From assembly GCA_020444265.1 (NCBI GenBank), contig JAHLLH010000001.1, forward strand, positions 496,001 through 560,000: a stretch of 64,000 bases of DNA. Reading direction: 5' to 3'. Below are positions 1-64,000 of the stretch, in pieces. The notes below the pieces were generated by a model. The model did not search any database. It saw only the letters and a list, made by a program, of their open reading frames with translations, and was not told the origin of the DNA. The stretch comes from a bacterium. GTDB lineage: Bacteria > Electryoneota > Electryoneia > Electryoneales > Electryoneaceae. The first letter of the stretch is position 1. Each line of letters starts with the position of its first letter. The translations under genes were made by a program, and so were the position numbers.

Positions 1-2
1 CG

Positions 3-335
3 GAAAGCCTGCTAACCTGGGATTTGCTATTTCTGATCCCGCTTCCCTGGATCGGACCAGTCCTTGCACCTGTACTGGTTAGTATCGCGATGATCGCAGC
101 CTGTGTAGTCATTGTGCTCCAGAACGACCGAAAACGTCCTATGCACCCAGGCGCATGGAGCTGGGCTGGACTGATTCTCTGTGGGCTGATCATCATTGTC
201 AGCTTCATCGTGGACTATAAGACAGCTTTCACTACCGGGGTGCCGGAACGGTATCGGTGGGAGCTCTTCCTCGTAGGGTACCTGCCGGGTCTTGCAGTAT
301 TCTATCGAGAATGGATACGAGCAGAAAGGGTATAA
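3..335 (+). CDS. C-terminal part of a membrane protein of unknown function (5' end outside window)
   Basis: The frame is open to the left window edge, so the gene starts upstream; a TTG at 24 is inside the frame but need not be the start. The visible ~110 residues hold three hydrophobic segments: one that starts at the edge and runs through a Pro/Trp-rich stretch (IPLPWIGPVLAPV) into AMIAACVVIVL, one around WSWAGLILCGLIIIVSFIV, and a weaker one around LFLVGYLPGLAVFY. The tail REWIRAERV is basic and probably cytoplasmic. Several small integral-membrane proteins have this layout and I do not recognise the family. The stop is followed within 5 bp by a 14-bp perfect hairpin (340-370). The gene is convergent with the efflux operon to its right. 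Confidence 0.5.
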   Translation, partial: ESLLTWDLLFLIPLPWIGPVLAPVLVSIAMIAACVVIVLQNDRKRPMHPGAWSWAGLILCGLIIIVSFIVDYKTAFTTGVPERYRWELFLVGYLPGLAVFYREWIRAERV

Positions 336-339
336 AAAC

Positions 340-370
340 ACACGCGAGCAATCAAAGATTGCTCGCGTGT
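340..370. terminator. Perfect 14-bp hairpin, terminator-like on the minus strand
   Basis: Arms 340-353 and 357-370 are exact inverted repeats (ACACGCGAGCAATC) around an AAA loop. An A-tract at 334-338 becomes a U-tract on the minus-strand transcript, so the hairpin fits a minus-strand intrinsic terminator best. It directly follows the stop of the plus-strand gene and could also stop that transcript, though the plus strand has no T-run. Confidence 0.5.
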
Positions 371-634
371 GAACCAAGTGAGCACGTCCGTCGGGTCGTC
401 AGAGAAGCGTCTCGTTCGGACGTGAAAGAAGACGGTTAAACGTTGAAACGCCGCATCCCCGCATTCATGTGTCGCTCATCGTCTAACGCGTCTTCGTATC
501 TGTATAGGGCAACCGCCGTACCAGTTTTCATAAAAGACCTACAATATTGTTATTCAAAAGATTAGGATAATAACCATATCGCAACCGGGCGCAATTCTGT
601 GCATCTCATTCGCAGGTAAGGTCCTCTCGTGCAC
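371..634. other. Intergenic spacer without a gene
   Basis: No credible ORF. It contains an 8-bp inverted repeat (383-390 with 417-424, CACGTCCG) that encloses a small hairpin (GAGA 402-405 with TCTC 410-413). I see no convincing promoter. The region lies between two converging transcription units. Confidence 0.4.
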
Positions 635-660
635 AAAAAAGGCCCGCAAAAGCGGGCCTT
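635..660 (-). terminator. Intrinsic terminator of the efflux operon
   Basis: AAGGCCCGC (639-647), loop AAAA, GCGGGCCTT (652-660). The A-run at 635-640 gives a U-tract on the minus strand. It lies 22 bp after the stop of the RND pump gene. Confidence 0.85.
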
Positions 661-682
661 GAACGTTTTGCAAAAGTGAATA

Positions 683-3600
683 TCAGGCTTCTAGACGTTT
701 AGCCTCGCCCTTTGCTTCAAGGCTTGCAAAGAGAACCGGGATAACAAAGAGAGTCAGCGAGGTCGAAACCAGCAAGCCACCGATCGCGACAATTGCCATG
801 GGGGCGCGGAACTCGCCACCTGCACCAAGACCCAGCGCCAGGGGAAGCATACCCAGAACGGTCGCTGTGGTTGACATGATGATTGGGCGAAGGCGCACAG
901 GACAGGCCTCCAGAATAGCGTCCGTAAGTCCCTTCCCCTTGTTCCGAAGCTCCTGTGTATAGTCGATCAACAGAATACCGTTGTTCACCACAATCCCGAC
1001 CAGCATAACGATGGACATCAGCGAGAAGATGGAAATGGATTTTCCGGTGATTACAAGCGCCATCGAAACACCGATCAAAGCCAACGGCAGGGTCATCATG
1101 ATGATGAACGGGAAGCGGTAGCTTTCCAGAATCGCTGCCAGCAGCATGTAGGTCAGGATGATGGCCAGAATCAACGCCTGGAAAAGACTGGAGAACGATT
1201 CTGCCATGCTTTCTGCCTGTCCACCGAAGTAGGCTGTTACTCCTTCGGGAAGCAACGGACTCGGCTTCGGCGCTGCGCTGCTGGTTCCGCGAACCACGTC
1301 CATCAGAAGCTGACTCGGCGGTGGCTGCGGTAGTTGGAGAGCCTGGGTCAGGTTCCCCTGAAGTTCACCCACTGTGATGCCAACCGCATTAGCGGATACG
1401 GTAACCATACGCTGCTTGTTCTTACGCGAAATGACTGTCGGGCCCGATCCAAAGGAAATGTCCGCTACATCTTTCAATGGCACAAAACCACCCGGAGTCG
1501 GAACCAGTAGGTCCCCTACCCTGTCGATCTTGTTACGGTCATTTTCCTGCAGGCGGACCCGGACGTCGTATTCGTCGCCCTCCTCGCGGTATTTCGTGGC
1601 GATACTCCCCTCGAAGAAGGTTCGCAGGACCATCGCAACACTCTGTACTGACGCACCACGATCCGACAGGCGGATACGGTCAGGTTTGACCACGATCTCG
1701 GGCTTACCAACGACCCAATCGCTACGAACATCAACAGCCTGGCCGGTTGAGCGGACAATTTCGACTACCTTGTTTGCGGCAATCTCCAGGTTATCCATGT
1801 TTTTACCCTGGAGCTGGATCTGAATATCGGCTTCACCCCCACCGCCAAACTGGGTCGCTTCTGAGACAACAATCTTTGCAGCTGGAACATCGGCAAGGCG
1901 CGTACGCAGATCTTTTACGATTTCCGATGTCGCACGGTAATCACCTTCTTCGAGTGGGTGCAGGTTTGCCAGGACACTACCATACTGAACGCCCTGACCA
2001 CCACCCATGCCACCTTGACTCGACTGGCCTACAGCGGTATAGACAACATCAATCTCAGGGTAGGTGGCAAGCTCTTTTTCAATCCGGTAGAGTACACGGT
2101 TCGTTTCTTCGATACGCGAACCTGCCGGCATTTCGACAGATGCCTCGAGAACTCGTTCATCGTAATCCGGGAAGAATTCTGAACCGACAAAACTAAAGAG
2201 GAACAATCCAAACAGGAAAAGAAGGGACACGGCACCCATCAGAATCTTCCGGTGCTTCAGCGACCATTGCAAGCCAATTCGATAGTCGGAAGCAAGTTCG
2301 TTGTACCACTTGTCCCACCAGGCACCGAACCGCTTGACCAGCCCAGCTTTATCTGCAAGACCAAGCAGGGCAACCACGGCAACGGTGATAAGTGTCGCCG
2401 TCCTCCCCAAAGCAGCCCAGACTGCGATGATCGTAATGAGGCCAACCATAACGTAGACACCCGACTTCAGCTTTCGAGATGCCATCATTGGAGTCAATGT
2501 GAAGCTGACAATCAGGGAGAAGATGGTTGCGAAGGCCACAGTCAGGCCGAACTGACGGAAGATCGGTCCAATCATCCCCTGCATGAACGCCATCGGGGTA
2601 AACACCACGATGTTGGTCAATGTGGCAGCAGCAACGGCGATCGCGATCTGGTTGGTTCCTTTCGCCGCTGCTTCCTTCATGCTCATGCCCTCGTCGTGCA
2701 ATCGTTCGATGTTCTCGAGCACAACGATGGCATTCACCACAAGAATTCCGACTGAAATCGCCAACCCCATCAACGACATCACGTTCAACGTGAAGTTGGC
2801 TGCCTCAAGCAGCGTAAAGGTTGACACAATCGAGATCGGCATCGCGATGGCGGCAATCACCGTACCGCGCCAATTGTGCAAGAACATGAATAGCACGATG
2901 GCGGTAAAGAGAATTCCAAGAACCAGGTTGCTGGTCACATCTGCGACGGAATCTCGAATGAACTGGCTACCGTCATTCGCGATGTCTACCTGGACACCTG
3001 CGGGCAACACAGGACGAATCTTGTCAAGCGTCTGCTTGACACCATTCGCCACTTGGACCGTATTTGCATCCGACCGCTTGACCAGGTCCATACCGATGGA
3101 CGGCTCATCATTGAAGCGAGCCATCTCGCGCTGCTCTTCAAACCCATCATAAACCTTCGCAATTCGATCGAGACGGATCGGGCCGGAAGGGGTCGCAATG
3201 CGTGTCGCGGCAATATCGTTGACGGACGAATACTCGCCATCCAGACGGAGGGTGTATTCGTCACGACCTCGTTCGATACGTCCGGCAGGCAGAGTCAGAT
3301 TCTCCGATGCGAGTGCCATGACAACCTGCATCGGGCTGATCTGGTAAGCACGTAACAACTGTTCAGACAGGTCCACCTGAATTTCACGAACCTTCGCACC
3401 AACAATTTCTACGTTGGCCAAACCGGTAATCTTCAACATTTCCGGCTTGATCGTATTGTCTGCGATCTGGTACAAGTCTTCAAGCGGCAAGGTGCCAGTT
3501 ACGGACAAGTTGACAACCGCCTGCGCACTGAAATCAAACTTCTGGATGACCGGTGATTCGATATCGCTGGGCAGGTCACGCCGAATCGCATCAATTTTAT

Positions 3601-3928
3601 CCTTGACATCGATAGCCGCAATGTCAACATCCTGGCCGAGCTGGAGCTCGACAAAGACGATGCTGACCCCTTCCTGCGCAGTTGAATAGACATTCTTCAC
3701 ACCGGCAACAGAACTGGCTTCCTCTTCAATCGGTTCGTTCAGCAGCGTCTCAATTTCTTCAGGACCAGCGCCTGGATAGACGGTGACAACACTGATGAAC
3801 GGGAAGTCGATCTTCGGAAACAGATCAATCCCGAGCCTGGTCGCGCTGAACAGGCCAATAACGACAAAAGCGAAAATCACCATTGTCATCATGACGGGAC
3901 GTTTGATCGAAAGATCGGATATGGTCAT
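683..3928 (-). CDS. Efflux RND transporter, inner-membrane permease subunit
   Basis: At 1081 aa this is an AcrB/HAE-type pump: short N-terminal TM (residues ~12-32), a large periplasmic porter region, a TM block ~335-480, a second porter half and a final TM block ~880-1070. The opening MTISDLSIKRPVMMTMV is typical. It should export small hydrophobic compounds with the adjacent MFP and TolC-type proteins. Two features are odd. The TM4 segment reads GILVVNAIVVLENIER, where AcrB has the Asp407/Asp408 pair, and TM10 reads GIVVNNGILLIDY, where AcrB has Lys940; the canonical proton-relay residues are therefore absent. About 37 hydrophobic residues (~486-522) are inserted in the loop after the first TM block and could add two TM helices. 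ATG start with GGAG nine bases upstream. Substrate is not readable from sequence. Confidence 0.93.
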   Translation of the reverse strand: MTISDLSIKRPVMMTMVIFAFVVIGLFSATRLGIDLFPKIDFPFISVVTVYPGAGPEEIETLLNEPIEEEASSVAGVKNVYSTAQEGVSIVFVELQLGQDVDIAAIDVKDKIDAIRRDLPSDIESPVIQKFDFSAQAVVNLSVTGTLPLEDLYQIADNTIKPEMLKITGLANVEIVGAKVREIQVDLSEQLLRAYQISPMQVVMALASENLTLPAGRIERGRDEYTLRLDGEYSSVNDIAATRIATPSGPIRLDRIAKVYDGFEEQREMARFNDEPSIGMDLVKRSDANTVQVANGVKQTLDKIRPVLPAGVQVDIANDGSQFIRDSVADVTSNLVLGILFTAIVLFMFLHNWRGTVIAAIAMPISIVSTFTLLEAANFTLNVMSLMGLAISVGILVVNAIVVLENIERLHDEGMSMKEAAAKGTNQIAIAVAAATLTNIVVFTPMAFMQGMIGPIFRQFGLTVAFATIFSLIVSFTLTPMMASRKLKSGVYVMVGLITIIAVWAALGRTATLITVAVVALLGLADKAGLVKRFGAWWDKWYNELASDYRIGLQWSLKHRKILMGAVSLLFLFGLFLFSFVGSEFFPDYDERVLEASVEMPAGSRIEETNRVLYRIEKELATYPEIDVVYTAVGQSSQGGMGGGQGVQYGSVLANLHPLEEGDYRATSEIVKDLRTRLADVPAAKIVVSEATQFGGGGEADIQIQLQGKNMDNLEIAANKVVEIVRSTGQAVDVRSDWVVGKPEIVVKPDRIRLSDRGASVQSVAMVLRTFFEGSIATKYREEGDEYDVRVRLQENDRNKIDRVGDLLVPTPGGFVPLKDVADISFGSGPTVISRKNKQRMVTVSANAVGITVGELQGNLTQALQLPQPPPSQLLMDVVRGTSSAAPKPSPLLPEGVTAYFGGQAESMAESFSSLFQALILAIILTYMLLAAILESYRFPFIIMMTLPLALIGVSMALVITGKSISIFSLMSIVMLVGIVVNNGILLIDYTQELRNKGKGLTDAILEACPVRLRPIIMSTTATVLGMLPLALGLGAGGEFRAPMAIVAIGGLLVSTSLTLFVIPVLFASLEAKGEAKRLEA

Positions 3929-3954
3929 GAGTTTATCTCCGGGCGTTGCAGTCG

Positions 3955-5019
3955 TCAGCGAGCGCTGGCCGTCTCGTTGTTCTCGTCAATCACACGGACT
4001 AGAGAACCATCCTCAATCGCCTTGTGCCCGTACGTAGCTACCATGGTTCCGGGAGCAAGGCCATCAAGGATCTCGACGTTCCCCTCACCGGTAAGACCGA
4101 GCTTGACAGATCGTAAGACGGCCGTGTCACCATCAATGGCCACAACAACGTCTGAATCGTGTCGATCCAGAATGGCTTGGACTGGAAGCTGCAGCACATC
4201 ACTGCGCTGTTCGACAGTAACATTTACGGATGCAAGGATGCCGGGATAGATGCCTTCAGACGCGGGGAAACTTGCATAGGCTGTGAACAACCTCGACATG
4301 TCACTGGTTGCCAGGCCCACGTGCGTAATTTTCCCCTCTACCCCATCATCCCCATCGAAGTAAACCCGAACCATCTGGCCGGCCTTCAGCTTGTTCCTGT
4401 CTTCCTGGGTGACATCGAAGGCGACTTCATACTTGTCGTCGCTGACAATCTTGAGTAACGCATCCCCCGGGAAGGCGATTGCACCTTCTTCGGTATCAAT
4501 ACGAGCAACAAGTCCGCTGATCGGGGCAATCAACTCAACCGACCTACGCGAGGTCTGGTAATTCTCCTGTGCCACATTGTAGCCAAGTTCAATCTGGTCA
4601 AGCTGCTGCTTGCTGATGGCACCATCGTCGAACAGTTTTTTCATCCGTTCGTAATCACGCTTCATGTTCTGGAATTGAAGACGTGCTTGAGAAACCGATG
4701 CCTGGCTGGCAGTGGTGTCGAAACGGACAACAACTTGGCCTTTCTTCACCCGATCACCTGCATCGACAAATATCCTGTCAATACGATCCATCACCTTTGC
4801 GGATACAACGGCTTGGTTTTTCGAGCGGACGGTGCCATAGTAGCTGCGAATGACTCGGACTGTTCCCAGTTCTGCCTTTTCGGCGTAGACCGGGATACCT
4901 TCCTGCTGCTGAATCTTGGAGATGCTCAGTGCCTCTTCTGACTGACGCGATCTCGCTATACCGAGGATCAGGAAAAGGAGGATCGCGCCGCCGATTGCAA
5001 ATCCGATGATCTTCTTCAT
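3955..5019 (-). CDS. Efflux RND transporter periplasmic adaptor (MFP/HlyD-like) subunit
   Basis: 354 aa with an N-terminal membrane anchor (residues ~5-22, IIGFAIGGAILLFLILGI), then a barrel-sandwich lipoyl half-motif (VVSAKVMDRIDRIFVDAGDR), a coiled-coil hairpin (~105-160, rich in Q/R/K), the second lipoyl half (LIAPISGLVARIDTEEG) and beta-barrel/membrane-proximal domains ending in a hydrophilic tail. Such adaptors bridge the RND pump and the outer-membrane channel. It sits 10 bp after the TolC-like gene and 26 bp before the pump, so all three are surely co-transcribed. The family call is secure; the drug or metabolite exported is unknown. Confidence 0.93.
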   Translation of the reverse strand: MKKIIGFAIGGAILLFLILGIARSRQSEEALSISKIQQQEGIPVYAEKAELGTVRVIRSYYGTVRSKNQAVVSAKVMDRIDRIFVDAGDRVKKGQVVVRFDTTASQASVSQARLQFQNMKRDYERMKKLFDDGAISKQQLDQIELGYNVAQENYQTSRRSVELIAPISGLVARIDTEEGAIAFPGDALLKIVSDDKYEVAFDVTQEDRNKLKAGQMVRVYFDGDDGVEGKITHVGLATSDMSRLFTAYASFPASEGIYPGILASVNVTVEQRSDVLQLPVQAILDRHDSDVVVAIDGDTAVLRSVKLGLTGEGNVEILDGLAPGTMVATYGHKAIEDGSLVRVIDENNETASAR

Positions 5020-5029
5020 CGTCGCCTAC

Positions 5030-6466
5030 CTATTCTTCAGGTTCAAGAGTAAAGTCTTTGCCAATAGCGCGATCATACTGCGCTTTTGCCACGAGTTTGT
5101 TGTACTTCGCCTGCAACAGCATCACCTTGCTCTGATTGAGCTGAAGCTGGGCGTCGAGTACTTCGATTTGGGTCCCAACACCACCGGAATAGCGTGACTG
5201 GGCAATCTTGTACCCTTTTTTTGCTTGCAGCACGTTTTCTTCTGCAGCGACCAGTTCCTCGGAAGACCGCTGGAACTCACGCATCGACTGGAAAACCTGA
5301 ACTTCAATACCGCGCTTTGCCTGCTTCAGTTGCAGGTCAACTTTTTTCATGTTGACTTTTGCCTGCTGTGCGCGATTTTTACTGGCAAACCCATCAAACA
5401 GCGGAACCTGCACAATAACCTGGGCTCCTAAACCGTTCAGAAAACGGTATTTGGCGAAATTCATATCCGGGGATTGTGCTGTTGTTTCGTATCGAAGTCC
5501 TACCAGGAAATTCGGCCACAACCAGTTGCGGCTTTCGATTTCGTACTGGTAGTTGTAAAGGTTTTTCTGGAGCTGGAGTTGGTTCAGTTCAAGGCGGTTC
5601 TCCAAGGCCATTTGTGATGCGGACTCATAGGGCATGGACGGTGGTGCCAGGCCGACTTCCAGATCGCCTGTAATCTCGATCTCGCGGTCCAGTTCGACCC
5701 CAATCAAACTCTTAAGCCCTTTTATTGCAAGGTCATGAGACGCTTCCGCCTGACTGACCTGGGGTTTAAGATTTGATACAGCAACTCCAGCTCTGATCAA
5801 GTCATATTCGCTAACGACGCCTTGATCGAACATCTCCTGAACCTGCTTTTTGTATCGTTTTGCTTGCGCCAGAGCGTCATTTGCTGTCTGGAGAAACTCC
5901 TCTGCGATAATCGTCCCGTAAAAAGACTGCAACAGCATAACTCTCAAGTCTTCTCTACTGACCTGAACGCCCAAACGGCTTATTTTCTCATAATCCTTGG
6001 CAACCTTCAGCGCCAAACCCACCTTCCCTGCAAGCCAAACCGGTTGGGTCAGTTGAATGCTTCCACCGACATTATTCTCTTGACCGAACTGAAAATTGAC
6101 TGTGAACGGCTGACCCGGGTTAGAAAAATTCAACTCACCCGGCATGGTAACGGGGTTTGAAGGAATTTCGAAGTAATGATTAAACGTGCCGTTCATCTCA
6201 ACTGAGGGCATGGCAGATGAGTACGCTTCCTTGACTCGGTAGCGGGATAATTCCGCATCGGCGCGAGCAATGCTGAGGGATTCATTGCGTTCCTGAGCAA
6301 GGCTCCATGCCGTATCCCAGTCAACACGCAATGGTTCGTTCCCAGCCTCTTGGGCGGATACTATACCGGTTGAAAGGAACAGTATCCCGAGCAAGATTAT
6401 AGGAATACAATGCCTCAACGTCCTGCCTGCCGGACCTCCTGGACGTTTTTTCTGAGTCACCATCAT
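5030..6466 (-). CDS. TolC family outer-membrane efflux protein
   Basis: 478 aa: a signal peptide (hydrophobic HCIPIILLGILFLSTGIVSAQ, cleavage after SAQ), then two repeated OEP modules of helices and strands. Helical parts such as SLAQERNESLSIARADAELSR at the start of module 1 and NRLELNQLQLQKNLYNYQ in module 2 are characteristic. It forms the outer-membrane duct for the adjacent MFP/RND pair. Three nearby in-frame starts exist (ATG 6466, ATG 6463, GTG 6460); the AAAGG motif is only two bases from the first ATG, so 6463 may be the true one. It follows the TetR gene by 29 bp. Confidence 0.92.
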   Translation of the reverse strand: MMVTQKKRPGGPAGRTLRHCIPIILLGILFLSTGIVSAQEAGNEPLRVDWDTAWSLAQERNESLSIARADAELSRYRVKEAYSSAMPSVEMNGTFNHYFEIPSNPVTMPGELNFSNPGQPFTVNFQFGQENNVGGSIQLTQPVWLAGKVGLALKVAKDYEKISRLGVQVSREDLRVMLLQSFYGTIIAEEFLQTANDALAQAKRYKKQVQEMFDQGVVSEYDLIRAGVAVSNLKPQVSQAEASHDLAIKGLKSLIGVELDREIEITGDLEVGLAPPSMPYESASQMALENRLELNQLQLQKNLYNYQYEIESRNWLWPNFLVGLRYETTAQSPDMNFAKYRFLNGLGAQVIVQVPLFDGFASKNRAQQAKVNMKKVDLQLKQAKRGIEVQVFQSMREFQRSSEELVAAEENVLQAKKGYKIAQSRYSGGVGTQIEVLDAQLQLNQSKVMLLQAKYNKLVAKAQYDRAIGKDFTLEPEE

Positions 6467-6495
6467 TGCCTTTCTCTACTAGTTATCTACATTCA

Positions 6496-7101
6496 TCAAT
6501 GGCTGCCACCTGCCGCGCTGCTTGTGCCGCGGTAAGGATCAAGCAGCAGGGAAATCAACGCATATGGATCACTAGAGTCCAGCACTGCCATGCTGGGGTC
6601 TGTGCACTGCTTCACCTGGTGGTGAATTAAAATCATCAGGATGCTGGAAAATTCCTCCACGGGCAAGTTGTTGTACTCGCCCATTTCAACAGCTTTTGTC
6701 AACCTCTTTTTTATCAAATTCAGCACGGACTGCTGATAACCCGTAATCACATCCTTCAACATCGGGATCAATTCCAGCACCTCTTCAAGAGAAGCCAGAA
6801 ATTTCGGATACATTTCCTTCTGACGAGCGATGATGGTTTTAATCAGGGCTGCAAGGCTGTCGACAAGGGGAATCTCTTTCGCAACGACTGCTTCATATTT
6901 TTCCAGGTTCTCATCCATCACCATTCGAGCTACAGCTCGAATCAAATCTTCTTTTCCAGAGAAATAATGATAGAGCGAGCTCTTCGTCATCCCGCAAGCT
7001 TGCGCGATGTCGTCAATTGTCGTCTTGCGGACACCGTATTGGAAAAAGACTTCCCGGGCCGTAAGAATTAAATCTTCTCGTCGTGTTTCTTTGTCCGTCA
7101 T
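6496..7101 (-). CDS. TetR/AcrR family transcriptional regulator of the efflux operon
   Basis: 201 aa. The N-terminal ~60 residues hold the TetR helix-turn-helix (TTIDDIAQACGMTKSSLYHY) followed by FSGKEDLI; the remaining helices form the ligand-binding and dimerisation domain, which is variable in this family. As first gene of the operon it probably represses itself and the three efflux genes until an inducer binds. This is supported by a 9+9 bp palindrome (7113-7135) centred 23 bp upstream of the start codon, where it would overlap the promoter. Ligand unknown. Confidence 0.92.
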   Translation of the reverse strand: MTDKETRREDLILTAREVFFQYGVRKTTIDDIAQACGMTKSSLYHYFSGKEDLIRAVARMVMDENLEKYEAVVAKEIPLVDSLAALIKTIIARQKEMYPKFLASLEEVLELIPMLKDVITGYQQSVLNLIKKRLTKAVEMGEYNNLPVEEFSSILMILIHHQVKQCTDPSMAVLDSSDPYALISLLLDPYRGTSSAAGGSH

Positions 7102-7112
7102 CTTCTACCAAT

Positions 7113-7135
7113 CGAACAAATCGTTCATTTGTTCG
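7113..7135. promoter_or_regulatory. Probable TetR operator: perfect 9-bp inverted repeat
   Basis: CGAACAAAT (7113-7121), spacer CGTTC, ATTTGTTCG (7127-7135). Perfect arms with a 5-bp centre, placed just upstream of the tetR start, as is usual for autorepressing TetR proteins. The binding partner is inferred from position. Confidence 0.7.
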
Positions 7136-7216
7136 GCAAAGATATCAGACGGCAATTGGCGGGTGCAATGGAATCTTGTGAAATGCTGCTCAGAGAGAAC
7201 TGAAGGTGGCCCAAAG

Positions 7217-7244
7217 AAAAAAGCCTCCCAAATTAGGAGGCTTT
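7217..7244 (-). terminator. Terminator of the tRNA-Leu transcript
   Basis: AAAGCCTCC (7220-7228) pairs with GGAGGCTTT (7236-7244). The A-run at 7217-7222 gives a U-tract on the minus strand. It lies immediately 3' of the tRNA and upstream of the tetR promoter region, isolating the two units. Confidence 0.8.
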
Positions 7245-7245
7245 G

Positions 7246-7329
7246 TGCCGAAGGGGGGACTCGAACCCCCACGTCCCGAAGGACACTGGTCCCTGAAACC
7301 AGCGCGTCTACCAATTCCACCACTTCGGC
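7246..7329 (-). tRNA. tRNA-Leu (anticodon CAG)
   Basis: Reading the minus strand, acceptor arms GCCGAAG and CTTCGGC pair. The anticodon stem is CTGGT/ACCAG with loop TTCAGGG, which gives anticodon CAG (leucine CUG codons). The variable arm is long (TGTCCTTCGGGACG), as expected for a class II tRNA such as Leu. The T arm GGGGG-TTCGAGT-CCCCC is canonical. Discriminator A at 7246; CCA is not encoded. Length 84 nt. Confidence 0.97.
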
Positions 7330-7346
7330 AACTCTTGCGAGGCGAC

Positions 7347-7375
7347 AATATAGATGGCGCCCCTGAATATGTCAA
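7347..7375 (-). promoter_or_regulatory. Sigma-70-type promoter of tRNA-Leu
   Basis: On the minus strand: TTGACA (7375-7370), 17-bp spacer, TATATT (7352-7347). The -10 lies 18 bp upstream of the mature tRNA 5' end. A near-consensus promoter is expected for a stable RNA gene. Confidence 0.88.
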
Positions 7376-7424
7376 GGTGTCACCTATCTGGCGACTCTTC
7401 ATGGGCTACTATCAGAAATGCTGT

Positions 7425-8336
7425 TTACATCCAGTCGAGCAGACGTTCTGTCATCGCCTCAGCTTGGGAAATATGAGGCGCGTACCTCTGTTTCATTTCT
7501 GCTTGCAGCTGCACCCCTTCTGTATTGGACAACCGATGGGGAATCTGGTCGGACAGTTTCTTCAGAGGTACATCGAGAACGAACGGATGTGGAGAGATGC
7601 TTGATGCCAGTCCGATCAAAGCGGACTGAGCAGCAAACGTTCCTGTATAGTCCGGATCATGGTGATAACGGACCACCTCAGCAACTTCTTCGGGTATCCC
7701 CCATTTTAGCAGAAAATGGTATCCAAGTTCGGTGTGATCCATCCCGAGAATGTCACGCTCGTAGTCGAGGCCCCATTCTCCGACTTCTTCCGCAGTTTTG
7801 AGGATGGCATCCAGTTCTTCACCGAAATACTCGTCCATTACAATCCAGCCGATATTGTGAAGCAAACCTGCAACAAAAATATCAGGACCACTTTTAGCCG
7901 TCATCGCTTTGCGCAACTCAAGGCTTTTCGCCAGAAAACCTGTTGCCAGAGCGTGCGCCCAGATGTCTTTCCGCTGCAAATGACGTTCTTCCCATGCATC
8001 GAAAGAGTGAATTACACCCATCGATGTGCAGATGGTAACTAACATGTCCAGCCCGATGGTAACCAACGCCATATCGAGGCTGTTTGTTTTGCTTGCGCGA
8101 CCGTAATAGACGGAGTTTGCGACCTTCAGTACTTTTGCGGAAAGAGGTGGATCTGTAATAATCACCTGCTTGAGGTCTCGAACGCTGACATTGTCCTTCG
8201 TAGCCAGGTCCAGTACCTTCATAACAACAGCTGGCAAAGTCGGCAGATCTTCAAGTTCTTCCAGTTTGAGCAGAACCCTTTTTCGCAAGTCATTGACAAG
8301 TGAAAGATCATCCGAATTTGCCTGGGGGTCCATCAT
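7425..8336 (-). CDS. HDOD domain protein
   Basis: 303 aa. Most of the chain (~25-230) matches an HDOD domain: LPTLPAVVMKVLDLATKDNVSVRDLKQVI, DPPLSAKVLKVANSVYYG, and the later HNIGWIVMDEYF and HTELGYHFLLKWGIPEEV. HDOD proteins are HD-like but usually lack the metal-binding residues; they are found with signalling and chemotaxis genes and their biochemistry is mostly unknown. It follows the acidic 589-aa gene by 10 bp, with an AAGGAG site six bases before the ATG, so the two are one operon. A second HDOD protein lies in the che cluster at 14.1-15.0 kb. Confidence 0.85.
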   Translation of the reverse strand: MMDPQANSDDLSLVNDLRKRVLLKLEELEDLPTLPAVVMKVLDLATKDNVSVRDLKQVIITDPPLSAKVLKVANSVYYGRASKTNSLDMALVTIGLDMLVTICTSMGVIHSFDAWEERHLQRKDIWAHALATGFLAKSLELRKAMTAKSGPDIFVAGLLHNIGWIVMDEYFGEELDAILKTAEEVGEWGLDYERDILGMDHTELGYHFLLKWGIPEEVAEVVRYHHDPDYTGTFAAQSALIGLASSISPHPFVLDVPLKKLSDQIPHRLSNTEGVQLQAEMKQRYAPHISQAEAMTERLLDWM

Positions 8337-8346
8337 TTACTACTCC

Positions 8347-10116
8347 TTAATCTCTAAGGCTATCTTTCAGTTCAAGGAAAAACGTCTCACCAAGTTCGCT
8401 GTGCAGATCTAGCTTGCAGCGGAAAAACTCGTTCGCGATAAACTGCTTCGCGCGATTCCAGTCAGGTGCACCAGAAAGCTTGGCAAGGAAGACATCCAGC
8501 ATGGTTGCATCTCCCTCATACATCTCGCGAACAATTGTATCGCGCAGGTCACCTGATCTTAATTTCGCAAAGCGATCTCTGTCATCGCCCTGCGGAGAAG
8601 GTACAAAGACATCTTGCAGGCGGGTTTTCGGTTCCTCGTCCGACGCTGAGATGCTAGGTTCCGGGTTCGATTCTTCTTCAGAATCTCCCGGTTCTTCACT
8701 CTCCTCTTGGGACTCGTCAGGTCTATCCTCACTTATATCTTCGGCAGAAACATTCTCAACTTCAGTACTGACCAAATCTTCGTCACCCTTTGACTCGGCT
8801 TGTTCGAGTTGGTCATCATCTGCTTCGATCGTATCTTGCGATTCTTCAGTCAGGCCATTTTCTGAAGAGCCATTCTGCTCTTCCCAGTAACTGCGTGCAA
8901 CATCTGGTAGATCATCCTCGTCACCCTCACCGAACATGGAATCCAGTGCGTCCTTATCCTCGTCGGTTAATTCAACGTCCGGTGTCGCTTCAACTGGATC
9001 AGTGCTTACTTTGGTCTGCCTTTCTACTTCAGGATCATGTTCTTCTATGGAGCCTGAATCTCCCTCATCAGTAGTTGGTTTCAATTCATCCTCGAAACCA
9101 GAAGCATCCTTTTCCATCACGATGGGTGCTTCGCCATTAGCAGGTGATTCCTTTTCTAACTCTGAGTCAGACAGCTCTATCAATGATTCCTCTTCTTCTG
9201 TTTCGTCAGGCTCCGCATCAGTATTCACCGCCATCGACTCCAGACTATGATCGGTATCCTCATCAGCCCGGTCCTCTGTATCAGCGATGGATTGTTCGGA
9301 TGCTTCCGCATCTTCAGGCTTAGGCACAGCCTCTTCTATGGGTGGAATGGAATCTACTGGTTGGTCGACACCCGTTTCCTCTTCAGGTGGCTGCAAGCCA
9401 CCTTCCCGCCGGACGATCAAAGCGTACCGCTTCAGGATCCTGATCAGATCATCACGGCTGGCTGTTTCGACATCGACCTCAAGCTCTAGTTCAAGGGCTC
9501 GTGCCCATGTGCTGGCGCCACGTTTCTGAACCAGTGGAAGGAGATCAGGCAGCTTGATGGATGACTCGTCCCCAATTTCGAGCGTGTCGATTGCCTCGAT
9601 AACCGCATCTTTAGGGTGAGTCAAGGTCCAGGAATCGTAAGAATAGCGCATTCCTTTGAGAAAGCTGGTCTTGTCCAATCCAGCATCTGCTGGCAGATCA
9701 GCGTGTTTTACCACGGTGTCAACAAGGGATGTATTTTCCCCTGCATCCAGGTTCTGCATGATCTCATGCCAGGAGTAGGACGCGATTCGACGGTATAACC
9801 GAATGGCAAGTTTTTCGAATTCTTCTCCCGGTTGTGGAGGAAGTGCGTCATAGAAGTCTTCCACGACCCGTCGAACCTTGTCGCCAGGAAGCTTCCAGGC
9901 TTGCGCCATGGCGTCGACCATTTGACGGATTGCATCCTGGTGACTCAGGTCAAGAACACCTTCATTTGCAAAGGAATCCGCACGGCGAACTGCTTCATCT
10001 CTGGCAAAATTATCCAGTTGTATCCGGCAATTTTCGGGAAGGTCCTCCCAATCGACGGGCGAGATCAGCATCTCGTTGAGGTAGGTCTTCAACCAGGCGT
10101 CGATTTTTGCTTCCAT
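8347..10116 (-). CDS. Acidic protein of unknown function, upstream of HDOD gene
   Basis: 589 aa from the ATG at 10116, which has AGAAGG eight bases upstream; the frame extends 17 codons further but with no better start. Three parts are visible. An N-terminal alpha-helical domain (~1-245, beginning MEAKIDAWLKTYLNEML) seems folded. A central low-complexity stretch (~245-510) is extremely rich in Glu, Asp and Ser and is probably disordered. A C-terminal helical module (~515-589, ending LGETFFLELKDSLRD) follows. No signal peptide or TM, so cytoplasmic. I do not recognise any family. The folded-acidic linker-folded layout suggests a scaffold or adaptor; coupling to an HDOD gene suggests signalling. 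Both are inference. Confidence 0.7.
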   Translation of the reverse strand: MEAKIDAWLKTYLNEMLISPVDWEDLPENCRIQLDNFARDEAVRRADSFANEGVLDLSHQDAIRQMVDAMAQAWKLPGDKVRRVVEDFYDALPPQPGEEFEKLAIRLYRRIASYSWHEIMQNLDAGENTSLVDTVVKHADLPADAGLDKTSFLKGMRYSYDSWTLTHPKDAVIEAIDTLEIGDESSIKLPDLLPLVQKRGASTWARALELELEVDVETASRDDLIRILKRYALIVRREGGLQPPEEETGVDQPVDSIPPIEEAVPKPEDAEASEQSIADTEDRADEDTDHSLESMAVNTDAEPDETEEEESLIELSDSELEKESPANGEAPIVMEKDASGFEDELKPTTDEGDSGSIEEHDPEVERQTKVSTDPVEATPDVELTDEDKDALDSMFGEGDEDDLPDVARSYWEEQNGSSENGLTEESQDTIEADDDQLEQAESKGDEDLVSTEVENVSAEDISEDRPDESQEESEEPGDSEEESNPEPSISASDEEPKTRLQDVFVPSPQGDDRDRFAKLRSGDLRDTIVREMYEGDATMLDVFLAKLSGAPDWNRAKQFIANEFFRCKLDLHSELGETFFLELKDSLRD

Positions 10117-10289
10117 GAAAACACCTTCTGTTAAAGTGGAGTGCACTTCAAAGGAATGTTGGACCAAGTTGCTTGAAAGTACGATCTCCCTACTCCTCTG
10201 TAAAGAGGGAATTGGAAGATAAAAGTAAGACCCGGTCCCTTTTGCCTACCTCTCCGGCAGAAATCGCCTGCCTGGGCAGCCGTAACGAT
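10117..10289. other. Intergenic region between divergent units
   Basis: No ORF of note. It must contain the promoter of the minus-strand 589-aa/HDOD operon and the start of the plus-strand unit. A short hairpin (CTGC/GCAG, ~10269-10280) is present; no clear -35/-10 pair stands out on either strand. Confidence 0.35.
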
Positions 10290-10465
10290 CACAGAGAGCA
10301 TGTTATTAATGAATAATCAATGGGTAAGGTGGAATCACAGTTTTGGCATGGGGTTCGCTCTAAACTCGTGCAGAGAGGAAAGGCCTACGCTTTTCTCTTC
10401 AGTCTCCTTTCACCTGCGAAAGGAGCCCTTGCTACGACATACCCTTCGGGGTATGTCGTTTTTTA
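10290..10465 (+). ncRNA. Candidate structured RNA (small RNA or leader) ending in an intrinsic terminator
   Basis: Three successive hairpins without a credible ORF: (1) AGAGGAAAG pairing with CTTTTCTCT, one G-U (about 10374-10400); (2) CTCCTTTC (10404-10411) with GAAAGGAG (10418-10425), loop ACCTGC; (3) an 11-bp stem 10434-10444/10449-10459 with a TTCG loop followed by six Ts. Hairpin 2 pairs a Shine-Dalgarno-like GAAAGGAG. The terminator precedes the next gene by ~60 bp, so this is either a free small RNA or an attenuator/riboswitch-type leader. The 5' end is a guess (AT-rich TATTAAT at 10304-10310 could be a -10). It matches no RNA family I know: it lacks the SRP, RNase P, tmRNA and 6S signatures. 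Confidence 0.4.
10434..10465 (+). terminator. Strong intrinsic terminator with UUCG tetraloop
   Basis: Perfect 11-bp stem ACGACATACCC / GGGTATGTCGT closed by TTCG, followed by a T-run (10459-10464). It terminates a plus-strand transcript that contains no gene, hence the RNA candidate above. Confidence 0.88.
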
Positions 10466-10523
10466 TACCCTCACGTATTCCAAAACCCTTGTCAGCGTCT
10501 TGCGAGGCTGATAGATTGCCCCC

Positions 10524-11525
10524 ATGAAGAGACAAACCATCATCTTAACATGCATCGTCCTTCTTTCCCTGATCGACATTCAAGCGATGTCGCGAGAGGC
10601 ACCTTTAGCCGCCGAGGAGGCTTATGAAGAGATGCTCGCCGGTGTCGACAGCTTATTGACGAAGGATGAGCTTTCTGAACAGGTTGTGAATCGGGCTCTT
10701 TCAGACCTTGAAAAAAAAGCATCACAACCGATTGATGGCATTTACGCCAAGCGCTGGCAACAGTTGGTTCAGATCGAACGCACCCGGGTAATTGAGTCGT
10801 ATATCCATTTATTACTAGATAGTGAACGAACCAAAAAAGCAACCGGCTGGCTTGATCGTCTCCAAGGCGAGCAGAACAATCCGACCAAGCTACTTTTAGA
10901 TGCAAGGCTACATGCTGCTTCTGGTGACACAATCATGGCTTTATCCGAATCCTTGACCGCATTATTCTACTCGCGCTCACCAAGTGCCGAAGCGGCTGTT
11001 GTCTCATATTATTCACCTGAAAACAGCGGCTTATCCTACACGGAATACAGGGATGCTTTCCTAGAAAAGCAAGCAGAGTTCAAGCTGACTGCATATTACT
11101 CTGAAGTGGGAAAGCAGCCCGAAGTAGACAGATACCTGGCATCGCGCCTTTTCGACCGAAACTCAGCTCCTTCGGCGGGATTGGTTGCCTGTTGGGATGA
11201 GTTTCTTTCAAACCAAGATCAAATTTACCTGACAGAACTCTATCAAGCTGCAATGGCTCATGGACTGGGCTTCATACTCTGCTATGCAGGATCAGACACA
11301 GATGCAGCCAGGCTTAACCTGCCATCAGGTGTCCCAATTGCTGGGGTTGAACTAGTCCGAGAAGAGAAATCTGCTCGCAAGCTGGAGTTCTCCTCCCTAC
11401 CCTTCGTTATGGTTATAACGAAGAACGGACAACGATTGTACCAAACCGAGGGGGATGATAGGTCGCTGCCTGCGATGTTACCCCTTCTGTTGAACAGAAT
11501 TGCATCCTACAAAGGACAACCATGA
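10524..11525 (+). CDS. Secreted protein with thioredoxin-fold-like C-terminus, function unknown
   Basis: 333 aa. N-terminal signal peptide (KRQTIILTCIVLLSLIDIQAMS). The middle (~30-210) is alpha-helical and TPR-like (paired helices, e.g. SYIHLLLDSERTKKATGWL and LLLDARLHAASGDTIMAL). The C-terminal ~110 residues resemble a thioredoxin fold: LTELYQAAMAHGLGFILCYAG, then SSLPFVMVITKNGQRLYQTEG with a Pro where the cis-Pro would be. No CxxC is present, so a redox role is unlikely. The stop overlaps the next gene's start (ATGA at 11522-11525), so it is translationally coupled to the creatininase. The fold call is tentative. Confidence 0.6.
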   Translation: MKRQTIILTCIVLLSLIDIQAMSREAPLAAEEAYEEMLAGVDSLLTKDELSEQVVNRALSDLEKKASQPIDGIYAKRWQQLVQIERTRVIESYIHLLLDSERTKKATGWLDRLQGEQNNPTKLLLDARLHAASGDTIMALSESLTALFYSRSPSAEAAVVSYYSPENSGLSYTEYRDAFLEKQAEFKLTAYYSEVGKQPEVDRYLASRLFDRNSAPSAGLVACWDEFLSNQDQIYLTELYQAAMAHGLGFILCYAGSDTDAARLNLPSGVPIAGVELVREEKSARKLEFSSLPFVMVITKNGQRLYQTEGDDRSLPAMLPLLLNRIASYKGQP

Positions 11526-12268
11526 AGGTGATACGCGATTACCATTTGGAAAACCTGCTGACTGACGAAGTTCGTGAGCTGGTACCTGATGTTGTCAGGC
11601 GAGTGATTGTCCCCTGTGGAGCGCTTGAAGCGCACGGTGCGATCGGACTTGGGACGGACACTATCATTCCGATCGGCTTCGCTGAAGCACTTGCACCACG
11701 ATTAAACGCACTGATCGCTCCTGCTCTCCCCCTGGGTACTTTGAGAACCTTAAAACGGTATCCAGGCTCAATCGGCCTCTCGCCTGCCCTATACTTGGAT
11801 CTGCTTAAGGAAATTGGCGATGGCCTGGTGCAGTCAGGTTTTGACGAAATTATCCTACTGAATGGACATGCAGGAAATACAGCAACGCTAAAAGATGCTG
11901 CATACCATCTTCACGTAGAACATGGTGTTTTTGCGCTTGCCTATGATTGGTATTTCGAGCCGGATCAGTTGGCTGTGGATATTTACGGTGGCGGCGGAGG
12001 TCACTCTGCTGCCGCAGAGACTGGACTGGTGGTCGCGTTTCGACCTGATGCTGCTCCGGAGGGGCTTTGGAAGCGTGAGGATGCGGGCGTACCAAAACCC
12101 TCCGTCTCAGCCTACCCGGCCCCTTATCCCATCATGCTGATAGAGGAGGACAATGGATTACCTGATTTTGATCAAAACAAAGCAAAACGGTTCGCTAAAG
12201 GTGCGATTGAGAATGCTGCGAAGTCTCTGGCAGAGGTATTAGACAGGTGGGAGACACTACATCGTTAG
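11522..12268 (+). CDS. Creatininase family protein
   Basis: 248 aa, the usual length. Metal-site motifs of the family are visible: VPCGALEAHGAIGLGTDTIIP (Glu, His, Asp ligands), ILLNGHAGN (His) and GGGGGHSAAAETG (Glu). These enzymes are cytoplasmic Zn/Mn amidohydrolases. Members hydrolyse creatinine or formamide-type amides, or act in riboflavin/F420 and mycofactocin pathways (MftE), so the substrate cannot be assigned. It begins inside the stop codon of the preceding gene. A bidirectional terminator follows. Confidence 0.85.
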   Translation: MKVIRDYHLENLLTDEVRELVPDVVRRVIVPCGALEAHGAIGLGTDTIIPIGFAEALAPRLNALIAPALPLGTLRTLKRYPGSIGLSPALYLDLLKEIGDGLVQSGFDEIILLNGHAGNTATLKDAAYHLHVEHGVFALAYDWYFEPDQLAVDIYGGGGGHSAAAETGLVVAFRPDAAPEGLWKREDAGVPKPSVSAYPAPYPIMLIEEDNGLPDFDQNKAKRFAKGAIENAAKSLAEVLDRWETLHR

Positions 12269-12287
12269 ACACGTAACACTACTAACG

Positions 12288-12318
12288 AATAAACGCCCGG
12301 TTCAACCGGGCGTTTATT
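12288..12318. terminator. Bidirectional terminator between convergent genes
   Basis: AATAAACGCCCGG (12288-12300), loop TTCAA, CCGGGCGTTTATT (12306-12318). A perfect 13-bp stem whose AT-rich feet act in both directions; it separates the creatininase (plus) from cheX (minus). Confidence 0.85.
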
Positions 12319-12320
12319 CA

Positions 12321-12794
12321 TTATGCCTCAACAATTTTCATCGATATTTCCATGACAAATTCGATTCCATCAACTTTGAAAGGAACGACATATACAGGCG
12401 TTTCAATCTTGTGGGTGATTGAGTGTTGCCTACCCACAATCACTGAGGGAATTGAGATGTGGAAAGTCAATCCTTGTGAAGCGAAAACCGTCTTTGCACC
12501 ACCAGCCACGATGTTGCTGATTTCCCCGATGCTATCCTCGACGTCACGAGTGATTTCTGTTACTTCTTCTCCCGTCATGGCCGCGTACAACTTCAAGGCC
12601 GCTTCGGTCGGAAAACTAACCGCGACTGAACCAATGATATTGGCTTCAGCAAAACCAACCAGTCCTGTAATATCTCCCTGGGTCATTCCCTCGCCCTTCG
12701 GCGAGGGCTCGCCAGGTTCAGGATTCATCCCAAGCATCATCTCAAAAGTATTGATCAAAGAATTAATGAATGGGTTCAGGTATTGCAGATCCAT
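12321..12794 (-). CDS. cheX: Chemotaxis protein CheX (CheY-P phosphatase family)
   Basis: 157 aa, last gene of the che operon. The CheC/CheX/FliY phosphatase signature is visible as DSIGEISNIVAGGAK (Glu and Asn three apart, ~91-94), preceded by the acidic helix TGEEVTEITRDVE. CheX dephosphorylates CheY-P and ends the response. It lies 22 bp after the CheY-type gene. The C-terminal VVPFKVDGIEFVMEISM strands fit the fold. One motif copy is visible, as expected for CheX. Confidence 0.85.
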   Translation of the reverse strand: MDLQYLNPFINSLINTFEMMLGMNPEPGEPSPKGEGMTQGDITGLVGFAEANIIGSVAVSFPTEAALKLYAAMTGEEVTEITRDVEDSIGEISNIVAGGAKTVFASQGLTFHISIPSVIVGRQHSITHKIETPVYVVPFKVDGIEFVMEISMKIVEA

Positions 12795-12816
12795 GTCCTT
12801 ACTCCAGGCGACGTGA

Positions 12817-13176
12817 TCAACCGTTGATCACCTTTTCCACTTTTTCGATCAGCGTCTGTTTGCTGAATGGCTTCACGATGTAATCGTTTACACCCTGCTT
12901 CAGGGCTTCGATCACTTCTTCCTGGGCACCTTCCGTCGTAACCATCACAATCGGAACATTCCCAAAGGCAGGATTCTTGCGAATTTCCTTGACGAGACTC
13001 AAGCCGTCCATCACAGGCATATTCCAGTCTGTAAGAATCAGCTCAACACCTGCCATATTGGACAAAGCTTCCAGACCATTTCCGGCCTGCACAATGTCCT
13101 CGTAACCCGCGGTTTGCAGGTTGTTCACGATGATACGTCGCATGGTTGCCGAATCGTCAACAACGAGTACTTTCAT
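12817..13176 (-). CDS. cheY: CheY-type single-domain response regulator
   Basis: 119 aa, a bare receiver domain. Acidic pocket VVDDSATMRR (Asp8/Asp9), phosphoacceptor in LTDWNMPVMDG (~Asp55), Thr in MVTTEGA and Lys in VKPF (~103). Sequence and length match chemotaxis CheY, including TDWNMP. It lies between two CheC/CheX-class phosphatase genes, so fast signal turnover is expected. Whether it drives a flagellar motor, pili or something else cannot be told, since no motor gene is here. Confidence 0.9.
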   Translation of the reverse strand: MKVLVVDDSATMRRIIVNNLQTAGYEDIVQAGNGLEALSNMAGVELILTDWNMPVMDGLSLVKEIRKNPAFGNVPIVMVTTEGAQEEVIEALKQGVNDYIVKPFSKQTLIEKVEKVING

Positions 13177-13203
13177 CTTCCTTCCCCTGTCCTGTATCGA
13201 AAA

Positions 13204-13704
13204 TTATGCTTCAAGTCCGTCACCAACGAGGAGGACTGTCAACTTGTGACCCTCAACTGCATAATCGAGCCGTTCAATTGCAGTGCCACCGGGATCCACG
13301 TTCGAGTCCTTCGAGGATGTTCCTTTAAAAGGTACACCCAGCTCAAAGGAAGAGCTCCCCTCAAGGAAATTATTCATAAACTGGCCTGAAATCACGTTAG
13401 CCAGTTCAGCAACGGCATCCAACAGCATGCTTTCAGTTGGCTCTTCTTCGAGGAACCCATAGATTTGATCGGTTAGCATCGCGGCAAGCTCACGGGACAA
13501 GACAACCGTCAGGCCTCCTGAAGCGGGACGGACCAGTGGTATGCTCGCCCAGAATACTTCGTTTCTAGGATGGAGTTCGATCAACTCTGCCTCGGGGGGA
13601 GCATCTTCTCCGAGCGGCATGATCTCAACGAATGCCAGTGTTTCCAAGGACTGGGAAAGCGCTGATGACAGCGCAGCACATCGTCGGTTCTGATCACATC
13701 CCAT
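13204..13704 (-). CDS. CheX/CheC-like protein
   Basis: 166 aa from ATG 13704, which has GGAG nine bases upstream; a longer frame to 13878 only reads through the preceding gene. The core resembles CheX/CheC: LLDAVAELANVISGQFMNNFL carries Glu and Asn in the spacing of the phosphatase motif, after the helix MLTDQIYGFLEEEPTES. It overlaps the end of the upstream receiver gene by 11 bp, which suggests the receiver and this protein act as a pair. It is shorter and more divergent than the CheX at 12.3 kb; it may be a second CheY-P phosphatase or a non-catalytic relative. Confidence 0.7.
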   Translation of the reverse strand: MGCDQNRRCAALSSALSQSLETLAFVEIMPLGEDAPPEAELIELHPRNEVFWASIPLVRPASGGLTVVLSRELAAMLTDQIYGFLEEEPTESMLLDAVAELANVISGQFMNNFLEGSSSFELGVPFKGTSSKDSNVDPGGTAIERLDYAVEGHKLTVLLVGDGLEA

Positions 13705-14083
13705 CAGTAGCTCCGAAAATGGACTCGAGAGTTGTTGCCATGACTGCCGGTGAAATGGGTTTGGCAAGGATTGCCGTTGCTCCAGTCTGACGCAGCTGTT
13801 CTTCCTTTGGGGCATTCCCAGCACTAGTGATGACGACGAGCGGTAGGTTACTGTACTTGTCGTCTTTCCTGAGGACATTCAGGAGCTGTTCGCCATCCAT
13901 TTCAGGCATATTCAAATCGGTTAAGACGAGGTCTACTTGTTCGTTCCCAAGCAGAGTGAGTGCCTCTTTACCGTTTGAAGCTTCGTGAAAGGTGACATCC
14001 GGCCAGCCTGCAATTTCCACGCAGCGCCGAATCAGCATCCTTGCCATGGTCGAATCATCGACTATCAAGACTCGTTGCAGCAT
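13694..14083 (-). CDS. Single-domain response regulator (second CheY-like)
   Basis: 129 aa receiver: IVDDSTMARMLIRR (acidic pair), TDLNMPEMDGEQLL (phosphoacceptor Asp), VITSAGNAP (Ser at the Thr position) and LAKPISP (Lys). It differs from the other CheY in the TDLNMP motif and in a longer C-terminus. It lies 13 bp after the HDOD gene and overlaps the CheX-like gene. Two CheY-type proteins in one operon allow one to act as output and the other as a phosphate sink, as known in alphaproteobacteria; which is which is not visible here. Confidence 0.88.
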   Translation of the reverse strand: MLQRVLIVDDSTMARMLIRRCVEIAGWPDVTFHEASNGKEALTLLGNEQVDLVLTDLNMPEMDGEQLLNVLRKDDKYSNLPLVVITSAGNAPKEEQLRQTGATAILAKPISPAVMATTLESIFGATDGM

Positions 14084-14096
14084 CGCACAACCTGCC

Positions 14097-14954
14097 TTAC
14101 GCTATGATGAATTTTTCGATTTTGCTGAATTCATCAACGACATCCAGCATTAACGCTTCGATCCGCGATTTGTCCAGCGGGACAAAGGAGCGGTATCCCT
14201 CGTCCATGGAATAGGACAAGGTTTCAACACCAATTCCGTATCCGGCCATCCGAGCAATCATGTCAGCCACATGTACTGTGTAGATAAGAGCTCTAAGCTC
14301 TTCAGGTGCGGCAGAAGGATGGTGATGGTACTGTATGGTCGCTACAAGTCTTGGCGGCAGGTTCCATAACCTGGCCATTTCTGTTCCGACATCTGCATGG
14401 TTTGCACCGGCAGTGCCTTCCTCAGCATCCAGGAAGTCGTTTGCCTTCTGGCTATCGATCGACTCAACCAGTGTATCCATCTCACCAGCGAGATGATCGG
14501 AAAGAACACTCATCCCAATATCCATCAGCATGGCAGCGGTATACGCCTGATCGGGAGTGACTGCATTATTATCGATATGCAGAGCAACTTTTCGTGCAGC
14601 AATCGCGGCAACCAGGCAATGAGCCCAAAGCCCACCCTCTTCGCTGTCGTACCCCTGCAGCGGGCGGGTCAGCATGTCGCCAGTACTCGCACCTAAGGCA
14701 ATACTTGAAACGATGGTCTCACCGAGATGCATAACCGCACGCTGAACCGTGTTGATCTCATGACCTCGAGAAAAATAAGCCGAGTTAGCTACTCGAAGAA
14801 GACGTGCCGTGACATAAACATCATTCTCGACGATCTTGACAATGTCACGTAGCGAGTGATTCGGATCCGCCGTCAGCATGAGCAGCTTCTGGGCGACTTC
14901 CGAAATCATCGGCATGTCCTGGATCTGGTCCTGGATCGCTTTCGGCAGTTTCAT
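14097..14954 (-). CDS. HDOD domain protein within the che operon
   Basis: 285 aa from ATG 14954, which overlaps the cheD1 stop (ATGA); a GTG at 14963 is an alternative. HDOD features: ISEVAQKLLMLTADPNHSLRDIVKIVENDVYVTARLLRVANSAYFSRG, then HLGETIVSSIALG and HADVGTEMARLWNLPPRLV. Homologous in kind to the HDOD protein at 7.4-8.3 kb. HDOD genes are common next to che and type IV pilus genes in proteobacteria, where mechanisms are largely undefined. Tight coupling to cheD1 and the receiver implies a role in this pathway. Confidence 0.85.
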   Translation of the reverse strand: MKLPKAIQDQIQDMPMISEVAQKLLMLTADPNHSLRDIVKIVENDVYVTARLLRVANSAYFSRGHEINTVQRAVMHLGETIVSSIALGASTGDMLTRPLQGYDSEEGGLWAHCLVAAIAARKVALHIDNNAVTPDQAYTAAMLMDIGMSVLSDHLAGEMDTLVESIDSQKANDFLDAEEGTAGANHADVGTEMARLWNLPPRLVATIQYHHHPSAAPEELRALIYTVHVADMIARMAGYGIGVETLSYSMDEGYRSFVPLDKSRIEALMLDVVDEFSKIEKFIIA

Positions 14955-15436
14955 AATTCCCACTGCCCCCTTCCCGGGGATGAAATCGTCGTCTTTCCAG
15001 AGGACACATCAACAGAAACACTGCGACTGATCGAGCCGCCGAGGTCCTCCGCAATCGCACCCATGCGAAATCCCCAAAGAATTTTCTTGATCGCAAGGAT
15101 GTTTCGTTTACCAATATTGAATGTGTTGTTTGGATCCATAATGCTGGCACCACCAGTAAGCTTGACAGTCAGTCGACTATTGCCATCATAACCGACTTTC
15201 CGCATCGCTTTCAAGAGTGCGGGAATCCCAGTGTCCGCAAATGAACCCGGTTTATCCTGGGCTCTTTTCTGGTTAATCGATGAATCTGGAAGGGCAATGT
15301 GAAGCAAGCCTGCCCCACCTCCCTTCGGATCTCGTACGATAACTCCGACACACGATCCAAGCGCCATCGTCTTCAGAACGTGATTCGGGTTTCGAGAGAC
15401 GGCGAATTCGCCGATGCCCACGTAGATGAATTCCAT
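14951..15436 (-). CDS. cheD: Chemoreceptor glutamine deamidase CheD (catalytic residues intact)
   Basis: 161 aa. The thiol-dependent deamidase site is present: Thr23 and Cys29 in LKTMALGSCVGV, and His46 in GLLHIALPDS. VKLTGGASIMDPNN and NIGKRN are further family motifs. CheD deamidates glutamines in receptors and, in Bacillus and Thermotoga, also binds CheC. It lies 12 bp after cheB and overlaps the HDOD gene. This is the canonical one of two CheD genes in the operon. Confidence 0.92.
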   Translation of the reverse strand: MEFIYVGIGEFAVSRNPNHVLKTMALGSCVGVIVRDPKGGGAGLLHIALPDSSINQKRAQDKPGSFADTGIPALLKAMRKVGYDGNSRLTVKLTGGASIMDPNNTFNIGKRNILAIKKILWGFRMGAIAEDLGGSISRSVSVDVSSGKTTISSPGRGQWEL

Positions 15437-15448
15437 GTGACTGTCAAC

Positions 15449-16522
15449 TCACGCTGTTACGCGCAACAAGCGCATCAATTCGTCCGCCATCCGATCCAGC
15501 GGCACGAGTTTCTCAGCACCACCACGAGTATATGCTTCTTTCGGCATGCCGAAGACGACTGAACTTGCTTCATCCTGTGCCATCGTCCTGGCACCCGCTT
15601 CTCGCATTGTGACCATACCGTCAGCACCATCGGCCCCCATGCCAGTCAGCATAACGCCAATCGCATTACCAGCAGCATACTGAGCGACGGAACGAAAAAG
15701 AACTTCAACCGAGGGACGGTGACCACATACCTTCTCGCCACCTCGACAATGGACCTGATAGATGCCGCCGGAACGCTTCAGCTCCATGTGGTAATCACCA
15801 GGAGCAATCAGAACACGACCTGTCATTACGCGGTCACCAGATTGCGCCTCTTTGATTTCCATGGCACTCTGTTCATTCAGACGCTCGGCGAACATCTTTG
15901 TGAATCCAGCTGGCATGTGCTGCACGATTACTACTCCAGGGGTATCACCCGGAAGAGCGGTGATGACCTTGCGGATGGCTTCCGTACCACCGGTGGAAGC
16001 ACCGATTGCGATCACCTTGTCGGTCGATTCAGCTAGCGCATGGGATTTTCGGACCGGCTCTTGCTGTTTCGAAGGAGTAGACACAGCCCCACGTTCACGT
16101 TTCCAATGACTTACATCCGCCTTCGAAACCGCCTTCACTTTTGCACGAAGCTCACTGATCATCACACCCAGACCTCGGGCGACATCCGTACTGGGCTTCG
16201 TAACAAAGTCAACTGCTCCCGCCTCCATGGCTTCGAAGGTGATTTGCTTTCCTCGTTGAGTCAGTGCAGAAACCATCAACACTGGGAGCGGGTATTGCGG
16301 CATTAACTTTCGTAAAAATTCAACGCCATCCATCTTCGGCATTTCAACATCTAGGGTTAACACATCCGGTTTCAGCTGGACAATTCGATCACGCGCCACG
16401 TACGGGTCGGAAGCAGTTCCAACAACTTCAATCCCGGGATCAGACGATAGCCCACGTGAAAGAATCTCACGTACCAGGGCGGAATCATCGACAATTAATA
16501 CGCGAACCTTGCCCGTGCTCAC
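15449..16522 (-). CDS. cheB: Protein-glutamate methylesterase/deamidase CheB
   Basis: 357 aa. N-terminal receiver: VDDSALVREILSRGL and TLDVEMPKMDGVEFL with the phosphoacceptor Asp, KPS at ~110. After a linker (~130-165) comes the methylesterase: IGASTGGTEAIRKV (catalytic Ser), VIVQHMPAGFTKMFAERLN (His) and MLTGMGADGADGM (Asp). It removes methyl groups from receptor glutamates when phosphorylated by CheA. The start overlaps the cheR stop by 4 bp, so methylase and esterase are made together. Confidence 0.95.
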   Translation of the reverse strand: MSTGKVRVLIVDDSALVREILSRGLSSDPGIEVVGTASDPYVARDRIVQLKPDVLTLDVEMPKMDGVEFLRKLMPQYPLPVLMVSALTQRGKQITFEAMEAGAVDFVTKPSTDVARGLGVMISELRAKVKAVSKADVSHWKRERGAVSTPSKQQEPVRKSHALAESTDKVIAIGASTGGTEAIRKVITALPGDTPGVVIVQHMPAGFTKMFAERLNEQSAMEIKEAQSGDRVMTGRVLIAPGDYHMELKRSGGIYQVHCRGGEKVCGHRPSVEVLFRSVAQYAAGNAIGVMLTGMGADGADGMVTMREAGARTMAQDEASSVVFGMPKEAYTRGGAEKLVPLDRMADELMRLLRVTA

Positions 16523-17358
16523 CGTACCTCCTTGCGATAAATGGCAGGTTTTACATAGCTATACAGCTCATTATTCCGTCCCAGGGTCTCAGAATGGCCA
16601 ATGAAGAGATAACCATCCGGATCCGTAAATCGGTGGAACTTCGTCACCAGAGTATCCCGTGTTGGTTTATCAAAATAAATCATCACATTCCTGCAGAGGA
16701 TAAACTGGAAACTTCCTTTAAAAGGGAATTCTGGACGCATCAAATTCAACTTGCGATGGATCACCATCTTTTTTAGCTCGTCGTGTACTTCCCATTTGCC
16801 ATCGCGCAAGTTTTTAAAATGCTTGTTCTTCATTGCGGCTGGCAGATGGCTGATGTTCTCGTCCGTGTAAACCCCAGCAACCGCCTTTTCCAGTGCTGAT
16901 ATTGAAACATCCGTTGCAAGAATTCCAAGGTCCCAGTTCTTGAGATCAGAACCGAGTAACTCCTTCAGGATGATAGCAATCATGTAGGATTCTTCACCGG
17001 ACGAACAGCCTGCGACCCAAATGCGCATTTGCTTCTTCCCTGACCGCTTTTTACGCTCGATCCACTCAGGGAAGGCATTTTCTCGCAAATAATCGAAGTG
17101 GTCATTCTCGCGATTAAAAAATGTATGGTTGGTCGAGATTCGATCGACCAAGGTGCTGACCGCCTCACCACTTTTGTCATTTTTTACGTAATTGATATAA
17201 TCCTGAAAGGAGGAAAACTTGTTCTCGCGCAGGATTTTACTGAGCCGTCCCATTACCAAGGCACGCTTTTGATCTGTCAGGTTGATGCCGAACATGGAAT
17301 AGACCAGATCACGGATCTGCTGAAATTCCTTGTCCTTCAACTGAAGTGAATCGTTCAC
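16519..17358 (-). CDS. cheR: Chemotaxis protein methyltransferase CheR
   Basis: 279 aa. N-terminal helical CheR domain (~10-85), then STNHTFFNRENDHFDYL and the SAM site IWVAGCSSGEESYMIAI, later ILATDVSISALEKA and FILCRNVMIYFDKPTRD. It methylates receptor glutamates with S-adenosylmethionine. The C-terminus lacks TPR repeats. It lies 26 bp after cheD2 and overlaps cheB. Sequence is standard throughout. Confidence 0.95.
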   Translation of the reverse strand: MNDSLQLKDKEFQQIRDLVYSMFGINLTDQKRALVMGRLSKILRENKFSSFQDYINYVKNDKSGEAVSTLVDRISTNHTFFNRENDHFDYLRENAFPEWIERKKRSGKKQMRIWVAGCSSGEESYMIAIILKELLGSDLKNWDLGILATDVSISALEKAVAGVYTDENISHLPAAMKNKHFKNLRDGKWEVHDELKKMVIHRKLNLMRPEFPFKGSFQFILCRNVMIYFDKPTRDTLVTKFHRFTDPDGYLFIGHSETLGRNNELYSYVKPAIYRKEVR

Positions 17359-17384
17359 GTCGTCTCCATCCGGAAATGATCGGC

Positions 17385-17906
17385 CTATTCTTCAGGCCTG
17401 CGAAGGGACGGGTCCATTGGGAACCAGTCGCTCTTTCGAATCTTTTCCACCTTGGCGATCACAAGTTCGCCAGTACTTGTGTTAAACAGGACTTTCCTGC
17501 CGTGACGTCCACCAACTTCCTGCCCGGCTATTGGTATGTTGTAGTGCTCCAGCATCCGCATCGCTGCTTCGATGTTTAACTGGGCCATCTCCCGGATATC
17601 ATCGTCGGCATCTTCTGGAACAGCCCCTCCGATGACGTGAGCTTCCAGGTGATCGAGGTCTGCATCCGACTGCCGGAACATTCGGATCAGCTGCACCATC
17701 GCAGGTCTAGCATAGATCGCGGTTGGCTGAACCTCCGGTCGCAGATGAGGATAAACAAAGTGGTTCATCCCCCCTATCTCACCTTGTCTGTCAAACAACG
17801 TTACAGCAACACTCGTCCCCAATACGGAGAGAATGACTGTGGGATCAACTGTAAAAAAGATGAACCCGGGTTTCAAATGATACTCGCGGTAGCCCGCCTG
17901 GTTCAT
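17385..17906 (-). CDS. CheD-family protein with catalytic Cys replaced by Ser
   Basis: 173 aa. Clear CheD family: HLKPGFIFFTVDPT at the N-terminus, the active-site segment SVLGTSVAVTLFD, GGMNHFVYP with the His kept (49), then LEAHVIGGAVPEDADDD. In active CheD the segment reads LGSCV with a Cys nucleophile; here it is LGTSV, with Ser32 at that position and Ser rather than Thr a few residues before. Thiol chemistry is therefore lost, and the protein is more likely a binding or regulatory relative. The ATG at 17906 has only a weak ribosome site; it is 58 bp after cheW. Canonical CheD is supplied by the gene at 15.0-15.4 kb. Confidence 0.8.
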   Translation of the reverse strand: MNQAGYREYHLKPGFIFFTVDPTVILSVLGTSVAVTLFDRQGEIGGMNHFVYPHLRPEVQPTAIYARPAMVQLIRMFRQSDADLDHLEAHVIGGAVPEDADDDIREMAQLNIEAAMRMLEHYNIPIAGQEVGGRHGRKVLFNTSTGELVIAKVEKIRKSDWFPMDPSLRRPEE

Positions 17907-17964
17907 GGATCTCAGACTCGCTGTGGCAGTGCCAATCCTGCTTCAGCACGACCAGTGAAACGTG

Positions 17965-18495
17965 CTACTCCTGGATGGACTCCATGATCTGCTCCATCTC
18001 ATCCTCAAAGAGGAGGCGATGGATATTGAGGATGATCTTTACAGATTCCCCAACCTTGCCCAGACCCTGGATATAACGGCTGCCGCCACTTCGATTTACC
18101 CTCGGAGGGCCTTCAATGTCCTCTCCGGGTATATCAAGAACTTCCGACACGCTATCGACGATGAGACCTACCGACGTACTGTTGATGTTTACAACAATAA
18201 TGCATGTACGCTCATCATACTCACGTTCGGGCAATTCGAAACGGATTCGCACATCAATAACTGGAATCACTTTTCCGCGGAGATTGATCACACCCTTAAC
18301 AAAATTCGGTGTATCAGGCAGATCGGTAACCTTTTGAATGCCGATAATTTCAGTTACGTAACGGATCTCGATCCCGTATTCTTCCTTGGCGATCTGGAAG
18401 GTCAGGTACTTTCCTTCCTGAGTGTCTTCTTGCTCTTCGTACCCGTTGAATCCGTCTTCAGCATGCAACATTTGGTCGCTCATCTTACCCCTCAC
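17965..18495 (-). CDS. cheW: Chemotaxis coupling protein CheW
   Basis: 176 aa. N-terminal ~25 acidic residues, then a CheW SH3-like domain: YLTFQIAKEEYGIEIRYVTEIIG, TDLPDTPNFVKGVINLRGKVIPVIDVRIRF and LIVDSVSEVLDIPGEDIE. It links CheA to receptors. The start overlaps the cheA stop by 4 bp (ATGA). The C-terminal acidic tail (LLFEDEMEQIMESIQE) is slightly longer than usual. Sole CheW in the window apart from the CheW-like domain of CheA. Confidence 0.95.
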   Translation of the reverse strand: MRGKMSDQMLHAEDGFNGYEEQEDTQEGKYLTFQIAKEEYGIEIRYVTEIIGIQKVTDLPDTPNFVKGVINLRGKVIPVIDVRIRFELPEREYDERTCIIVVNINSTSVGLIVDSVSEVLDIPGEDIEGPPRVNRSGGSRYIQGLGKVGESVKIILNIHRLLFEDEMEQIMESIQE

Positions 18496-20981
18496 TCTGC
18501 GTGTTCTTTCACGCCATCTTTATCAATCTGGTGCTCACCAACCGTACCGCTGCCGGCACCTGAGCTGTTGTGCGAATTGCCAATCACCCCTGCGATATCG
18601 AGAATCAAGCTGATGTCACCGTCACCGAGAATAGTGCACCCGGAAACACATGGGTGATTTGCAACAAATCCTGACAACCCTTTAATAACAACTTGCTGCT
18701 GGCCAATTAACTCGTCGACAAGCAGGCATATCTGACGCCCTTCGTTCTCGACGACTGTGATGATACCGTCTTCCAGACGCTTGACGTCCGTCTCGACTTC
18801 CAGCAGTTTATGTAGACGGATCACCGGAATCAGCTGTTCTCGAATCCGTAGAATCTCCTGCCCATCCATCGTTTCGGTCACCATTTCTGGTGTCGCTTGA
18901 ATGGATTCCTTGATCGCAGTAATCGGCATGGTGTAGCGTTCTTTACCTACACGGATGATCATGCCATCGATAATCGCCAGTGTCAGCGGTAGACGCAGGA
19001 CAACTTCCGAACCCTTTCCCTCCCAACTGCGAATATCGACTTTACCGCGGATGTTTTCGATATTCCGGCGGACGACATCCATGCCGACCCCTCGGCCGGA
19101 CACGTCGGTAACCTTCTCTGCTGTCGAGAAACCCGGCTGAAAGATGAACTGCCAGACCTCTTCATCCTTCAGCGATTCCGGATCACCCTCAAACAACCCA
19201 CGTTCACTGGCACGTTTGACAATCCGTTCACGATTCAGACCACGGCCATCATCCTTCACAGAGATCCAGACTTCACCACCAACGTATTTTGCTTCCAACG
19301 TCAGTTTGCCAGTCGGCTCTTTCCCTTCCTGTCCGCGGTCTTCGGGTGTTTCCAAGCCATGGTCAATCGAATTGCGAATGATATGAATCAGGGGGTCAGT
19401 AATCTGTTCGATCACTGTTTTGTCAACTTCCGTCTCTTCGCCCAGGATGATAAAATCAACTTTTTTTCCAGCCTTCTGGGAGAGGTCACGGACGAGACGA
19501 ACCATTCGACGGAAGGTGCCTGACAAAGGAATCATTCGGATTGAGGTCGCCACGTCCTGCAAGTCTCGCGTGATCTTCTCGAGTTGCATGGCGGACTTTT
19601 CAAACCTTTCCAGAGGTATGTCCAGTGACCTGATGTCGGGGTTCTGAGAAACCATCGCCTCTGCAATCACCAATTCTCCAACCAGGTCAAGCAGAATGTC
19701 GAGCTTCTCGACATCAACCCGGACAGATTGGCGCTGAACATTTTTCTTCGCTGGTTGTGGCTTCGGCGTCGGTTTGATATCCTTGGCTGTCGCTTTTAGT
19801 GGCCCAGAAGGCTTTTCCGGAGTTTTTGATGCAGCTTCCTGTTTTTTCTCTTCTGTCACCTTTGCTTCGGGCTTTTTGGAGTCGGAGGACGGCATATCCT
19901 CGCTTTTCGGCTCTTCTTTTTCGGGCGTTGGAGGAGGTGGAGCAGCTGGCTTGCTTTCAACTTCTTTTTCAGGCTGCTTAGCGGGTGCCTTTGCCTTTGC
20001 ACCACTGAAATCTTCTAGCAGGTGAATCAGACCAGGTGTCGCAGGGATATCAGCGGATTTCCCTGACGACAATGAGTTCATTGCATTCCGCAAGAAGTCA
20101 ATGATCTCAAGGATGAGGTTGATCACTTTAGAAGATGGCGAAAGTCCACCACCGCGGAACTGTTCAAGCACCGATTCGGCGCTGTGACTAAGCTTCTCCA
20201 TATCTTTCAGACCAAGGAAACCCGAGTTCCCTTTAAAACTGTGGAACGCTCGGAAGGCCTGCTGTACATGTTCTGTGTTGGTTGGATCATTCTCCAGCGA
20301 AAGAAGGGCTTCTTCAGCCTTTTCAAGATTTTCCTCACCCTCGCTGGTGAACTGTTTGATAATCTCCGGCCCCATGGACAGCTGGAACTCTTCCAGGTCC
20401 ATGGCAACTGTGCCCGCTTCGCTGTTCACAGAGGCGTTTGATCCGGCTTCCTCCTGGACTTCTTCAGGTTCTGTTGCTTCAGCGGCATTTTCTTCTTGAT
20501 CACCCTCAGGAACAGGTGCCGAGGTCGGCTCAGTGTTACCAGGATTCTTGAGTGCCTGGATGGTTTCCTTCAACTGTTTCGTTACCTCAGCTGCATCCTC
20601 CTCGTGACCACCATCATGGAACTCAGTTTCGATCTGCTCAATCAGTTCACGAATGAAATCGCATGCACGATTCATCAAGTCAATGTGATCGGCGGTTAGC
20701 TGAGCTGTTCCTTTGCGGAACATATCGAGGAGTGTTTCCGCTTCGTGGGTAACACCACTAATGGTGTGCAGATTAAGGAATCCTGCTCCACCCTTCAAAG
20801 AATGGAACAGCCGGAAGACGGTATTAACCATCTCCAGGTCGATGGCGCCCTGTTCATCAGCGGACCGTTCCAAGTCAACAAGCAACGGTTCCACCTCATC
20901 GAGCATCTCACGACCTTCCTCTACGAAGCCGAGGAGGATGTCTCGCTGTTCCTGATCGCTTGAGAATCCGTCGTACGACAA
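18492..20981 (-). CDS. cheA: Chemotaxis histidine kinase CheA with two HPt domains
   Basis: 829 aa. Order: HPt1 (~10-120, His60 in FRLFHSLKGGAGFL), acidic linker, HPt2 (~195-320, His247 in FRAFHSFKGNSGFL), Pro/Lys/Glu-rich linker (~325-415), P3 dimerisation helices (~418-500), HATPase P4 with N box HIIRNSIDHGLE (533-544), G1 DDGRG and G2 GRGVGMDVV, then the P5 CheW-like regulatory domain. No separate P2 domain is evident; HPt2 takes its place. The start is TTG with AAGAGG six bases before; no ATG is near. First gene of the eleven-gene operon. Both HPt histidines look functional, so two phosphate outlets or a relay are possible. Confidence 0.95.
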   Translation of the reverse strand: MSYDGFSSDQEQRDILLGFVEEGREMLDEVEPLLVDLERSADEQGAIDLEMVNTVFRLFHSLKGGAGFLNLHTISGVTHEAETLLDMFRKGTAQLTADHIDLMNRACDFIRELIEQIETEFHDGGHEEDAAEVTKQLKETIQALKNPGNTEPTSAPVPEGDQEENAAEATEPEEVQEEAGSNASVNSEAGTVAMDLEEFQLSMGPEIIKQFTSEGEENLEKAEEALLSLENDPTNTEHVQQAFRAFHSFKGNSGFLGLKDMEKLSHSAESVLEQFRGGGLSPSSKVINLILEIIDFLRNAMNSLSSGKSADIPATPGLIHLLEDFSGAKAKAPAKQPEKEVESKPAAPPPPTPEKEEPKSEDMPSSDSKKPEAKVTEEKKQEAASKTPEKPSGPLKATAKDIKPTPKPQPAKKNVQRQSVRVDVEKLDILLDLVGELVIAEAMVSQNPDIRSLDIPLERFEKSAMQLEKITRDLQDVATSIRMIPLSGTFRRMVRLVRDLSQKAGKKVDFIILGEETEVDKTVIEQITDPLIHIIRNSIDHGLETPEDRGQEGKEPTGKLTLEAKYVGGEVWISVKDDGRGLNRERIVKRASERGLFEGDPESLKDEEVWQFIFQPGFSTAEKVTDVSGRGVGMDVVRRNIENIRGKVDIRSWEGKGSEVVLRLPLTLAIIDGMIIRVGKERYTMPITAIKESIQATPEMVTETMDGQEILRIREQLIPVIRLHKLLEVETDVKRLEDGIITVVENEGRQICLLVDELIGQQQVVIKGLSGFVANHPCVSGCTILGDGDISLILDIAGVIGNSHNSSGAGSGTVGEHQIDKDGVKEHAE

Positions 20982-21488
20982 GATTGCCTCTTGCTTGAAT
21001 GGTTAACTAGGTCGTCTGCTCTGTTATCAGCAGGGTTACCAAATCAAAGGTGCACAATACTGATACAGGTTATACCCTACTATTGTCACACTAAAATACA
21101 ACATCAAGACTGAATGTGTGTTACGAAGGAGGAGATGAAAATCCAGACTTTAAGGCATTTCCTCTCCTGCCTGGGATATATCAAGCCGCAACAAACGATT
21201 ATCACGTTTATCCCGGGTGATCCGAAATGATACACCAACAAAGCTCATTCATATTTTCGCAAGAACCGAGCCATAATGGATAAAAGAGCGAAATGACGAA
21301 ATGGAACTTCTATCTTGGCTCCTCGTAACAATAGTGATACCAAGCAGTACTGATAGTTTCCGAAAACAAATCCGCAATCTCGCTTGACTCCAGGGGCATG
21401 TTGAAGCCACAAATAGTAAGATGCTGTTTGATACAGGTTCGATATCGCTTTTAACCTGCCCCATCCACTGTTTGAACAGGAGTACCGC
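20982..21488. other. 507-bp divergent intergenic region between cheA and a glycosyltransferase gene
   Basis: It must hold the cheA promoter (minus) and the promoter of the plus-strand unit, but I find no convincing consensus for sigma-70, sigma-28 or sigma-54. It contains one short ORF with a strong ribosome site (21135-21230), listed separately. The first ~120 bp next to cheA are AT-rich. Longer minus-strand ORFs overlapping the next gene look spurious. Confidence 0.35.
21135..21230 (+). CDS. Possible 31-residue small protein
   Basis: ATG preceded directly by GAAGGAGGAG, an almost perfect Shine-Dalgarno match, though very close to the ATG. The product is a 31-residue basic peptide beginning MKIQTLRHFLSCLGYIK and ending PGDPK. 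No TM or signal is evident. The ribosome site is the only support; it could be a leader peptide for the following transcript or chance. Confidence 0.28.
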   Translation: MKIQTLRHFLSCLGYIKPQQTIITFIPGDPK

Positions 21489-22907
21489 ATGCAGTATCGC
21501 AGACTGGCGGCCAGTCTCGGACGTGCCGGGCGTCTTGCCGCTCCCCTTGAAACATTTGAACCTGAGCATACGATCGATATGGATGAATACCTGCCCCACA
21601 TCGGACAGGAGCGCCTTGATGTTTTACGAAAGCTTGCCGAACCGCTGCAAGAAAAAAGATGGTGTCATCTGAACTCCACCTTCGATGGAGGAGGTGTCGC
21701 CGAGATGCTGAGAAGTTTGGTTCCTATCGCTCGTTCTCTTGGGCTGGATGCTGACTGGTACGCCATTCGTGGCACCGATGAGTTTTTCAATATCACGAAG
21801 AAATTCCATAACACTCTTCAGGGGTTGGACCAGACAGTATCCGCGGAAGAGGTATTACTTGACTACTTGAAGACTATCGAAGCGAATGCAAGCAACACCT
21901 TTATCCATGGAGATGTTGTTGTTGTCCACGATCCTCAGCCGCTTGCTCTAGTCAATCAAGGAGTCCTCTTTGGAAACATTCTCTGGCGCTGTCACATAGA
22001 TACGTCTAAACCGAACAAGCTGGTATGGCGCTTTTTAAAACCGTACATCAACCAGACTGCTGGGGCAATATTTACCCTGCCAGAATACATCAGTGAAGGG
22101 CTGAACGTTCCTCTGTACCAGGTTATGCCTGGAATCGACCCCCTCGCTGAAAAAAATCATCCCTTAAGTGAAGAAGAAGCACTCGATGCAGTCGGCCCGA
22201 TGCTGGACCACTTCAATATTGATCCGGAACGCCCCATCCTTGCGGCAATTTCCAGGTATGACCCTCACAAGAACCAGGGGCGAATCCTTGAAGCGTTTCA
22301 GAAAATGAAACAATCCCAGTCGTTCAAAAAGCCACCTCTTCTGGTCTTTCTTGGAAATACTGCAGCAGACGATCCGGAAGGTGGTGTGATTCTGGAACAG
22401 CTGATAGATCAGGCCGGTGATGATCCCGATGTAAGGATTATCGTCGAGAACAACAATCGTTATGTCGGCGGCTTGATGAGATTGGCAAAGGGCTTTATCC
22501 ATGTTTCCACCCGTGAAGGATTCGGGCTCGTTGTCACCGAAGCACTTTGGCAGGGAACTCCTGTTATCGGATCGAGAGTAGGGGGAATTCTTAAACAGGT
22601 TCTCGATTTCGACACAGGATACCTGGTTAATCCTCTGGATACCGATGATATCGCACTAAAGATGGCAAGGATCCTTGATGAGCCAGAGCACAGTAAAACA
22701 CTCGGGTCGAATGGGCGTGAACTCGTTCGTGACAACTTCCTGATTACCAATGTCATGGCAAACTACCTGCGCCTGATTCGATATTATACTGGCGTGGATG
22801 AGTCTCCGCCTGATTTCAGATTAAACTCCTTGACCTACACAGAACTTGTTCAGACTATGCGTCGTTCCTCGGTACTGGTAAATAAAACGGAAAAAGACGC
22901 TTCCTGA
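21489..22907 (+). CDS. Family 4 glycosyltransferase, trehalose synthase (TreT)-like
   Basis: 472 aa, with CAGGAG eight bases before the ATG. The N-terminal half contains CHLNSTFDGGGVAEMLRSL and DADWYAIRG, typical of TreT/trehalose phosphorylase-type GT4 enzymes, with VVVHDPQPLAL and WRCHIDTSKPN following. The C-terminal Rossmann half has ISRYDPHKNQG and the retaining GT4 signature REGFGLVVTEALWQGTPVIGS. TreT makes trehalose from an NDP-glucose and glucose; the similarity suggests that reaction, but the acceptor is not proven. It may make an osmolyte. The following small gene starts 82 bp on. Confidence 0.8.
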   Translation: MQYRRLAASLGRAGRLAAPLETFEPEHTIDMDEYLPHIGQERLDVLRKLAEPLQEKRWCHLNSTFDGGGVAEMLRSLVPIARSLGLDADWYAIRGTDEFFNITKKFHNTLQGLDQTVSAEEVLLDYLKTIEANASNTFIHGDVVVVHDPQPLALVNQGVLFGNILWRCHIDTSKPNKLVWRFLKPYINQTAGAIFTLPEYISEGLNVPLYQVMPGIDPLAEKNHPLSEEEALDAVGPMLDHFNIDPERPILAAISRYDPHKNQGRILEAFQKMKQSQSFKKPPLLVFLGNTAADDPEGGVILEQLIDQAGDDPDVRIIVENNNRYVGGLMRLAKGFIHVSTREGFGLVVTEALWQGTPVIGSRVGGILKQVLDFDTGYLVNPLDTDDIALKMARILDEPEHSKTLGSNGRELVRDNFLITNVMANYLRLIRYYTGVDESPPDFRLNSLTYTELVQTMRRSSVLVNKTEKDAS

Positions 22908-22989
22908 ATGGAGTGCTGAGAGTTTCAGCCTTGCTGGATGAGCGATTCTACCGTTAGCTTCGTTGATCCAACTCACAGAAGAGGGTGTC

Positions 22990-23412
22990 ATGTATCGCCT
23001 TGAGCTTGACCTTGAACGTAAGATTGCTGTTCTCGTCATCAGTGGGACACAGGATGGATGGGAAGCAAAGTTGATGAAGATGGAATGGGAGAACCGGCAG
23101 GATACTGTTGATTCCAGTTGGTCGCTCATCTTTGACATTGAAGGCTATATCCGTGCACAGGGCGATGCCGTCAAGTACCAGAAAGAGTTCGCACCCGTGC
23201 TTGCAGCAGCAAAGCTTCAGCACAAATTGTTCCTCCCGCCAAACGGAAAGATTGATGCTTCACCCCTGATTCAGGGTGCAGGCTTGACGGAAGCCAACTC
23301 TTTCGTAGATGCGTGGAAACAGTGCGGCGGAGAAGATCGTACTGTTCGCCTCGCTCCTCCTGCGGACGGGACACGGTATACTGCGAACAACAAGCCCTCG
23401 CAAGTTCAATAA
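22990..23412 (+). CDS. Small cytoplasmic protein, STAS/SpoIIAA-like in appearance
   Basis: 140 aa from ATG 22990, chosen because AGAGGG lies four bases before it; an in-frame TTG at 22963 is less likely. The first half alternates beta strands and helices (MYRLELDLERKIAVLVISG, then WSLIFDIEGYIRAQGDAVKYQKEF), as in SpoIIAA/STAS-like folds. The tail (~115-140) is polar and probably disordered. No signal peptide. I cannot name a family with confidence. Placed between a trehalose-synthase-like gene and a receiver protein; a regulatory role is possible but unsupported. Confidence 0.6.
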   Translation: MYRLELDLERKIAVLVISGTQDGWEAKLMKMEWENRQDTVDSSWSLIFDIEGYIRAQGDAVKYQKEFAPVLAAAKLQHKLFLPPNGKIDASPLIQGAGLTEANSFVDAWKQCGGEDRTVRLAPPADGTRYTANNKPSQVQ

Positions 23413-23461
23413 GCCTGACAACGGTTTCGGAGCTTATGGCAAGCAGAAATCCGAAAACCTG

Positions 23462-23484
23462 ACAGCGAGATTCTCTGTTTTTTA
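23462..23484 (+). terminator. Weak candidate terminator
   Basis: Short imperfect stem (ACAG.GAG with CTC.CTGT, one mismatch) followed by six Ts, 50 bp after the small STAS-like gene. The stem is marginal; the T-run is the main support. Confidence 0.35.
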
Positions 23485-23516
23485 GCAATAGCTTTGTTTG
23501 GATGCAAACTCGGCTG

Positions 23517-23544
23517 TTGAAACAGCTGTATTCTCCGTTATATT
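23517..23544 (+). promoter_or_regulatory. Sigma-70-type promoter for the HTH/receiver gene
   Basis: TTGAAA (23517-23522), 16-bp spacer, TATATT (23539-23544). Four to five matches per box. The transcript would carry an ~85-nt leader before the ATG at 23637. Confidence 0.55.
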
Positions 23545-23636
23545 GTTTCACGAAGCGAACGGGGTTGTGTCCGTTGACGCTTCTGTTCGGGGGACATCAC
23601 CAGTTTCTTATTGTCGGCTAACAAGTGGTTCATACG

Positions 23637-24263
23637 ATGGCTGCTCGTAAACCAAAGCCTCCAAGACGATTCACCACAGGGCAGATCGCAAATCATTGCC
23701 ATGTTACACCGGAAACGGTTGCGAACTGGATCAAGGCTGATCGTCTCAAGGCAAGTACAACTCCTGGTGGACACTACAGGGTGAACATTGAGGAGTTAGT
23801 TCGATTCTGCCGTGCCCATGGCTTCGAGGTGCCTACGGAGTGGGAAAGCGGAACCACACCACCAACTGTGCTCATCATTGACGATGACCCTGATCTGCTG
23901 CGGGCAATCATTCCAAACCTTGAGCATCCTGGTCGACGGGTAGTCGGGGCAGATGATGTGGCGCAAGCTGGCATCCTGCTGATGAAGTACCGTCCGGACC
24001 TGGTCATTCTTGATCTGCATCTACCCGGGACCGATGGTATTCGTATCGCCTCCATCCTCCGTAAGGAATCGGAGCTGTCCGGAACAAGGATTGTGGTGTT
24101 ATCTGGATACATAGACGAGGTAGTTCAGGAAGCGATGAAAGACATGCATGTTGATTACTACATCAACAAGCCTCCTGATTTCGACCGTCTTCGTGAAATT
24201 GTCGATGAGTTGCTCGACCCGGTGAATACTCCTGGCGAGGCAGAAGGCAAAGTTGTTGAGTAG
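23637..24263 (+). CDS. MerR/BldC-type helix-turn-helix fused to a receiver domain
   Basis: 208 aa from ATG 23637 (a GTG four codons earlier is possible). Residues ~8-60 are a MerR/excisionase-type winged HTH: FTTGQIANHCHVTPETVANW and STTPGGHYRVNIEELVRFC. Residues ~75-195 are a receiver: LIIDDDPDLLRAII, LVILDLHLPGTDG (phosphoacceptor Asp), VLSGYID and NKPPD (Lys). The usual order in response regulators is receiver first, so this is an inverted arrangement, known in some lineages as BldC-like HTH-receiver proteins. It probably binds DNA under control of an unlinked kinase. A terminator follows. Confidence 0.85.
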   Translation: MAARKPKPPRRFTTGQIANHCHVTPETVANWIKADRLKASTTPGGHYRVNIEELVRFCRAHGFEVPTEWESGTTPPTVLIIDDDPDLLRAIIPNLEHPGRRVVGADDVAQAGILLMKYRPDLVILDLHLPGTDGIRIASILRKESELSGTRIVVLSGYIDEVVQEAMKDMHVDYYINKPPDFDRLREIVDELLDPVNTPGEAEGKVVE

Positions 24264-24285
24264 TCTTTCAGATATCTCGCGATAT

Positions 24286-24314
24286 AACGGCGGGCTTCTG
24301 GCCCGCCGTTGTTG
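24286..24314 (+). terminator. Intrinsic terminator after the HTH/receiver gene
   Basis: AACGGCGGGC (24286-24295), loop TTCTG, GCCCGCCGTT (24301-24310), then a T-rich tail (GTTGTTTT). Confidence 0.85.
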
Positions 24315-24412
24315 TTTTCATTGACTCCACTTTACCCCGTCGATACATTCACATCGTCATCTGAAACGATGACATTGAGTAAAACCTGTCCGTCAACTAA
24401 CCTCAGACAATC

Positions 24413-25927
24413 GTGTTCAAAAAAATTCTGGTAGCAAATCGAGGCGAAATCGCCGTCCGTATCATTCGTGCCTGCCGAGAGATGGGCATCAAGGCCGTTG
24501 CAGTCTATTCTGAGATTGACCGCGAGGCGATGCATGTTCATCTTGCCGATGAAGCACACCTGATCGGTCCTGCACCTGCATCCGAAAGCTACCTCAGTGG
24601 TGACAAGATCCTTGAGGTTGCAAAGAAATCAGGAGCCGAAGCGATTCATCCCGGCTATGGTTTCCTTTCTGAGAATGGTGATTTTGCGGAAAAGGTCAAG
24701 CAGGCTGGATTGGTTTGGATTGGCCCGTCAGCTTCTGCTATTCATTCGATGGGCTCCAAAACCGAAGCTCGCAAAATCATGATTAATGCTGGTGTCCCAG
24801 TGGTCCCGGGAACGGAAGGTGGCGTCGAATCGATCGAAGAAGCCATTGCTTTCGCATCTCAAGCTGGTTACCCGGTTTTGATAAAGGCGGCAATGGGCGG
24901 CGGTGGCAAGGGAATGCGTGTCGTCCGCAGCCAAGAAGAAATGCCTGGTGCGCTTGACGGAGCTCGCCGTGAATCGATCAACGCCTTCGGTAGTCCGCTC
25001 ATCTACCTTGAAAAGTATATTGAGCGTCCTCGTCACATCGAATTTCAGGTCTTTGCGGACCATCACGGCAATGTGATTCACTTGGGTGAGCGGGAGTGCT
25101 CCATTCAACGTCGGCACCAGAAAGTGGTTGAAGAGTGTCCCAGCCCCGTGATGACCCCTGAATTGCGTGAAAAAATGGGAGCCTCAGCGGTTGAAGCGGC
25201 CAGGGCATGTGGCTATCAGAATGCTGGTACCGTTGAGTTTCTCGTTGATCAGGAGATGAACTACTATTTCCTTGAGATGAACACCCGTCTCCAGGTGGAA
25301 CATCCCGTTACCGAGATGGTTACAGGGGTCGACCTCGCTCAGCTTCAAATACATGTCGCGAACGGTAAACCTCTTCCCTATTCCCAGGAAGACATCGAGA
25401 TGCGTGGCCACGCCATTGAGGTTCGTATCTACAGCGAAGACAGTTTGAATAACTTCCTCCCACACACAGGACGTATACGCTACCTGCGTCCACCGGATGG
25501 ATTCGGGATCCGTGAAGACAGTGGGGTTCGTGAAGGTGACGAGATCAGCATCCATTATGATCCGATGATCAGCAAGTTGATTGCCTGGGCAGGTGACCGG
25601 GAATCAGCCATTCGACGAATGGATAGGGCATTGGCCGAGTATCGCATCACTGGTGTCCGGACAACGATTCCCTTCGGACGGCTTGTGATGCGCAACGAGT
25701 CCTTTCGAAAAGGTGATTTTGACACCTCATTCGTTGAGCGTGAATTTGAGATCGAGCATCTGCAAGCACGTGAAAAAGCATGGCAGAAGGTAGCGGCAGT
25801 TGCCGCGGCCTGGTTACGCCATCATGAACGCGGAAAAGGTCGTCACGAAGAAAATGCTCACACGGTTCAGGTGATGTCGGAATCGTCCGGATGGAAGGCG
25901 CGTGGCAGGAAAACGGAGTTACGATGA
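24413..25927 (+). CDS. Biotin carboxylase subunit (AccC-type)
   Basis: 504 aa, GTG start (FKKILVANRGEIAVRII). Biotin-carboxylase domains in order: N-terminal Rossmann part (~1-110), ATP-grasp with MGGGGKGMRVV (161-171), HIEFQVFAD, GERECSIQRRHQKVVEE, EMNTRLQVEHPVTEMVTG, and the C-terminal part ending ~455. It ATP-dependently carboxylates biotin on the partner carrier. A basic C-terminal extension of ~50 residues is longer than E. coli AccC. The carrier gene starts in its stop codon. It could serve acetyl-CoA, propionyl-CoA or pyruvate carboxylase; the carboxyltransferase is not in the window, so I give no symbol. Confidence 0.93.
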   Translation: MFKKILVANRGEIAVRIIRACREMGIKAVAVYSEIDREAMHVHLADEAHLIGPAPASESYLSGDKILEVAKKSGAEAIHPGYGFLSENGDFAEKVKQAGLVWIGPSASAIHSMGSKTEARKIMINAGVPVVPGTEGGVESIEEAIAFASQAGYPVLIKAAMGGGGKGMRVVRSQEEMPGALDGARRESINAFGSPLIYLEKYIERPRHIEFQVFADHHGNVIHLGERECSIQRRHQKVVEECPSPVMTPELREKMGASAVEAARACGYQNAGTVEFLVDQEMNYYFLEMNTRLQVEHPVTEMVTGVDLAQLQIHVANGKPLPYSQEDIEMRGHAIEVRIYSEDSLNNFLPHTGRIRYLRPPDGFGIREDSGVREGDEISIHYDPMISKLIAWAGDRESAIRRMDRALAEYRITGVRTTIPFGRLVMRNESFRKGDFDTSFVEREFEIEHLQAREKAWQKVAAVAAAWLRHHERGKGRHEENAHTVQVMSESSGWKARGRKTELR

Positions 25928-26469
25928 ATACGAATGGCGGCGGTGATGCCTACCGTGTAGAAATAAACGGCGATGTGTACGAGGTGGAATTTCGAGGCAA
26001 AGACGGAATCGTCATGATCGATGGCGAGGAAATCCAGCTTGATGTTCGCCCCAAATCTGTCCCGGACCATTATTCGATGCTTGGGAATGGCGAAAGCTAC
26101 ATCATCGCTGTGGAACCCCGTGATGAACCGAACCAGTATCGTGTACATGCGGGCGGCTATGATTTCGATGCCGATGTTATTTCAAAGCGTGAAGCCTTTC
26201 TGCGAGACTACCTGCGAGCCGCTGGTGTCGGTAAGGCAGAGGGACGGATTAAAGCTCCGATGCCCGGCCTGATCATCAAGATTGAGATGCAGGAAGGAGA
26301 AGACGTTTTGCAGGGTGATTCCGTGCTGGTCATGGAAGCAATGAAGATGGAAAACGAGATTAAAGCACCTATTAGTGGAACTCTCAAGGAGCTAAACGTC
26401 CGAGAGGGAGATGCTGTGGAGAAGGGGCAAATTCTCTTCGAAATTGTGACATCTTCAGACATCGCCTGA
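25924..26469 (+). CDS. Biotin carboxyl carrier protein
   Basis: 181 aa. The start ATG at 25924 overlaps the biotin carboxylase stop (ATGA) and has GGAG six bases before; an earlier in-frame ATG (25891) is inside the upstream gene. Residues ~1-95 are a beta-rich domain of the type found in front of biotinyl domains in acyl-CoA and pyruvate carboxylases. The biotinyl domain (~108-181) has VMEAMKMENEI with Lys141 as biotin attachment site and APMPGLIIKI. It carries CO2 from the biotin carboxylase to an unlinked carboxyltransferase. Confidence 0.9.
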   Translation: MNTNGGGDAYRVEINGDVYEVEFRGKDGIVMIDGEEIQLDVRPKSVPDHYSMLGNGESYIIAVEPRDEPNQYRVHAGGYDFDADVISKREAFLRDYLRAAGVGKAEGRIKAPMPGLIIKIEMQEGEDVLQGDSVLVMEAMKMENEIKAPISGTLKELNVREGDAVEKGQILFEIVTSSDIA

Positions 26470-26510
26470 TCTATTATCAACGAAACCTCTTCGCTATGTC
26501 TCGACGGCAA

Positions 26511-26537
26511 ACCGACTCCTTGTAAGAGTCGGTATCT
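26511..26537 (+). terminator. Probable terminator after the biotin carrier gene
   Basis: ACCGACTC (26511-26518) pairs with GAGTCGGT (26526-26533), 7-nt loop, then ATCTTATT. It separates the biotin genes from pckA. A TTGACT at 26594 could be the -35 of a pckA promoter, but no good -10 follows at the right distance. Confidence 0.55.
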
Positions 26538-26685
26538 TATTGATATACACTCGCTACTCTGTCACTTGAGTCATACCCTTTTCGCAAATAGGTGTTGACT
26601 TAGACATGCCTAAAGTTCTTCATTTCCTCTCCAGAGAAAAACAGTCAACGTTGTACCAAACGATACACTTGAGGAGCTTTCCCCC

Positions 26686-28293
26686 ATGGAAGTTGTCTCG
26701 AATCCATCCCATGCCGATCACCTGAAACCCCTCGGTTTCATAAATCTCGGCAACGTTTATTGGAATCCCGGCACTGCCTTTCTTTACGAGCAGGCCATCC
26801 GGCGTCGTGAAGGCTTTATCGCCCACCTCGGGCCCCTCGTTGTCCGCACGGGCAACTACACAGGTCGCAGCCCGAACGACCGCTTCATTGTCATGGACGA
26901 AGTAAGTAAGGACATCGTCAACTGGGGGAATGTCAACGTGCCGATCGAGGAGGAGCGTTTCAATCGCCTCTTCCATCGCCTGCAGGCCTATGTCCAGGGC
27001 AAGGACCTCTTTGTCCAGGATTGCCATGTCAACGCGGACCCGCAGTACACCAAACCGATCCGTGTAGTGACAGAAACTGCCTGGCACAACCTCTTCGCTC
27101 GCAACATGTTCCGTCGCTCGCATGAGCCCGGTTATTACCATGAGCCCATCTTCACCGTGCTCAACCTGCCAAACTTCAAGGCGATCCCAGAAGTAGACGG
27201 CACCAACAGCGAAGCGTTTGTAATCATCAACTTCAAGCGCAAGATGGTCATCATCGGCGGTACCCTCTATGGCGGCGAAATCAAGAAGTCGATCTTCAGC
27301 GTCATGAACTACATGCTGCCACAGGAAAATGTTCTCCCGATGCATTGCTCGGCCAACATCGGCTCGGATGGCAAGACAGCCCTCTTCTTTGGCTTGTCCG
27401 GTACGGGTAAGACCACCTTGTCCGCAGATAAGAACCGTCAATTGATCGGTGATGATGAGCACGGCTGGTCGTCCAACGGCATTTTCAACATGGAAGGCGG
27501 ATGCTACGCGAAGGTTATCAACCTTTCCGAAGAAGCGGAGCCGGAGATTTTTGATACGACTCGCCGCTTCGGCACCATTTTGGAAAATGTTGCGGTAGAT
27601 ATTAACACGCGCCAGGTCGACCTCATGGATGGGTCTTTGACCGAGAACACGCGTGCCTCCTATCCTCTCCATCACATCCCCAACATTGCTCCGGATTCAA
27701 AGGGTGGTCACCCGAAGCACGTCATGTTCCTGACCGCCGATGCGTTCGGTGTGTTGCCCCCGATCTCAAAGCTGACCCGTGAGCAGGCGATGTACCACTT
27801 CATGAGTGGGTATACCGCGAAGCTCGCTGGTACCGAGCGTGGCGTTACGGAACCGAAGGCAGCCTTCAGCACTCTCTTTGGCGCACCATTCATGCCTCTG
27901 GCATCGCAGAAGTACGCCGAGATGCTTGGTGAGCGAATTGACAAGTATGACGCGCAGGTCTGGCTGGTGAATACCGGTTGGACAGGCGGACCCTATGGGG
28001 TTGGTCACCGCATGCAGATCAAGTACACCCGTGCGATGATCAATGCTGCGCTTGATGGCAAACTGGATGACGTCGAAACGATCCAGGAGCCGATCTTCGG
28101 CCTGCACATCCCCAAGCACGTCCCCGAGGTGCCGGATGAAGTCCTCAATCCCCGCATCACCTGGGCGGATAAGGAAGCCTACGATAAAAAAGCGAACGAA
28201 CTCGCAAGTCTGTTCCACAAGAACTTCGAGGCTGGTTTCGCTGAAATGGCATCCAAGGAAATCCAGAACGCAGGTCCGCTCGCTGGCCGGTAA
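26686..28293 (+). CDS. pckA: Phosphoenolpyruvate carboxykinase (ATP)
   Basis: 535 aa, the normal size. Key motifs: [16 protein letters not shown] (PEP/oxaloacetate site), [18 protein letters not shown], the P-loop [13 protein letters not shown] (~236-248), IGDDEHGW (metal site) and [13 protein letters not shown], then [15 protein letters not shown]. It converts oxaloacetate and ATP to PEP, CO2 and ADP, the first step of gluconeogenesis. The kinase-1a pattern identifies the ATP-type rather than the GTP-type. ATG with GAGGAG about ten bases upstream. Codon use is visibly more biased (many C-ending codons) than neighbours, which suggests high expression and produces a long antisense ORF. The biotin-dependent genes upstream may feed the same C3/C4 node. 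Confidence 0.97.
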
Positions 28294-28314
28294 GCCGAAT
28301 CGATTAGAAATGAC

Positions 28315-28345
28315 AAGGCCATAACCAATCGGTTATGGCCTTTTT
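28315..28345 (+). terminator. Intrinsic terminator of pckA
   Basis: AAGGCCATAACC (28315-28326), loop AATC, GGTTATGGCCTT (28331-28342), T-run to 28345. The A-rich foot may also stop the converging minus-strand transcript. Confidence 0.9.
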
Positions 28346-28362
28346 CTCTGCTCAGAATCTTC

Positions 28363-29907
28363 CTATAGATCGTGGTTCTTCACTATCAACCGACCGCGAT
28401 GCCAGATCGCGCCAATTTCCATCCCAGACCATTCCTCAGGATCGCGACCTGGCGCTTCTGGCAACCATAGAACATTGGCATCCAACCCGGCAAGCAGATC
28501 ACCGGTCTGATGGAAACCAGCGACACGAGCGGCTTCGAGACTGTAGGCCTGTAATGCCTGCTCAACGGTCAATTCATCGTCGACGACACCCTCGTCTTTA
28601 TTGCGTACAGCCAATGTCGCTTTCATGGTGTCTCGCGGGTCCAGGCTGACGACCGGCCAATCGGTGCCCACGACAAGGTTGTTGCCATCGGACTGACGGA
28701 GCGACCTCAAGGGAAAAGCCCAATCAGCCCGCTGGCTCCCAACTCGATCCAGAAGCATGGCCTTATCTTCGCTGCGATGAAGCGGTTGAACCGATGAAAT
28801 TGCAGCGGAATCACGAAGTGCTTGGATGGTGTCAGGATCACTATGCTGAACGTGCTCAATCCTGTGACGAACAGCATCGGATGGATTTTCAATCAGGAGC
28901 TTCGTCACATACTCAACCCCTGCGTCCCCAATTGCATGAACCGTCAACCCCCATTCCTTCTTCACCGCTGAGCGTACAAAGTGTTCGAATACTTCAAGTT
29001 TAGGTACCGGTTCACCCGTCCACCCCGGTTTGTCGTTGTACTCGTCCTTCATCCAGGCAGTACGGCTTCCTAGTGCACCATCGATAAACAGCTTTATTCT
29101 ACAACGTTTCAGCCGATCTGAACTTAAACGTTCCGCGTCAAGGATTTCTTCTCGGAAATCAAGACACCTCAACCATTGCTCGATGTAAACTTCTAGCAAA
29201 CCTTCGGCTTCGAGAGATTTGAGGATTGACCATGAATCAGGATGTCCAGCGTCGGAAACCCCAACAATCCCGAGTTGAAGCAGGTAATCCTGGGCACGCA
29301 GGATGTTTTGTCGTTGCTGATCAACTGACTCTGGAGGTAATTGACGTTCCGCCCACATGACAGCGTTTTCATGCAAGACTCCGTTTGGATCACCCGCTTC
29401 ATCCAGATCTACCCAGCCCCCCTCCGGCAGGGTTGTGGATGTGGTCAGAGAAAGTTCAACCATCGCTTCACGATTTACGAAAGCAGTATGGTAATCGCGT
29501 GTGTAAAGCAAGCACGGACGGCCGCTGCTGGCATGATGCAGATCACCCAATGCAGGCCAGGATGTTTCTCGTAACCCAATACCAATCAGCCAGCCAGCTT
29601 TTTGCTGCTTTGCCCCTTCGGCTACCACCCGCAGAACTTCATCCGAATCATCAATATCCCGCAGCTGGAGCATGCCGAGGTACCGTCCACCTTGATCTAG
29701 ATGGATATGGGCATCAAAAAAAGCCGGGAGCAGGACTCCTCCCGGCAATTGAATGGTCTCTTCGCAGTCTGGTTCGCTGTCCGAGGGTAAAATCGCTATG
29801 ATGCGTTGATCTTCCAGCAGCAGAGTCGCAGCCGACCCCGGCCATGAAGCACCATGCTGAAATACTTTCGCCCCCTTCAGCGCAACCCTTTTTCTCGAAT
29901 CGATCAA
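28363..29907 (-). CDS. Amidohydrolase family 3 (YtcJ-like) protein
   Basis: 514 aa from TTG 29907, which has AAGGAG five bases upstream and overlaps the hutH stop as TTGA; a TTG at 29940 in the same frame lacks such a site. Amidohydrolase features: LLPAFFDAHIHLDQGG (the HxH metal motif), TVHAIGDAGVEYV, RHRIEHVQHSD and VGTDWPVVSLDP. YtcJ-type enzymes hydrolyse amide-like or formamide-like substrates; the physiological substrate is generally unknown. It is not HutI or HutU by sequence, though coupled to hutH. A role in imidazole or aromatic amino-acid breakdown is a guess from that neighbour. Confidence 0.85.
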   Translation of the reverse strand: MIDSRKRVALKGAKVFQHGASWPGSAATLLLEDQRIIAILPSDSEPDCEETIQLPGGVLLPAFFDAHIHLDQGGRYLGMLQLRDIDDSDEVLRVVAEGAKQQKAGWLIGIGLRETSWPALGDLHHASSGRPCLLYTRDYHTAFVNREAMVELSLTTSTTLPEGGWVDLDEAGDPNGVLHENAVMWAERQLPPESVDQQRQNILRAQDYLLQLGIVGVSDAGHPDSWSILKSLEAEGLLEVYIEQWLRCLDFREEILDAERLSSDRLKRCRIKLFIDGALGSRTAWMKDEYNDKPGWTGEPVPKLEVFEHFVRSAVKKEWGLTVHAIGDAGVEYVTKLLIENPSDAVRHRIEHVQHSDPDTIQALRDSAAISSVQPLHRSEDKAMLLDRVGSQRADWAFPLRSLRQSDGNNLVVGTDWPVVSLDPRDTMKATLAVRNKDEGVVDDELTVEQALQAYSLEAARVAGFHQTGDLLAGLDANVLWLPEAPGRDPEEWSGMEIGAIWHRGRLIVKNHDL

Positions 29908-31424
29908 CTGCACTCCTTCCAGTCTGATTTCAGTAGCCAATCGCGAGCAGCGTTGATATCCGGGTAGGATATCCGATCCTGTTCGATCGTTGAAATGACG
30001 GTGCGAATGCCAACCTGACGTTTCGCGATTGCGGGCCCGGGTGCTAGTGGTTTCCTCATATCAACCGCCTGGGCGGCAGCGAGCATCTCGATACCTAGGA
30101 CGATTGCCGCGCGATCGACGATTTCTATCGCTTTAAACCCCGCCCATGTCGCCATGCTGACGTGATCTTCTTTCCCTGCTGAGGTGGGGATGGAATCGAC
30201 AGATGCCGGGTGCGCCAATGTCTTGTTCGCGCTGACAAGCGCAGCCTGGGTTACCTGGTGGATCATCAACCCACTGTTCAAACCACCTTGCTTGACAAGA
30301 AAGGCAGGTAATCCACTTATTTGCGGGTCCGTCAGCAGGAAAGTCCGTCTTTCGCTGATCGAAGCGAGCTCTGCTCCAGCAATCGAGAGCTGATCTGAGA
30401 CGAATGCGATCGGTTCCGCATGGAAGTTTCCACCCGATATCACTTCACCAGTATCTGCGAAAACAAGTGGATTGTCTGTTACGCCATTTATCTCTGTCTC
30501 CAGGATCGTCCGAGTGCTTTCCAGGGTGTTTCGAACCGCACCGTGGACCTGTGGCGCACACCGGATTGCGTAGGGGTCCTGTACACGCCGTTTGGCTTCA
30601 TCGCTGGCAAGGATATCGCTGTTTTGCAGGGCAGCTCGCATCCGTGCGGCTGACGTCTTTGCGCCATCATGCCCACGAACCTCGTGGATTCTCGGATCAA
30701 AAGCGGATGTCAACCCCGCAACACCTTCCACCGTCCAAGCGCAGGCAAGATCCGCGGCATCTGTCAGCTTTTCCAGCTTGAGCCAGGCTTCCACCGCAAG
30801 GGCTGTTGAAACCTGGGTGCCATTGATAATGCTTAGCCCTTCCTTTGGGCCGAGCACGATGGGTTGAATGCCTGCTTTTTGTAAAGCCTCAGAACCAGAC
30901 ATTCTTGCGCCTTTAACGATCGCCTCACCCTCGCCCATCATCACAAGAGCCATATGTGCCAGGGGCGCTAGATCACCGGAGGCACCAACACTGCCGTGCG
31001 CCGGGATGACAGGAAGGACATCATGGTTGTAGAGGTCTATCATCGATTGAGCGATTTCGGGCCGGCAGCCGGAGTAGCCTTTTGTCAGTGAATTCGCCTT
31101 ACTGACAAGGATCATGCGGACAATTTCAGAAGCGAGAGGGTCCCCCACTCCGCATGCGTGGCTTCGAACAAGGTTTACTTGTAATGTTGCCAGTTCTTCA
31201 CGCGAAATCTGAACTTCGCTGAATTTCCCAAAACCCGTATTGACACCATAAACAGGATCCCCTTTCTCGATGATCGCAAGCACCGTTTCATGTGCTTTAT
31301 TCATCTTTTGGATCGCTTCTTCCGACAGCGAAATCCGGACCTGTCCGGTCGCAACATCAGCCATTGCCTCCAAGCTCAGGCCATCCCCCCGAAGCGAACG
31401 TGTCGCTCCTTGCAGCGAAGTCAT
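29904..31424 (-). CDS. hutH: Histidine ammonia-lyase
   Basis: 506 aa from ATG 31424 (GAGG six bases upstream); the frame runs 30 codons further but that stretch covers the rny terminator. The MIO-forming triad is Ala148-Ser149-Gly150 in GSVGASGDLAPLAH. VYGVNTGFGKF at ~58-68 and the SGGNFHAEPIAFVSDQ segment also match HAL. It deaminates L-histidine to trans-urocanate. The aromatic lyases PAL and TAL share this fold; SGGNFHAEP and the size favour HAL. The other hut genes (hutU, hutI) are absent here. Confidence 0.93.
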   Translation of the reverse strand: MTSLQGATRSLRGDGLSLEAMADVATGQVRISLSEEAIQKMNKAHETVLAIIEKGDPVYGVNTGFGKFSEVQISREELATLQVNLVRSHACGVGDPLASEIVRMILVSKANSLTKGYSGCRPEIAQSMIDLYNHDVLPVIPAHGSVGASGDLAPLAHMALVMMGEGEAIVKGARMSGSEALQKAGIQPIVLGPKEGLSIINGTQVSTALAVEAWLKLEKLTDAADLACAWTVEGVAGLTSAFDPRIHEVRGHDGAKTSAARMRAALQNSDILASDEAKRRVQDPYAIRCAPQVHGAVRNTLESTRTILETEINGVTDNPLVFADTGEVISGGNFHAEPIAFVSDQLSIAGAELASISERRTFLLTDPQISGLPAFLVKQGGLNSGLMIHQVTQAALVSANKTLAHPASVDSIPTSAGKEDHVSMATWAGFKAIEIVDRAAIVLGIEMLAAAQAVDMRKPLAPGPAIAKRQVGIRTVISTIEQDRISYPDINAARDWLLKSDWKECS

Positions 31425-31452
31425 CGTATCCTCATCGTTAAGCTGCTCAGGC

Positions 31453-31498
31453 AAAAGAAAAGCAACGGAACCAGCACTGACGCACCGATTCCGTCGCT
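31453..31498 (-). terminator. Terminator of rny
   Basis: On the minus strand AGCGACGGAA (31498-31489) pairs with TTCCGTTGCT (31470-31461) with one G-U pair and an 18-nt loop, then TTTCTTTT. It lies just before the hutH start, so hutH needs its own promoter or read-through. Confidence 0.6.
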
Positions 31499-31520
31499 GG
31501 AATGTTCGAAACACAAGACT

Positions 31521-33074
31521 TTACTTCGCGTAGTTCACCGCACGATACTCTCGGATCACCGTAACCTTGATTTGACCGGGATACTCAAGCTCGTTCTCGA
31601 TCTTATCGGCGATATCATGCGCCAGCGCATCGGCCAGTGCATCTGAAATGCGTTCATTCTCAACGATGATACGCACTTCACGGCCAGCTTGGATCGCATA
31701 AACCTTGCTGACGCCGTCGAATGTCATGGCGATTTCTTCGAGGCTGTGCAAACGCTTGATGTAGGACTCGAGCGTCTCGCGTCGTGCGCCGGGACGGCTG
31801 CCGCTGATGGCATCGGATGCCGCAACAAGAATCGAAATCGGATTGTCCGGCGGGACATCCTCATGGTGGGACCCGATACCGTTGATCACCACCTTTGGCT
31901 CGCCATATTTCTTCGCGAGCTCCATGCCCAACATCACATGGGTACCTTCGGATTCACGGTCGATGGCTTTGCCGATGTCATGCATCAGACCCGCGCGACG
32001 GGCCAGCTTCGCATCCAAACCCAGCTCGGCCGCAAGTAACCCGCAGATATGCGCCACTTCGATCGAATGCTTCAATACATTTTGACCGTAACTTGTGCGA
32101 TAGTGCATCCGTCCGAGATACTTCACCATCTCTGGATGGACACCATGAACCTTCGCCTCGATCAAAGCATTGCGGCCCAGTTCAAGAATCTTCTCGTCCA
32201 GTTCCTTTTTAGCCTTTTCCACCACCTCTTCAATCCGTCCAGGGTGGATACGACCATCCGTGATCAGCTTTTCGAGCGCCTGACGTGCGATCTCACGACG
32301 ATAGGGATCAAAACTGGATAGAATGACCGCTTCAGGTGTATCGTCAACAATGATATCAACACCGGTTGCGGTTTCCATCGCACGGATATTTCGACCCTCA
32401 CGGCCGATGATCCTTCCCTTTACATCATCGTTTGGAAGGTTGACAACAGCCACCGTATTTTCGGCAGTATGATCCGCTGCAGAACGCTGAATCGCCTGAA
32501 TGATTAACTCTTTGGCTTCACGGTTCGCTTCAAGCTTCGCTTTATCGCGAATCTCCTTCACCATCTCGGCCGTTTCGCCGCGGGCCTTATCAATCAAGGT
32601 ATTTTTCAATTCCTGCAGCGCTTCATCAGCAGTCATAGAAGCCGTCTTCTCAAGCAGGTTGGTCTGCTGCTCGATCAGATCATTCAGTTTCTCTTCTTTT
32701 CCTTCGATCGACTGCTCTGATTTCTGCAGGATTCGGTCACGGTCACGCAGATCCCGTTCTTGCTGACGGATTTTATCCGCACGCTTGTCGAGTGTTATTT
32801 CGCGATCCCGCTGTTGCCGTTCAAGCTTACGGGTTTCTTCATATTTCTTTTCGTATTCTTTATCCAGGTCTCGTTTCAGGGCAATTGCTTCGTCACGGGC
32901 TTCCAGTAGCTTCTCACGCTTCAGGGTCTCCCCTTCTTTCTTTGCGTCTTCAAGCATTGCTTCAGCACGTGCTTTTGCGGCCTGCAAACGTGACTTATCG
33001 ATCACGCTTTTTATCAGCATCGTAAGGACAAGCCCGGCCAGCAGTCCTCCGAGTGCTGCTAGTATTTCTGTCAC
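31521..33074 (-). CDS. rny: Ribonuclease Y
   Basis: 517 aa from GTG 33074, with GAGGAG seven bases upstream; the frame continues 18 codons upstream without a better start. N-terminal TM ([18 protein letters not shown]), a long charged coiled coil (~30-185), a KH domain ([20 protein letters not shown]) and an HD domain ([31 protein letters not shown]). RNase Y is a membrane-anchored endonuclease that starts mRNA decay. It follows the 6S RNA gene and zapA. Sequence is standard. Confidence 0.96.
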
Positions 33075-33119
33075 GAAAAACTCCTCTATCGTAAACGGGG
33101 ATGAGAGGTAAAAGAGCGA

Positions 33120-33300
33120 TCCCTGCACCTCTGCGGGATAGGATTGGGAACCTTCATTAGAAACAGTGGGTGAACGCCCATTCGTGTTGGACTTCCTTCA
33201 ACCGGCGAACCGGTAAGGCCTGCCCGTCACGTATGGAGACAAACTCCCATTTGAAGGCTGTTGGTTCTCAATCTAAGCCGCAGAGCAAGATGTGCAGGGA
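33120..33300 (-). ncRNA. ssrS: 6S RNA
   Basis: The ends pair to close a long hairpin: 5' TCCCTGCACATCTTGCTCTGCGG with 3' CCGCAGAGGTGCAGGGA. Inside come an asymmetric central region and an apical stem ending in ACCGG-TTCG-CCGGT. Length ~181 nt fits 6S RNA (180-200 nt). The position directly downstream of zapA on the same strand is the classic one for ssrS. The 3' end is followed by TCGCTCTTTTACC, a plausible termination site. The RNA mimics an open promoter and binds the housekeeping RNA polymerase in stationary phase. Identification rests on architecture and neighbourhood; no covariance search was run. Confidence 0.82.
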
Positions 33301-33318
33301 TCGAAACCTGACCTGAAT

Positions 33319-33618
33319 TTACGATTCTTTCAGCGCCTCATCCAAACTAGATGAGATTGCCTCTAATCGATCAGTATGACTGAATTGCTGCTTTTCGCGC
33401 TCCTTCTGGAGCGACATCAACTCGTCAGCAATATTCAATGCTGTCAGAATAGCCACTTTCATGGTCGAAGAAGGCTTCATGGTTTCGTCGATCTCTTTCA
33501 TTTTGCTGTCGACGAACTGCGCAATGGTACGGACGTATCCCTCATCCTCGACTCGCGCACGAATCGGGTAGGATTGACCGAAAATGGTCACCTTGACTAC
33601 GCGTCCACTATCTTCCAT
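33319..33618 (-). CDS. zapA: Cell division protein ZapA
   Basis: 99 aa. Opens with VKVTIFGQSYPIRARVEDEGYVRTIAQFVDSKM, the ZapA FtsZ-binding head, and ends in a coiled coil (~65-98). ZapA cross-links FtsZ filaments at the division site. It follows a small coiled-coil gene by 57 bp and precedes 6S RNA and rny, a gene order seen in many bacteria. Start ATG 33618. Confidence 0.9.
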   Translation of the reverse strand: MEDSGRVVKVTIFGQSYPIRARVEDEGYVRTIAQFVDSKMKEIDETMKPSSTMKVAILTALNIADELMSLQKEREKQQFSHTDRLEAISSSLDEALKES

Positions 33619-33675
33619 TGGCGTATTGATATTGCCTCCGTGGCCTACCGACGTTTGGACCCCTGCGTGGACCCC

Positions 33676-33984
33676 CTACAGCTCCTCAAGTCGCTGGAGA
33701 AGCCCTTCCACTTTCTTGCGGATCGTTTCCTCTTTCGTTCGATCACGCCCGTTGGCCCGAGCCCGGGCCAGTTCGTTTTCGAGCCCATCAATACGGGCAG
33801 TTAGTGAATCACGTTCCTTCTCCACACTTTGGATGCTGGAACGAAGTTGTTGGTTTTCTTTGCGAAGTTCAGCGACCAACTCAATAACAAGACCAACTTT
33901 ACGTTCGATTGTTGCCAAGTCCGGTGCCTTGGACTTGACATCTTCGAATCGATTTAAACGAGTTTTCTGGTCGCTGTCTGTCAC
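33676..33984 (-). CDS. Small coiled-coil protein, ZapB-like in position
   Basis: 102 aa, almost wholly predicted coiled coil (LVAELRKENQQLRSSIQSV and ERDSLTARIDGLENEL are heptad-like). GTG start overlapping the pheT stop (GTGA). Coiled-coil ORFs with ZapB-like sequence commonly lie between pheT and zapA; a division role is inferred from that place. Coiled-coil similarity is not specific, so no symbol is given. Confidence 0.7.
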   Translation of the reverse strand: MTDSDQKTRLNRFEDVKSKAPDLATIERKVGLVIELVAELRKENQQLRSSIQSVEKERDSLTARIDGLENELARARANGRDRTKEETIRKKVEGLLQRLEEL

Positions 33985-36398
33985 TGCTGCGCACTCCGCA
34001 GACGTACGTTATCCAATTCCTGAACGGATGCGATGACCTTCGTCATCGATTTATCGATTTCGCTATCCGTCAATGTCCGATCCGGTGCACGGAAGACTAA
34101 ACGGAACGCGAGACTGCGTTCACCCTTCGCGAGGGGCTTCCCCTCATAGAGATCAAAGAGTTCAACCTCTTCCAGCAAATCTCCGGCATGGGTTCGAATC
34201 CTCTCGAGAATCTGTTCAGCCTGGATGGACCCGGGGACCAGAAATGCGGCATCCCGTGTGCTCGCTGGATACCTCGAGAAGCTCTTGTACTTGCCAAGTA
34301 GTCCAGGCCGATTCAGATCACGCTCTTCAGACTGAACCCACCGCTCTAAATCGATTTCCCCGATATAGACCGGGACTTCGATGCCGAAAGAAGCTGCAAT
34401 CTTCGCTTGAAGTAACCCTGCAAATAGAACAGGCGAACCTGTAGAATCGCGCAGGGTTACGCCTGCTTCAAGATTGCTTGGGGTATCATAGGAAAAAGCA
34501 AGTGCATTGTCAAGCGAGAGTCCTTGTGCCAACCCTTCAAGCACCCCCTTAAGATCAGCAAGATCAAATGGGTTATCAGGCCGATCATAGCTGCCTGGTA
34601 CCGCAGGTCCAGTTATCACAAAGGCAGCGTGCAAACGCTGGCCCGATTCAACACCCAGCCACCCGGTACCGCCATTTTGCCCCACCTCGACAAAACGACA
34701 GTGGTCCATCCCTCTGTTCAGGTTATGCTCAACTACTCGCAACAAGGCCGGGATCATGCTGGCACGGTAGGCGTTCATGTCAGGGTTGATAGGCTTCAGG
34801 ATGCGATTGTATTTCAACTCACCCTTGAAAGCGTCCTGATCCACCGATGCAGTCATCCCGGAACAGACCGCCTCACGAAAGCCCATCGCAACCATTGTAT
34901 CCAACGCCGTATCAACTGCACGATCAATATCATTATCCGTTGAATTCAAAACGACGCGGGACTCTTCCGCCGTCGGGACAACATTATACCCGACGTGTCG
35001 AATTACCTCCTCGACCAGATCAATTTCACGTTCCAGATCATGTCGGAAAGTCGGAATACCAACTTCGAGCTCATCGTCTCCCTTGACCGTAACTGGCAAT
35101 TCCAGGGATTCGAATACTCGCTGAGCTTGATCACGTGTCACATCAACACCGAGAATCTGAATCGCTCGACTGGGCCTGAACGTGACCGAGGGGCGTGTTA
35201 TCGGGTGGGGGTACGCATCGACATGCCCCTTCAGGATTTCACCACCACCTAATTGCCGTATCAGTTCGGCGCATCGTGCAGCAGCGACAGGCGGCATGGA
35301 CGGGTCGGCGCCACGTTCAAAGCGACGAGACGCCTCAGTCGAAAGTCCTTGTTTCTTAGCCGTTTTTCGGACCGTGGGCGGATCGAAATAAGCTGCTTCG
35401 ACGAGAATATCGCGTGTCTCCTCGCCCACTTCCGTGTTGGCACCACCCATGACCCCACCAACACCGATGGCCTTTTCCGGGTCGGCAATCAGGATATCGT
35501 CAGGGCCGAATGTGCGATCCTTATCGTCAAGGGTGGTCAACTTTTCGTTCTTCTGACCCATCCGTACGATAATCTGACCATCCTTGACCAGGTGATAATC
35601 AAATGCGTGCAACGGGTGACCAAGTTCGAAGAGGACGTAATTCGTCACATCAACGATGTTGTTGATCGGCCGTTGCCCCAAAGCGTGCAAAAGGGACTTC
35701 ATCCAGAGCGGCGACGGTTCAACCCGCACACCTTCCACGACTCGCGCGACGTAACGAGGAGCGAATTCGGGCGACTCAATGTCAACACGAACTTTGTCAG
35801 CTGCTAAACGTTCTACCTCGACAATGTCTTTCGAAGGGTAGCGAAGCGGCCTTTTAAAATGCGCAGCAAGCTCCCGTGCGATCCCCAGGTGCGATAGTGC
35901 GTCCGGACGATTTACCGTAATCTCAAAGTCAAGGATCGCATCCTCGATCTCAAGTTCGCTACTCAGCAACGAACCTATTTGATAGGAATCGGGTAGCTCA
36001 AGAATCCCCTTACCCTCATCGCTGATGTTCATCTCGCGTTCAGATAAGATCATTCCGTGCGACATCTCACCACGAAGTTTCCGTGGTTCAATGGTTATGT
36101 CGCCGATTTTAACGCCGGGTTTCGCAACTGCAACCGTTAATCCCTCTCGACAATTCGGTGCACCACATACAATCGAAAGGGTTTCGATGCCAACATCGAC
36201 CTTCGTCAAGGCAAGACGATCCGCATTGGGATGGGGCTTTGATTCAAGCACCTTCCCTACCACCACCCCATCAATGTGTCGTGTTACCCTTTCAATCCCT
36301 TCGCATTCAAAGGCGAGGTGAGTAACGATATCCGCAATCTGTTCAGGCGTTTCGTCGATATCCACAAAGTTTTTGAGCCAGTTCATTGAGATTTTCAT
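33981..36398 (-). CDS. pheT: Phenylalanine-tRNA ligase beta subunit
   Basis: 805 aa, full length. N-terminal tRNA-binding domain (VVVGKVLESKPHPNADRLALTKVDVG, GAPNCREG), B3/B4 editing module (~210-400, including DVTNYVLFELGHPLHAFD), B5 domain (~405-480) and a C-terminal ferredoxin-like anticodon-binding domain (KYKSFSRYPASTRDAAFLVP). The editing site hydrolyses mischarged Tyr-tRNA. It overlaps pheS by 4 bp and the next coiled-coil gene by 4 bp. Confidence 0.97.
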   Translation of the reverse strand: MKISMNWLKNFVDIDETPEQIADIVTHLAFECEGIERVTRHIDGVVVGKVLESKPHPNADRLALTKVDVGIETLSIVCGAPNCREGLTVAVAKPGVKIGDITIEPRKLRGEMSHGMILSEREMNISDEGKGILELPDSYQIGSLLSSELEIEDAILDFEITVNRPDALSHLGIARELAAHFKRPLRYPSKDIVEVERLAADKVRVDIESPEFAPRYVARVVEGVRVEPSPLWMKSLLHALGQRPINNIVDVTNYVLFELGHPLHAFDYHLVKDGQIIVRMGQKNEKLTTLDDKDRTFGPDDILIADPEKAIGVGGVMGGANTEVGEETRDILVEAAYFDPPTVRKTAKKQGLSTEASRRFERGADPSMPPVAAARCAELIRQLGGGEILKGHVDAYPHPITRPSVTFRPSRAIQILGVDVTRDQAQRVFESLELPVTVKGDDELEVGIPTFRHDLEREIDLVEEVIRHVGYNVVPTAEESRVVLNSTDNDIDRAVDTALDTMVAMGFREAVCSGMTASVDQDAFKGELKYNRILKPINPDMNAYRASMIPALLRVVEHNLNRGMDHCRFVEVGQNGGTGWLGVESGQRLHAAFVITGPAVPGSYDRPDNPFDLADLKGVLEGLAQGLSLDNALAFSYDTPSNLEAGVTLRDSTGSPVLFAGLLQAKIAASFGIEVPVYIGEIDLERWVQSEERDLNRPGLLGKYKSFSRYPASTRDAAFLVPGSIQAEQILERIRTHAGDLLEEVELFDLYEGKPLAKGERSLAFRLVFRAPDRTLTDSEIDKSMTKVIASVQELDNVRLRSAQQ

Positions 36399-37426
36399 CG
36401 ACGGCCTCCGAACTGCGCCAGGAAGCGCTCGTCGTTCTCGTAGAACAGGCGAATATCATCCACATCATAGAGCAACAATGCCAACCTCTCGATTCCCAGG
36501 CCAAATGCCCAGCCAGTATACACTTCAGGGTCAATTCCGACGGTACGGAAGACATTCGGGTCTACCATCCCCGAACCACCCATCTCAATCCACCCGGACT
36601 GCTTGCAGACTCGACATCCTTTCCCGCCACAAAACGCACAGCTGACATCTACTTCGGCACTGGGCTCGGTGAAAGGAAAAAAGTGCGGACGAAAGCGTGT
36701 CTTAACGCTGCTGCCAAAAATGTGACGGTAAAAGGCGAGGACTGTACCCTTCAAATCTGCAAAGGTGACACCCTTGTCGACATACAATCCTTCAACCTGT
36801 GTAAACATGGCAGAATGGGTCGCATCAGGCTTGTCATTTCGAAATACACGCCCTGGACCTACGATTCGAATGGGGGGTTGCTGGGCCTGCATGGTTCGAA
36901 TTTGGATCGGGCTGGTTTCGGTGCGAAGCAACCACCCGTCACGATCTTCGAGATACAACGTGTCCGATGCATCTCGTGATGGATGCCAATCCGGGGTATT
37001 CAGCGCATCGAAATTATGCCAGATATCTTCGACCTCAGGGCCACGGGCAACCGTAAAGCCCATCTTCTGAAACACTCGACGTACTTCGCGTTCCATCAGG
37101 GTCAACGGGTGATATGACCCATGAAAGGGGCGACGAGCTGGTAGAGTTGGATCAAATCCACTCTCCCCGTTACTTTTCTTGAACCCAGCTTCGATCGACT
37201 CAACCTTCTCGGTTGCATCGTTCTTCAGGCGATTCAGCTCTTTTCCGAATACCCCTTTCACTTCCGGGGGCAGTTCGGCAATCAGCTTGAAAAGGGAAGC
37301 GATCAGCCCTTTTCGCCCGAGGTACTTCACGCGGACAGCTTCGAGCTGATCGATATCGGTGACATTGTCTGCCTCCTTCATGAAGGCGTCCCTATGTGCC
37401 TGGAGTTCCTGCAGTTTTTCGTGCAT
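36395..37426 (-). CDS. pheS: Phenylalanine-tRNA ligase alpha subunit
   Basis: 343 aa. N-terminal coiled coil (~1-85), then the class II catalytic core: motif 2-type RVFRNDKPDATHSAMFTQVEGL and motif 3-type GWAFGLGIERLALLLY. It carries a CAFCGGKGCRVC cluster (four Cys, zinc-finger-like), present in a subset of bacterial PheS. It forms the alpha2-beta2 enzyme with PheT. First gene of the unit; ATG with only a weak ribosome site. The 286-bp gap upstream (37427-37712) shows no obvious leader peptide. Confidence 0.97.
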   Translation of the reverse strand: MHEKLQELQAHRDAFMKEADNVTDIDQLEAVRVKYLGRKGLIASLFKLIAELPPEVKGVFGKELNRLKNDATEKVESIEAGFKKSNGESGFDPTLPARRPFHGSYHPLTLMEREVRRVFQKMGFTVARGPEVEDIWHNFDALNTPDWHPSRDASDTLYLEDRDGWLLRTETSPIQIRTMQAQQPPIRIVGPGRVFRNDKPDATHSAMFTQVEGLYVDKGVTFADLKGTVLAFYRHIFGSSVKTRFRPHFFPFTEPSAEVDVSCAFCGGKGCRVCKQSGWIEMGGSGMVDPNVFRTVGIDPEVYTGWAFGLGIERLALLLYDVDDIRLFYENDERFLAQFGGRR

Positions 37427-37712
37427 GTCAGATCCAGATTTCTGGTAGTCACGCGCAATCCTGAGAACAGGTCGCGCTCTTTCCTGATACAGCCGTCAAA
37501 GATAGGAAAAATTGGGATGGAATGTGGGCTCCACGTGCGATCTCTATTACCCATTTCGAGTCTTTATCAAGATTCAAAACTGCTTTTATAGAGCTGGATG
37601 CCGCTGACCTCTCGAATCTCTTGCTCCCAACAGGCCAATCTTGTAGCTTTACCGCGACAAAAATAGTCCCCATTTATGGGGAGACGACATACGTTTCAGG
37701 AGGCCCTGGGAA

Positions 37713-38621
37713 ATGGCCAAACGTGACTTTCTCCAGATTACAGATTTCAGCACCGACGAGCTGAACAAGCTTTTCGACCTCGCGGTCGAAGTTAAAAAGT
37801 TGACCAAAGATGGCAATTCCCCAACTCCGCTAAGCGGAAAATCTTTCGCCTGCATCTTTCATAAGCCGAGTCTGCGGACACGGATAAGCTTCGAGGTGGG
37901 CATCTCCCAGCTTGGCGGCAACAGTCTTTACATTACAGACAAAGAAATCGAACTCGGGAAACGTGAGAGCATCGAGGATGTCGCACGTGTCTTGAGTCGG
38001 TATGTGGACGGGATCATCATCCGCACCTTTAGCCACGAGAATGTCGAGAAACTGGCCGAATGGTCGACCGTACCGGTGATCAACGCGCTGACCGATTTCA
38101 CCCACCCATGTCAGGTGATCAGCGACCTATTGACCATCAAAGAACACTTGGGCACTTGGGAAGGCAAGACAATCACCTACCTGGGTGATGGCAACAACAT
38201 GGCGCGTTCCTGGATCAATGCAGCGCGTCGCCTGAACTTCGATCTCCGCATCGGCACTGTCAAGGAAACCCATCCGGGTGAGTTGGTGAACATCGCGACC
38301 TCTGAAGGCGCCAAGGTCGAAGTGATGTACGATCCGGTCGAGGCAGTTACCGGCGCACACGTCGTCTACACCGATGTCTGGGCCAGCATGGGCGAGAAGG
38401 ACAAAGCCGGCGAAAAAGGAAATCTGCTCGAGAAATTCCAGATCAACGATGACTTGATGAAAAACGCCGATCCGGGCGCGATTGTCATGCACTGCCTGCC
38501 TGCCGAACGGGGTCGTGAGATTACAGACACCGTGATTGATGGTCCGCAGTCGGTCGTCTTCGATGAGGCAGAAAATCGCCTGCATGCACAGAAGGCGATA
38601 TTGATTACCCTCGCTGGTTAA
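37713..38621 (+). CDS. argF: Ornithine carbamoyltransferase
   Basis: 302 aa, normal length. Carbamoyl-phosphate loop FHKPSLRTRISFEVGISQLGG, ALTDFTHPCQVISDLLTI (HPCQ) and MHCLPAERGREITDTVIDG (HCLP), the latter being specific to ornithine carbamoyltransferase rather than aspartate carbamoyltransferase. It makes citrulline for arginine synthesis. CAGGAGG lies just upstream of the ATG. An inverted repeat (TCCCCA/TGGGGA, 37667-37682) lies ~30 bp upstream of the ATG and may be an operator, though it is not an ARG box. A terminator follows. Confidence 0.94.
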   Translation: MAKRDFLQITDFSTDELNKLFDLAVEVKKLTKDGNSPTPLSGKSFACIFHKPSLRTRISFEVGISQLGGNSLYITDKEIELGKRESIEDVARVLSRYVDGIIIRTFSHENVEKLAEWSTVPVINALTDFTHPCQVISDLLTIKEHLGTWEGKTITYLGDGNNMARSWINAARRLNFDLRIGTVKETHPGELVNIATSEGAKVEVMYDPVEAVTGAHVVYTDVWASMGEKDKAGEKGNLLEKFQINDDLMKNADPGAIVMHCLPAERGREITDTVIDGPQSVVFDEAENRLHAQKAILITLAG

Positions 38622-38644
38622 GCGGATACCCCTTTTCCACTTCC

Positions 38645-38673
38645 ACAGGCCCTGATTTCAGGGCCTGTTTCTC
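38645..38673 (+). terminator. Intrinsic terminator of argF
   Basis: ACAGGCCCTG (38645-38654), loop ATTT, CAGGGCCTGT (38659-38668), then TTTCTCT. Confidence 0.85.
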
Positions 38674-38746
38674 TCCAGTCGGTTGCTGATCCTCGATCGG
38701 TCAAGCATATTACAGCCGACGAGAACGTTTGGAAGGTTTGTCTTGT

Positions 38747-39997
38747 ATGCAGCTTGATGCCCCAATTGCGCCAGTTCGACCGGTGGAAACGGTTCCAGTG
38801 ACTCACGAAGGGACGGAATACATCGTCCTGCGTGACCCGCAGGGATTCTCCGAGTCCATGATAGCAATCTCACCAGAAGCAATGCCTATCCTCGCCATGT
38901 TTGATGGATCAAAAAACGCGAAGGATATTGTCGAGGAAATAGAAGTAACAGCTGGTGCGGCAATTGATCCAGAACAGGTAGCTTCCATGGCTCAGGTTCT
39001 GGATAAAGCTTATTTGTTGCAAAATCATAACTTTCTCGAGCATCGACTCCGAGTCGAAGAGGAATTTAATGACCGGGAGATTCGCGAGGCGGCCCTTGCT
39101 GGCGGTGGCTATCCAGACGACCCGGATAAACTGAGAGAGTTCCTCGATCATCTTCTTCGTTCACCTTTGCCTGATGACTTCGAGCCTGAACCACTTTTGC
39201 AAGATCGTCCCCTTCGAGGGTTGCTCCTCCCCCACATCGATTTCCATCGTGGTGGGCAGACCTACGGACGTGCTTATAAAGCAGTCCTGAACCTCCTTTC
39301 CGAACTTGAAGAAGGACCACTGCTGGTCGGCATCATTGGAGTCGCACACCAGGGTGCCCAATCTCCACTCGTCGTCTGTTCAAAGGATTTCGACACACCT
39401 CTTGGACCGCTACATGTGAACAAATCTGCCATTGATTTGCTTCGTTCAAGATTTGGAGAAGCGCCGTTTCGAGAGCAATGGGTGCACAAGTCGGAACATT
39501 CGGTCGAACTGCAGGCTGTATGGATCAAGCATTTGATGGCAGACCGTGAGGTAACCATTCTACCCATGCTTGCAGGCATGTTAGACGGTCCAGTTCCTTC
39601 AGGGAATGGGATAGTTTCAACCGCAAGGCAGTTGCTTGACACTCTTAAAGAGATCGAGGAAAAGCATCCTGGCCCGGTCCTTTGGATCGCCAGCGTTGAT
39701 TTTTCTCATGTCGGTCCTCAGTTCGGAGATCCAGAAGTCATTCACGAAAAGCAGATTAAAGCGGTACTGGAACGCGATATGGAAGCATTGAGCTCAGTAC
39801 GCGAGGTTGATGGTGTTGGCTGGTGGGATGCGCTGATGCAGGAAGATAATCGATATCGAGTTTGCGGAATCAACGCAACCTACCTGTTGCTGGAGTTATT
39901 GAAAGAATCGAATGTCGCCATTTTAGATTATGACAAAGCATTGGCCGAGGATCGGCATCTGATGGTAACCTACGCTGCTGCAATCTTCCAGGCTTGA
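38747..39997 (+). CDS. MEMO1-family (AmmeMemoRadiSam B) protein with N-terminal PqqD/RRE-like extension
   Basis: 416 aa from ATG 38747, GGAAGG ten bases upstream. Residues ~150-416 are a MEMO1 domain: LLLPHIDFHRGGQTY, GVAHQG, HKSEHSVELQAVWI, SVDFSHVGPQFGD and VCGINAT, matching the conserved His/Asp/Cys sites. The first ~90 residues (YIVLRDPQGFSESMIAISPEAMPILAMFDG then a helical VEEIEVTAGAAIDPEQVASMAQVLDKAYLL) look like a winged-helix PqqD-like, RiPP-recognition-type domain, which is not part of ordinary MEMO proteins. AmmeMemoRadiSam B proteins work with an AMMECR1 domain and a radical SAM enzyme; neither is in this window. Function therefore open. Confidence 0.8.
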   Translation: MQLDAPIAPVRPVETVPVTHEGTEYIVLRDPQGFSESMIAISPEAMPILAMFDGSKNAKDIVEEIEVTAGAAIDPEQVASMAQVLDKAYLLQNHNFLEHRLRVEEEFNDREIREAALAGGGYPDDPDKLREFLDHLLRSPLPDDFEPEPLLQDRPLRGLLLPHIDFHRGGQTYGRAYKAVLNLLSELEEGPLLVGIIGVAHQGAQSPLVVCSKDFDTPLGPLHVNKSAIDLLRSRFGEAPFREQWVHKSEHSVELQAVWIKHLMADREVTILPMLAGMLDGPVPSGNGIVSTARQLLDTLKEIEEKHPGPVLWIASVDFSHVGPQFGDPEVIHEKQIKAVLERDMEALSSVREVDGVGWWDALMQEDNRYRVCGINATYLLLELLKESNVAILDYDKALAEDRHLMVTYAAAIFQA

Positions 39998-40105
39998 AAA
40001 TGATGTCTCCCCTTCCGGCTTTTGAAATCCTCGCATTTTGATGAACTGCAATTTCCGTTCGTAGTTTGCAGGTTCTGCACAGTTATTCAACAAGAGTGTG
40101 ATTTG

Positions 40106-42070
40106 ATGAAACCCCACAGTTCTTCGCATGATCCTGAACGCAAGTCCATCCCCTGGCGCGATTGGAGCGAAGCTGCCTTTGCCGCTGCTCAACGATCTAA
40201 ACGCCCCATTCTCCTGTATCTCGTTACCCAGTGGGGACATGCGATCCATGTATATGATAGGTCCGTCCTATCCGATCCTGGTGTCATCGATCAGATCAAC
40301 GAGAACTTTGTTCCTATCCGTGTTGACTCCATTCGCCGGCCTGACGTTTTTGAGCGGTACAATCAGGGTGGTTGGCCTTCGATTTGCATTCTCACTCCTG
40401 ATGGAGTGTTGCTTCACGGACGCACAGGGGGCACTCGGGACATCCTGTTGGAAACCCTCAAGCAGGTCAAAGAGTATTTCACTGAGAATTTTGACGCTAT
40501 TGAGGCTGCGGTAAAGGAGCAAGGCGAGCTTGCCCTACCGACGATGCGAAACCTGCCTGAAGGTGAGGGCGGCAGCATCTCGTTAGATTCGATCCGGCAA
40601 GATGCCCTGGCTTACTACGATACTCGATATCATGGGTTCGGGAGAGCGCCCAAGTTTGCGATGCCAGACCTCCTCTTCTTCCTGCTTGAGGATCCGAGTG
40701 AAGAACTGCGTCGATTAGCATTTGTGACTCTCGAAACCCTACGGGTCAGTCCAATGCACGATCAGCTTGGTGGCGGATTCCATCGTTCTTGTGAGGATGA
40801 AGCCTGGCGCTTCCCGACCTTTGAAAAATTGTTCTCTGACAACATTGCCATTCTAGAGTGCTATCTCGAGGCCTACCGACAGACTCGGGATGAACGCTTT
40901 TCAACTGTTGCCATGCGTTTAATGGGCTATATCGAAGATGCACTTGGTGATGAAAGCGGTCTCTTTTATAACGCTCAGGATTCCGATCCGGAACCCGGTA
41001 ATCGCAATGGTTTTTATGGATGGACTGCGGACGAGATCAAAGAAGCAGTTGATGACGAGAACGCTGCAGCAGTGGCCATCGCCTATTATGGCATCGGTCC
41101 TGAATCGAAGCTCCCGGGTGTGGACGGAAGATCCGCGCTTGAAGAGAGAGTGCCTGTAAGCCAGCTCGCGTTGAGGTTTGATGCCGAGGCTGAGCAGATC
41201 GAATCCTTGCTCGAAAAGGCGAAGCTCGCGATCCAGAAAGTTCGGGCCGCTCGAAAGGATCCTGGCGTAGATGATGGCATGCTCCTGTCCGACCAGGGAC
41301 GAGCGATGGGTGCGCTGGCGCTCGCAGGTATTCTGCTTGGAAAGCCTCGATTCATGCAACGTGCGTTCGAAATTGGAGATCTGATCTGGAGTCGCGCCCA
41401 CCTTGAGACGGGTTGTGTGCCGCGTGAGTTTGGGAGTACCGATGAATCGATCTATTTGATCGATCAGGTCGATGTGATGCTTGGTTACCTCGACCTGTAT
41501 CGAGTTTCAGGTCGTTCAAATGATCTCGTCCGCGCGGTGACTCTGGCTGAAGAAACATGGGAGTTGCTAGGTGACCCTGAGGGTGGTGGCTGCCTGGATC
41601 ACCTTCAAAGGGAGACAGAGTTGGGGGCAGTGCGGTATCCTTATACCCCATTTGAACCGAACAGCAGGCTCCTTCTTGCAACCCTGCTGATCTCAGCGTA
41701 CACTCAGGATTCTAATTGGCACCAGCGGGCTTTACAGCTGAAGGATGGTCTTGAGACAATGCGTCCAGCGCATCGTTTGAGGGACGCTTCCTATGGACGC
41801 GCCTTACGCCGTGTAATTACTACACCACCCATGGTAGACCTGATTACCGGTGATGGTGTCGGCGAAATGCGTAAACGTCTTTTGGAAGAAGCACCAATCG
41901 GAACGTTGATCCGTGCGTTTGATCCAGACCAACGTACCCCATGGACCCCGCTGGAGCGTTACCCCAGCAATGGGGCGAATGCCCGAGCCGTGGTCTATGC
42001 CGGGGAAACCAGCTTCGAGCCGACACACGATATTGAATTGGCTTTGTTACATTTGAACGAACTTACATAA
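40106..42070 (+). CDS. YyaL/SPATA20-like protein without the CxxC motif
   Basis: 654 aa from ATG 40106; a TTG at 40022 in the same frame is less likely. Layout of the DUF255 family: N-terminal thioredoxin-like domain (~10-130) and a C-terminal (alpha/alpha)6 region (~170-620, with GFGRAPKFAMPDLLFFLL, QLGGGFHRSCEDEAWRFPTFEKLFSDN and GLFYNAQDSD). Ordinary members carry CHWCHVM in the thioredoxin part; here the segment reads TQWGHAIHVYDRSV, so both Cys are lost and redox chemistry is unlikely. The C-terminal part resembles AGE/N-acylglucosamine epimerase-type barrels. It follows the MEMO gene by 108 bp. Confidence 0.8.
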   Translation: MKPHSSSHDPERKSIPWRDWSEAAFAAAQRSKRPILLYLVTQWGHAIHVYDRSVLSDPGVIDQINENFVPIRVDSIRRPDVFERYNQGGWPSICILTPDGVLLHGRTGGTRDILLETLKQVKEYFTENFDAIEAAVKEQGELALPTMRNLPEGEGGSISLDSIRQDALAYYDTRYHGFGRAPKFAMPDLLFFLLEDPSEELRRLAFVTLETLRVSPMHDQLGGGFHRSCEDEAWRFPTFEKLFSDNIAILECYLEAYRQTRDERFSTVAMRLMGYIEDALGDESGLFYNAQDSDPEPGNRNGFYGWTADEIKEAVDDENAAAVAIAYYGIGPESKLPGVDGRSALEERVPVSQLALRFDAEAEQIESLLEKAKLAIQKVRAARKDPGVDDGMLLSDQGRAMGALALAGILLGKPRFMQRAFEIGDLIWSRAHLETGCVPREFGSTDESIYLIDQVDVMLGYLDLYRVSGRSNDLVRAVTLAEETWELLGDPEGGGCLDHLQRETELGAVRYPYTPFEPNSRLLLATLLISAYTQDSNWHQRALQLKDGLETMRPAHRLRDASYGRALRRVITTPPMVDLITGDGVGEMRKRLLEEAPIGTLIRAFDPDQRTPWTPLERYPSNGANARAVVYAGETSFEPTHDIELALLHLNELT

Positions 42071-42119
42071 CGGCCCCTTTAGGGCATGCATCATCGCACC
42101 GTTTCGACTGAGGAGGGAC

Positions 42120-45100
42120 ATGTTCATGACCGGCACGCTACGGTTCATGCTGATTTTCGCACTTCTGCTGGTCGCATTCCTGCCGATCACAGCAGTAGCT
42201 GAGTTTCGCCAATGGGAGAATAGTGCCCTAAGCGATTATGACGGTTTGCCGCTTCGACAGGGATACCACATCGAATGGTTCCGGAGCTCTTCCACGGATT
42301 CCGAAGGTAACATGTGTGTTGTCTGGTCGGACACCCGACTTGGAGATCGTGACATCTGGGCACAATTGATCGGCCCCGATGGCACTCACCTCTGGGAAGA
42401 GGGCGGCGTCCTCGTGGTGCAGGAGTATTCCCGCCAGGAAGATCCAAACGTCACTTCCGATAACAATGGAAACTGGGTGATTACCTGGGTGGATTACCGA
42501 GATGACATCCTTGTTGAAGAGAAGGGTGATATCTACGCCCAGAAGTTGAATGGTGATGGTGAACGCCAGTGGCAGGACAGCGGTGTTCCCCTCCGAGTGG
42601 TAGAAGAACCCCAGCTTTGGGTCCAGGGTTTCCCCGACGGTAACGGTGGGGTGGTCACCATCTGGGTAGGTGGTCCTGATGGACAAGCCAACCTCTTTGG
42701 ACAGCGCATTGATGCTGACGGGAACATCCTGTGGGATGAGAACGGTATCGTCCTCGCTGGTGGAGACGGCAACCAGGGCACATTGGGTGGTTCAGACTAT
42801 ACGGCAGACACCGACGACGCGGGTGGCATGGTTTACGGCTGGCGCGACTTCACCAACCCTTCGGACCCCAACATTCGGATGAATCGGGTTGATGGTAGTG
42901 GCAATCTGCTGTGGGGGACCGATTTTACCGGTGTTCCAGTCTGCATGAATACCTCACTTCAATCGCGAGTACGTCTGGCTCCAGATGGTGAAGGCGGAGC
43001 ATTCCTCGTCTGGGAAGACTCACGCAACATTGATGAAAGCGGCATTGACCTGTATGGTCAGCACGTTGATGCGGATGGCAACTTTTCCTGGACTGTGGAT
43101 GGTGTACCCGTCGCTCAGTTCGCTGATCTTCAGACCGGACCCCGCATTGTAAACTCTGGCGTTGGGGAAGCCGTCTTTATCTGGGAAGATTTCCGTTCAA
43201 ATCCAGAATTCACTGATCTCTACACACAACGCATCTCCGATGACGATGGTTCCCCCATGTTCCATTGGGGTCCTGAAGGTGAAGAGCTTGGTGGCATGCT
43301 GCTCGCAAATGGCGAACTGAACCAGACTGATGCTCGTTTGACCGGTGATGGGCTGGGTGGTGCGGTTTACGCCTGGATCGACGAACGAAACGGTGCCAGC
43401 CCGAACAATGATCTTTACGCACAGCATGTTTCAGCTGCGGGTGAACGCCTGTGGGGCGAGGATGATAACGGTATAGTTGTCTGCGACGCGTTCAACCAGC
43501 AGAACGGCAGTCTCGTTCGTGTCCTCGATGAGAATAATATTGCCATCATCTGGTTTGATTATCGCAAGGGTAGCCCTGGTCTCTACTTCCAGCGCTTCGA
43601 TTTTACCGGCTTGGAACTTCAGCCTCATAACGGTGAAGAAATCGTCTACGGTATTGATGCCGATGCCACCCGCCCGCGCATCATTGATGGCGGTGATGAC
43701 CATGTCTTGTTAGCCTGGTCCGATGGTCGCTTCACCAACTTGGGTACCTATGCTTTTGCGCAGAAAATTGATCGCGCCGAGGGTACTCCGATCTGGGGTC
43801 AAAATGGTGTTTCGATGACACCAGGATTCCCTTACAGCGAAGCAGACACCATGTCAGTCCTGTTTGAAGGTCTTGCCTTCGCGCGTGACGGACAGGGTGG
43901 TTTGATCGGAGTTTGGAGCGATACACGCTTCGGTAGCAACCCCTTCCTCTTTGCTCAGCGGCTCAATAGCGATGGCGAGCCGATGTGGGGTGATCGCGGC
44001 ACGACCGTGGCTTACGCAGAAGGTATCACCACCCGCGACCAGGGTCAGGCTCAAATCCTTCCGCTTGATGATGGGGGGGCGTTCATCGCGTTCATCGAGT
44101 TTGCTGCATCCTTCAAACAGCGTATCAAAATTCAGCGTCTAAATGCCAATGGTGAGCCGCAGTATTTTGATGGCGAAAACCCCGGCATTTTCCTCACGAC
44201 GGACGAAGTCGATGACTTCATCCAGTCGCTGAATCGTTTTGACGATGGTTCGATATTGCTCGTCTATCGTCCGAGTGATTTCTTCTCGGGTATTGATGAC
44301 CTATACGCCATGCGTCTTTCTGTCGATGGTGAGTTGTTGTGGGATGAACCAGTACCAATTTGCACAGAACCCGGTCTGCAGTACAATGCGGTTACCACTC
44401 AGGTGGATGGCGGCATTGTGATCGCCTGGGAAGATCAGCGTCGTGGTTCCCCCATTTGGGACATCTATGCCCAAATCATCCATCCCGATGGGTCGATCGC
44501 CTGGGCAGAAAATGGCGCTGTGATCTCTGCGGAAGAGAACGAGCAGACCAACGTTACGGTTGCCAGCAGCTCTCCAGATGCAACCGATTTCTGGATCTCG
44601 TATCGTGATGCCAGCGATGGTGAAAAGAACGACATCATCCTTTCCTACTACGATCTCGATGCGAACCTCGAGCACAGCGCTCGAATCGGACTCAACGATC
44701 ACTCCCAGTCCCACCCCACTCTCCAGCTGGATCATGATGGTGGTGTCTTTATCGCCTGGGAAGAGGAAGATCGGGCAACCTATCCAGACCTGATGTTCTC
44801 GCACCTTAATGCAGATGGTCAGCTCTATCACCCCGATTATTTTGGCGAGGGTGAAGTCCTGACGTCAGCATACCACCGGCAGAGCGACATCAACATGACC
44901 AGTGACAACGATGAAGGCTTCATCGCGGTCTGGTCAGATGCGCGTTCAACGGGTAAGGAGCCACTTGTGAACCTCTACATGCAGCGTATTAGTGACTTTG
45001 AAGGCGCTGTAGGAGAGCAATCCGGAACCCAGCCCTCAAGCTGGTCGCTGAGTCCTGCATATCCGAACCCGTTCAACCCGAGCACTACCATTCGTTACAA

Positions 45101-45314
45101 CGTTGCTCATACATCAACCATTAAGCTTGGGGTGTATGATGTCCTGGGTCGCGAAGTAACTCGGCTCGTGGACGGTCCGATTTCTGCTGGACAGCATGCG
45201 GTGCAGTGGAACGGTATGAGCTCCAGCCACACACCAGTCTCGTCGGGTACCTACTTCATTCGTCTTGAAGCAAAGGACCTTACGTTGACACGCCGTGTAG
45301 TCCTGATGAAGTAA
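42120..45314 (+). CDS. Large secreted protein with a PNPFNPST-type C-terminal domain
   Basis: 1064 aa. Signal peptide (RFMLIFALLLVAFLPITAVA, cleavage before EFRQWEN). Residues ~40-970 are built of ~50-residue repeats with recurring phrases such as DADGNILWDENG, ISDDDGSP, VWSDTRLGDRDIWAQ and WEDQRRGSPIWDIYAQ; these look like beta-propeller blades. The last ~80 residues match the T9SS-type/FlgD-like sorting domain: SLSPAYPNPFNPSTTIRYNV, IKLGVYDVLGREVTRLVDG and SSGTYFIRLEAKDLTLTRRVVLMK. It is probably exported and attached to or released from the surface. AGGAGGGAC precedes ATG 42120; ATG 42126 is an alternative start. Confidence 0.85.
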   Translation: MFMTGTLRFMLIFALLLVAFLPITAVAEFRQWENSALSDYDGLPLRQGYHIEWFRSSSTDSEGNMCVVWSDTRLGDRDIWAQLIGPDGTHLWEEGGVLVVQEYSRQEDPNVTSDNNGNWVITWVDYRDDILVEEKGDIYAQKLNGDGERQWQDSGVPLRVVEEPQLWVQGFPDGNGGVVTIWVGGPDGQANLFGQRIDADGNILWDENGIVLAGGDGNQGTLGGSDYTADTDDAGGMVYGWRDFTNPSDPNIRMNRVDGSGNLLWGTDFTGVPVCMNTSLQSRVRLAPDGEGGAFLVWEDSRNIDESGIDLYGQHVDADGNFSWTVDGVPVAQFADLQTGPRIVNSGVGEAVFIWEDFRSNPEFTDLYTQRISDDDGSPMFHWGPEGEELGGMLLANGELNQTDARLTGDGLGGAVYAWIDERNGASPNNDLYAQHVSAAGERLWGEDDNGIVVCDAFNQQNGSLVRVLDENNIAIIWFDYRKGSPGLYFQRFDFTGLELQPHNGEEIVYGIDADATRPRIIDGGDDHVLLAWSDGRFTNLGTYAFAQKIDRAEGTPIWGQNGVSMTPGFPYSEADTMSVLFEGLAFARDGQGGLIGVWSDTRFGSNPFLFAQRLNSDGEPMWGDRGTTVAYAEGITTRDQGQAQILPLDDGGAFIAFIEFAASFKQRIKIQRLNANGEPQYFDGENPGIFLTTDEVDDFIQSLNRFDDGSILLVYRPSDFFSGIDDLYAMRLSVDGELLWDEPVPICTEPGLQYNAVTTQVDGGIVIAWEDQRRGSPIWDIYAQIIHPDGSIAWAENGAVISAEENEQTNVTVASSSPDATDFWISYRDASDGEKNDIILSYYDLDANLEHSARIGLNDHSQSHPTLQLDHDGGVFIAWEEEDRATYPDLMFSHLNADGQLYHPDYFGEGEVLTSAYHRQSDINMTSDNDEGFIAVWSDARSTGKEPLVNLYMQRISDFEGAVGEQSGTQPSSWSLSPAYPNPFNPSTTIRYNVAHTSTIKLGVYDVLGREVTRLVDGPISAGQHAVQWNGMSSSHTPVSSGTYFIRLEAKDLTLTRRVVLMK

Positions 45315-45334
45315 CATCATTCAGACCGAATTCA

Positions 45335-45369
45335 ACAGGCCGGATTTTAATAAATCCGGCCTGTTTTTT
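45335..45369 (+). terminator. Intrinsic terminator
   Basis: ACAGGCCGGATTT (45335-45347), loop TAAT, AAATCCGGCCTGT (45352-45364), six Ts. Ends the secreted-protein transcript. Confidence 0.92.
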
Positions 45370-45450
45370 GTGAGCATTCCTACGTTGTAGGTCAGCGGGC
45401 ACCTCTTTGATTCGGTATATTCACGGTGGTGTGATAATTAAGGGGAAAGT

Positions 45451-45801
45451 GTGTCGGCTTCTCACGATAAAGATCCAATTCGTTCCATCCCGGAAGGTAC
45501 GATCATGAACCGCATCCAGGCGGTTCTTGCGGAGAAACGTACCTCCTTGTCCGTTTTGCGGACGGGGATCGTACTTTTAACTCTTCCCATGTCCATCGTT
45601 GCGCTACTGGTAACAACCTCAAAGCTGTACGATCCCTGGCATAATCTCCTCTTCCTCATTCCGTTGTTTCTGATCAACTCGTTCCTCGTCATCCTCGGAA
45701 TCAACTTGATCATCACTGCTTGGAGAAGAGTTCGAGGCCAAGACCGTCAGATCGAAGCATTAAAATCGGAATCGCTGAGACGTGGCTATTTTGTTCCCTG
45801 A
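45451..45801 (+). CDS. DUF202-like small membrane protein
   Basis: 116 aa, GTG start with AAGGGG upstream. The segment NRIQAVLAEKRTSLSVLRTGIVLL is the DUF202 type signature (LAxxRTxLAxxRTG). Two TM segments follow (~44-64 and ~75-98, the latter LFLIPLFLINSFLVILGINLI), then a basic tail. DUF202 proteins are inner-membrane and of unknown function. It is preceded by the terminator of the secreted-protein gene and followed 135 bp later by the Omp85 gene. Confidence 0.75.
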   Translation: MSASHDKDPIRSIPEGTIMNRIQAVLAEKRTSLSVLRTGIVLLTLPMSIVALLVTTSKLYDPWHNLLFLIPLFLINSFLVILGINLIITAWRRVRGQDRQIEALKSESLRRGYFVP

Positions 45802-45935
45802 TGTGGCATATAATCACACACGGTGTTTATAATCTGCAACAGGGATATCTACTGCAGGTGCTTGTTATTACTGATAATTGCAACGGCACAAGAATTGCTT
45901 TTTACATGGCAACTGTCCGTCGAGCATAGAGAAAA

Positions 45936-47321
45936 GTGATGATGCGATACAAAGCTGGATTGATTTGGTTCACTCTTCTAATCGCGACTCCCGTCCTGGC
46001 GATTCCCTACGAAGATGATCTGATGCGCGGGGAGGGCGAGTTGATTCTGGAGGGAGTCATCATCCGTGGGAATTGGAATATCACGGATGACAGCATTCTT
46101 GATATGCTGAAGTGGGAAGTCGGTGATCCGTTCGATGAAACCGCGTTGGCACAAGGTCAGACTCGACTTGAAGCGAGCGAACTGTTTCGCGAAGTCGAGC
46201 TGTCTACCCGTCGCGGCAGCGAACCGGGATCAATTATTGTAATTGTCCGAGTCCGTGAAAAACGTCTTCCCTACATCGACTGGTTCGAAGCTCGGCAGTA
46301 TCCGGAATCCTATTCCCTAAACATTTTTGAGCTGGAGACCTACACCAAGGACCGTCGAAACCATCTAAAGAGTGAATTACGACTGACCGAGCCCTGGATG
46401 GGGCTCTATCTTGATTACACGTACGCCTTGTCAACCTCTTCCCCACTACGCCTCTACCTCAACACACAGGCGGGAAACCAGACATGGAACGTTTACCCCA
46501 CGAAGAAGCGTGAAGGATTCGATTTTAATCTGAATCGACTCGGAGGCGGGGCAGGACTCCAGTACACATCAGCGACATTCGGCAAGATCCGTCTCGGGGC
46601 TGATGTCTGGTACACCAACGTGGGTGACGAGCCGATTTACTACAAAAACCTGCATGATGACGACTATGATCCGATTGATTCCCGCGATCAAATTCCTCCT
46701 CAGTTGCGCGAAGTTCATGATACCAACTGGACTGGTGTCAATCTGACCATTACGAAGGATAAGCGGGATAGCGAGCTCTATCCGCATGATGGGTCATTAA
46801 TCTATATCCCCATCTACGCGGCTACAGATTCCTATGCGGATCAACAGTTTGTCCGAGTCATGGTTGATGCTCGAAAGTATTTCCCGATGGGTTCAGGTTC
46901 GACCTTAGCGCTTCGGGCACGCGGTGGCCTTATCGAAGGTGAAGCGCCGTTTTATCAGCGCTTCAGCATCGTCAAAGGATCGGGAATGCGTGGAATCGAA
47001 CATGGATGGGCCGATCCGCCGTTTGGTGGAACAAGGATGTTCCAAGCATCCTTTGAGCTTCGGAAGCCTTTAACCGGCTCACGACCAAACTCTTTCATCT
47101 CCCTGCTGCTGTTCGCAGAAGCAGGTGCGAACTGGAATGATGATCCAAAGGCGTACCCGAGCGATCCTGACTATTCCGAACCGGTATCCACTATCGGCTG
47201 GGGTCTCTCTTTCCGGCTTCCTGTAGTTGGTCCGCTCGCGATGCATGTCAGCTATCCGATGCTCGCACCAGGTGATGCGGACGGTCTGCATGTTCAAGTT
47301 GATCTGGGAATGGCGTTCTGA
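45936..47321 (+). CDS. Omp85-type outer-membrane barrel with one POTRA
   Basis: 461 aa. Signal peptide (AGLIWFTLLIATPVLA). One POTRA domain (~35-110, ELILEGVIIRGNWNITDDSILDMLKWEVGDPFDETAL). The rest alternates beta strands ending in VQVDLGMAF, a C-terminal aromatic as in barrels inserted by BamA. KGSGMRGIEHGWADPPFGG is the barrel-internal loop of Omp85 proteins with a variant of the RGF motif. BamA itself has five POTRAs and TamA three, so this is a short Omp85 relative, perhaps for lipid or protein handling. Start options GTG 45936, ATG 45939 and ATG 45942; the last two are likelier. It begins a three-gene operon. Confidence 0.8.
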   Translation: MMMRYKAGLIWFTLLIATPVLAIPYEDDLMRGEGELILEGVIIRGNWNITDDSILDMLKWEVGDPFDETALAQGQTRLEASELFREVELSTRRGSEPGSIIVIVRVREKRLPYIDWFEARQYPESYSLNIFELETYTKDRRNHLKSELRLTEPWMGLYLDYTYALSTSSPLRLYLNTQAGNQTWNVYPTKKREGFDFNLNRLGGGAGLQYTSATFGKIRLGADVWYTNVGDEPIYYKNLHDDDYDPIDSRDQIPPQLREVHDTNWTGVNLTITKDKRDSELYPHDGSLIYIPIYAATDSYADQQFVRVMVDARKYFPMGSGSTLALRARGGLIEGEAPFYQRFSIVKGSGMRGIEHGWADPPFGGTRMFQASFELRKPLTGSRPNSFISLLLFAEAGANWNDDPKAYPSDPDYSEPVSTIGWGLSFRLPVVGPLAMHVSYPMLAPGDADGLHVQVDLGMAF

Positions 47322-47929
47322 TGCTACCAGCACGTCTAAAAAGCATCTTGTTTGGCCTCATCTCGGGTATTGCAATCCTCTTTGCCCTGAGTACGCCTTC
47401 GTATGCCCAAATTTCCGTGACCAGCCTGTCCGTCCTCTGGGAAGATTCGTTGGCTGTGGTTCAGCCTGTCATCAACGACCCCTTCAGCAAGGAAACACGC
47501 CAGACCCTCGAATCGGGAATGCCTGTTGCCGTGGATGTTGAAGTTCAATTCATCCGGACAGGTTATGTAAAGCGCCTTTTCAAGAGAGTCGTTGTTAAAT
47601 ACAACGTTTGGACTGAGCGGTATCGCGTCCTGACCCCAATCGGACCACTCGCGATCAAAGACTATGAAACGGTGCTCAACCTATTCCACAACAACTTGAT
47701 TATTACCATGCACGAGCGCGAGTTGGACCCAACAGAGCAATGGTTTGTGAAGGTTCGGGTGGGTGAACGTCGAGTATTACGGGATGAGGATCTTCGTTCG
47801 GACGCCCTGTCACGCATTGAAGACGATCTGCCAGGTATTGCCGGTTGGTTATTCCGTCAGGGACGACCGCGTGAAACCTATTCCGACTGGTCTCCATTGG
47901 CCATGCTGGGTTCACGAGGCGTCGACTGA
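47321..47929 (+). CDS. DUF4390-like periplasmic protein
   Basis: 202 aa; the ATG shares a base with the stop of the Omp85 gene (TGATG). N-terminal signal (LKSILFGLISGIAILFALSTPSYAQ, cleavage after SYAQ). The mature part is mostly beta strands with few Cys (INDPFSKETRQTLESGMPVAVDVEVQFIR, YETVLNLFHNNLIITMH). In betaproteobacteria a DUF4390 protein sits just before the NtrY kinase; here the NtrY-like gene follows with the same 1-bp overlap, which supports the call. It probably modulates the kinase or the cell envelope; function not known. Confidence 0.65.
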   Translation: MLPARLKSILFGLISGIAILFALSTPSYAQISVTSLSVLWEDSLAVVQPVINDPFSKETRQTLESGMPVAVDVEVQFIRTGYVKRLFKRVVVKYNVWTERYRVLTPIGPLAIKDYETVLNLFHNNLIITMHERELDPTEQWFVKVRVGERRVLRDEDLRSDALSRIEDDLPGIAGWLFRQGRPRETYSDWSPLAMLGSRGVD

Positions 47930-49398
47930 TGAAGATTCGCTGGCGTCTGGTCATCGCACTTGCGATCGCGGGTTTATTACCACTACTCCCCCTCATGTGG
48001 ACTGTACGAACCGCCGTTGGTACAGGAGCATCAGCGCTGGCACCACAAGAAACAGGTGCGGCACTTCGAGTTGGGTTGGATATGGCTCGCGCAGCGCTTC
48101 AACGTCAGCAATCTGAGACAGAAGCCCGTCTTGAACTCATTCGTAAGATTGTCTCACCACCTCCTGCTGCGTCCAGGTCTCTACCTGAGGGCGCGTTAAA
48201 AGAGGGAGAATCACTCTATTGCTCCTTGCTTGGGAAATGGCATGTGTTTGACAATAGCGGATGGTACCCGTCTGATCCTCCTAAGATTAAGTCGACGGAA
48301 GAGTTTGATGAGATCCCTCAAGAAGTTGTTGCCGAAGTATCTGACTTCGGAACTGTTTGGCGTTTGATCAGCCCCTATGACCGTGCATTCCTGGAGCGTG
48401 CCAGCCAGCTTCAACAAGCTGCCGCTGACTGGGCGGTAAGGTCTTTGGAACGAAACCGACTCATCAGCAGCCTTGTCGGAACGTACTTGATTACTTACTT
48501 GCTCGCGATGTTGCTGGCCATAGGTGCGGGGCTCTTTGTCGTTGTCCCTGCGACCCGTGCGATTGAAGAGCTGACTCGAGTGGCGGAAGCCGTTCGTGAA
48601 GGGGATGAGGACCGACGTGCCTATATTACCAGCTATGGCGAAATCGGAAAATTAGCAACGACCTTCAATCTCATGTTAAATCGTCTCGATGAAAGCCGTC
48701 GTAAAGCGGCCGAAATGGAAAAAATGGCGGCATGGCGTGAGCTGGCACGAGTGCTGGCACACGAGATTAAAAACCCGTTGACTCCGATTCAGCTTTCAGT
48801 ACAACAGTTATCGGACAGCTATAAAGGTGAGGATGACAAGTTTGGATCGATGCTTGCCACGACTCGTGAAATTGTAGATGAGGAAATTGAGAGCCTTCGT
48901 CAGCTGACACGTGAATTCAGTGAATTTGCACGCGCGCCTCAGCTTACTCCGGCGGATATGAGTCCTTCCTCGCTCCTGAACGACCTTGCATCCCTTTATG
49001 GAGAAAGGCTGAGCACAGCATCTGAAGAGGCTGAATTTACAGTCTTCTGGGACAGGGAGAAATTGAAACGGGCCCTGATCAACCTACTGGACAATGGGCT
49101 GGCTGCTGCTGGAGTTGACGGGAAGATGCGATTGACGTACCTGCATGAAAACGCTTGCAGCATCTTTATCGTTGAGGATTCCGGACCCGGTGTTCCTGAA
49201 GATCAAATCAGCAAGATCTTTGAACCGTACTTCACAACGAAGCGTACCGGGGTCGGCCTCGGTCTACCAATTGTGCGCACGACCTGTGAACAGCATGGTG
49301 GCAGCATTGCACTCGATCGATCGGATGATCTGGGAGGTGCGAGGTTCACGATTCGCTTGCCTGATAAGGCGATTGTGCCTGACTCGGAGTCAACCTGA
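47929..49398 (+). CDS. NtrY-like sensor histidine kinase
   Basis: 489 aa. TM1 (~5-25), a ~160-residue sensory region predicted to be periplasmic, TM2 (~185-207), HAMP (~208-258, AIEELTRVAEAVREG), then HisKA with His278 in ARVLAHEIKNPLTPIQLSVQQL. The HATPase has N box LINLLDNGLAAAG and EDSGPGVPEDQISKIFEPYFTTK with GVGLGLPIV. The HEIKNPLTPIQLS motif is typical of NtrY. NtrY normally has an NtrX regulator next door; here the gene ends in a region converging with cdsA and no regulator follows. It shares its operon with the Omp85 and DUF4390-like genes, so an envelope signal is likely. Confidence 0.9.
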   Translation: MKIRWRLVIALAIAGLLPLLPLMWTVRTAVGTGASALAPQETGAALRVGLDMARAALQRQQSETEARLELIRKIVSPPPAASRSLPEGALKEGESLYCSLLGKWHVFDNSGWYPSDPPKIKSTEEFDEIPQEVVAEVSDFGTVWRLISPYDRAFLERASQLQQAAADWAVRSLERNRLISSLVGTYLITYLLAMLLAIGAGLFVVVPATRAIEELTRVAEAVREGDEDRRAYITSYGEIGKLATTFNLMLNRLDESRRKAAEMEKMAAWRELARVLAHEIKNPLTPIQLSVQQLSDSYKGEDDKFGSMLATTREIVDEEIESLRQLTREFSEFARAPQLTPADMSPSSLLNDLASLYGERLSTASEEAEFTVFWDREKLKRALINLLDNGLAAAGVDGKMRLTYLHENACSIFIVEDSGPGVPEDQISKIFEPYFTTKRTGVGLGLPIVRTTCEQHGGSIALDRSDDLGGARFTIRLPDKAIVPDSEST

Positions 49399-49464
49399 AC
49401 CGTTAAACCTTTTCATGAGGCCTTTGGCGGAAACACTCTTCAGAAGAGAAGATAAAGCTGAGGG

Positions 49465-50295
49465 TCAGGGGATAACCAGAAGGCCTGCAGCCAGCATGTA
49501 AATAAAGACTGTGGGAGCGACAAAAAGTAAGCTGTCAAACCGATCGTAAACCCCGCCATGGCCCGGGAACATACTCCCGGAATCCTTCACACCTGCTGCA
49601 CGTTTCAACATCGACTGGACCAAATCACCAAGTACGCTGACGGATCCAATCAGCAGTCCGATGACAATCCTGTGCCAGATTCCAACCTGATGCTGGATCA
49701 TCAACCCCCACAAGGCGGCAAACAGTGCGCCCCCAAAAAGGCTGCCAAGTGCCCCTTCGATAGTCTTATTTGGAGATAGACGCGGAGCAAGCTTATGGCG
49801 TCCAAAACTCCGACCGACAAAATAGGCGCAGGTATCCACAATCCAGACGCCACCAATGATCATCATGATCATAGCCATGCCGGCAAAATTGGACTCCCAG
49901 GTAACGGAATCCCTTATCATGACCAGGGTTGCAACAGGATAACCTACTGCGAACGAGACGTAAAAGGTGGGAATGAGACGCCGCGCCCCTCGCAGTGCGT
50001 CACCCCGCAGGGAAGAAAGCCCGCCGATCACAACCGCGATAATGACAACCAGCGACAACTCACGAAGAGTGTAGAAGTGTGCAACCGCAATCAGCGAAGC
50101 GTTTGTCACATAACTGAGCCAGGGAATTGAGTGCCAGTCCAGCTTGCGAAGAAGACGACTTAGCTCTCGAATAATCAACGAGCTGACAACAAGTATCATG
50201 AGCGAGAAGAACCAATCACCGACATAGGCTGCAAGGATACCGAACGGAACCCCTAAAACTGCAACCTGCAAGCGTTTGCGTAGATCGGCGCTCAT
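49465..50295 (-). CDS. cdsA: Phosphatidate cytidylyltransferase
   Basis: 276 aa with about eight TM segments. The signature is near the C-terminus: LGDLVQSMLKRAAGVKDSGSMFPGHGGVYDRFDSLLFV; also SPNKTIEGALGSLFGG. It makes CDP-diacylglycerol from CTP and phosphatidic acid, the branch point of phospholipid synthesis. The start overlaps the rlpA stop by 4 bp. Last gene of the sirtuin-to-cdsA operon. No clear terminator lies between it and the converging kinase gene. Confidence 0.94.
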   Translation of the reverse strand: MSADLRKRLQVAVLGVPFGILAAYVGDWFFSLMILVVSSLIIRELSRLLRKLDWHSIPWLSYVTNASLIAVAHFYTLRELSLVVIIAVVIGGLSSLRGDALRGARRLIPTFYVSFAVGYPVATLVMIRDSVTWESNFAGMAMIMMIIGGVWIVDTCAYFVGRSFGRHKLAPRLSPNKTIEGALGSLFGGALFAALWGLMIQHQVGIWHRIVIGLLIGSVSVLGDLVQSMLKRAAGVKDSGSMFPGHGGVYDRFDSLLFVAPTVFIYMLAAGLLVIP

Positions 50296-50786
50296 CCCTC
50301 TCCCAAACTGATGATTTCCGCTGAGACTGTCCCTGTGCCCGCCTCGGTCATACCAATTCGACGAGCCGCTTCAACACTCAAGTCAATGATACGGCCCTTT
50401 TTATAGGGTCCGCGATCATTCACTCGAACGATTACACTTTTTCGCGAATCAAGATAGGTCACTTTGAGCATGGTGCCAAAGGGCAGTGTCTTGTGGGCAC
50501 ACGTCATCGCGTTCTGATCGTACGTTTCCCCATTGGCTGTAAGATTTCCATGGAAACCAGGACCATAGAAGCTGGCTTCCCCGTAAAGGATCTGTCCTTT
50601 TCTAAAGCTATCCTGCTGAGTAGTTGGGGGCTTGCCAGGGGTTGTTGCCGTAGATGGACGACGTACAGGACGTTCACCGCGTGTCGAGGTATAGATTGGG
50701 GCAGGTGAGCAGGCGACTGCAATCCATACTGCGCACAGCAGGATGAATCCAACAACCCCTCTCTTCCCTGTTCTCCCAAGTCGCAT
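50292..50786 (-). CDS. rlpA: RlpA-family septal-ring lipoprotein
   Basis: 164 aa. N-terminal lipobox AVWIAVACS predicts an outer-membrane lipoprotein. After a Pro/Thr-rich linker comes the double-psi beta-barrel (ASFYGPGFHGNLTANGETYDQNAMTCAHKTLPFG, then VRVNDRGPYKKGRIIDLS), the RlpA lytic-transglycosylase domain with its Asp and His. A C-terminal SPOR domain, present in many RlpA proteins, is missing, so the protein is short. It overlaps pyrD by 1 bp and cdsA by 4 bp. Confidence 0.88.
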   Translation of the reverse strand: MRLGRTGKRGVVGFILLCAVWIAVACSPAPIYTSTRGERPVRRPSTATTPGKPPTTQQDSFRKGQILYGEASFYGPGFHGNLTANGETYDQNAMTCAHKTLPFGTMLKVTYLDSRKSVIVRVNDRGPYKKGRIIDLSVEAARRIGMTEAGTGTVSAEIISLGEG

Positions 50787-51730
50787 CAGGATGGTACTCC
50801 TACACTTGCCGCACGATCTGTTTTCAAACTACCTACTAATTCAGAAAGATACTTTATGCCTTCCTGGTCCAAGTAATTCAGCAATTCCTTGTTCAGTTTT
50901 TCTGGGAGACCTGGAACAGCATAAAGTGCCGTACCCACTTGCACAGCCGATGCACCGACAATCATGAATTCGACAACATCACTCCAGGTCGTTATTCCAC
51001 CCATCCCGACAATGGGGACAGAAACTGCATTGTACGCCTGCCAGACCTTCGCTAAGGCAATGGGCTTGATTGGTGGCCCCGAATAGCCACCAGTTACGGT
51101 TGCGATGCGAGGACGCCTGCTTTTCCAGTCCACAGCCATGCCAACAACCGTATTTATCAAGCTGAGAGCATCCGCACCACCCGCTTCTGCCGCCTTCGCA
51201 CCGGGTGCGACATCCGCTACGTTCGGGGTCAATTTCGCCATAATCCAACGATTGGTGCGTTTTCGGACACGACGTACCAGCTCCTCTGTGACGGCAGGAT
51301 TCTGGCTGAAGGCCATCCCGCCCTCTTTTACATTGGGGCAAGAAATATTCAGCTCGTAGCCGTCAATCCCCTCCGCATCTTCAAGCCGAGCGACGACTTC
51401 CTCGTATTCCTCCATCACCTTGCATGCGACAGAGACAATTTTGCGGGTTTGGAGAGCAGGAAATTGCGGCGCCACTTCATTAACAAATTCTTCGACACCC
51501 ATGTTGGCTAGCCCGATGCTATTGATCAGACCATGGCCAACTTCCGTTAACCGTGGCGGCGGGTTGCCCTTCCAACGTGTCAGAGAAATGGACTTTGTGA
51601 CAAAACCGCCGAGATGTCGCGGATCAGCGACATCTTTATATTCTATTCCGTAACCATAACAGCCGGATGCGGCAACGATGGGACTTTCGAAGGAAAGACT
51701 TCCAAGATTGACATGAAGCTTACTTTGCAC
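50786..51730 (-). CDS. pyrD: Dihydroorotate dehydrogenase, class 1B catalytic subunit
   Basis: 314 aa from GTG 51730, GAGG six bases upstream; an in-frame extension to 51862 overlaps pyrK and has no site. Motifs: GGFVTKSISLTRW, GLINSIGLANMGV, ELNISCPNVKEGG and MAKLTPNV, later GMGGITTWSDVVEFM. It oxidises dihydroorotate to orotate; class 1B uses an NAD-linked PyrK partner, and that gene lies immediately upstream with an 11-bp overlap. The active-site Cys of NISCPN is present. Confidence 0.95.
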   Translation of the reverse strand: MQSKLHVNLGSLSFESPIVAASGCYGYGIEYKDVADPRHLGGFVTKSISLTRWKGNPPPRLTEVGHGLINSIGLANMGVEEFVNEVAPQFPALQTRKIVSVACKVMEEYEEVVARLEDAEGIDGYELNISCPNVKEGGMAFSQNPAVTEELVRRVRKRTNRWIMAKLTPNVADVAPGAKAAEAGGADALSLINTVVGMAVDWKSRRPRIATVTGGYSGPPIKPIALAKVWQAYNAVSVPIVGMGGITTWSDVVEFMIVGASAVQVGTALYAVPGLPEKLNKELLNYLDQEGIKYLSELVGSLKTDRAASVGVPS

Positions 51731-52526
51731 CAGGCACCTCAACACTGAACAGGTCGAATACGGGACCATCTGAACAGACAAGCCTGTATGGTGTCGGCCC
51801 ACCTTCAGCCTCGACTGCACATCCTTGGCATACTCCGATTCCACAGCCCATCTGCTGTTCAAGCGAAACTTCTGTCAGTAGCAAGGATTGCTGGGGAATT
51901 GTTCGTTGTAAAGCGCCGATGAGCCCCCAGGGACCGCAGGAATAGAGGGCAGTATTTGTGAGTGTACTCTTCGTAGCGAGCTCATCAAGCAGCTCGTTTA
52001 CCGGTTCAGTTACAAGTCCCTTCCTGAACCCTTCCCCGTTTTCCGCGACTATTCGGGCTTGCGACAGAATTGGATCATCATCAGACAAGGGGATATCGTC
52101 GCGTCCTCGCACTCCAAGGAACAAAGTGGCTTTTCTGCCGCGCATGGTGAGGTGATTGTAGAGGTAGACCATCGGCGGCATGCCAAGCCCACCACCGATC
52201 AGCAGGAATTGTTCAGCATCGTCCGGAATGGTAAAGCCATGCCCCAACGGTCCGAGGAGGTCAATGTCATCCCCTGCCCCGAGTTGCCCAAGTAACCGTG
52301 TTCCTTCACCCACCACCCGCCAGACCAACTCAAGCTGGTTCTCTTCCACCCGCCCAATACTTAACGGACGACGTAGCAATGGAAGAAACTGGTCTTTGAT
52401 ACGGACATGAACAAATTGTCCGGGGACAGCGAGTGAACAGATCTCAGGAGCGGATGCCCAAAGGGAAAAGATTCCCGGACGAATTTCCTGGATTCGAGTA
52501 ATACGTCCGGTTTCAAGAACCTTCAC
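51720..52526 (-). CDS. pyrK: Dihydroorotate dehydrogenase electron-transfer subunit
   Basis: 268 aa, GTG start sharing a base with the upstream TAG. FAD-binding ferredoxin-reductase-like domain (~1-100, LPLLRRPLSIGRVEE), NAD domain (~100-220, LLIGGGLGMPPMVYL) and a C-terminal 2Fe-2S site with four Cys (MGCGIGVCQGCAVEA and YRLVCSDGP). It passes electrons from PyrD to NAD+. Together with PyrD this is a complete class 1B enzyme. Confidence 0.95.
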   Translation of the reverse strand: MKVLETGRITRIQEIRPGIFSLWASAPEICSLAVPGQFVHVRIKDQFLPLLRRPLSIGRVEENQLELVWRVVGEGTRLLGQLGAGDDIDLLGPLGHGFTIPDDAEQFLLIGGGLGMPPMVYLYNHLTMRGRKATLFLGVRGRDDIPLSDDDPILSQARIVAENGEGFRKGLVTEPVNELLDELATKSTLTNTALYSCGPWGLIGALQRTIPQQSLLLTEVSLEQQMGCGIGVCQGCAVEAEGGPTPYRLVCSDGPVFDLFSVEVPGAK

Positions 52527-55270
52527 TACCGTCGCCTCCTCGGCAATGGACGAACATTTGGTGGAGCATCAAGTGGCAGGGTATACCGCCGCTCCACACG
52601 AGTCACAACCTTTTCACCTTCCTTCATACCTGGTCGGAAGGTGACTTCTTCAAGCCCAGTGATCAAGGCTCTCGCGAGACCACGTCCCGGAGGATCCTCC
52701 ATCACCACACGGAAATCTTCTGCCCTGCCGTCAGTGTCGACAATGTAGCGAAGGAGAACTTCGCCTCCCGTCCCCTGGATAACCTCCTGAGGCAGAAGTT
52801 GACGCGACTCAAGAATCGAGGACAGGGCTGATATATCACCCACAATTTCTGGTGTAGAATCTACCTCGTCTTCGCCAAGCGATTCGATATCAGCAAACTC
52901 TTCTTCTATCGACGTCGAATCGTTCATCGCCTCCCGGTTTCGCAAACGGGCAATCTCCGTTAGGATGGCCTCCGCACGAATCGCCTGATCGCTGCTCGGA
53001 TACGTTTCCGCAACCTCGTTGAAAATATCTTCTGCCAGTTCCGGTTCATTCATTATGTCACCGGCAATCCAGGCAGAAGCAAATAGTGCTTTGGGCGCGT
53101 AGGGAGACTCGGGATAGGTCGAGACCAACCAGCGATAGCGGGTAAAGGCCTCATTTGGATCATCTTCTATCAGGTAAAGCTTCTCTGCTTCACGAAAGGC
53201 ATCTTCATCCGGTTTCACTACTTCTTCCACGACTCGCCCAAGTTCATTCCTGGCATACTTACCATGACGAGTTGCAGCATAGTCATCTGCAAGCACATGG
53301 AAAAGTGAATCGGCCTGTGTCGAATCACCTTGTAAATTAGAAATGTGCACAAGGGCGAGGATAGCCCGCGCCTGGACACTATCCGCATTAGGTGGATGTG
53401 CAAGCTCATTGAAAATAGTGCGAGCGGAATCTGGTTGATTCAGATCGAAAAGAAGCACTTCGCCCAGCTGGAATCGAATCTCCTGCAAGGAGCTTCGCAT
53501 CACATTGAGACTATCCAGAACAGGCTGCGGATCGAACAAACGTATGATGGTCCCCGACTCCTCTTCAGCTTCCTCGACCGGTTCAGATTGTTCGACTGGA
53601 ACTGCAGTACCCAGACTATCAAGTGTTATCTGACCCGTCGCAACACCTTCAGCTATCCTTGACTGATCAGATAGCGATAGCCCTTTTTCCGGTATTGCTG
53701 GACCAAGTACGTGTTCAGCGGATGCGTCCTCAAGGGTGCCAGGCAGCAATGTCCTTCGTAGCGGCTCTACTATCGGACGTGTTTCCTTAATTGAGGATGA
53801 GGTTGCGGAATCTACAGAATCGATTTTTGAGACCTGAACTGTATCGACTCCTGCAATTGGCATTTCTTCCGCAGCCAAGGTATCGGATTGCTCAGATGGC
53901 ATTACAGACAACTTCGCCGGGATAGAAATTGAATCAGCTAACGCTACAACTGAAGTACTATCCGATCTTTTACTCACATCAATGGAGTCTGTTTGAATGG
54001 AATCAATCGAAGTTGTATCCACTTCCGGTAAGACGAGAGAGTCCCTGTAGGCAGTCATGAACAGCGGGAGGAGATGAAGCGAATCAAATGCGAGCGAATC
54101 AAAGTAGCTGGTTGCCTGTAGCAGGCTGTCATTCTGTGGATCGATCGGGTCGACGATCCATTCCTGCGTTATATCAATCCGCTGAACGATTTTTTTCCTG
54201 TTTAGCCCGAGATCATCAACACGATTGACCAGGTTAAGCATCGTGTCCGCTTTCAGGGCATAGAGGCTGCGAGACTTTTCAACACGTCCCTTGTCAAAAT
54301 TTTCCTTTGCCTCTTTCCTTAGGCTCAACAAACGAAGCTGGATCATCCCCTTTTCATAATAAGCCTGCGCTGCGGCATCCGATCGTTTGTAATTCTCAAT
54401 GACACGGTCTAATTCTCCCATTGCTTCATCAATGCGACCCAACTCAACCATCGCGAGAGCCAATTGGACTCGCACACGCCCATGCTCCTCATAGTAACGC
54501 TTATCGCTAAGTAAAGCGTCAAATTTTGCTACCGCCTGCTTGGGTTCACCTGACAACAATAATGAACGACCTAAAAGCAGCTGGATCTGAAATGTCAGAC
54601 TGCGTGTGTTTGTAAATTTCAATGCCTGCGAAAGGTGTTTTACAGCACTCTCGTAGCGCTCTTCACGAAACGCTGCTTCCCCTGCTCGCCAGTAGCTTTC
54701 GCCCAGTATCTGTTCGTCATCAGCCGTTTCTGTGATCTTGGCAAATTCCTCTTCAGCTTTTACGAAAAGGGAATCATCATAATAGAGTTCTGCCAGTGCA
54801 AAAAGTGCACCGCTGACCAAGGCAGGGTCTTCCGTATCACCAATCAAACCTCTAAGCTGGGATGTTGCTTCCTGCCTTTTTTTCAGCTTGACATTGGTTC
54901 TGCCGATCCAGAGTTGAGTTTCCTGACGGAAGGGGCTGTCCGGGTAGTTGGATTGCAGCTCCTCAAATTTCCGGAGTGCTTTGTGATAGTCCTGAAGCCA
55001 GTAATAGGACTGGCCCATGATGAAGAGCGCATCATCGATATACTTTGACTCGGGGTAGTATTCAATCAGACGTCCACCAGCATCAACAGCCTTTGTATAA
55101 CCGGCTGGCTTTGAATTGAGATCCGTTGAGCGTTCCCGCTCCTGTTCGCCCGTCTTGAAATAGTGTTTGGTGTTGTAAAAAGCGTTGAAATAGCTGCATC
55201 CTACACTTGTGGATGCCAGAAGCAGCCAAACGGCGAACGGCAGCAGGGATGGTAGGCGTCTTCTTCTCAT
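52526..55270 (-). CDS. TPR lipoprotein with C-terminal TonB-type domain
   Basis: 914 aa. Lipobox LLLASTSVGCS predicts a lipoprotein. Residues ~40-370 and ~600-810 hold TPR repeats (YPESKYIDDALFIMGQSYYWLQDYHKALRKFEEL, YPDSPFRQETQLWIGRTNVKLKK), typical of BamD/YbgF-like envelope proteins; between them is a long Ser/Asp/Thr-rich linker (~400-600) with repeated STSIDS-type phrases. The last ~85 residues (GGEVLLRYIVDTDGRAEDFRVV, GLARALITGLEEVTFRPG) match the TonB C-terminal domain. TPR plus TonB-C on one lipoprotein suggests an envelope assembly role; no TonB TM anchor exists. Start and stop overlap the neighbouring genes by 1 bp each. Confidence 0.75.
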   Translation of the reverse strand: MRRRRLPSLLPFAVWLLLASTSVGCSYFNAFYNTKHYFKTGEQERERSTDLNSKPAGYTKAVDAGGRLIEYYPESKYIDDALFIMGQSYYWLQDYHKALRKFEELQSNYPDSPFRQETQLWIGRTNVKLKKRQEATSQLRGLIGDTEDPALVSGALFALAELYYDDSLFVKAEEEFAKITETADDEQILGESYWRAGEAAFREERYESAVKHLSQALKFTNTRSLTFQIQLLLGRSLLLSGEPKQAVAKFDALLSDKRYYEEHGRVRVQLALAMVELGRIDEAMGELDRVIENYKRSDAAAQAYYEKGMIQLRLLSLRKEAKENFDKGRVEKSRSLYALKADTMLNLVNRVDDLGLNRKKIVQRIDITQEWIVDPIDPQNDSLLQATSYFDSLAFDSLHLLPLFMTAYRDSLVLPEVDTTSIDSIQTDSIDVSKRSDSTSVVALADSISIPAKLSVMPSEQSDTLAAEEMPIAGVDTVQVSKIDSVDSATSSSIKETRPIVEPLRRTLLPGTLEDASAEHVLGPAIPEKGLSLSDQSRIAEGVATGQITLDSLGTAVPVEQSEPVEEAEEESGTIIRLFDPQPVLDSLNVMRSSLQEIRFQLGEVLLFDLNQPDSARTIFNELAHPPNADSVQARAILALVHISNLQGDSTQADSLFHVLADDYAATRHGKYARNELGRVVEEVVKPDEDAFREAEKLYLIEDDPNEAFTRYRWLVSTYPESPYAPKALFASAWIAGDIMNEPELAEDIFNEVAETYPSSDQAIRAEAILTEIARLRNREAMNDSTSIEEEFADIESLGEDEVDSTPEIVGDISALSSILESRQLLPQEVIQGTGGEVLLRYIVDTDGRAEDFRVVMEDPPGRGLARALITGLEEVTFRPGMKEGEKVVTRVERRYTLPLDAPPNVRPLPRRRR

Positions 55271-56052
55271 CAGTTCTCTGGATCCAGTGTTTGTATCGCT
55301 TGTACGATCGCTGGTAAAGCGACTCCCGATGGCTCGGCCAGATGCACATCAGCCAGTGGAGTAAGATCTGTTCTGTCCGGATTGATTTCTACAAGATAGG
55401 CTCCGGCTGCCTTAGCGATCTGCGGTAAAGCCGCTGCGGGATAGACGGCTGCAGATGTGCCGACAGACAGAAAGATTTCACACTGTTCTGCTTCACTCCA
55501 TGCCCGTTGGATTTCTGCTTCCGGGAGCATTTCGCCAAACCAGACTACATCAGGGCGCAGCAATCCTTTTCCACAGTCCGGGCAACCGGGCAGTTCTCCT
55601 TCACGGAATTGCATGGCTGCCCTCGGGTCGTCCGGCAAAAACAGGGACTTGCAGTCCTGGCATTTGTTGCGTTGGATATTGCCATGAAGCTCGACCACAT
55701 CTGAAGATCCAGCTTCTCTGTGTAGGTTGTCTATATTCTGGGTCACAAGCGTGAAACTCTTCAACAGCTGCTCCAGTTCCGCGAGAGCAATGTGCCCGGG
55801 GTTTGGGCTAACCTTGCTCATCAGATCACGTCTCCAGGTATACCACTCCCAGACACGTTCAGGATTACGGATGAACGCTTCGACGTTCGCCAGCTCTTCC
55901 GGGCGGAATTTATTCCACAATCCATCCGCCTCCCGAAAGGTTGGAACCCCACTCTCTTTCGATACTCCCGCCCCCGTCAGGACGCAGACACTCCCTGCTG
56001 ACAGCAAGCGCTCCGCGAGAGCACGGTATGTTTCTCTTGCTTGCTGTTCCAT
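55270..56052 (-). CDS. cobB: NAD-dependent protein deacylase, SIR2 family
   Basis: 260 aa. GAGVSKESGVPTFR (~27-40, NAD site), TQNIDNLHREAG (~104-115), catalytic His123 in ELHGN, and a zinc site with Cys131, Cys134, Cys157 and Cys160. All catalytic residues are kept. The Ala/Tyr-Arg substrate pocket typical of desuccinylases is not obvious; deacetylase or another deacylase activity is possible. First gene of the six-gene operon (sirtuin - TPR/TonB - pyrK - pyrD - rlpA - cdsA), divergent from rpsT. Confidence 0.93.
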   Translation of the reverse strand: MEQQARETYRALAERLLSAGSVCVLTGAGVSKESGVPTFREADGLWNKFRPEELANVEAFIRNPERVWEWYTWRRDLMSKVSPNPGHIALAELEQLLKSFTLVTQNIDNLHREAGSSDVVELHGNIQRNKCQDCKSLFLPDDPRAAMQFREGELPGCPDCGKGLLRPDVVWFGEMLPEAEIQRAWSEAEQCEIFLSVGTSAAVYPAAALPQIAKAAGAYLVEINPDRTDLTPLADVHLAEPSGVALPAIVQAIQTLDPEN

Positions 56053-56110
56053 GTGACCCTATATTTGCACGCTACGAACGAAAAACAGTGTTTAAGGTTC
56101 AGGAAGTACG

Positions 56111-56368
56111 ATGCCACAGCATAAGTCTTGTGAAAAGCGCATGCGCACCAGCGCCCGTTCCCGTTCCCGTAACCGGGCCTACCGCGCCATGCTGAAGAAG
56201 GCCATCCGTGAGGTGCGCGAAGCCGCGTCCCAGAAGGACGCCCAGACCGCACTGGTCAACGCGAACAAGCTGTTGGACCGTATCGCGGGCAAGGGAATCA
56301 TCCACAAGAACCGTGCTGCTGACAAGAAGGCCCGTCTCAATGCCTTCGTCAGCCAGATGCAGGGTTGA
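56111..56368 (+). CDS. rpsT: 30S ribosomal protein S20
   Basis: 85 aa, all helical and very basic: MPQHKSCEKRMRTSARSRSRNRAYRAMLKKAIREV, KGIIHKNRAADKKARLNAFV near the end. It binds 16S rRNA early in 30S assembly. Codon use is highly biased (C/G-ending) as for ribosomal genes. A terminator with a T-run follows at 56402. Confidence 0.95.
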   Translation: MPQHKSCEKRMRTSARSRSRNRAYRAMLKKAIREVREAASQKDAQTALVNANKLLDRIAGKGIIHKNRAADKKARLNAFVSQMQG

Positions 56369-56401
56369 TTCCAGCCGGTACCTCATTTGATTTGACCTTT
56401 C

Positions 56402-56430
56402 ACGGGGAGCGCTCGTCGCTTCCCGTTTTT
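56402..56430 (+). terminator. Intrinsic terminator of rpsT
   Basis: ACGGGGAGCG (56402-56411) pairs with CGCTTCCCGT (56417-56426) with one G-U pair; CTCGT loop and a T-run to 56430. A second imperfect hairpin (GAGCTTG/CAAGCTC, ~56460-56485) lies further on, before the guaB stop. Confidence 0.8.
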
Positions 56431-56519
56431 GTTTGCTCCCCAGCCTCATCTCACAGACAGAGCTTGCCCCGTGAAGGACAAGCTCTACGTTGCTCGCAAA
56501 GGACCGGGTGGCTCCGAGG

Positions 56520-60579
<4,060 letters not shown>

Positions 60580-60723
60580 GGCTCAAGTCGGTATGTAAGA
60601 TCGAACGGGAATATACGCCCGTTCGTATTGGCCTGCAATCAAGAATGCATACTTCCTCTTGCCTCCTGTACAGGCAAGGTCTACTTTGCGTGGATCAGAT
60701 AAAGGAAGGGAGGTAGCATTCTC

Positions 60724-62400
60724 GTGCGCTGGAAGACACTATTCCTCCTTACATATGTCATTGTTGCGGTTCTCCTTTTTTCGCAGACGGTTTACGCGAA
60801 CCCCGTGGAAAGTACGCATTCCGTCCACTGGACCTCCCTCCTGCCCCCCCTTGTTGCCATTGGACTCGCTCTCCTTTTGCGAGAGGTTGTTGGTTCCCTG
60901 CTTCTTGGAATACTTGTTGGGACCTTTCTTCTCAATCCAGGCCACCCTTTTCGAGCTTTGCTCGCGATTCCAGTTGATCTGTTACCACAGGCACTTGCAG
61001 ATACGGGCCACGCATCGATTGTCATCTTCAGCTTGTTGCTCGGCGGTATGGTGGGCATCATGGCCCGGTCAGGTGGCATGGCGGGGCTAGTTCAGGCGCT
61101 CAGTCGACTCGCGACCACACGTCGTGGTGCTATGCTTGTCACATGGTTGATGGGAATAATTATATTTTTTGATGATTACGCAAACACTTTACTTGTAGGC
61201 AATACGGTTCGCCCCTACACGGATAAACTTGGAATCTCTCGAGCAAAACTATCCTACATCGTTGATTCCACTGCGGCACCTGTCGCTTCCATCGCCGTTA
61301 TCAGTACCTGGGTCGGTTTTGAGGTTGGGTTGATTCGGGATGCAGCAGAATCCCTGCACCTGATCGACGATGCCTACATCCTCTTCCTTCGCTCAATCCC
61401 ATATAGCTCCTACAGCCTGTTCGCGTTGGCAATGGTCGCAGCCATCGCCTGGTGGGGACGTGATCTTCAACCCATGCGATCAATTGAGCAAGATGCTTCG
61501 AAAGGAAACGACAGTAGCAAGCAATTGAGTGACCGCGATCTTATGGAAGGGCGCGCACCAGGACGTCATGCCATTCTTTCCGCTCTACTCCCTATCTGTA
61601 TGGTCATTTTAGCAACATTCGCGGGACTCTACATATCCGGTATTTCCAACGTCCCTGCTGGTTCATCCCTCTCAGTCATTCTCGGCGCGTCCGATTCTTC
61701 TTCCGTTCTGCTGGCCGCCTCCTTTCTTGGACTGGTAACTGCCGCAGTCCTTTCTTTGATTGTTGGGAGGGAAAAGATTGGTGACGTTTCGGAAGCAATG
61801 ATTGATGGAATGCGTGCCATGATCCCAGCGATGGTAATCCTGCTGCTTGCCTGGTCGATTGGTGAAGTCTGCACACGATTGGGTACCGCTGAATTCATCG
61901 TGGATGCCGTAGCCGTGGGTATGCCCCCCGTGCTGATTCCCGTCTCCCTGTTTATCATTTCGGGATTGGTTGCCTTCTCGACAGGGACGTCATGGGGTGC
62001 AATGGCAATTCTAATCCCGATCGCGCTCCCAATCGCGCACGACATCCCCCTTGCCGCAGGAATGGAACAAGCCGACGTATTCCACATCATACTGGGCTCC
62101 ATTGGTGCTGTGCTTGCTGGAGCGACTTTTGGAGACCACTGTAGCCCCATATCGGATACAACGATTCTCTCATCCATGGCCAGCGGTTGCAACCATATTG
62201 ACCATGTGCGAAGCCAGATTCCCTACGCACTCATCACAGCAGGATTTGCGATCTTGTTCGGCTATCTGCCTGCTGGCTTGGGGTTTTACCCTCTTCCCGG
62301 GCTCTTGCTCGGAATCGTCCTTCTGTTTGCATTGGTGCGCTTCTTTCCCCCAACTTTAGACAGTTCCACTTCAACCCACCACCATGGAGACCACGACTGA
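60724..62400 (+). CDS. NhaC-type Na+/H+ antiporter
   Basis: 558 aa, GTG start with GGGAGG ten bases upstream. About eleven TM segments after a signal-like first helix. The family signature GDHCSPISDTTILSSMASGCNHIDHVRSQIPYAL is at ~470-505; also FFDDYANTLLVGNTVRPYTDKL and FSTGTSWGAMAILIPIALPIAHD. It exchanges Na+ (or in relatives, malate/lactate) for protons at the inner membrane. Loops ~250-280 are long and polar. Substrate inside the NhaC family cannot be read off. Confidence 0.88.
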   Translation: MRWKTLFLLTYVIVAVLLFSQTVYANPVESTHSVHWTSLLPPLVAIGLALLLREVVGSLLLGILVGTFLLNPGHPFRALLAIPVDLLPQALADTGHASIVIFSLLLGGMVGIMARSGGMAGLVQALSRLATTRRGAMLVTWLMGIIIFFDDYANTLLVGNTVRPYTDKLGISRAKLSYIVDSTAAPVASIAVISTWVGFEVGLIRDAAESLHLIDDAYILFLRSIPYSSYSLFALAMVAAIAWWGRDLQPMRSIEQDASKGNDSSKQLSDRDLMEGRAPGRHAILSALLPICMVILATFAGLYISGISNVPAGSSLSVILGASDSSSVLLAASFLGLVTAAVLSLIVGREKIGDVSEAMIDGMRAMIPAMVILLLAWSIGEVCTRLGTAEFIVDAVAVGMPPVLIPVSLFIISGLVAFSTGTSWGAMAILIPIALPIAHDIPLAAGMEQADVFHIILGSIGAVLAGATFGDHCSPISDTTILSSMASGCNHIDHVRSQIPYALITAGFAILFGYLPAGLGFYPLPGLLLGIVLLFALVRFFPPTLDSSTSTHHHGDHD

Positions 62401-62580
62401 CCCGTTTGTGATCAGTTTTCAAACACTCGAAGCGATAGGAAAACAGCTTCCTTCAAGGGTCTGTTTGCCGTTGTCGTATTGCTTCGTTTAGTCGTGGAAT
62501 GTACCTTCCACCTTCGATTTTATACGTTTCAACCGTGTCCCGTCGGCCAGTCCACGGCGGGCGAACCACATGGAGTTGGC
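62401..62580. other. Intergenic region before the Wzz-like gene
   Basis: No gene. A hairpin (CCCGTCG/CGGCGGG, one G-U, ~62538-62560) lies just upstream of the start of the next gene. I see no JUMPStart/ops element of the kind found before O-antigen clusters. Confidence 0.3.
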
Positions 62581-63801
62581 ATGTCGCCGTCAGGGAAGAA
62601 TGAACAGGTGGGCGCCACCCTCTGGGATCATCTTGCTCTCATTATGAAATGGCGCAAGTTGTTCACCGTTGTCCTCACATTTGTTGCCATCGGTGCAGTG
62701 GCATATGCTTTGGTTGCGCAGGTCTGGTTCAAAACGGAAAGTCGTATTCTCCCGCCCCCTGCGAACAATTTCGGCCTGGGCAGTATTCTTCCTGGTTTAA
62801 ACATGGGAGCACTCGGTGCTGGATCGCTTCTGTCGGATGAGTCAAACCTTGTGGCGAATGTCCTTGAGAGTAGAACGTTGCGTGATGCTGTAATCGACAC
62901 CTTCCAGTGGATGGAGCGCGAGGAATACAAGTACCGGATCTCAGCTTACAAACGATACACCAAGCTGATCCAATGGGAATTGACCGAAGACGGCGCCATT
63001 TCTCTTGAGGTCGAGGAGGAATCGCCTGAACTGGCCCAATCAACAGCTCAGTTCATTCTCGACTACCTCATGAGTGAATACATTCGAATTTCAACTCTCC
63101 AAGCTGGTCAGCAGCGGAGCTTCATCGAAAAACGCGTCGATGAAAACCTCAAGGCCATTGAGATAGCCGAAAACTCCATGATGGCGTTCCAGAAACAAAC
63201 AGGTGTCATCTCAGTAGAGGATCAATTACGCACATCGGTGGAAGCCGTTGCTCAACTAAGCACAGAACTCTACTCAGCAGAAGTTCAGCTTGAAGTATTC
63301 AAAAAGACACTTCCGCCCAGCTCATCGGAAGTACTAATGGCGCAGCAGCAGGTAAACGCATTGCGTGACAAGTTGGACGAGCTAAACGAGGTTGGTGAAA
63401 ACAACTCGAAGGACTTTTTCATCTCAATCAATCAGGGTCCTGAAGTCGGCATTCAGTTTTTCCGTCTGCAGCGCGAGATTGAAACTCAAGCTCTCATCCT
63501 TCAATTCCTGATCCCGCAGATGGAGCAGGCGAAGATCCTAGAAGAACAAGACAAGAGTACGATGATCGTACTCGATCAGCCCATGCTTCCTGATCGCAAA
63601 TCACGTCCCAAGCGAGCCTTGGTTGTCATCGCTGCATTGTTCGTCGCCTTTATCGTACTCTACCTGATAGTCGCGTTCATCGAATGGCTGCGTTTGATGC
63701 AGATTCGGGATAAAGAACAGTACGAAAAAGTGGACTTTGTACTCGATAGTGCGAAACCTACACGCTTTTTTGGAAAAGACAGAAACGATTCAATCGAGTG
63801 A
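62581..63801 (+). CDS. Wzz/GumC-like polysaccharide chain-length determinant
   Basis: 406 aa from ATG 62581 (GGAG five bases upstream); the frame runs 34 codons further with no better start. TM1 (~30-50, LFTVVLTFVAIGAVAYALV), periplasmic region with a coiled coil (~150-270), and TM2 (~340-362, RALVVIAALFVAFIVLYLIVAFI). The PDRKSRPKRA motif just before TM2 is typical of Wzz-type proteins. No C-terminal tyrosine kinase domain. It sets chain length of a surface polysaccharide. The next gene starts in its stop codon (GTGA). Confidence 0.88.
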   Translation: MSPSGKNEQVGATLWDHLALIMKWRKLFTVVLTFVAIGAVAYALVAQVWFKTESRILPPPANNFGLGSILPGLNMGALGAGSLLSDESNLVANVLESRTLRDAVIDTFQWMEREEYKYRISAYKRYTKLIQWELTEDGAISLEVEEESPELAQSTAQFILDYLMSEYIRISTLQAGQQRSFIEKRVDENLKAIEIAENSMMAFQKQTGVISVEDQLRTSVEAVAQLSTELYSAEVQLEVFKKTLPPSSSEVLMAQQQVNALRDKLDELNEVGENNSKDFFISINQGPEVGIQFFRLQREIETQALILQFLIPQMEQAKILEEQDKSTMIVLDQPMLPDRKSRPKRALVVIAALFVAFIVLYLIVAFIEWLRLMQIRDKEQYEKVDFVLDSAKPTRFFGKDRNDSIE

Positions 63802-64000
63802 GTGTCCTGCAGTACATTGAAGAGCGGAGCGGGATACGCCACGCACCCTTCCTCTTCCTAATTGCCCTCGGTGTGATCGGTATTGCCACACTGGGGTATT
63901 CTCAGATTGGAACCACCGCAGTCATTGCGGTGGCCGCAGGGATCCTCTTTGTCTATTTCGCAGCTTGGCGTGCAGAAACTTTCCCGTTGTTATTCCTAGT
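63798..64000 (+). CDS. Membrane protein, start only (probable polysaccharide polymerase or ligase)
   Basis: GTG at 63798 overlapping the Wzz-like stop by 4 bp; the frame is open to the window edge. The 67 visible residues begin MSVLQYIEERSGIRHAPFLF and contain two hydrophobic segments (LFLIALGVIGIATLGY and AVIAVAAGILFVYFAAW). Position right after a Wzz-like gene and TM pattern suggest an O-antigen ligase/polymerase-type protein, but only the N-terminus is present. Confidence 0.5.
   Translation, partial: MSVLQYIEERSGIRHAPFLFLIALGVIGIATLGYSQIGTTAVIAVAAGILFVYFAAWRAETFPLLFL

Follow-up and report, generated by a model that had tools for sequence, protein, structure and literature searches.

A probable chemotaxis operon of a flagellated bacterium with a Cys-less CheD protein and a CheD-HDOD gene pair

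We find that the eleven co-directional che genes at positions 12321-20981 (minus strand) of the window, i.e. the whole 64-kb stretch of DNA analysed here, quite probably make up the single chemotaxis operon of a bacterium with flagella, in which a CheY branch leading to the motor is accompanied by a second branch built on the stand-alone receiver Rec2 and an HDOD protein. New beyond the preliminary description are a CheD-fold protein with Ser in place of the catalytic Cys (CheDa), the distinct lineages of the doubled parts, and a CheD-HDOD pair; CheD and HDOD appear to be linked, a new lead beside chemotaxis as the base function. Geobacter is already known to have a che cluster that includes an HD-domain protein, as stated in the cluster descriptions of PMC2577667.

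Composition of the operon

All 11 of the 11 genes match a Pfam family above the curated cut-off, with E-values from 1.3e-7 (second CheX) to 4.8e-66 (CheB), and the core domains of CheA, CheW, CheY, CheR and CheB are all present. An eleven-gene che operon had been described here before, and its coordinates and gene identities agree; of the gaps and overlaps of 4-58 bp given with it, the 58-base maximum holds, but overlaps reach 11 bases. At the upstream end, the CheA kinase (829 aa; 18492-20981) combines two Hpt domains with dimerisation, ATPase and CheW-like domains, and no P2 domain was matched by Pfam. The phosphoacceptor His is intact in both Hpt domains, H60, K63, G64 and H247, K250, G251 being invariant among 14 aligned CheAs. 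The true start of the coupling protein CheW (17965-18495; PF01584, E 6.7e-40) is probably the ATG near 18482. The receptor methyltransferase CheR (16519-17358) and the methylesterase CheB, which consists of a receiver and an esterase domain (15449-16522; also above the NCBIfam cut-off), were assigned by Pfam. By reading the sequence, a terminator-like hairpin with T-rich sequence is seen at 12290-12314 on the same strand, at the operon end. Conservation in relatives, raised in the preliminary description, is borne out: the gene set is found across the phylum and nearly the same set in Desulfuromonadales.

The operon CheA is the only one in the whole genome, in which two stand-alone CheWs are found. 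A CheA profile scan of genome contigs gave at least 80 loci, taken as a sample. Of the checks proposed earlier, the genome search located a flagellar cluster and MCPs; the CheA tree, a quick one with no bootstrap and no class-labelled references, yields Bacillota CheAs as neighbours (SH-aLRT 99), apart from an outer clade with Helicobacter and Acidobacteria sequences. Two Hpts as a strict partner of the HDOD module were rejected, as five delta-proteobacterial HDOD clusters have one Hpt match.

Receptors and flagellar genes

The genome encodes six MCPs on four contigs other than that of the operon, which supports the suggestion that receptors are encoded elsewhere. They share one tail type, since all six end in a DFxxF C-terminal tail (in one case with five further residues behind it); the same tail is present on 5/5 inspected MCPs of relatives, at least three of which are operon-borne. 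DFxxF-like receptor tails are docking sites for CheR and CheB. A flagellar cluster lies ~13 kb outside the window, and the flagellar genes on this contig comprise those for FliM, a FliN-type protein, FliG, FliO, MotA, MotB, flagellin (~55 kb away from the operon), a sigma factor and FlhA. FliM starts with MNRILSQDEIDALL, which we take to be the known CheY-binding peptide. Thus MCPs and FlhA are, as described, missing from the operon, yet present in the genome outside the window.

Within the phylum, FlhA is found in 18/18 genomes with CheA and in 16/21 without (Fisher p 0.05; kinship ignored); for a wider set of 61 genomes the figures are 25/27 and 17/34 (p 0.0006, likewise ignoring kinship), so that two of the 27 CheA-positive genomes have no FlhA. 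As this is the only che operon of a flagellated bacterium, it most likely steers swimming in the ordinary way. Control of something other than flagella, put forward in the preliminary description, was therefore rejected as the main function, on the grounds of the single CheA, the FliM, FliG, MotA, MotB and flagellin genes of the same contig, and the joint occurrence of CheA and FlhA. Pili may be a further target of the pathway, because each of the 61 genomes contains a PilT-family match. No sigma-28-like promoter was found 5' of cheA (best score 10, equal to shuffled sequences; 14 for fliC as positive control), and sigma-28 control of the operon was rejected accordingly.

Two CheD proteins of different lineage

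CheD is a receptor deamidase and a partner of CheC. CheDb (14951-15436; Pfam, motif, alignment) has both the catalytic Cys and the His intact. In CheDa (17385-17906) the His is kept and Ser occupies the position of the catalytic Cys; its assignment rests on the Pfam CheD match, the motif, a phmmer comparison with 2f9z and an AlphaFold model (mean pLDDT 76.5, from 5 sequences), which Foldseek matches to 2f9z with an E-value of 4.5e-10. The catalytic Cys is missing in only four of 62 distinct CheDs, all within the CheDa clade. From its sequence CheDa is thus a predicted pseudo-deamidase beside the intact CheDb. In the CheD tree the two are placed far apart, on opposite sides, so they are not a fresh duplication, and a recent tandem duplication of CheD was rejected. 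Of the duplicated deamidase noted earlier, two CheD-family genes remain, but with Ser for the catalytic Cys in CheDa two CheDs do not amount to two deamidases. In B. subtilis, the enzymatic and binding roles of CheD have been separated by point mutants, and binding is reported to count for more than deamidase activity (PMC3513319). A Cys-less CheDa next to an intact CheDb would represent a natural separation of the same two roles.

Receivers and CheX proteins

The two receivers differ at the position of Tyr106, as judged from a comparison of the Asp, Tyr and Lys columns. CheY (12817-13176; Pfam, receiver residue check) is of the motor type, with two N-terminal Asp, the phosphoacceptor Asp and the equivalents of Tyr106 and Lys109 all present, whereas Rec2 (13694-14083; same evidence) keeps the phosphoacceptor Asp and the Lys and has Ile at the Tyr106 position. 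The position is Val or Ile in 8/8 Rec2 sequences of this lineage, and Tyr in 16/16 CheY sequences. In the f4 and delta-proteobacterial branch, Tyr106 is retained by 8 of 10 Rec2, which therefore may also meet FliM there. CheY lies beside the CheX phosphatase CheXa (12321-12794; Pfam E 3.5e-21, phmmer matches to CheX structures), and Rec2 beside CheXb (13204-13704), a divergent CheX-type protein in which the ExxN motif, also kept in CheXa, and the Pro signature are conserved in the alignment and whose structure model (mean pLDDT 82.1, from 9 sequences) matches CheX structures in Foldseek. In one relative (G003), HDOD and Rec2 are fused. As the doubled parts are of distinct lineages and both Hpts are intact, the data point to two branches, one of CheY and CheXa that serves the motor and one of Rec2, HDOD and CheXb, the receiver-HDOD pair being a possible route to a non-motor output.

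The CheD-HDOD pair

The HDOD gene (14097-14954; PF08668, E 2.8e-50) overlaps the stop of CheDb by 4 bases. CheD is next to HDOD in 18/18 loci of the phylum, and five genomes, this one among them, carry a fusion of the two. An orphan CheD-HDOD pair occurs in two flagellated draft genomes with no CheA or receptor detected. Since the drafts concerned (G023, G031 and G001) are 91, 86 and 92% complete, this denotes absence from the assembly, and G001 and G031 do contain che-like genes, with three CheX matches in G001 and one in G031. The HD doublet of the operon HDOD is degenerate (MLMDI); its loss was rejected as a defining trait, as HD is kept in most relatives (the alignment count leaves out one Desulfuromonas HDOD).

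We tentatively consider, at rather less than even chances, that CheD-HDOD might be a signalling module of its own, in which CheD would bind or modify HDOD instead of or besides chemoreceptors. In che operons, Rec2 and CheXb would connect the module to CheA; in some flagellated relatives it would work free of CheA and receptors. This would give CheD a partner other than a receptor, and CheDs that lack the Cys or the His would be its regulatory, non-enzymatic forms. To our knowledge, HDOD proteins are met with in the regulation of motility but have no clear biochemical role there; the conserved pair, sometimes fused and sometimes orphan, offers a candidate partner, and binding or modification is directly testable.

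Proposed pathway and alternatives

We infer the following phosphotransfer and binding steps, as well as the separateness of the Rec2-HDOD branch. The six receptors encoded on other contigs would signal via CheW to CheA, while CheR and CheB would dock on the conserved receptor tails and, with CheDb, adapt the receptors. CheA would pass phosphate to CheY, which would bind FliM at the flagellar motor and lose its phosphate to CheXa. In the second branch CheA would phosphorylate Rec2, acting with HDOD and reset by CheXb. CheDb and HDOD would be a physical pair, and CheDa may bind receptors or CheD partners without deamidation. Several observations weigh against this reading: the missing sigma-28-like promoter, the ~55 kb between the operon and the flagellin gene, the two Hpts of CheA, the two CheA-positive genomes of the wider set that lack FlhA, Tyr106 in most Rec2 of the f4 and delta-proteobacterial branch, and the PilT-family matches.

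A pathway of the ACF or type IV pilus kind, with HDOD as the main output (gene expression, c-di-GMP or pili) and flagella steered otherwise or not at all, would fit the two-Hpt CheA, as ~93% of multi-Hpt CheAs are of the ACF or Tfp class according to the survey figures of PMC10542144, and also the presence of HDOD, which is no classical motor part, the PilT-family ATPases and the missing sigma-28 site. We hold it to be very unlikely: there is no second CheA to run the flagellum, CheA in the phylum is seen only together with FlhA, CheY and FliM keep motor-type residues and the CheY peptide, and CheA groups with Bacillota rather than with the outer clade. Judging ACF membership by the absence of a flagellum or the presence of another flagellar CheA, we find FlhA and a single CheA. 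The extra parts might instead damp the pathway: Rec2 would be a phosphate sink whose turnover CheXb speeds, CheDa and CheDb would compete for the glutamines of the receptors, and HDOD would be only a scaffold. The lack of the motor-contact Tyr in Rec2 of this lineage, the kept fold of CheDa without its Cys and the ExxN motif in both CheX proteins make this conceivable, but we doubt it, because HDOD would seem to have a more specific task, given its fusion to Rec2 and the orphan pairs that it forms with CheD. Less probable again is that CheDa acts as in the Bacillus CheC-CheD loop, activating receptors by binding until pulled off by a phosphatase. The weight of CheD binding in B. subtilis, as reported (PMC3513319), speaks for it; however, no CheC is found in the genome save a cross-match inside CheXa, and in our reading of the alignment the CheC-contact residues Met-Phe are replaced, in CheDa by Val-Pro and in CheDb by Ile-Met. 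A CheC-CheD loop proper was rejected because no CheC was found, and we prefer the operon with a motor branch and a Rec2-HDOD branch.

Comparison with known systems

With the B. subtilis CheC-CheD system the operon shares a CheD role beyond deamidation; unlike there, the intact CheD is accompanied by a separate Cys-less CheD, and there is no CheC. Class F1 of the Wuichet and Zhulin scheme, the flagellar chemotaxis class of Bacillota, has CheD, a CheC/CheX-type phosphatase and probably the CheA lineage in common with it, but here two Hpts are present, CheC is missing, and HDOD-Rec2-CheXb and the Cys-less CheDa are added. In gene content the operon resembles Geobacter group alpha, defined by cheA, cheW, cheB and cheR together with a separate gene for an HD-domain protein and by the absence of an mcp gene, and reported there from Geobacteraceae only (Tran et al. 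2008, PMC2577667). The description of group alpha in that paper names no CheX, second receiver or second CheD, all of which the operon has, and assigns the G. sulfurreducens cluster a sigma-28 site, in contrast to this operon, for which none was found. Two loci of Desulfuromonas/Desulfuromonadales (L074 and L075) differ in that no CheW or CheDa was found there and in having one more CheX, but share with the operon a CheA with two or more Hpt matches and the order CheA-CheR-CheB-CheD-HDOD-Rec2-CheXb-receiver-CheX.

Organization and conservation of the operon

The eleven che genes were confirmed on the minus strand at 12321–20981 of the window, where the preliminary description had placed them, and each matches its own family. 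As read from the sequence with the long CheW start, CheA and CheW overlap by 4 bp and 58 bp separate CheW from CheDa (17385–17906), one of two CheDs; the further junctions are CheDa-CheR (gap of 26 bp), CheR-CheB (overlap, 4 bp), CheB-CheDb (gap, 12 bp), CheDb-HDOD (overlap, 4 bp), HDOD-Rec2 (gap, 13 bp), Rec2-CheXb (overlap, 11 bp), CheXb-CheY (gap, 27 bp) and CheY-CheXa (gap, 22 bp). A hairpin with a T-rich tail lies directly 3′ of CheXa, the last gene. Such tight packing of eleven functionally related genes is not by chance, and the same gene set is found again in relatives.

A check of these relatives showed that the gene set recurs across the phylum. The window's family and family f6 retain CheA-CheW-CheR-CheB-CheDb-HDOD-Rec2-CheXb-CheY-CheXa, in full or, where contigs end, in part, and some loci are missing individual genes: genome G003 has no CheY-CheXa after CheXb, CheW is absent from the run in G005, and f6 loci carry an MCP between CheW and CheR. 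In G013, from a third family, all eleven gene kinds are again present with CheB, CheX and CheY in a different order; its CheA is divided over two contigs. Among the named CheA matches listed (at least 80), a near-equivalent run, CheA-CheR-CheB-CheD-HDOD-Rec2-CheXb-receiver-CheX, occurs in one Desulfuromonas and one Desulfuromonadales locus (L074, L075), and the CheD-HDOD part in five others (L079, L082, L083, L084, L116). We also observed an acidic protein of 606 aa with no match in Pfam (8347–10167), followed by another HDOD protein (7425–8336); the former also lies directly 3′ of the che operon in G005 (L050:3683–5413) and, given this place, may be part of the che system.

Flagellum and receptors

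The preliminary description had proposed control of something other than flagella, naming beforehand a flagellar cluster in the genome as one half of what would speak against this. Such a cluster is present: FlhA lies at 601 kb on the window's own contig (window, 496–560 kb), surrounded by Pfam matches to flagellin, FliM (N-terminus MNRILSQDEIDALL), a FliN-type protein, FliG, FliO, MotA, MotB, a sigma factor, a ParA-type protein and an export ATPase. PilT-type matches occur in all 61 genomes and offer no contrast. In the same phylum (39 genomes, including the window's own), FlhA was found in 18/18 genomes with CheA and in 16/21 without (Fisher p 0.05); over all 61 genomes the numbers are 25/27 versus 17/34 (p 0.0006). 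Many flagellated relatives (f2 and others) therefore appear to be without a chemotaxis kinase. Weaker MCP domains were seen at G007:C4:46747 and G029:C4:95598, with no CheA found in either genome.

The assembly of the window's own genome (4.33 Mb in 19 contigs, 94% completeness) contains a single H-kinase_dim match, the operon CheA, and three CheW-domain matches: this CheA, the operon CheW and a second CheW adjoining an MCP on contig 11. Receptors encoded elsewhere had been suggested, and six MCPs are indeed found on contigs 4, 11, 16 and 18, none in the operon; their domains include Cache, PAS, protoglobin and HAMP. All six carry a DFxxF tail (five further residues in one), and the five MCPs examined from relatives end similarly; since these tails are shared, the off-operon receptors look cognate. 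The acidic tail around DFxxF is conserved in the six (L046, L047, L071, L072, L073) and common to operon-borne f6 MCPs. On contig 11, the second CheW, its MCP and a receiver-containing protein form a group (L046:4975–12482), perhaps a receptor-specific input unit; a third CheX lies at 184.3 kb of this contig. The base function of the operon is most likely ordinary flagellar chemotaxis; its composition is less ordinary, the gene set differing from the standard one.

CheD, HDOD and the second receiver

In 18/18 same-phylum CheDb-type loci HDOD is the same-strand neighbour of CheD and usually overlaps it, but such adjacency is seen in only 1/9 loci obtained from CheD matches in other phyla (G042); the link is thus a trait of certain lineages and not general to CheD. 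Two loci from the fusion search (G235, G326) show the same adjacency. Full-length CheD-HDOD fusions occur in 5/386 genomes (the window's own, G001, G003, G023, G381); G381 has three CheAs. The fusion of the window's genome (450 aa; contig 2, 104.0–105.4 kb, L181:9038–10390) lies far from the operon; both the Cys and the His of its CheD part are intact, and its HD motif is complete. The drafts G023 and G031, both with FlhA, hold CheD and HDOD as a two-gene unit, and no further che gene lies within ~7 kb of it; domain and full-profile searches found no CheA in these assemblies, nor was an MCP found. The draft G001 has the fusion and FlhA; no MCP was found in it, and its sole match to the CheA profile is kinase-like and 60 positions long. 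CheD is beside or fused to HDOD in all three CheD-bearing, CheA-less genomes of the phylum. In the orphan CheD of G023 Asn replaces the His, and in its fused CheD Ser replaces the Cys; CheX matches are present in G001 and G031. Within the literature collection searched, no paper names both HDOD and CheD, and the accessible text of the Geobacter che-cluster paper (PMC2577667) refers to an HD domain rather than to HDOD.

Rec2 (13694–14083) retains Asp and Lys. Its Tyr106 position is Ile or Val in 8/8 rows from f1, f6 and Desulfuromonadales and Tyr in 8/10 f4 and delta rows (otherwise Cys and Phe), whereas CheY (12817–13176) has Tyr in 16/16. Both CheXa (12321–12794) and CheXb (13204–13704) contain ExxN, the structure model of CheXb matches CheX structures, and HDOD and Rec2 are one protein in G003. 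The ExxN motifs, the difference at position 106 and this fusion suggest that a CheY-CheXa branch would act on the motor, with Rec2-HDOD-CheXb as a second branch beside it.

Comparison with known CheD and CheA proteins

Both expected CheDs are present, but CheDa has Ser in place of the catalytic Cys (LGTSVAVTL versus LGSCVGVIV in the intact CheDb, 14951–15436). Its phmmer alignment to Thermotoga maritima CheD 2f9z spans the catalytic motif, and 2f9z is also the best match of its AlphaFold model (E 4.5e-10; mean pLDDT 76.5). Of the distinct CheDs, 4/62 lack this Cys (CheDa, G004, G013, which also lacks the His, and one Desulfobacula). They share a seven-member clade (bootstrap 100, SH-aLRT 96) with three that retain it, a mixture requiring at least three changes; in the window, G004 and G013 the gene lies between CheW and CheR. 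As the accessible text on B. subtilis CheD places its binding role above deamidation (PMC3513319), a natural Cys-less CheD is plausible as a binder, although, unlike in B. subtilis, no CheC was found in the window's genome, which counts against the analogy.

The window CheA has two Hpt domains, as do 15/17 CheAs of same-phylum relatives, while contig ends truncate the remaining two; both Hpt His are invariant across 14 aligned CheAs. In a core tree (98 rows, quick method) it falls within a clade of ten same-phylum rows (SH-aLRT 99), near Desulfuromonadales, one spirochete and one planctomycete (87), all grouping with Bacillota CheAs (99). Family f4 of this phylum and the delta-proteobacterial HDOD clusters fall in another clade; the HDOD module thus goes with two CheA lineages. 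The accessible part of a published survey assigns ~93% of multi-Hpt CheAs to the ACF or Tfp class (PMC10542144), which makes a CheA that has two Hpts and groups with Bacillota unusual.
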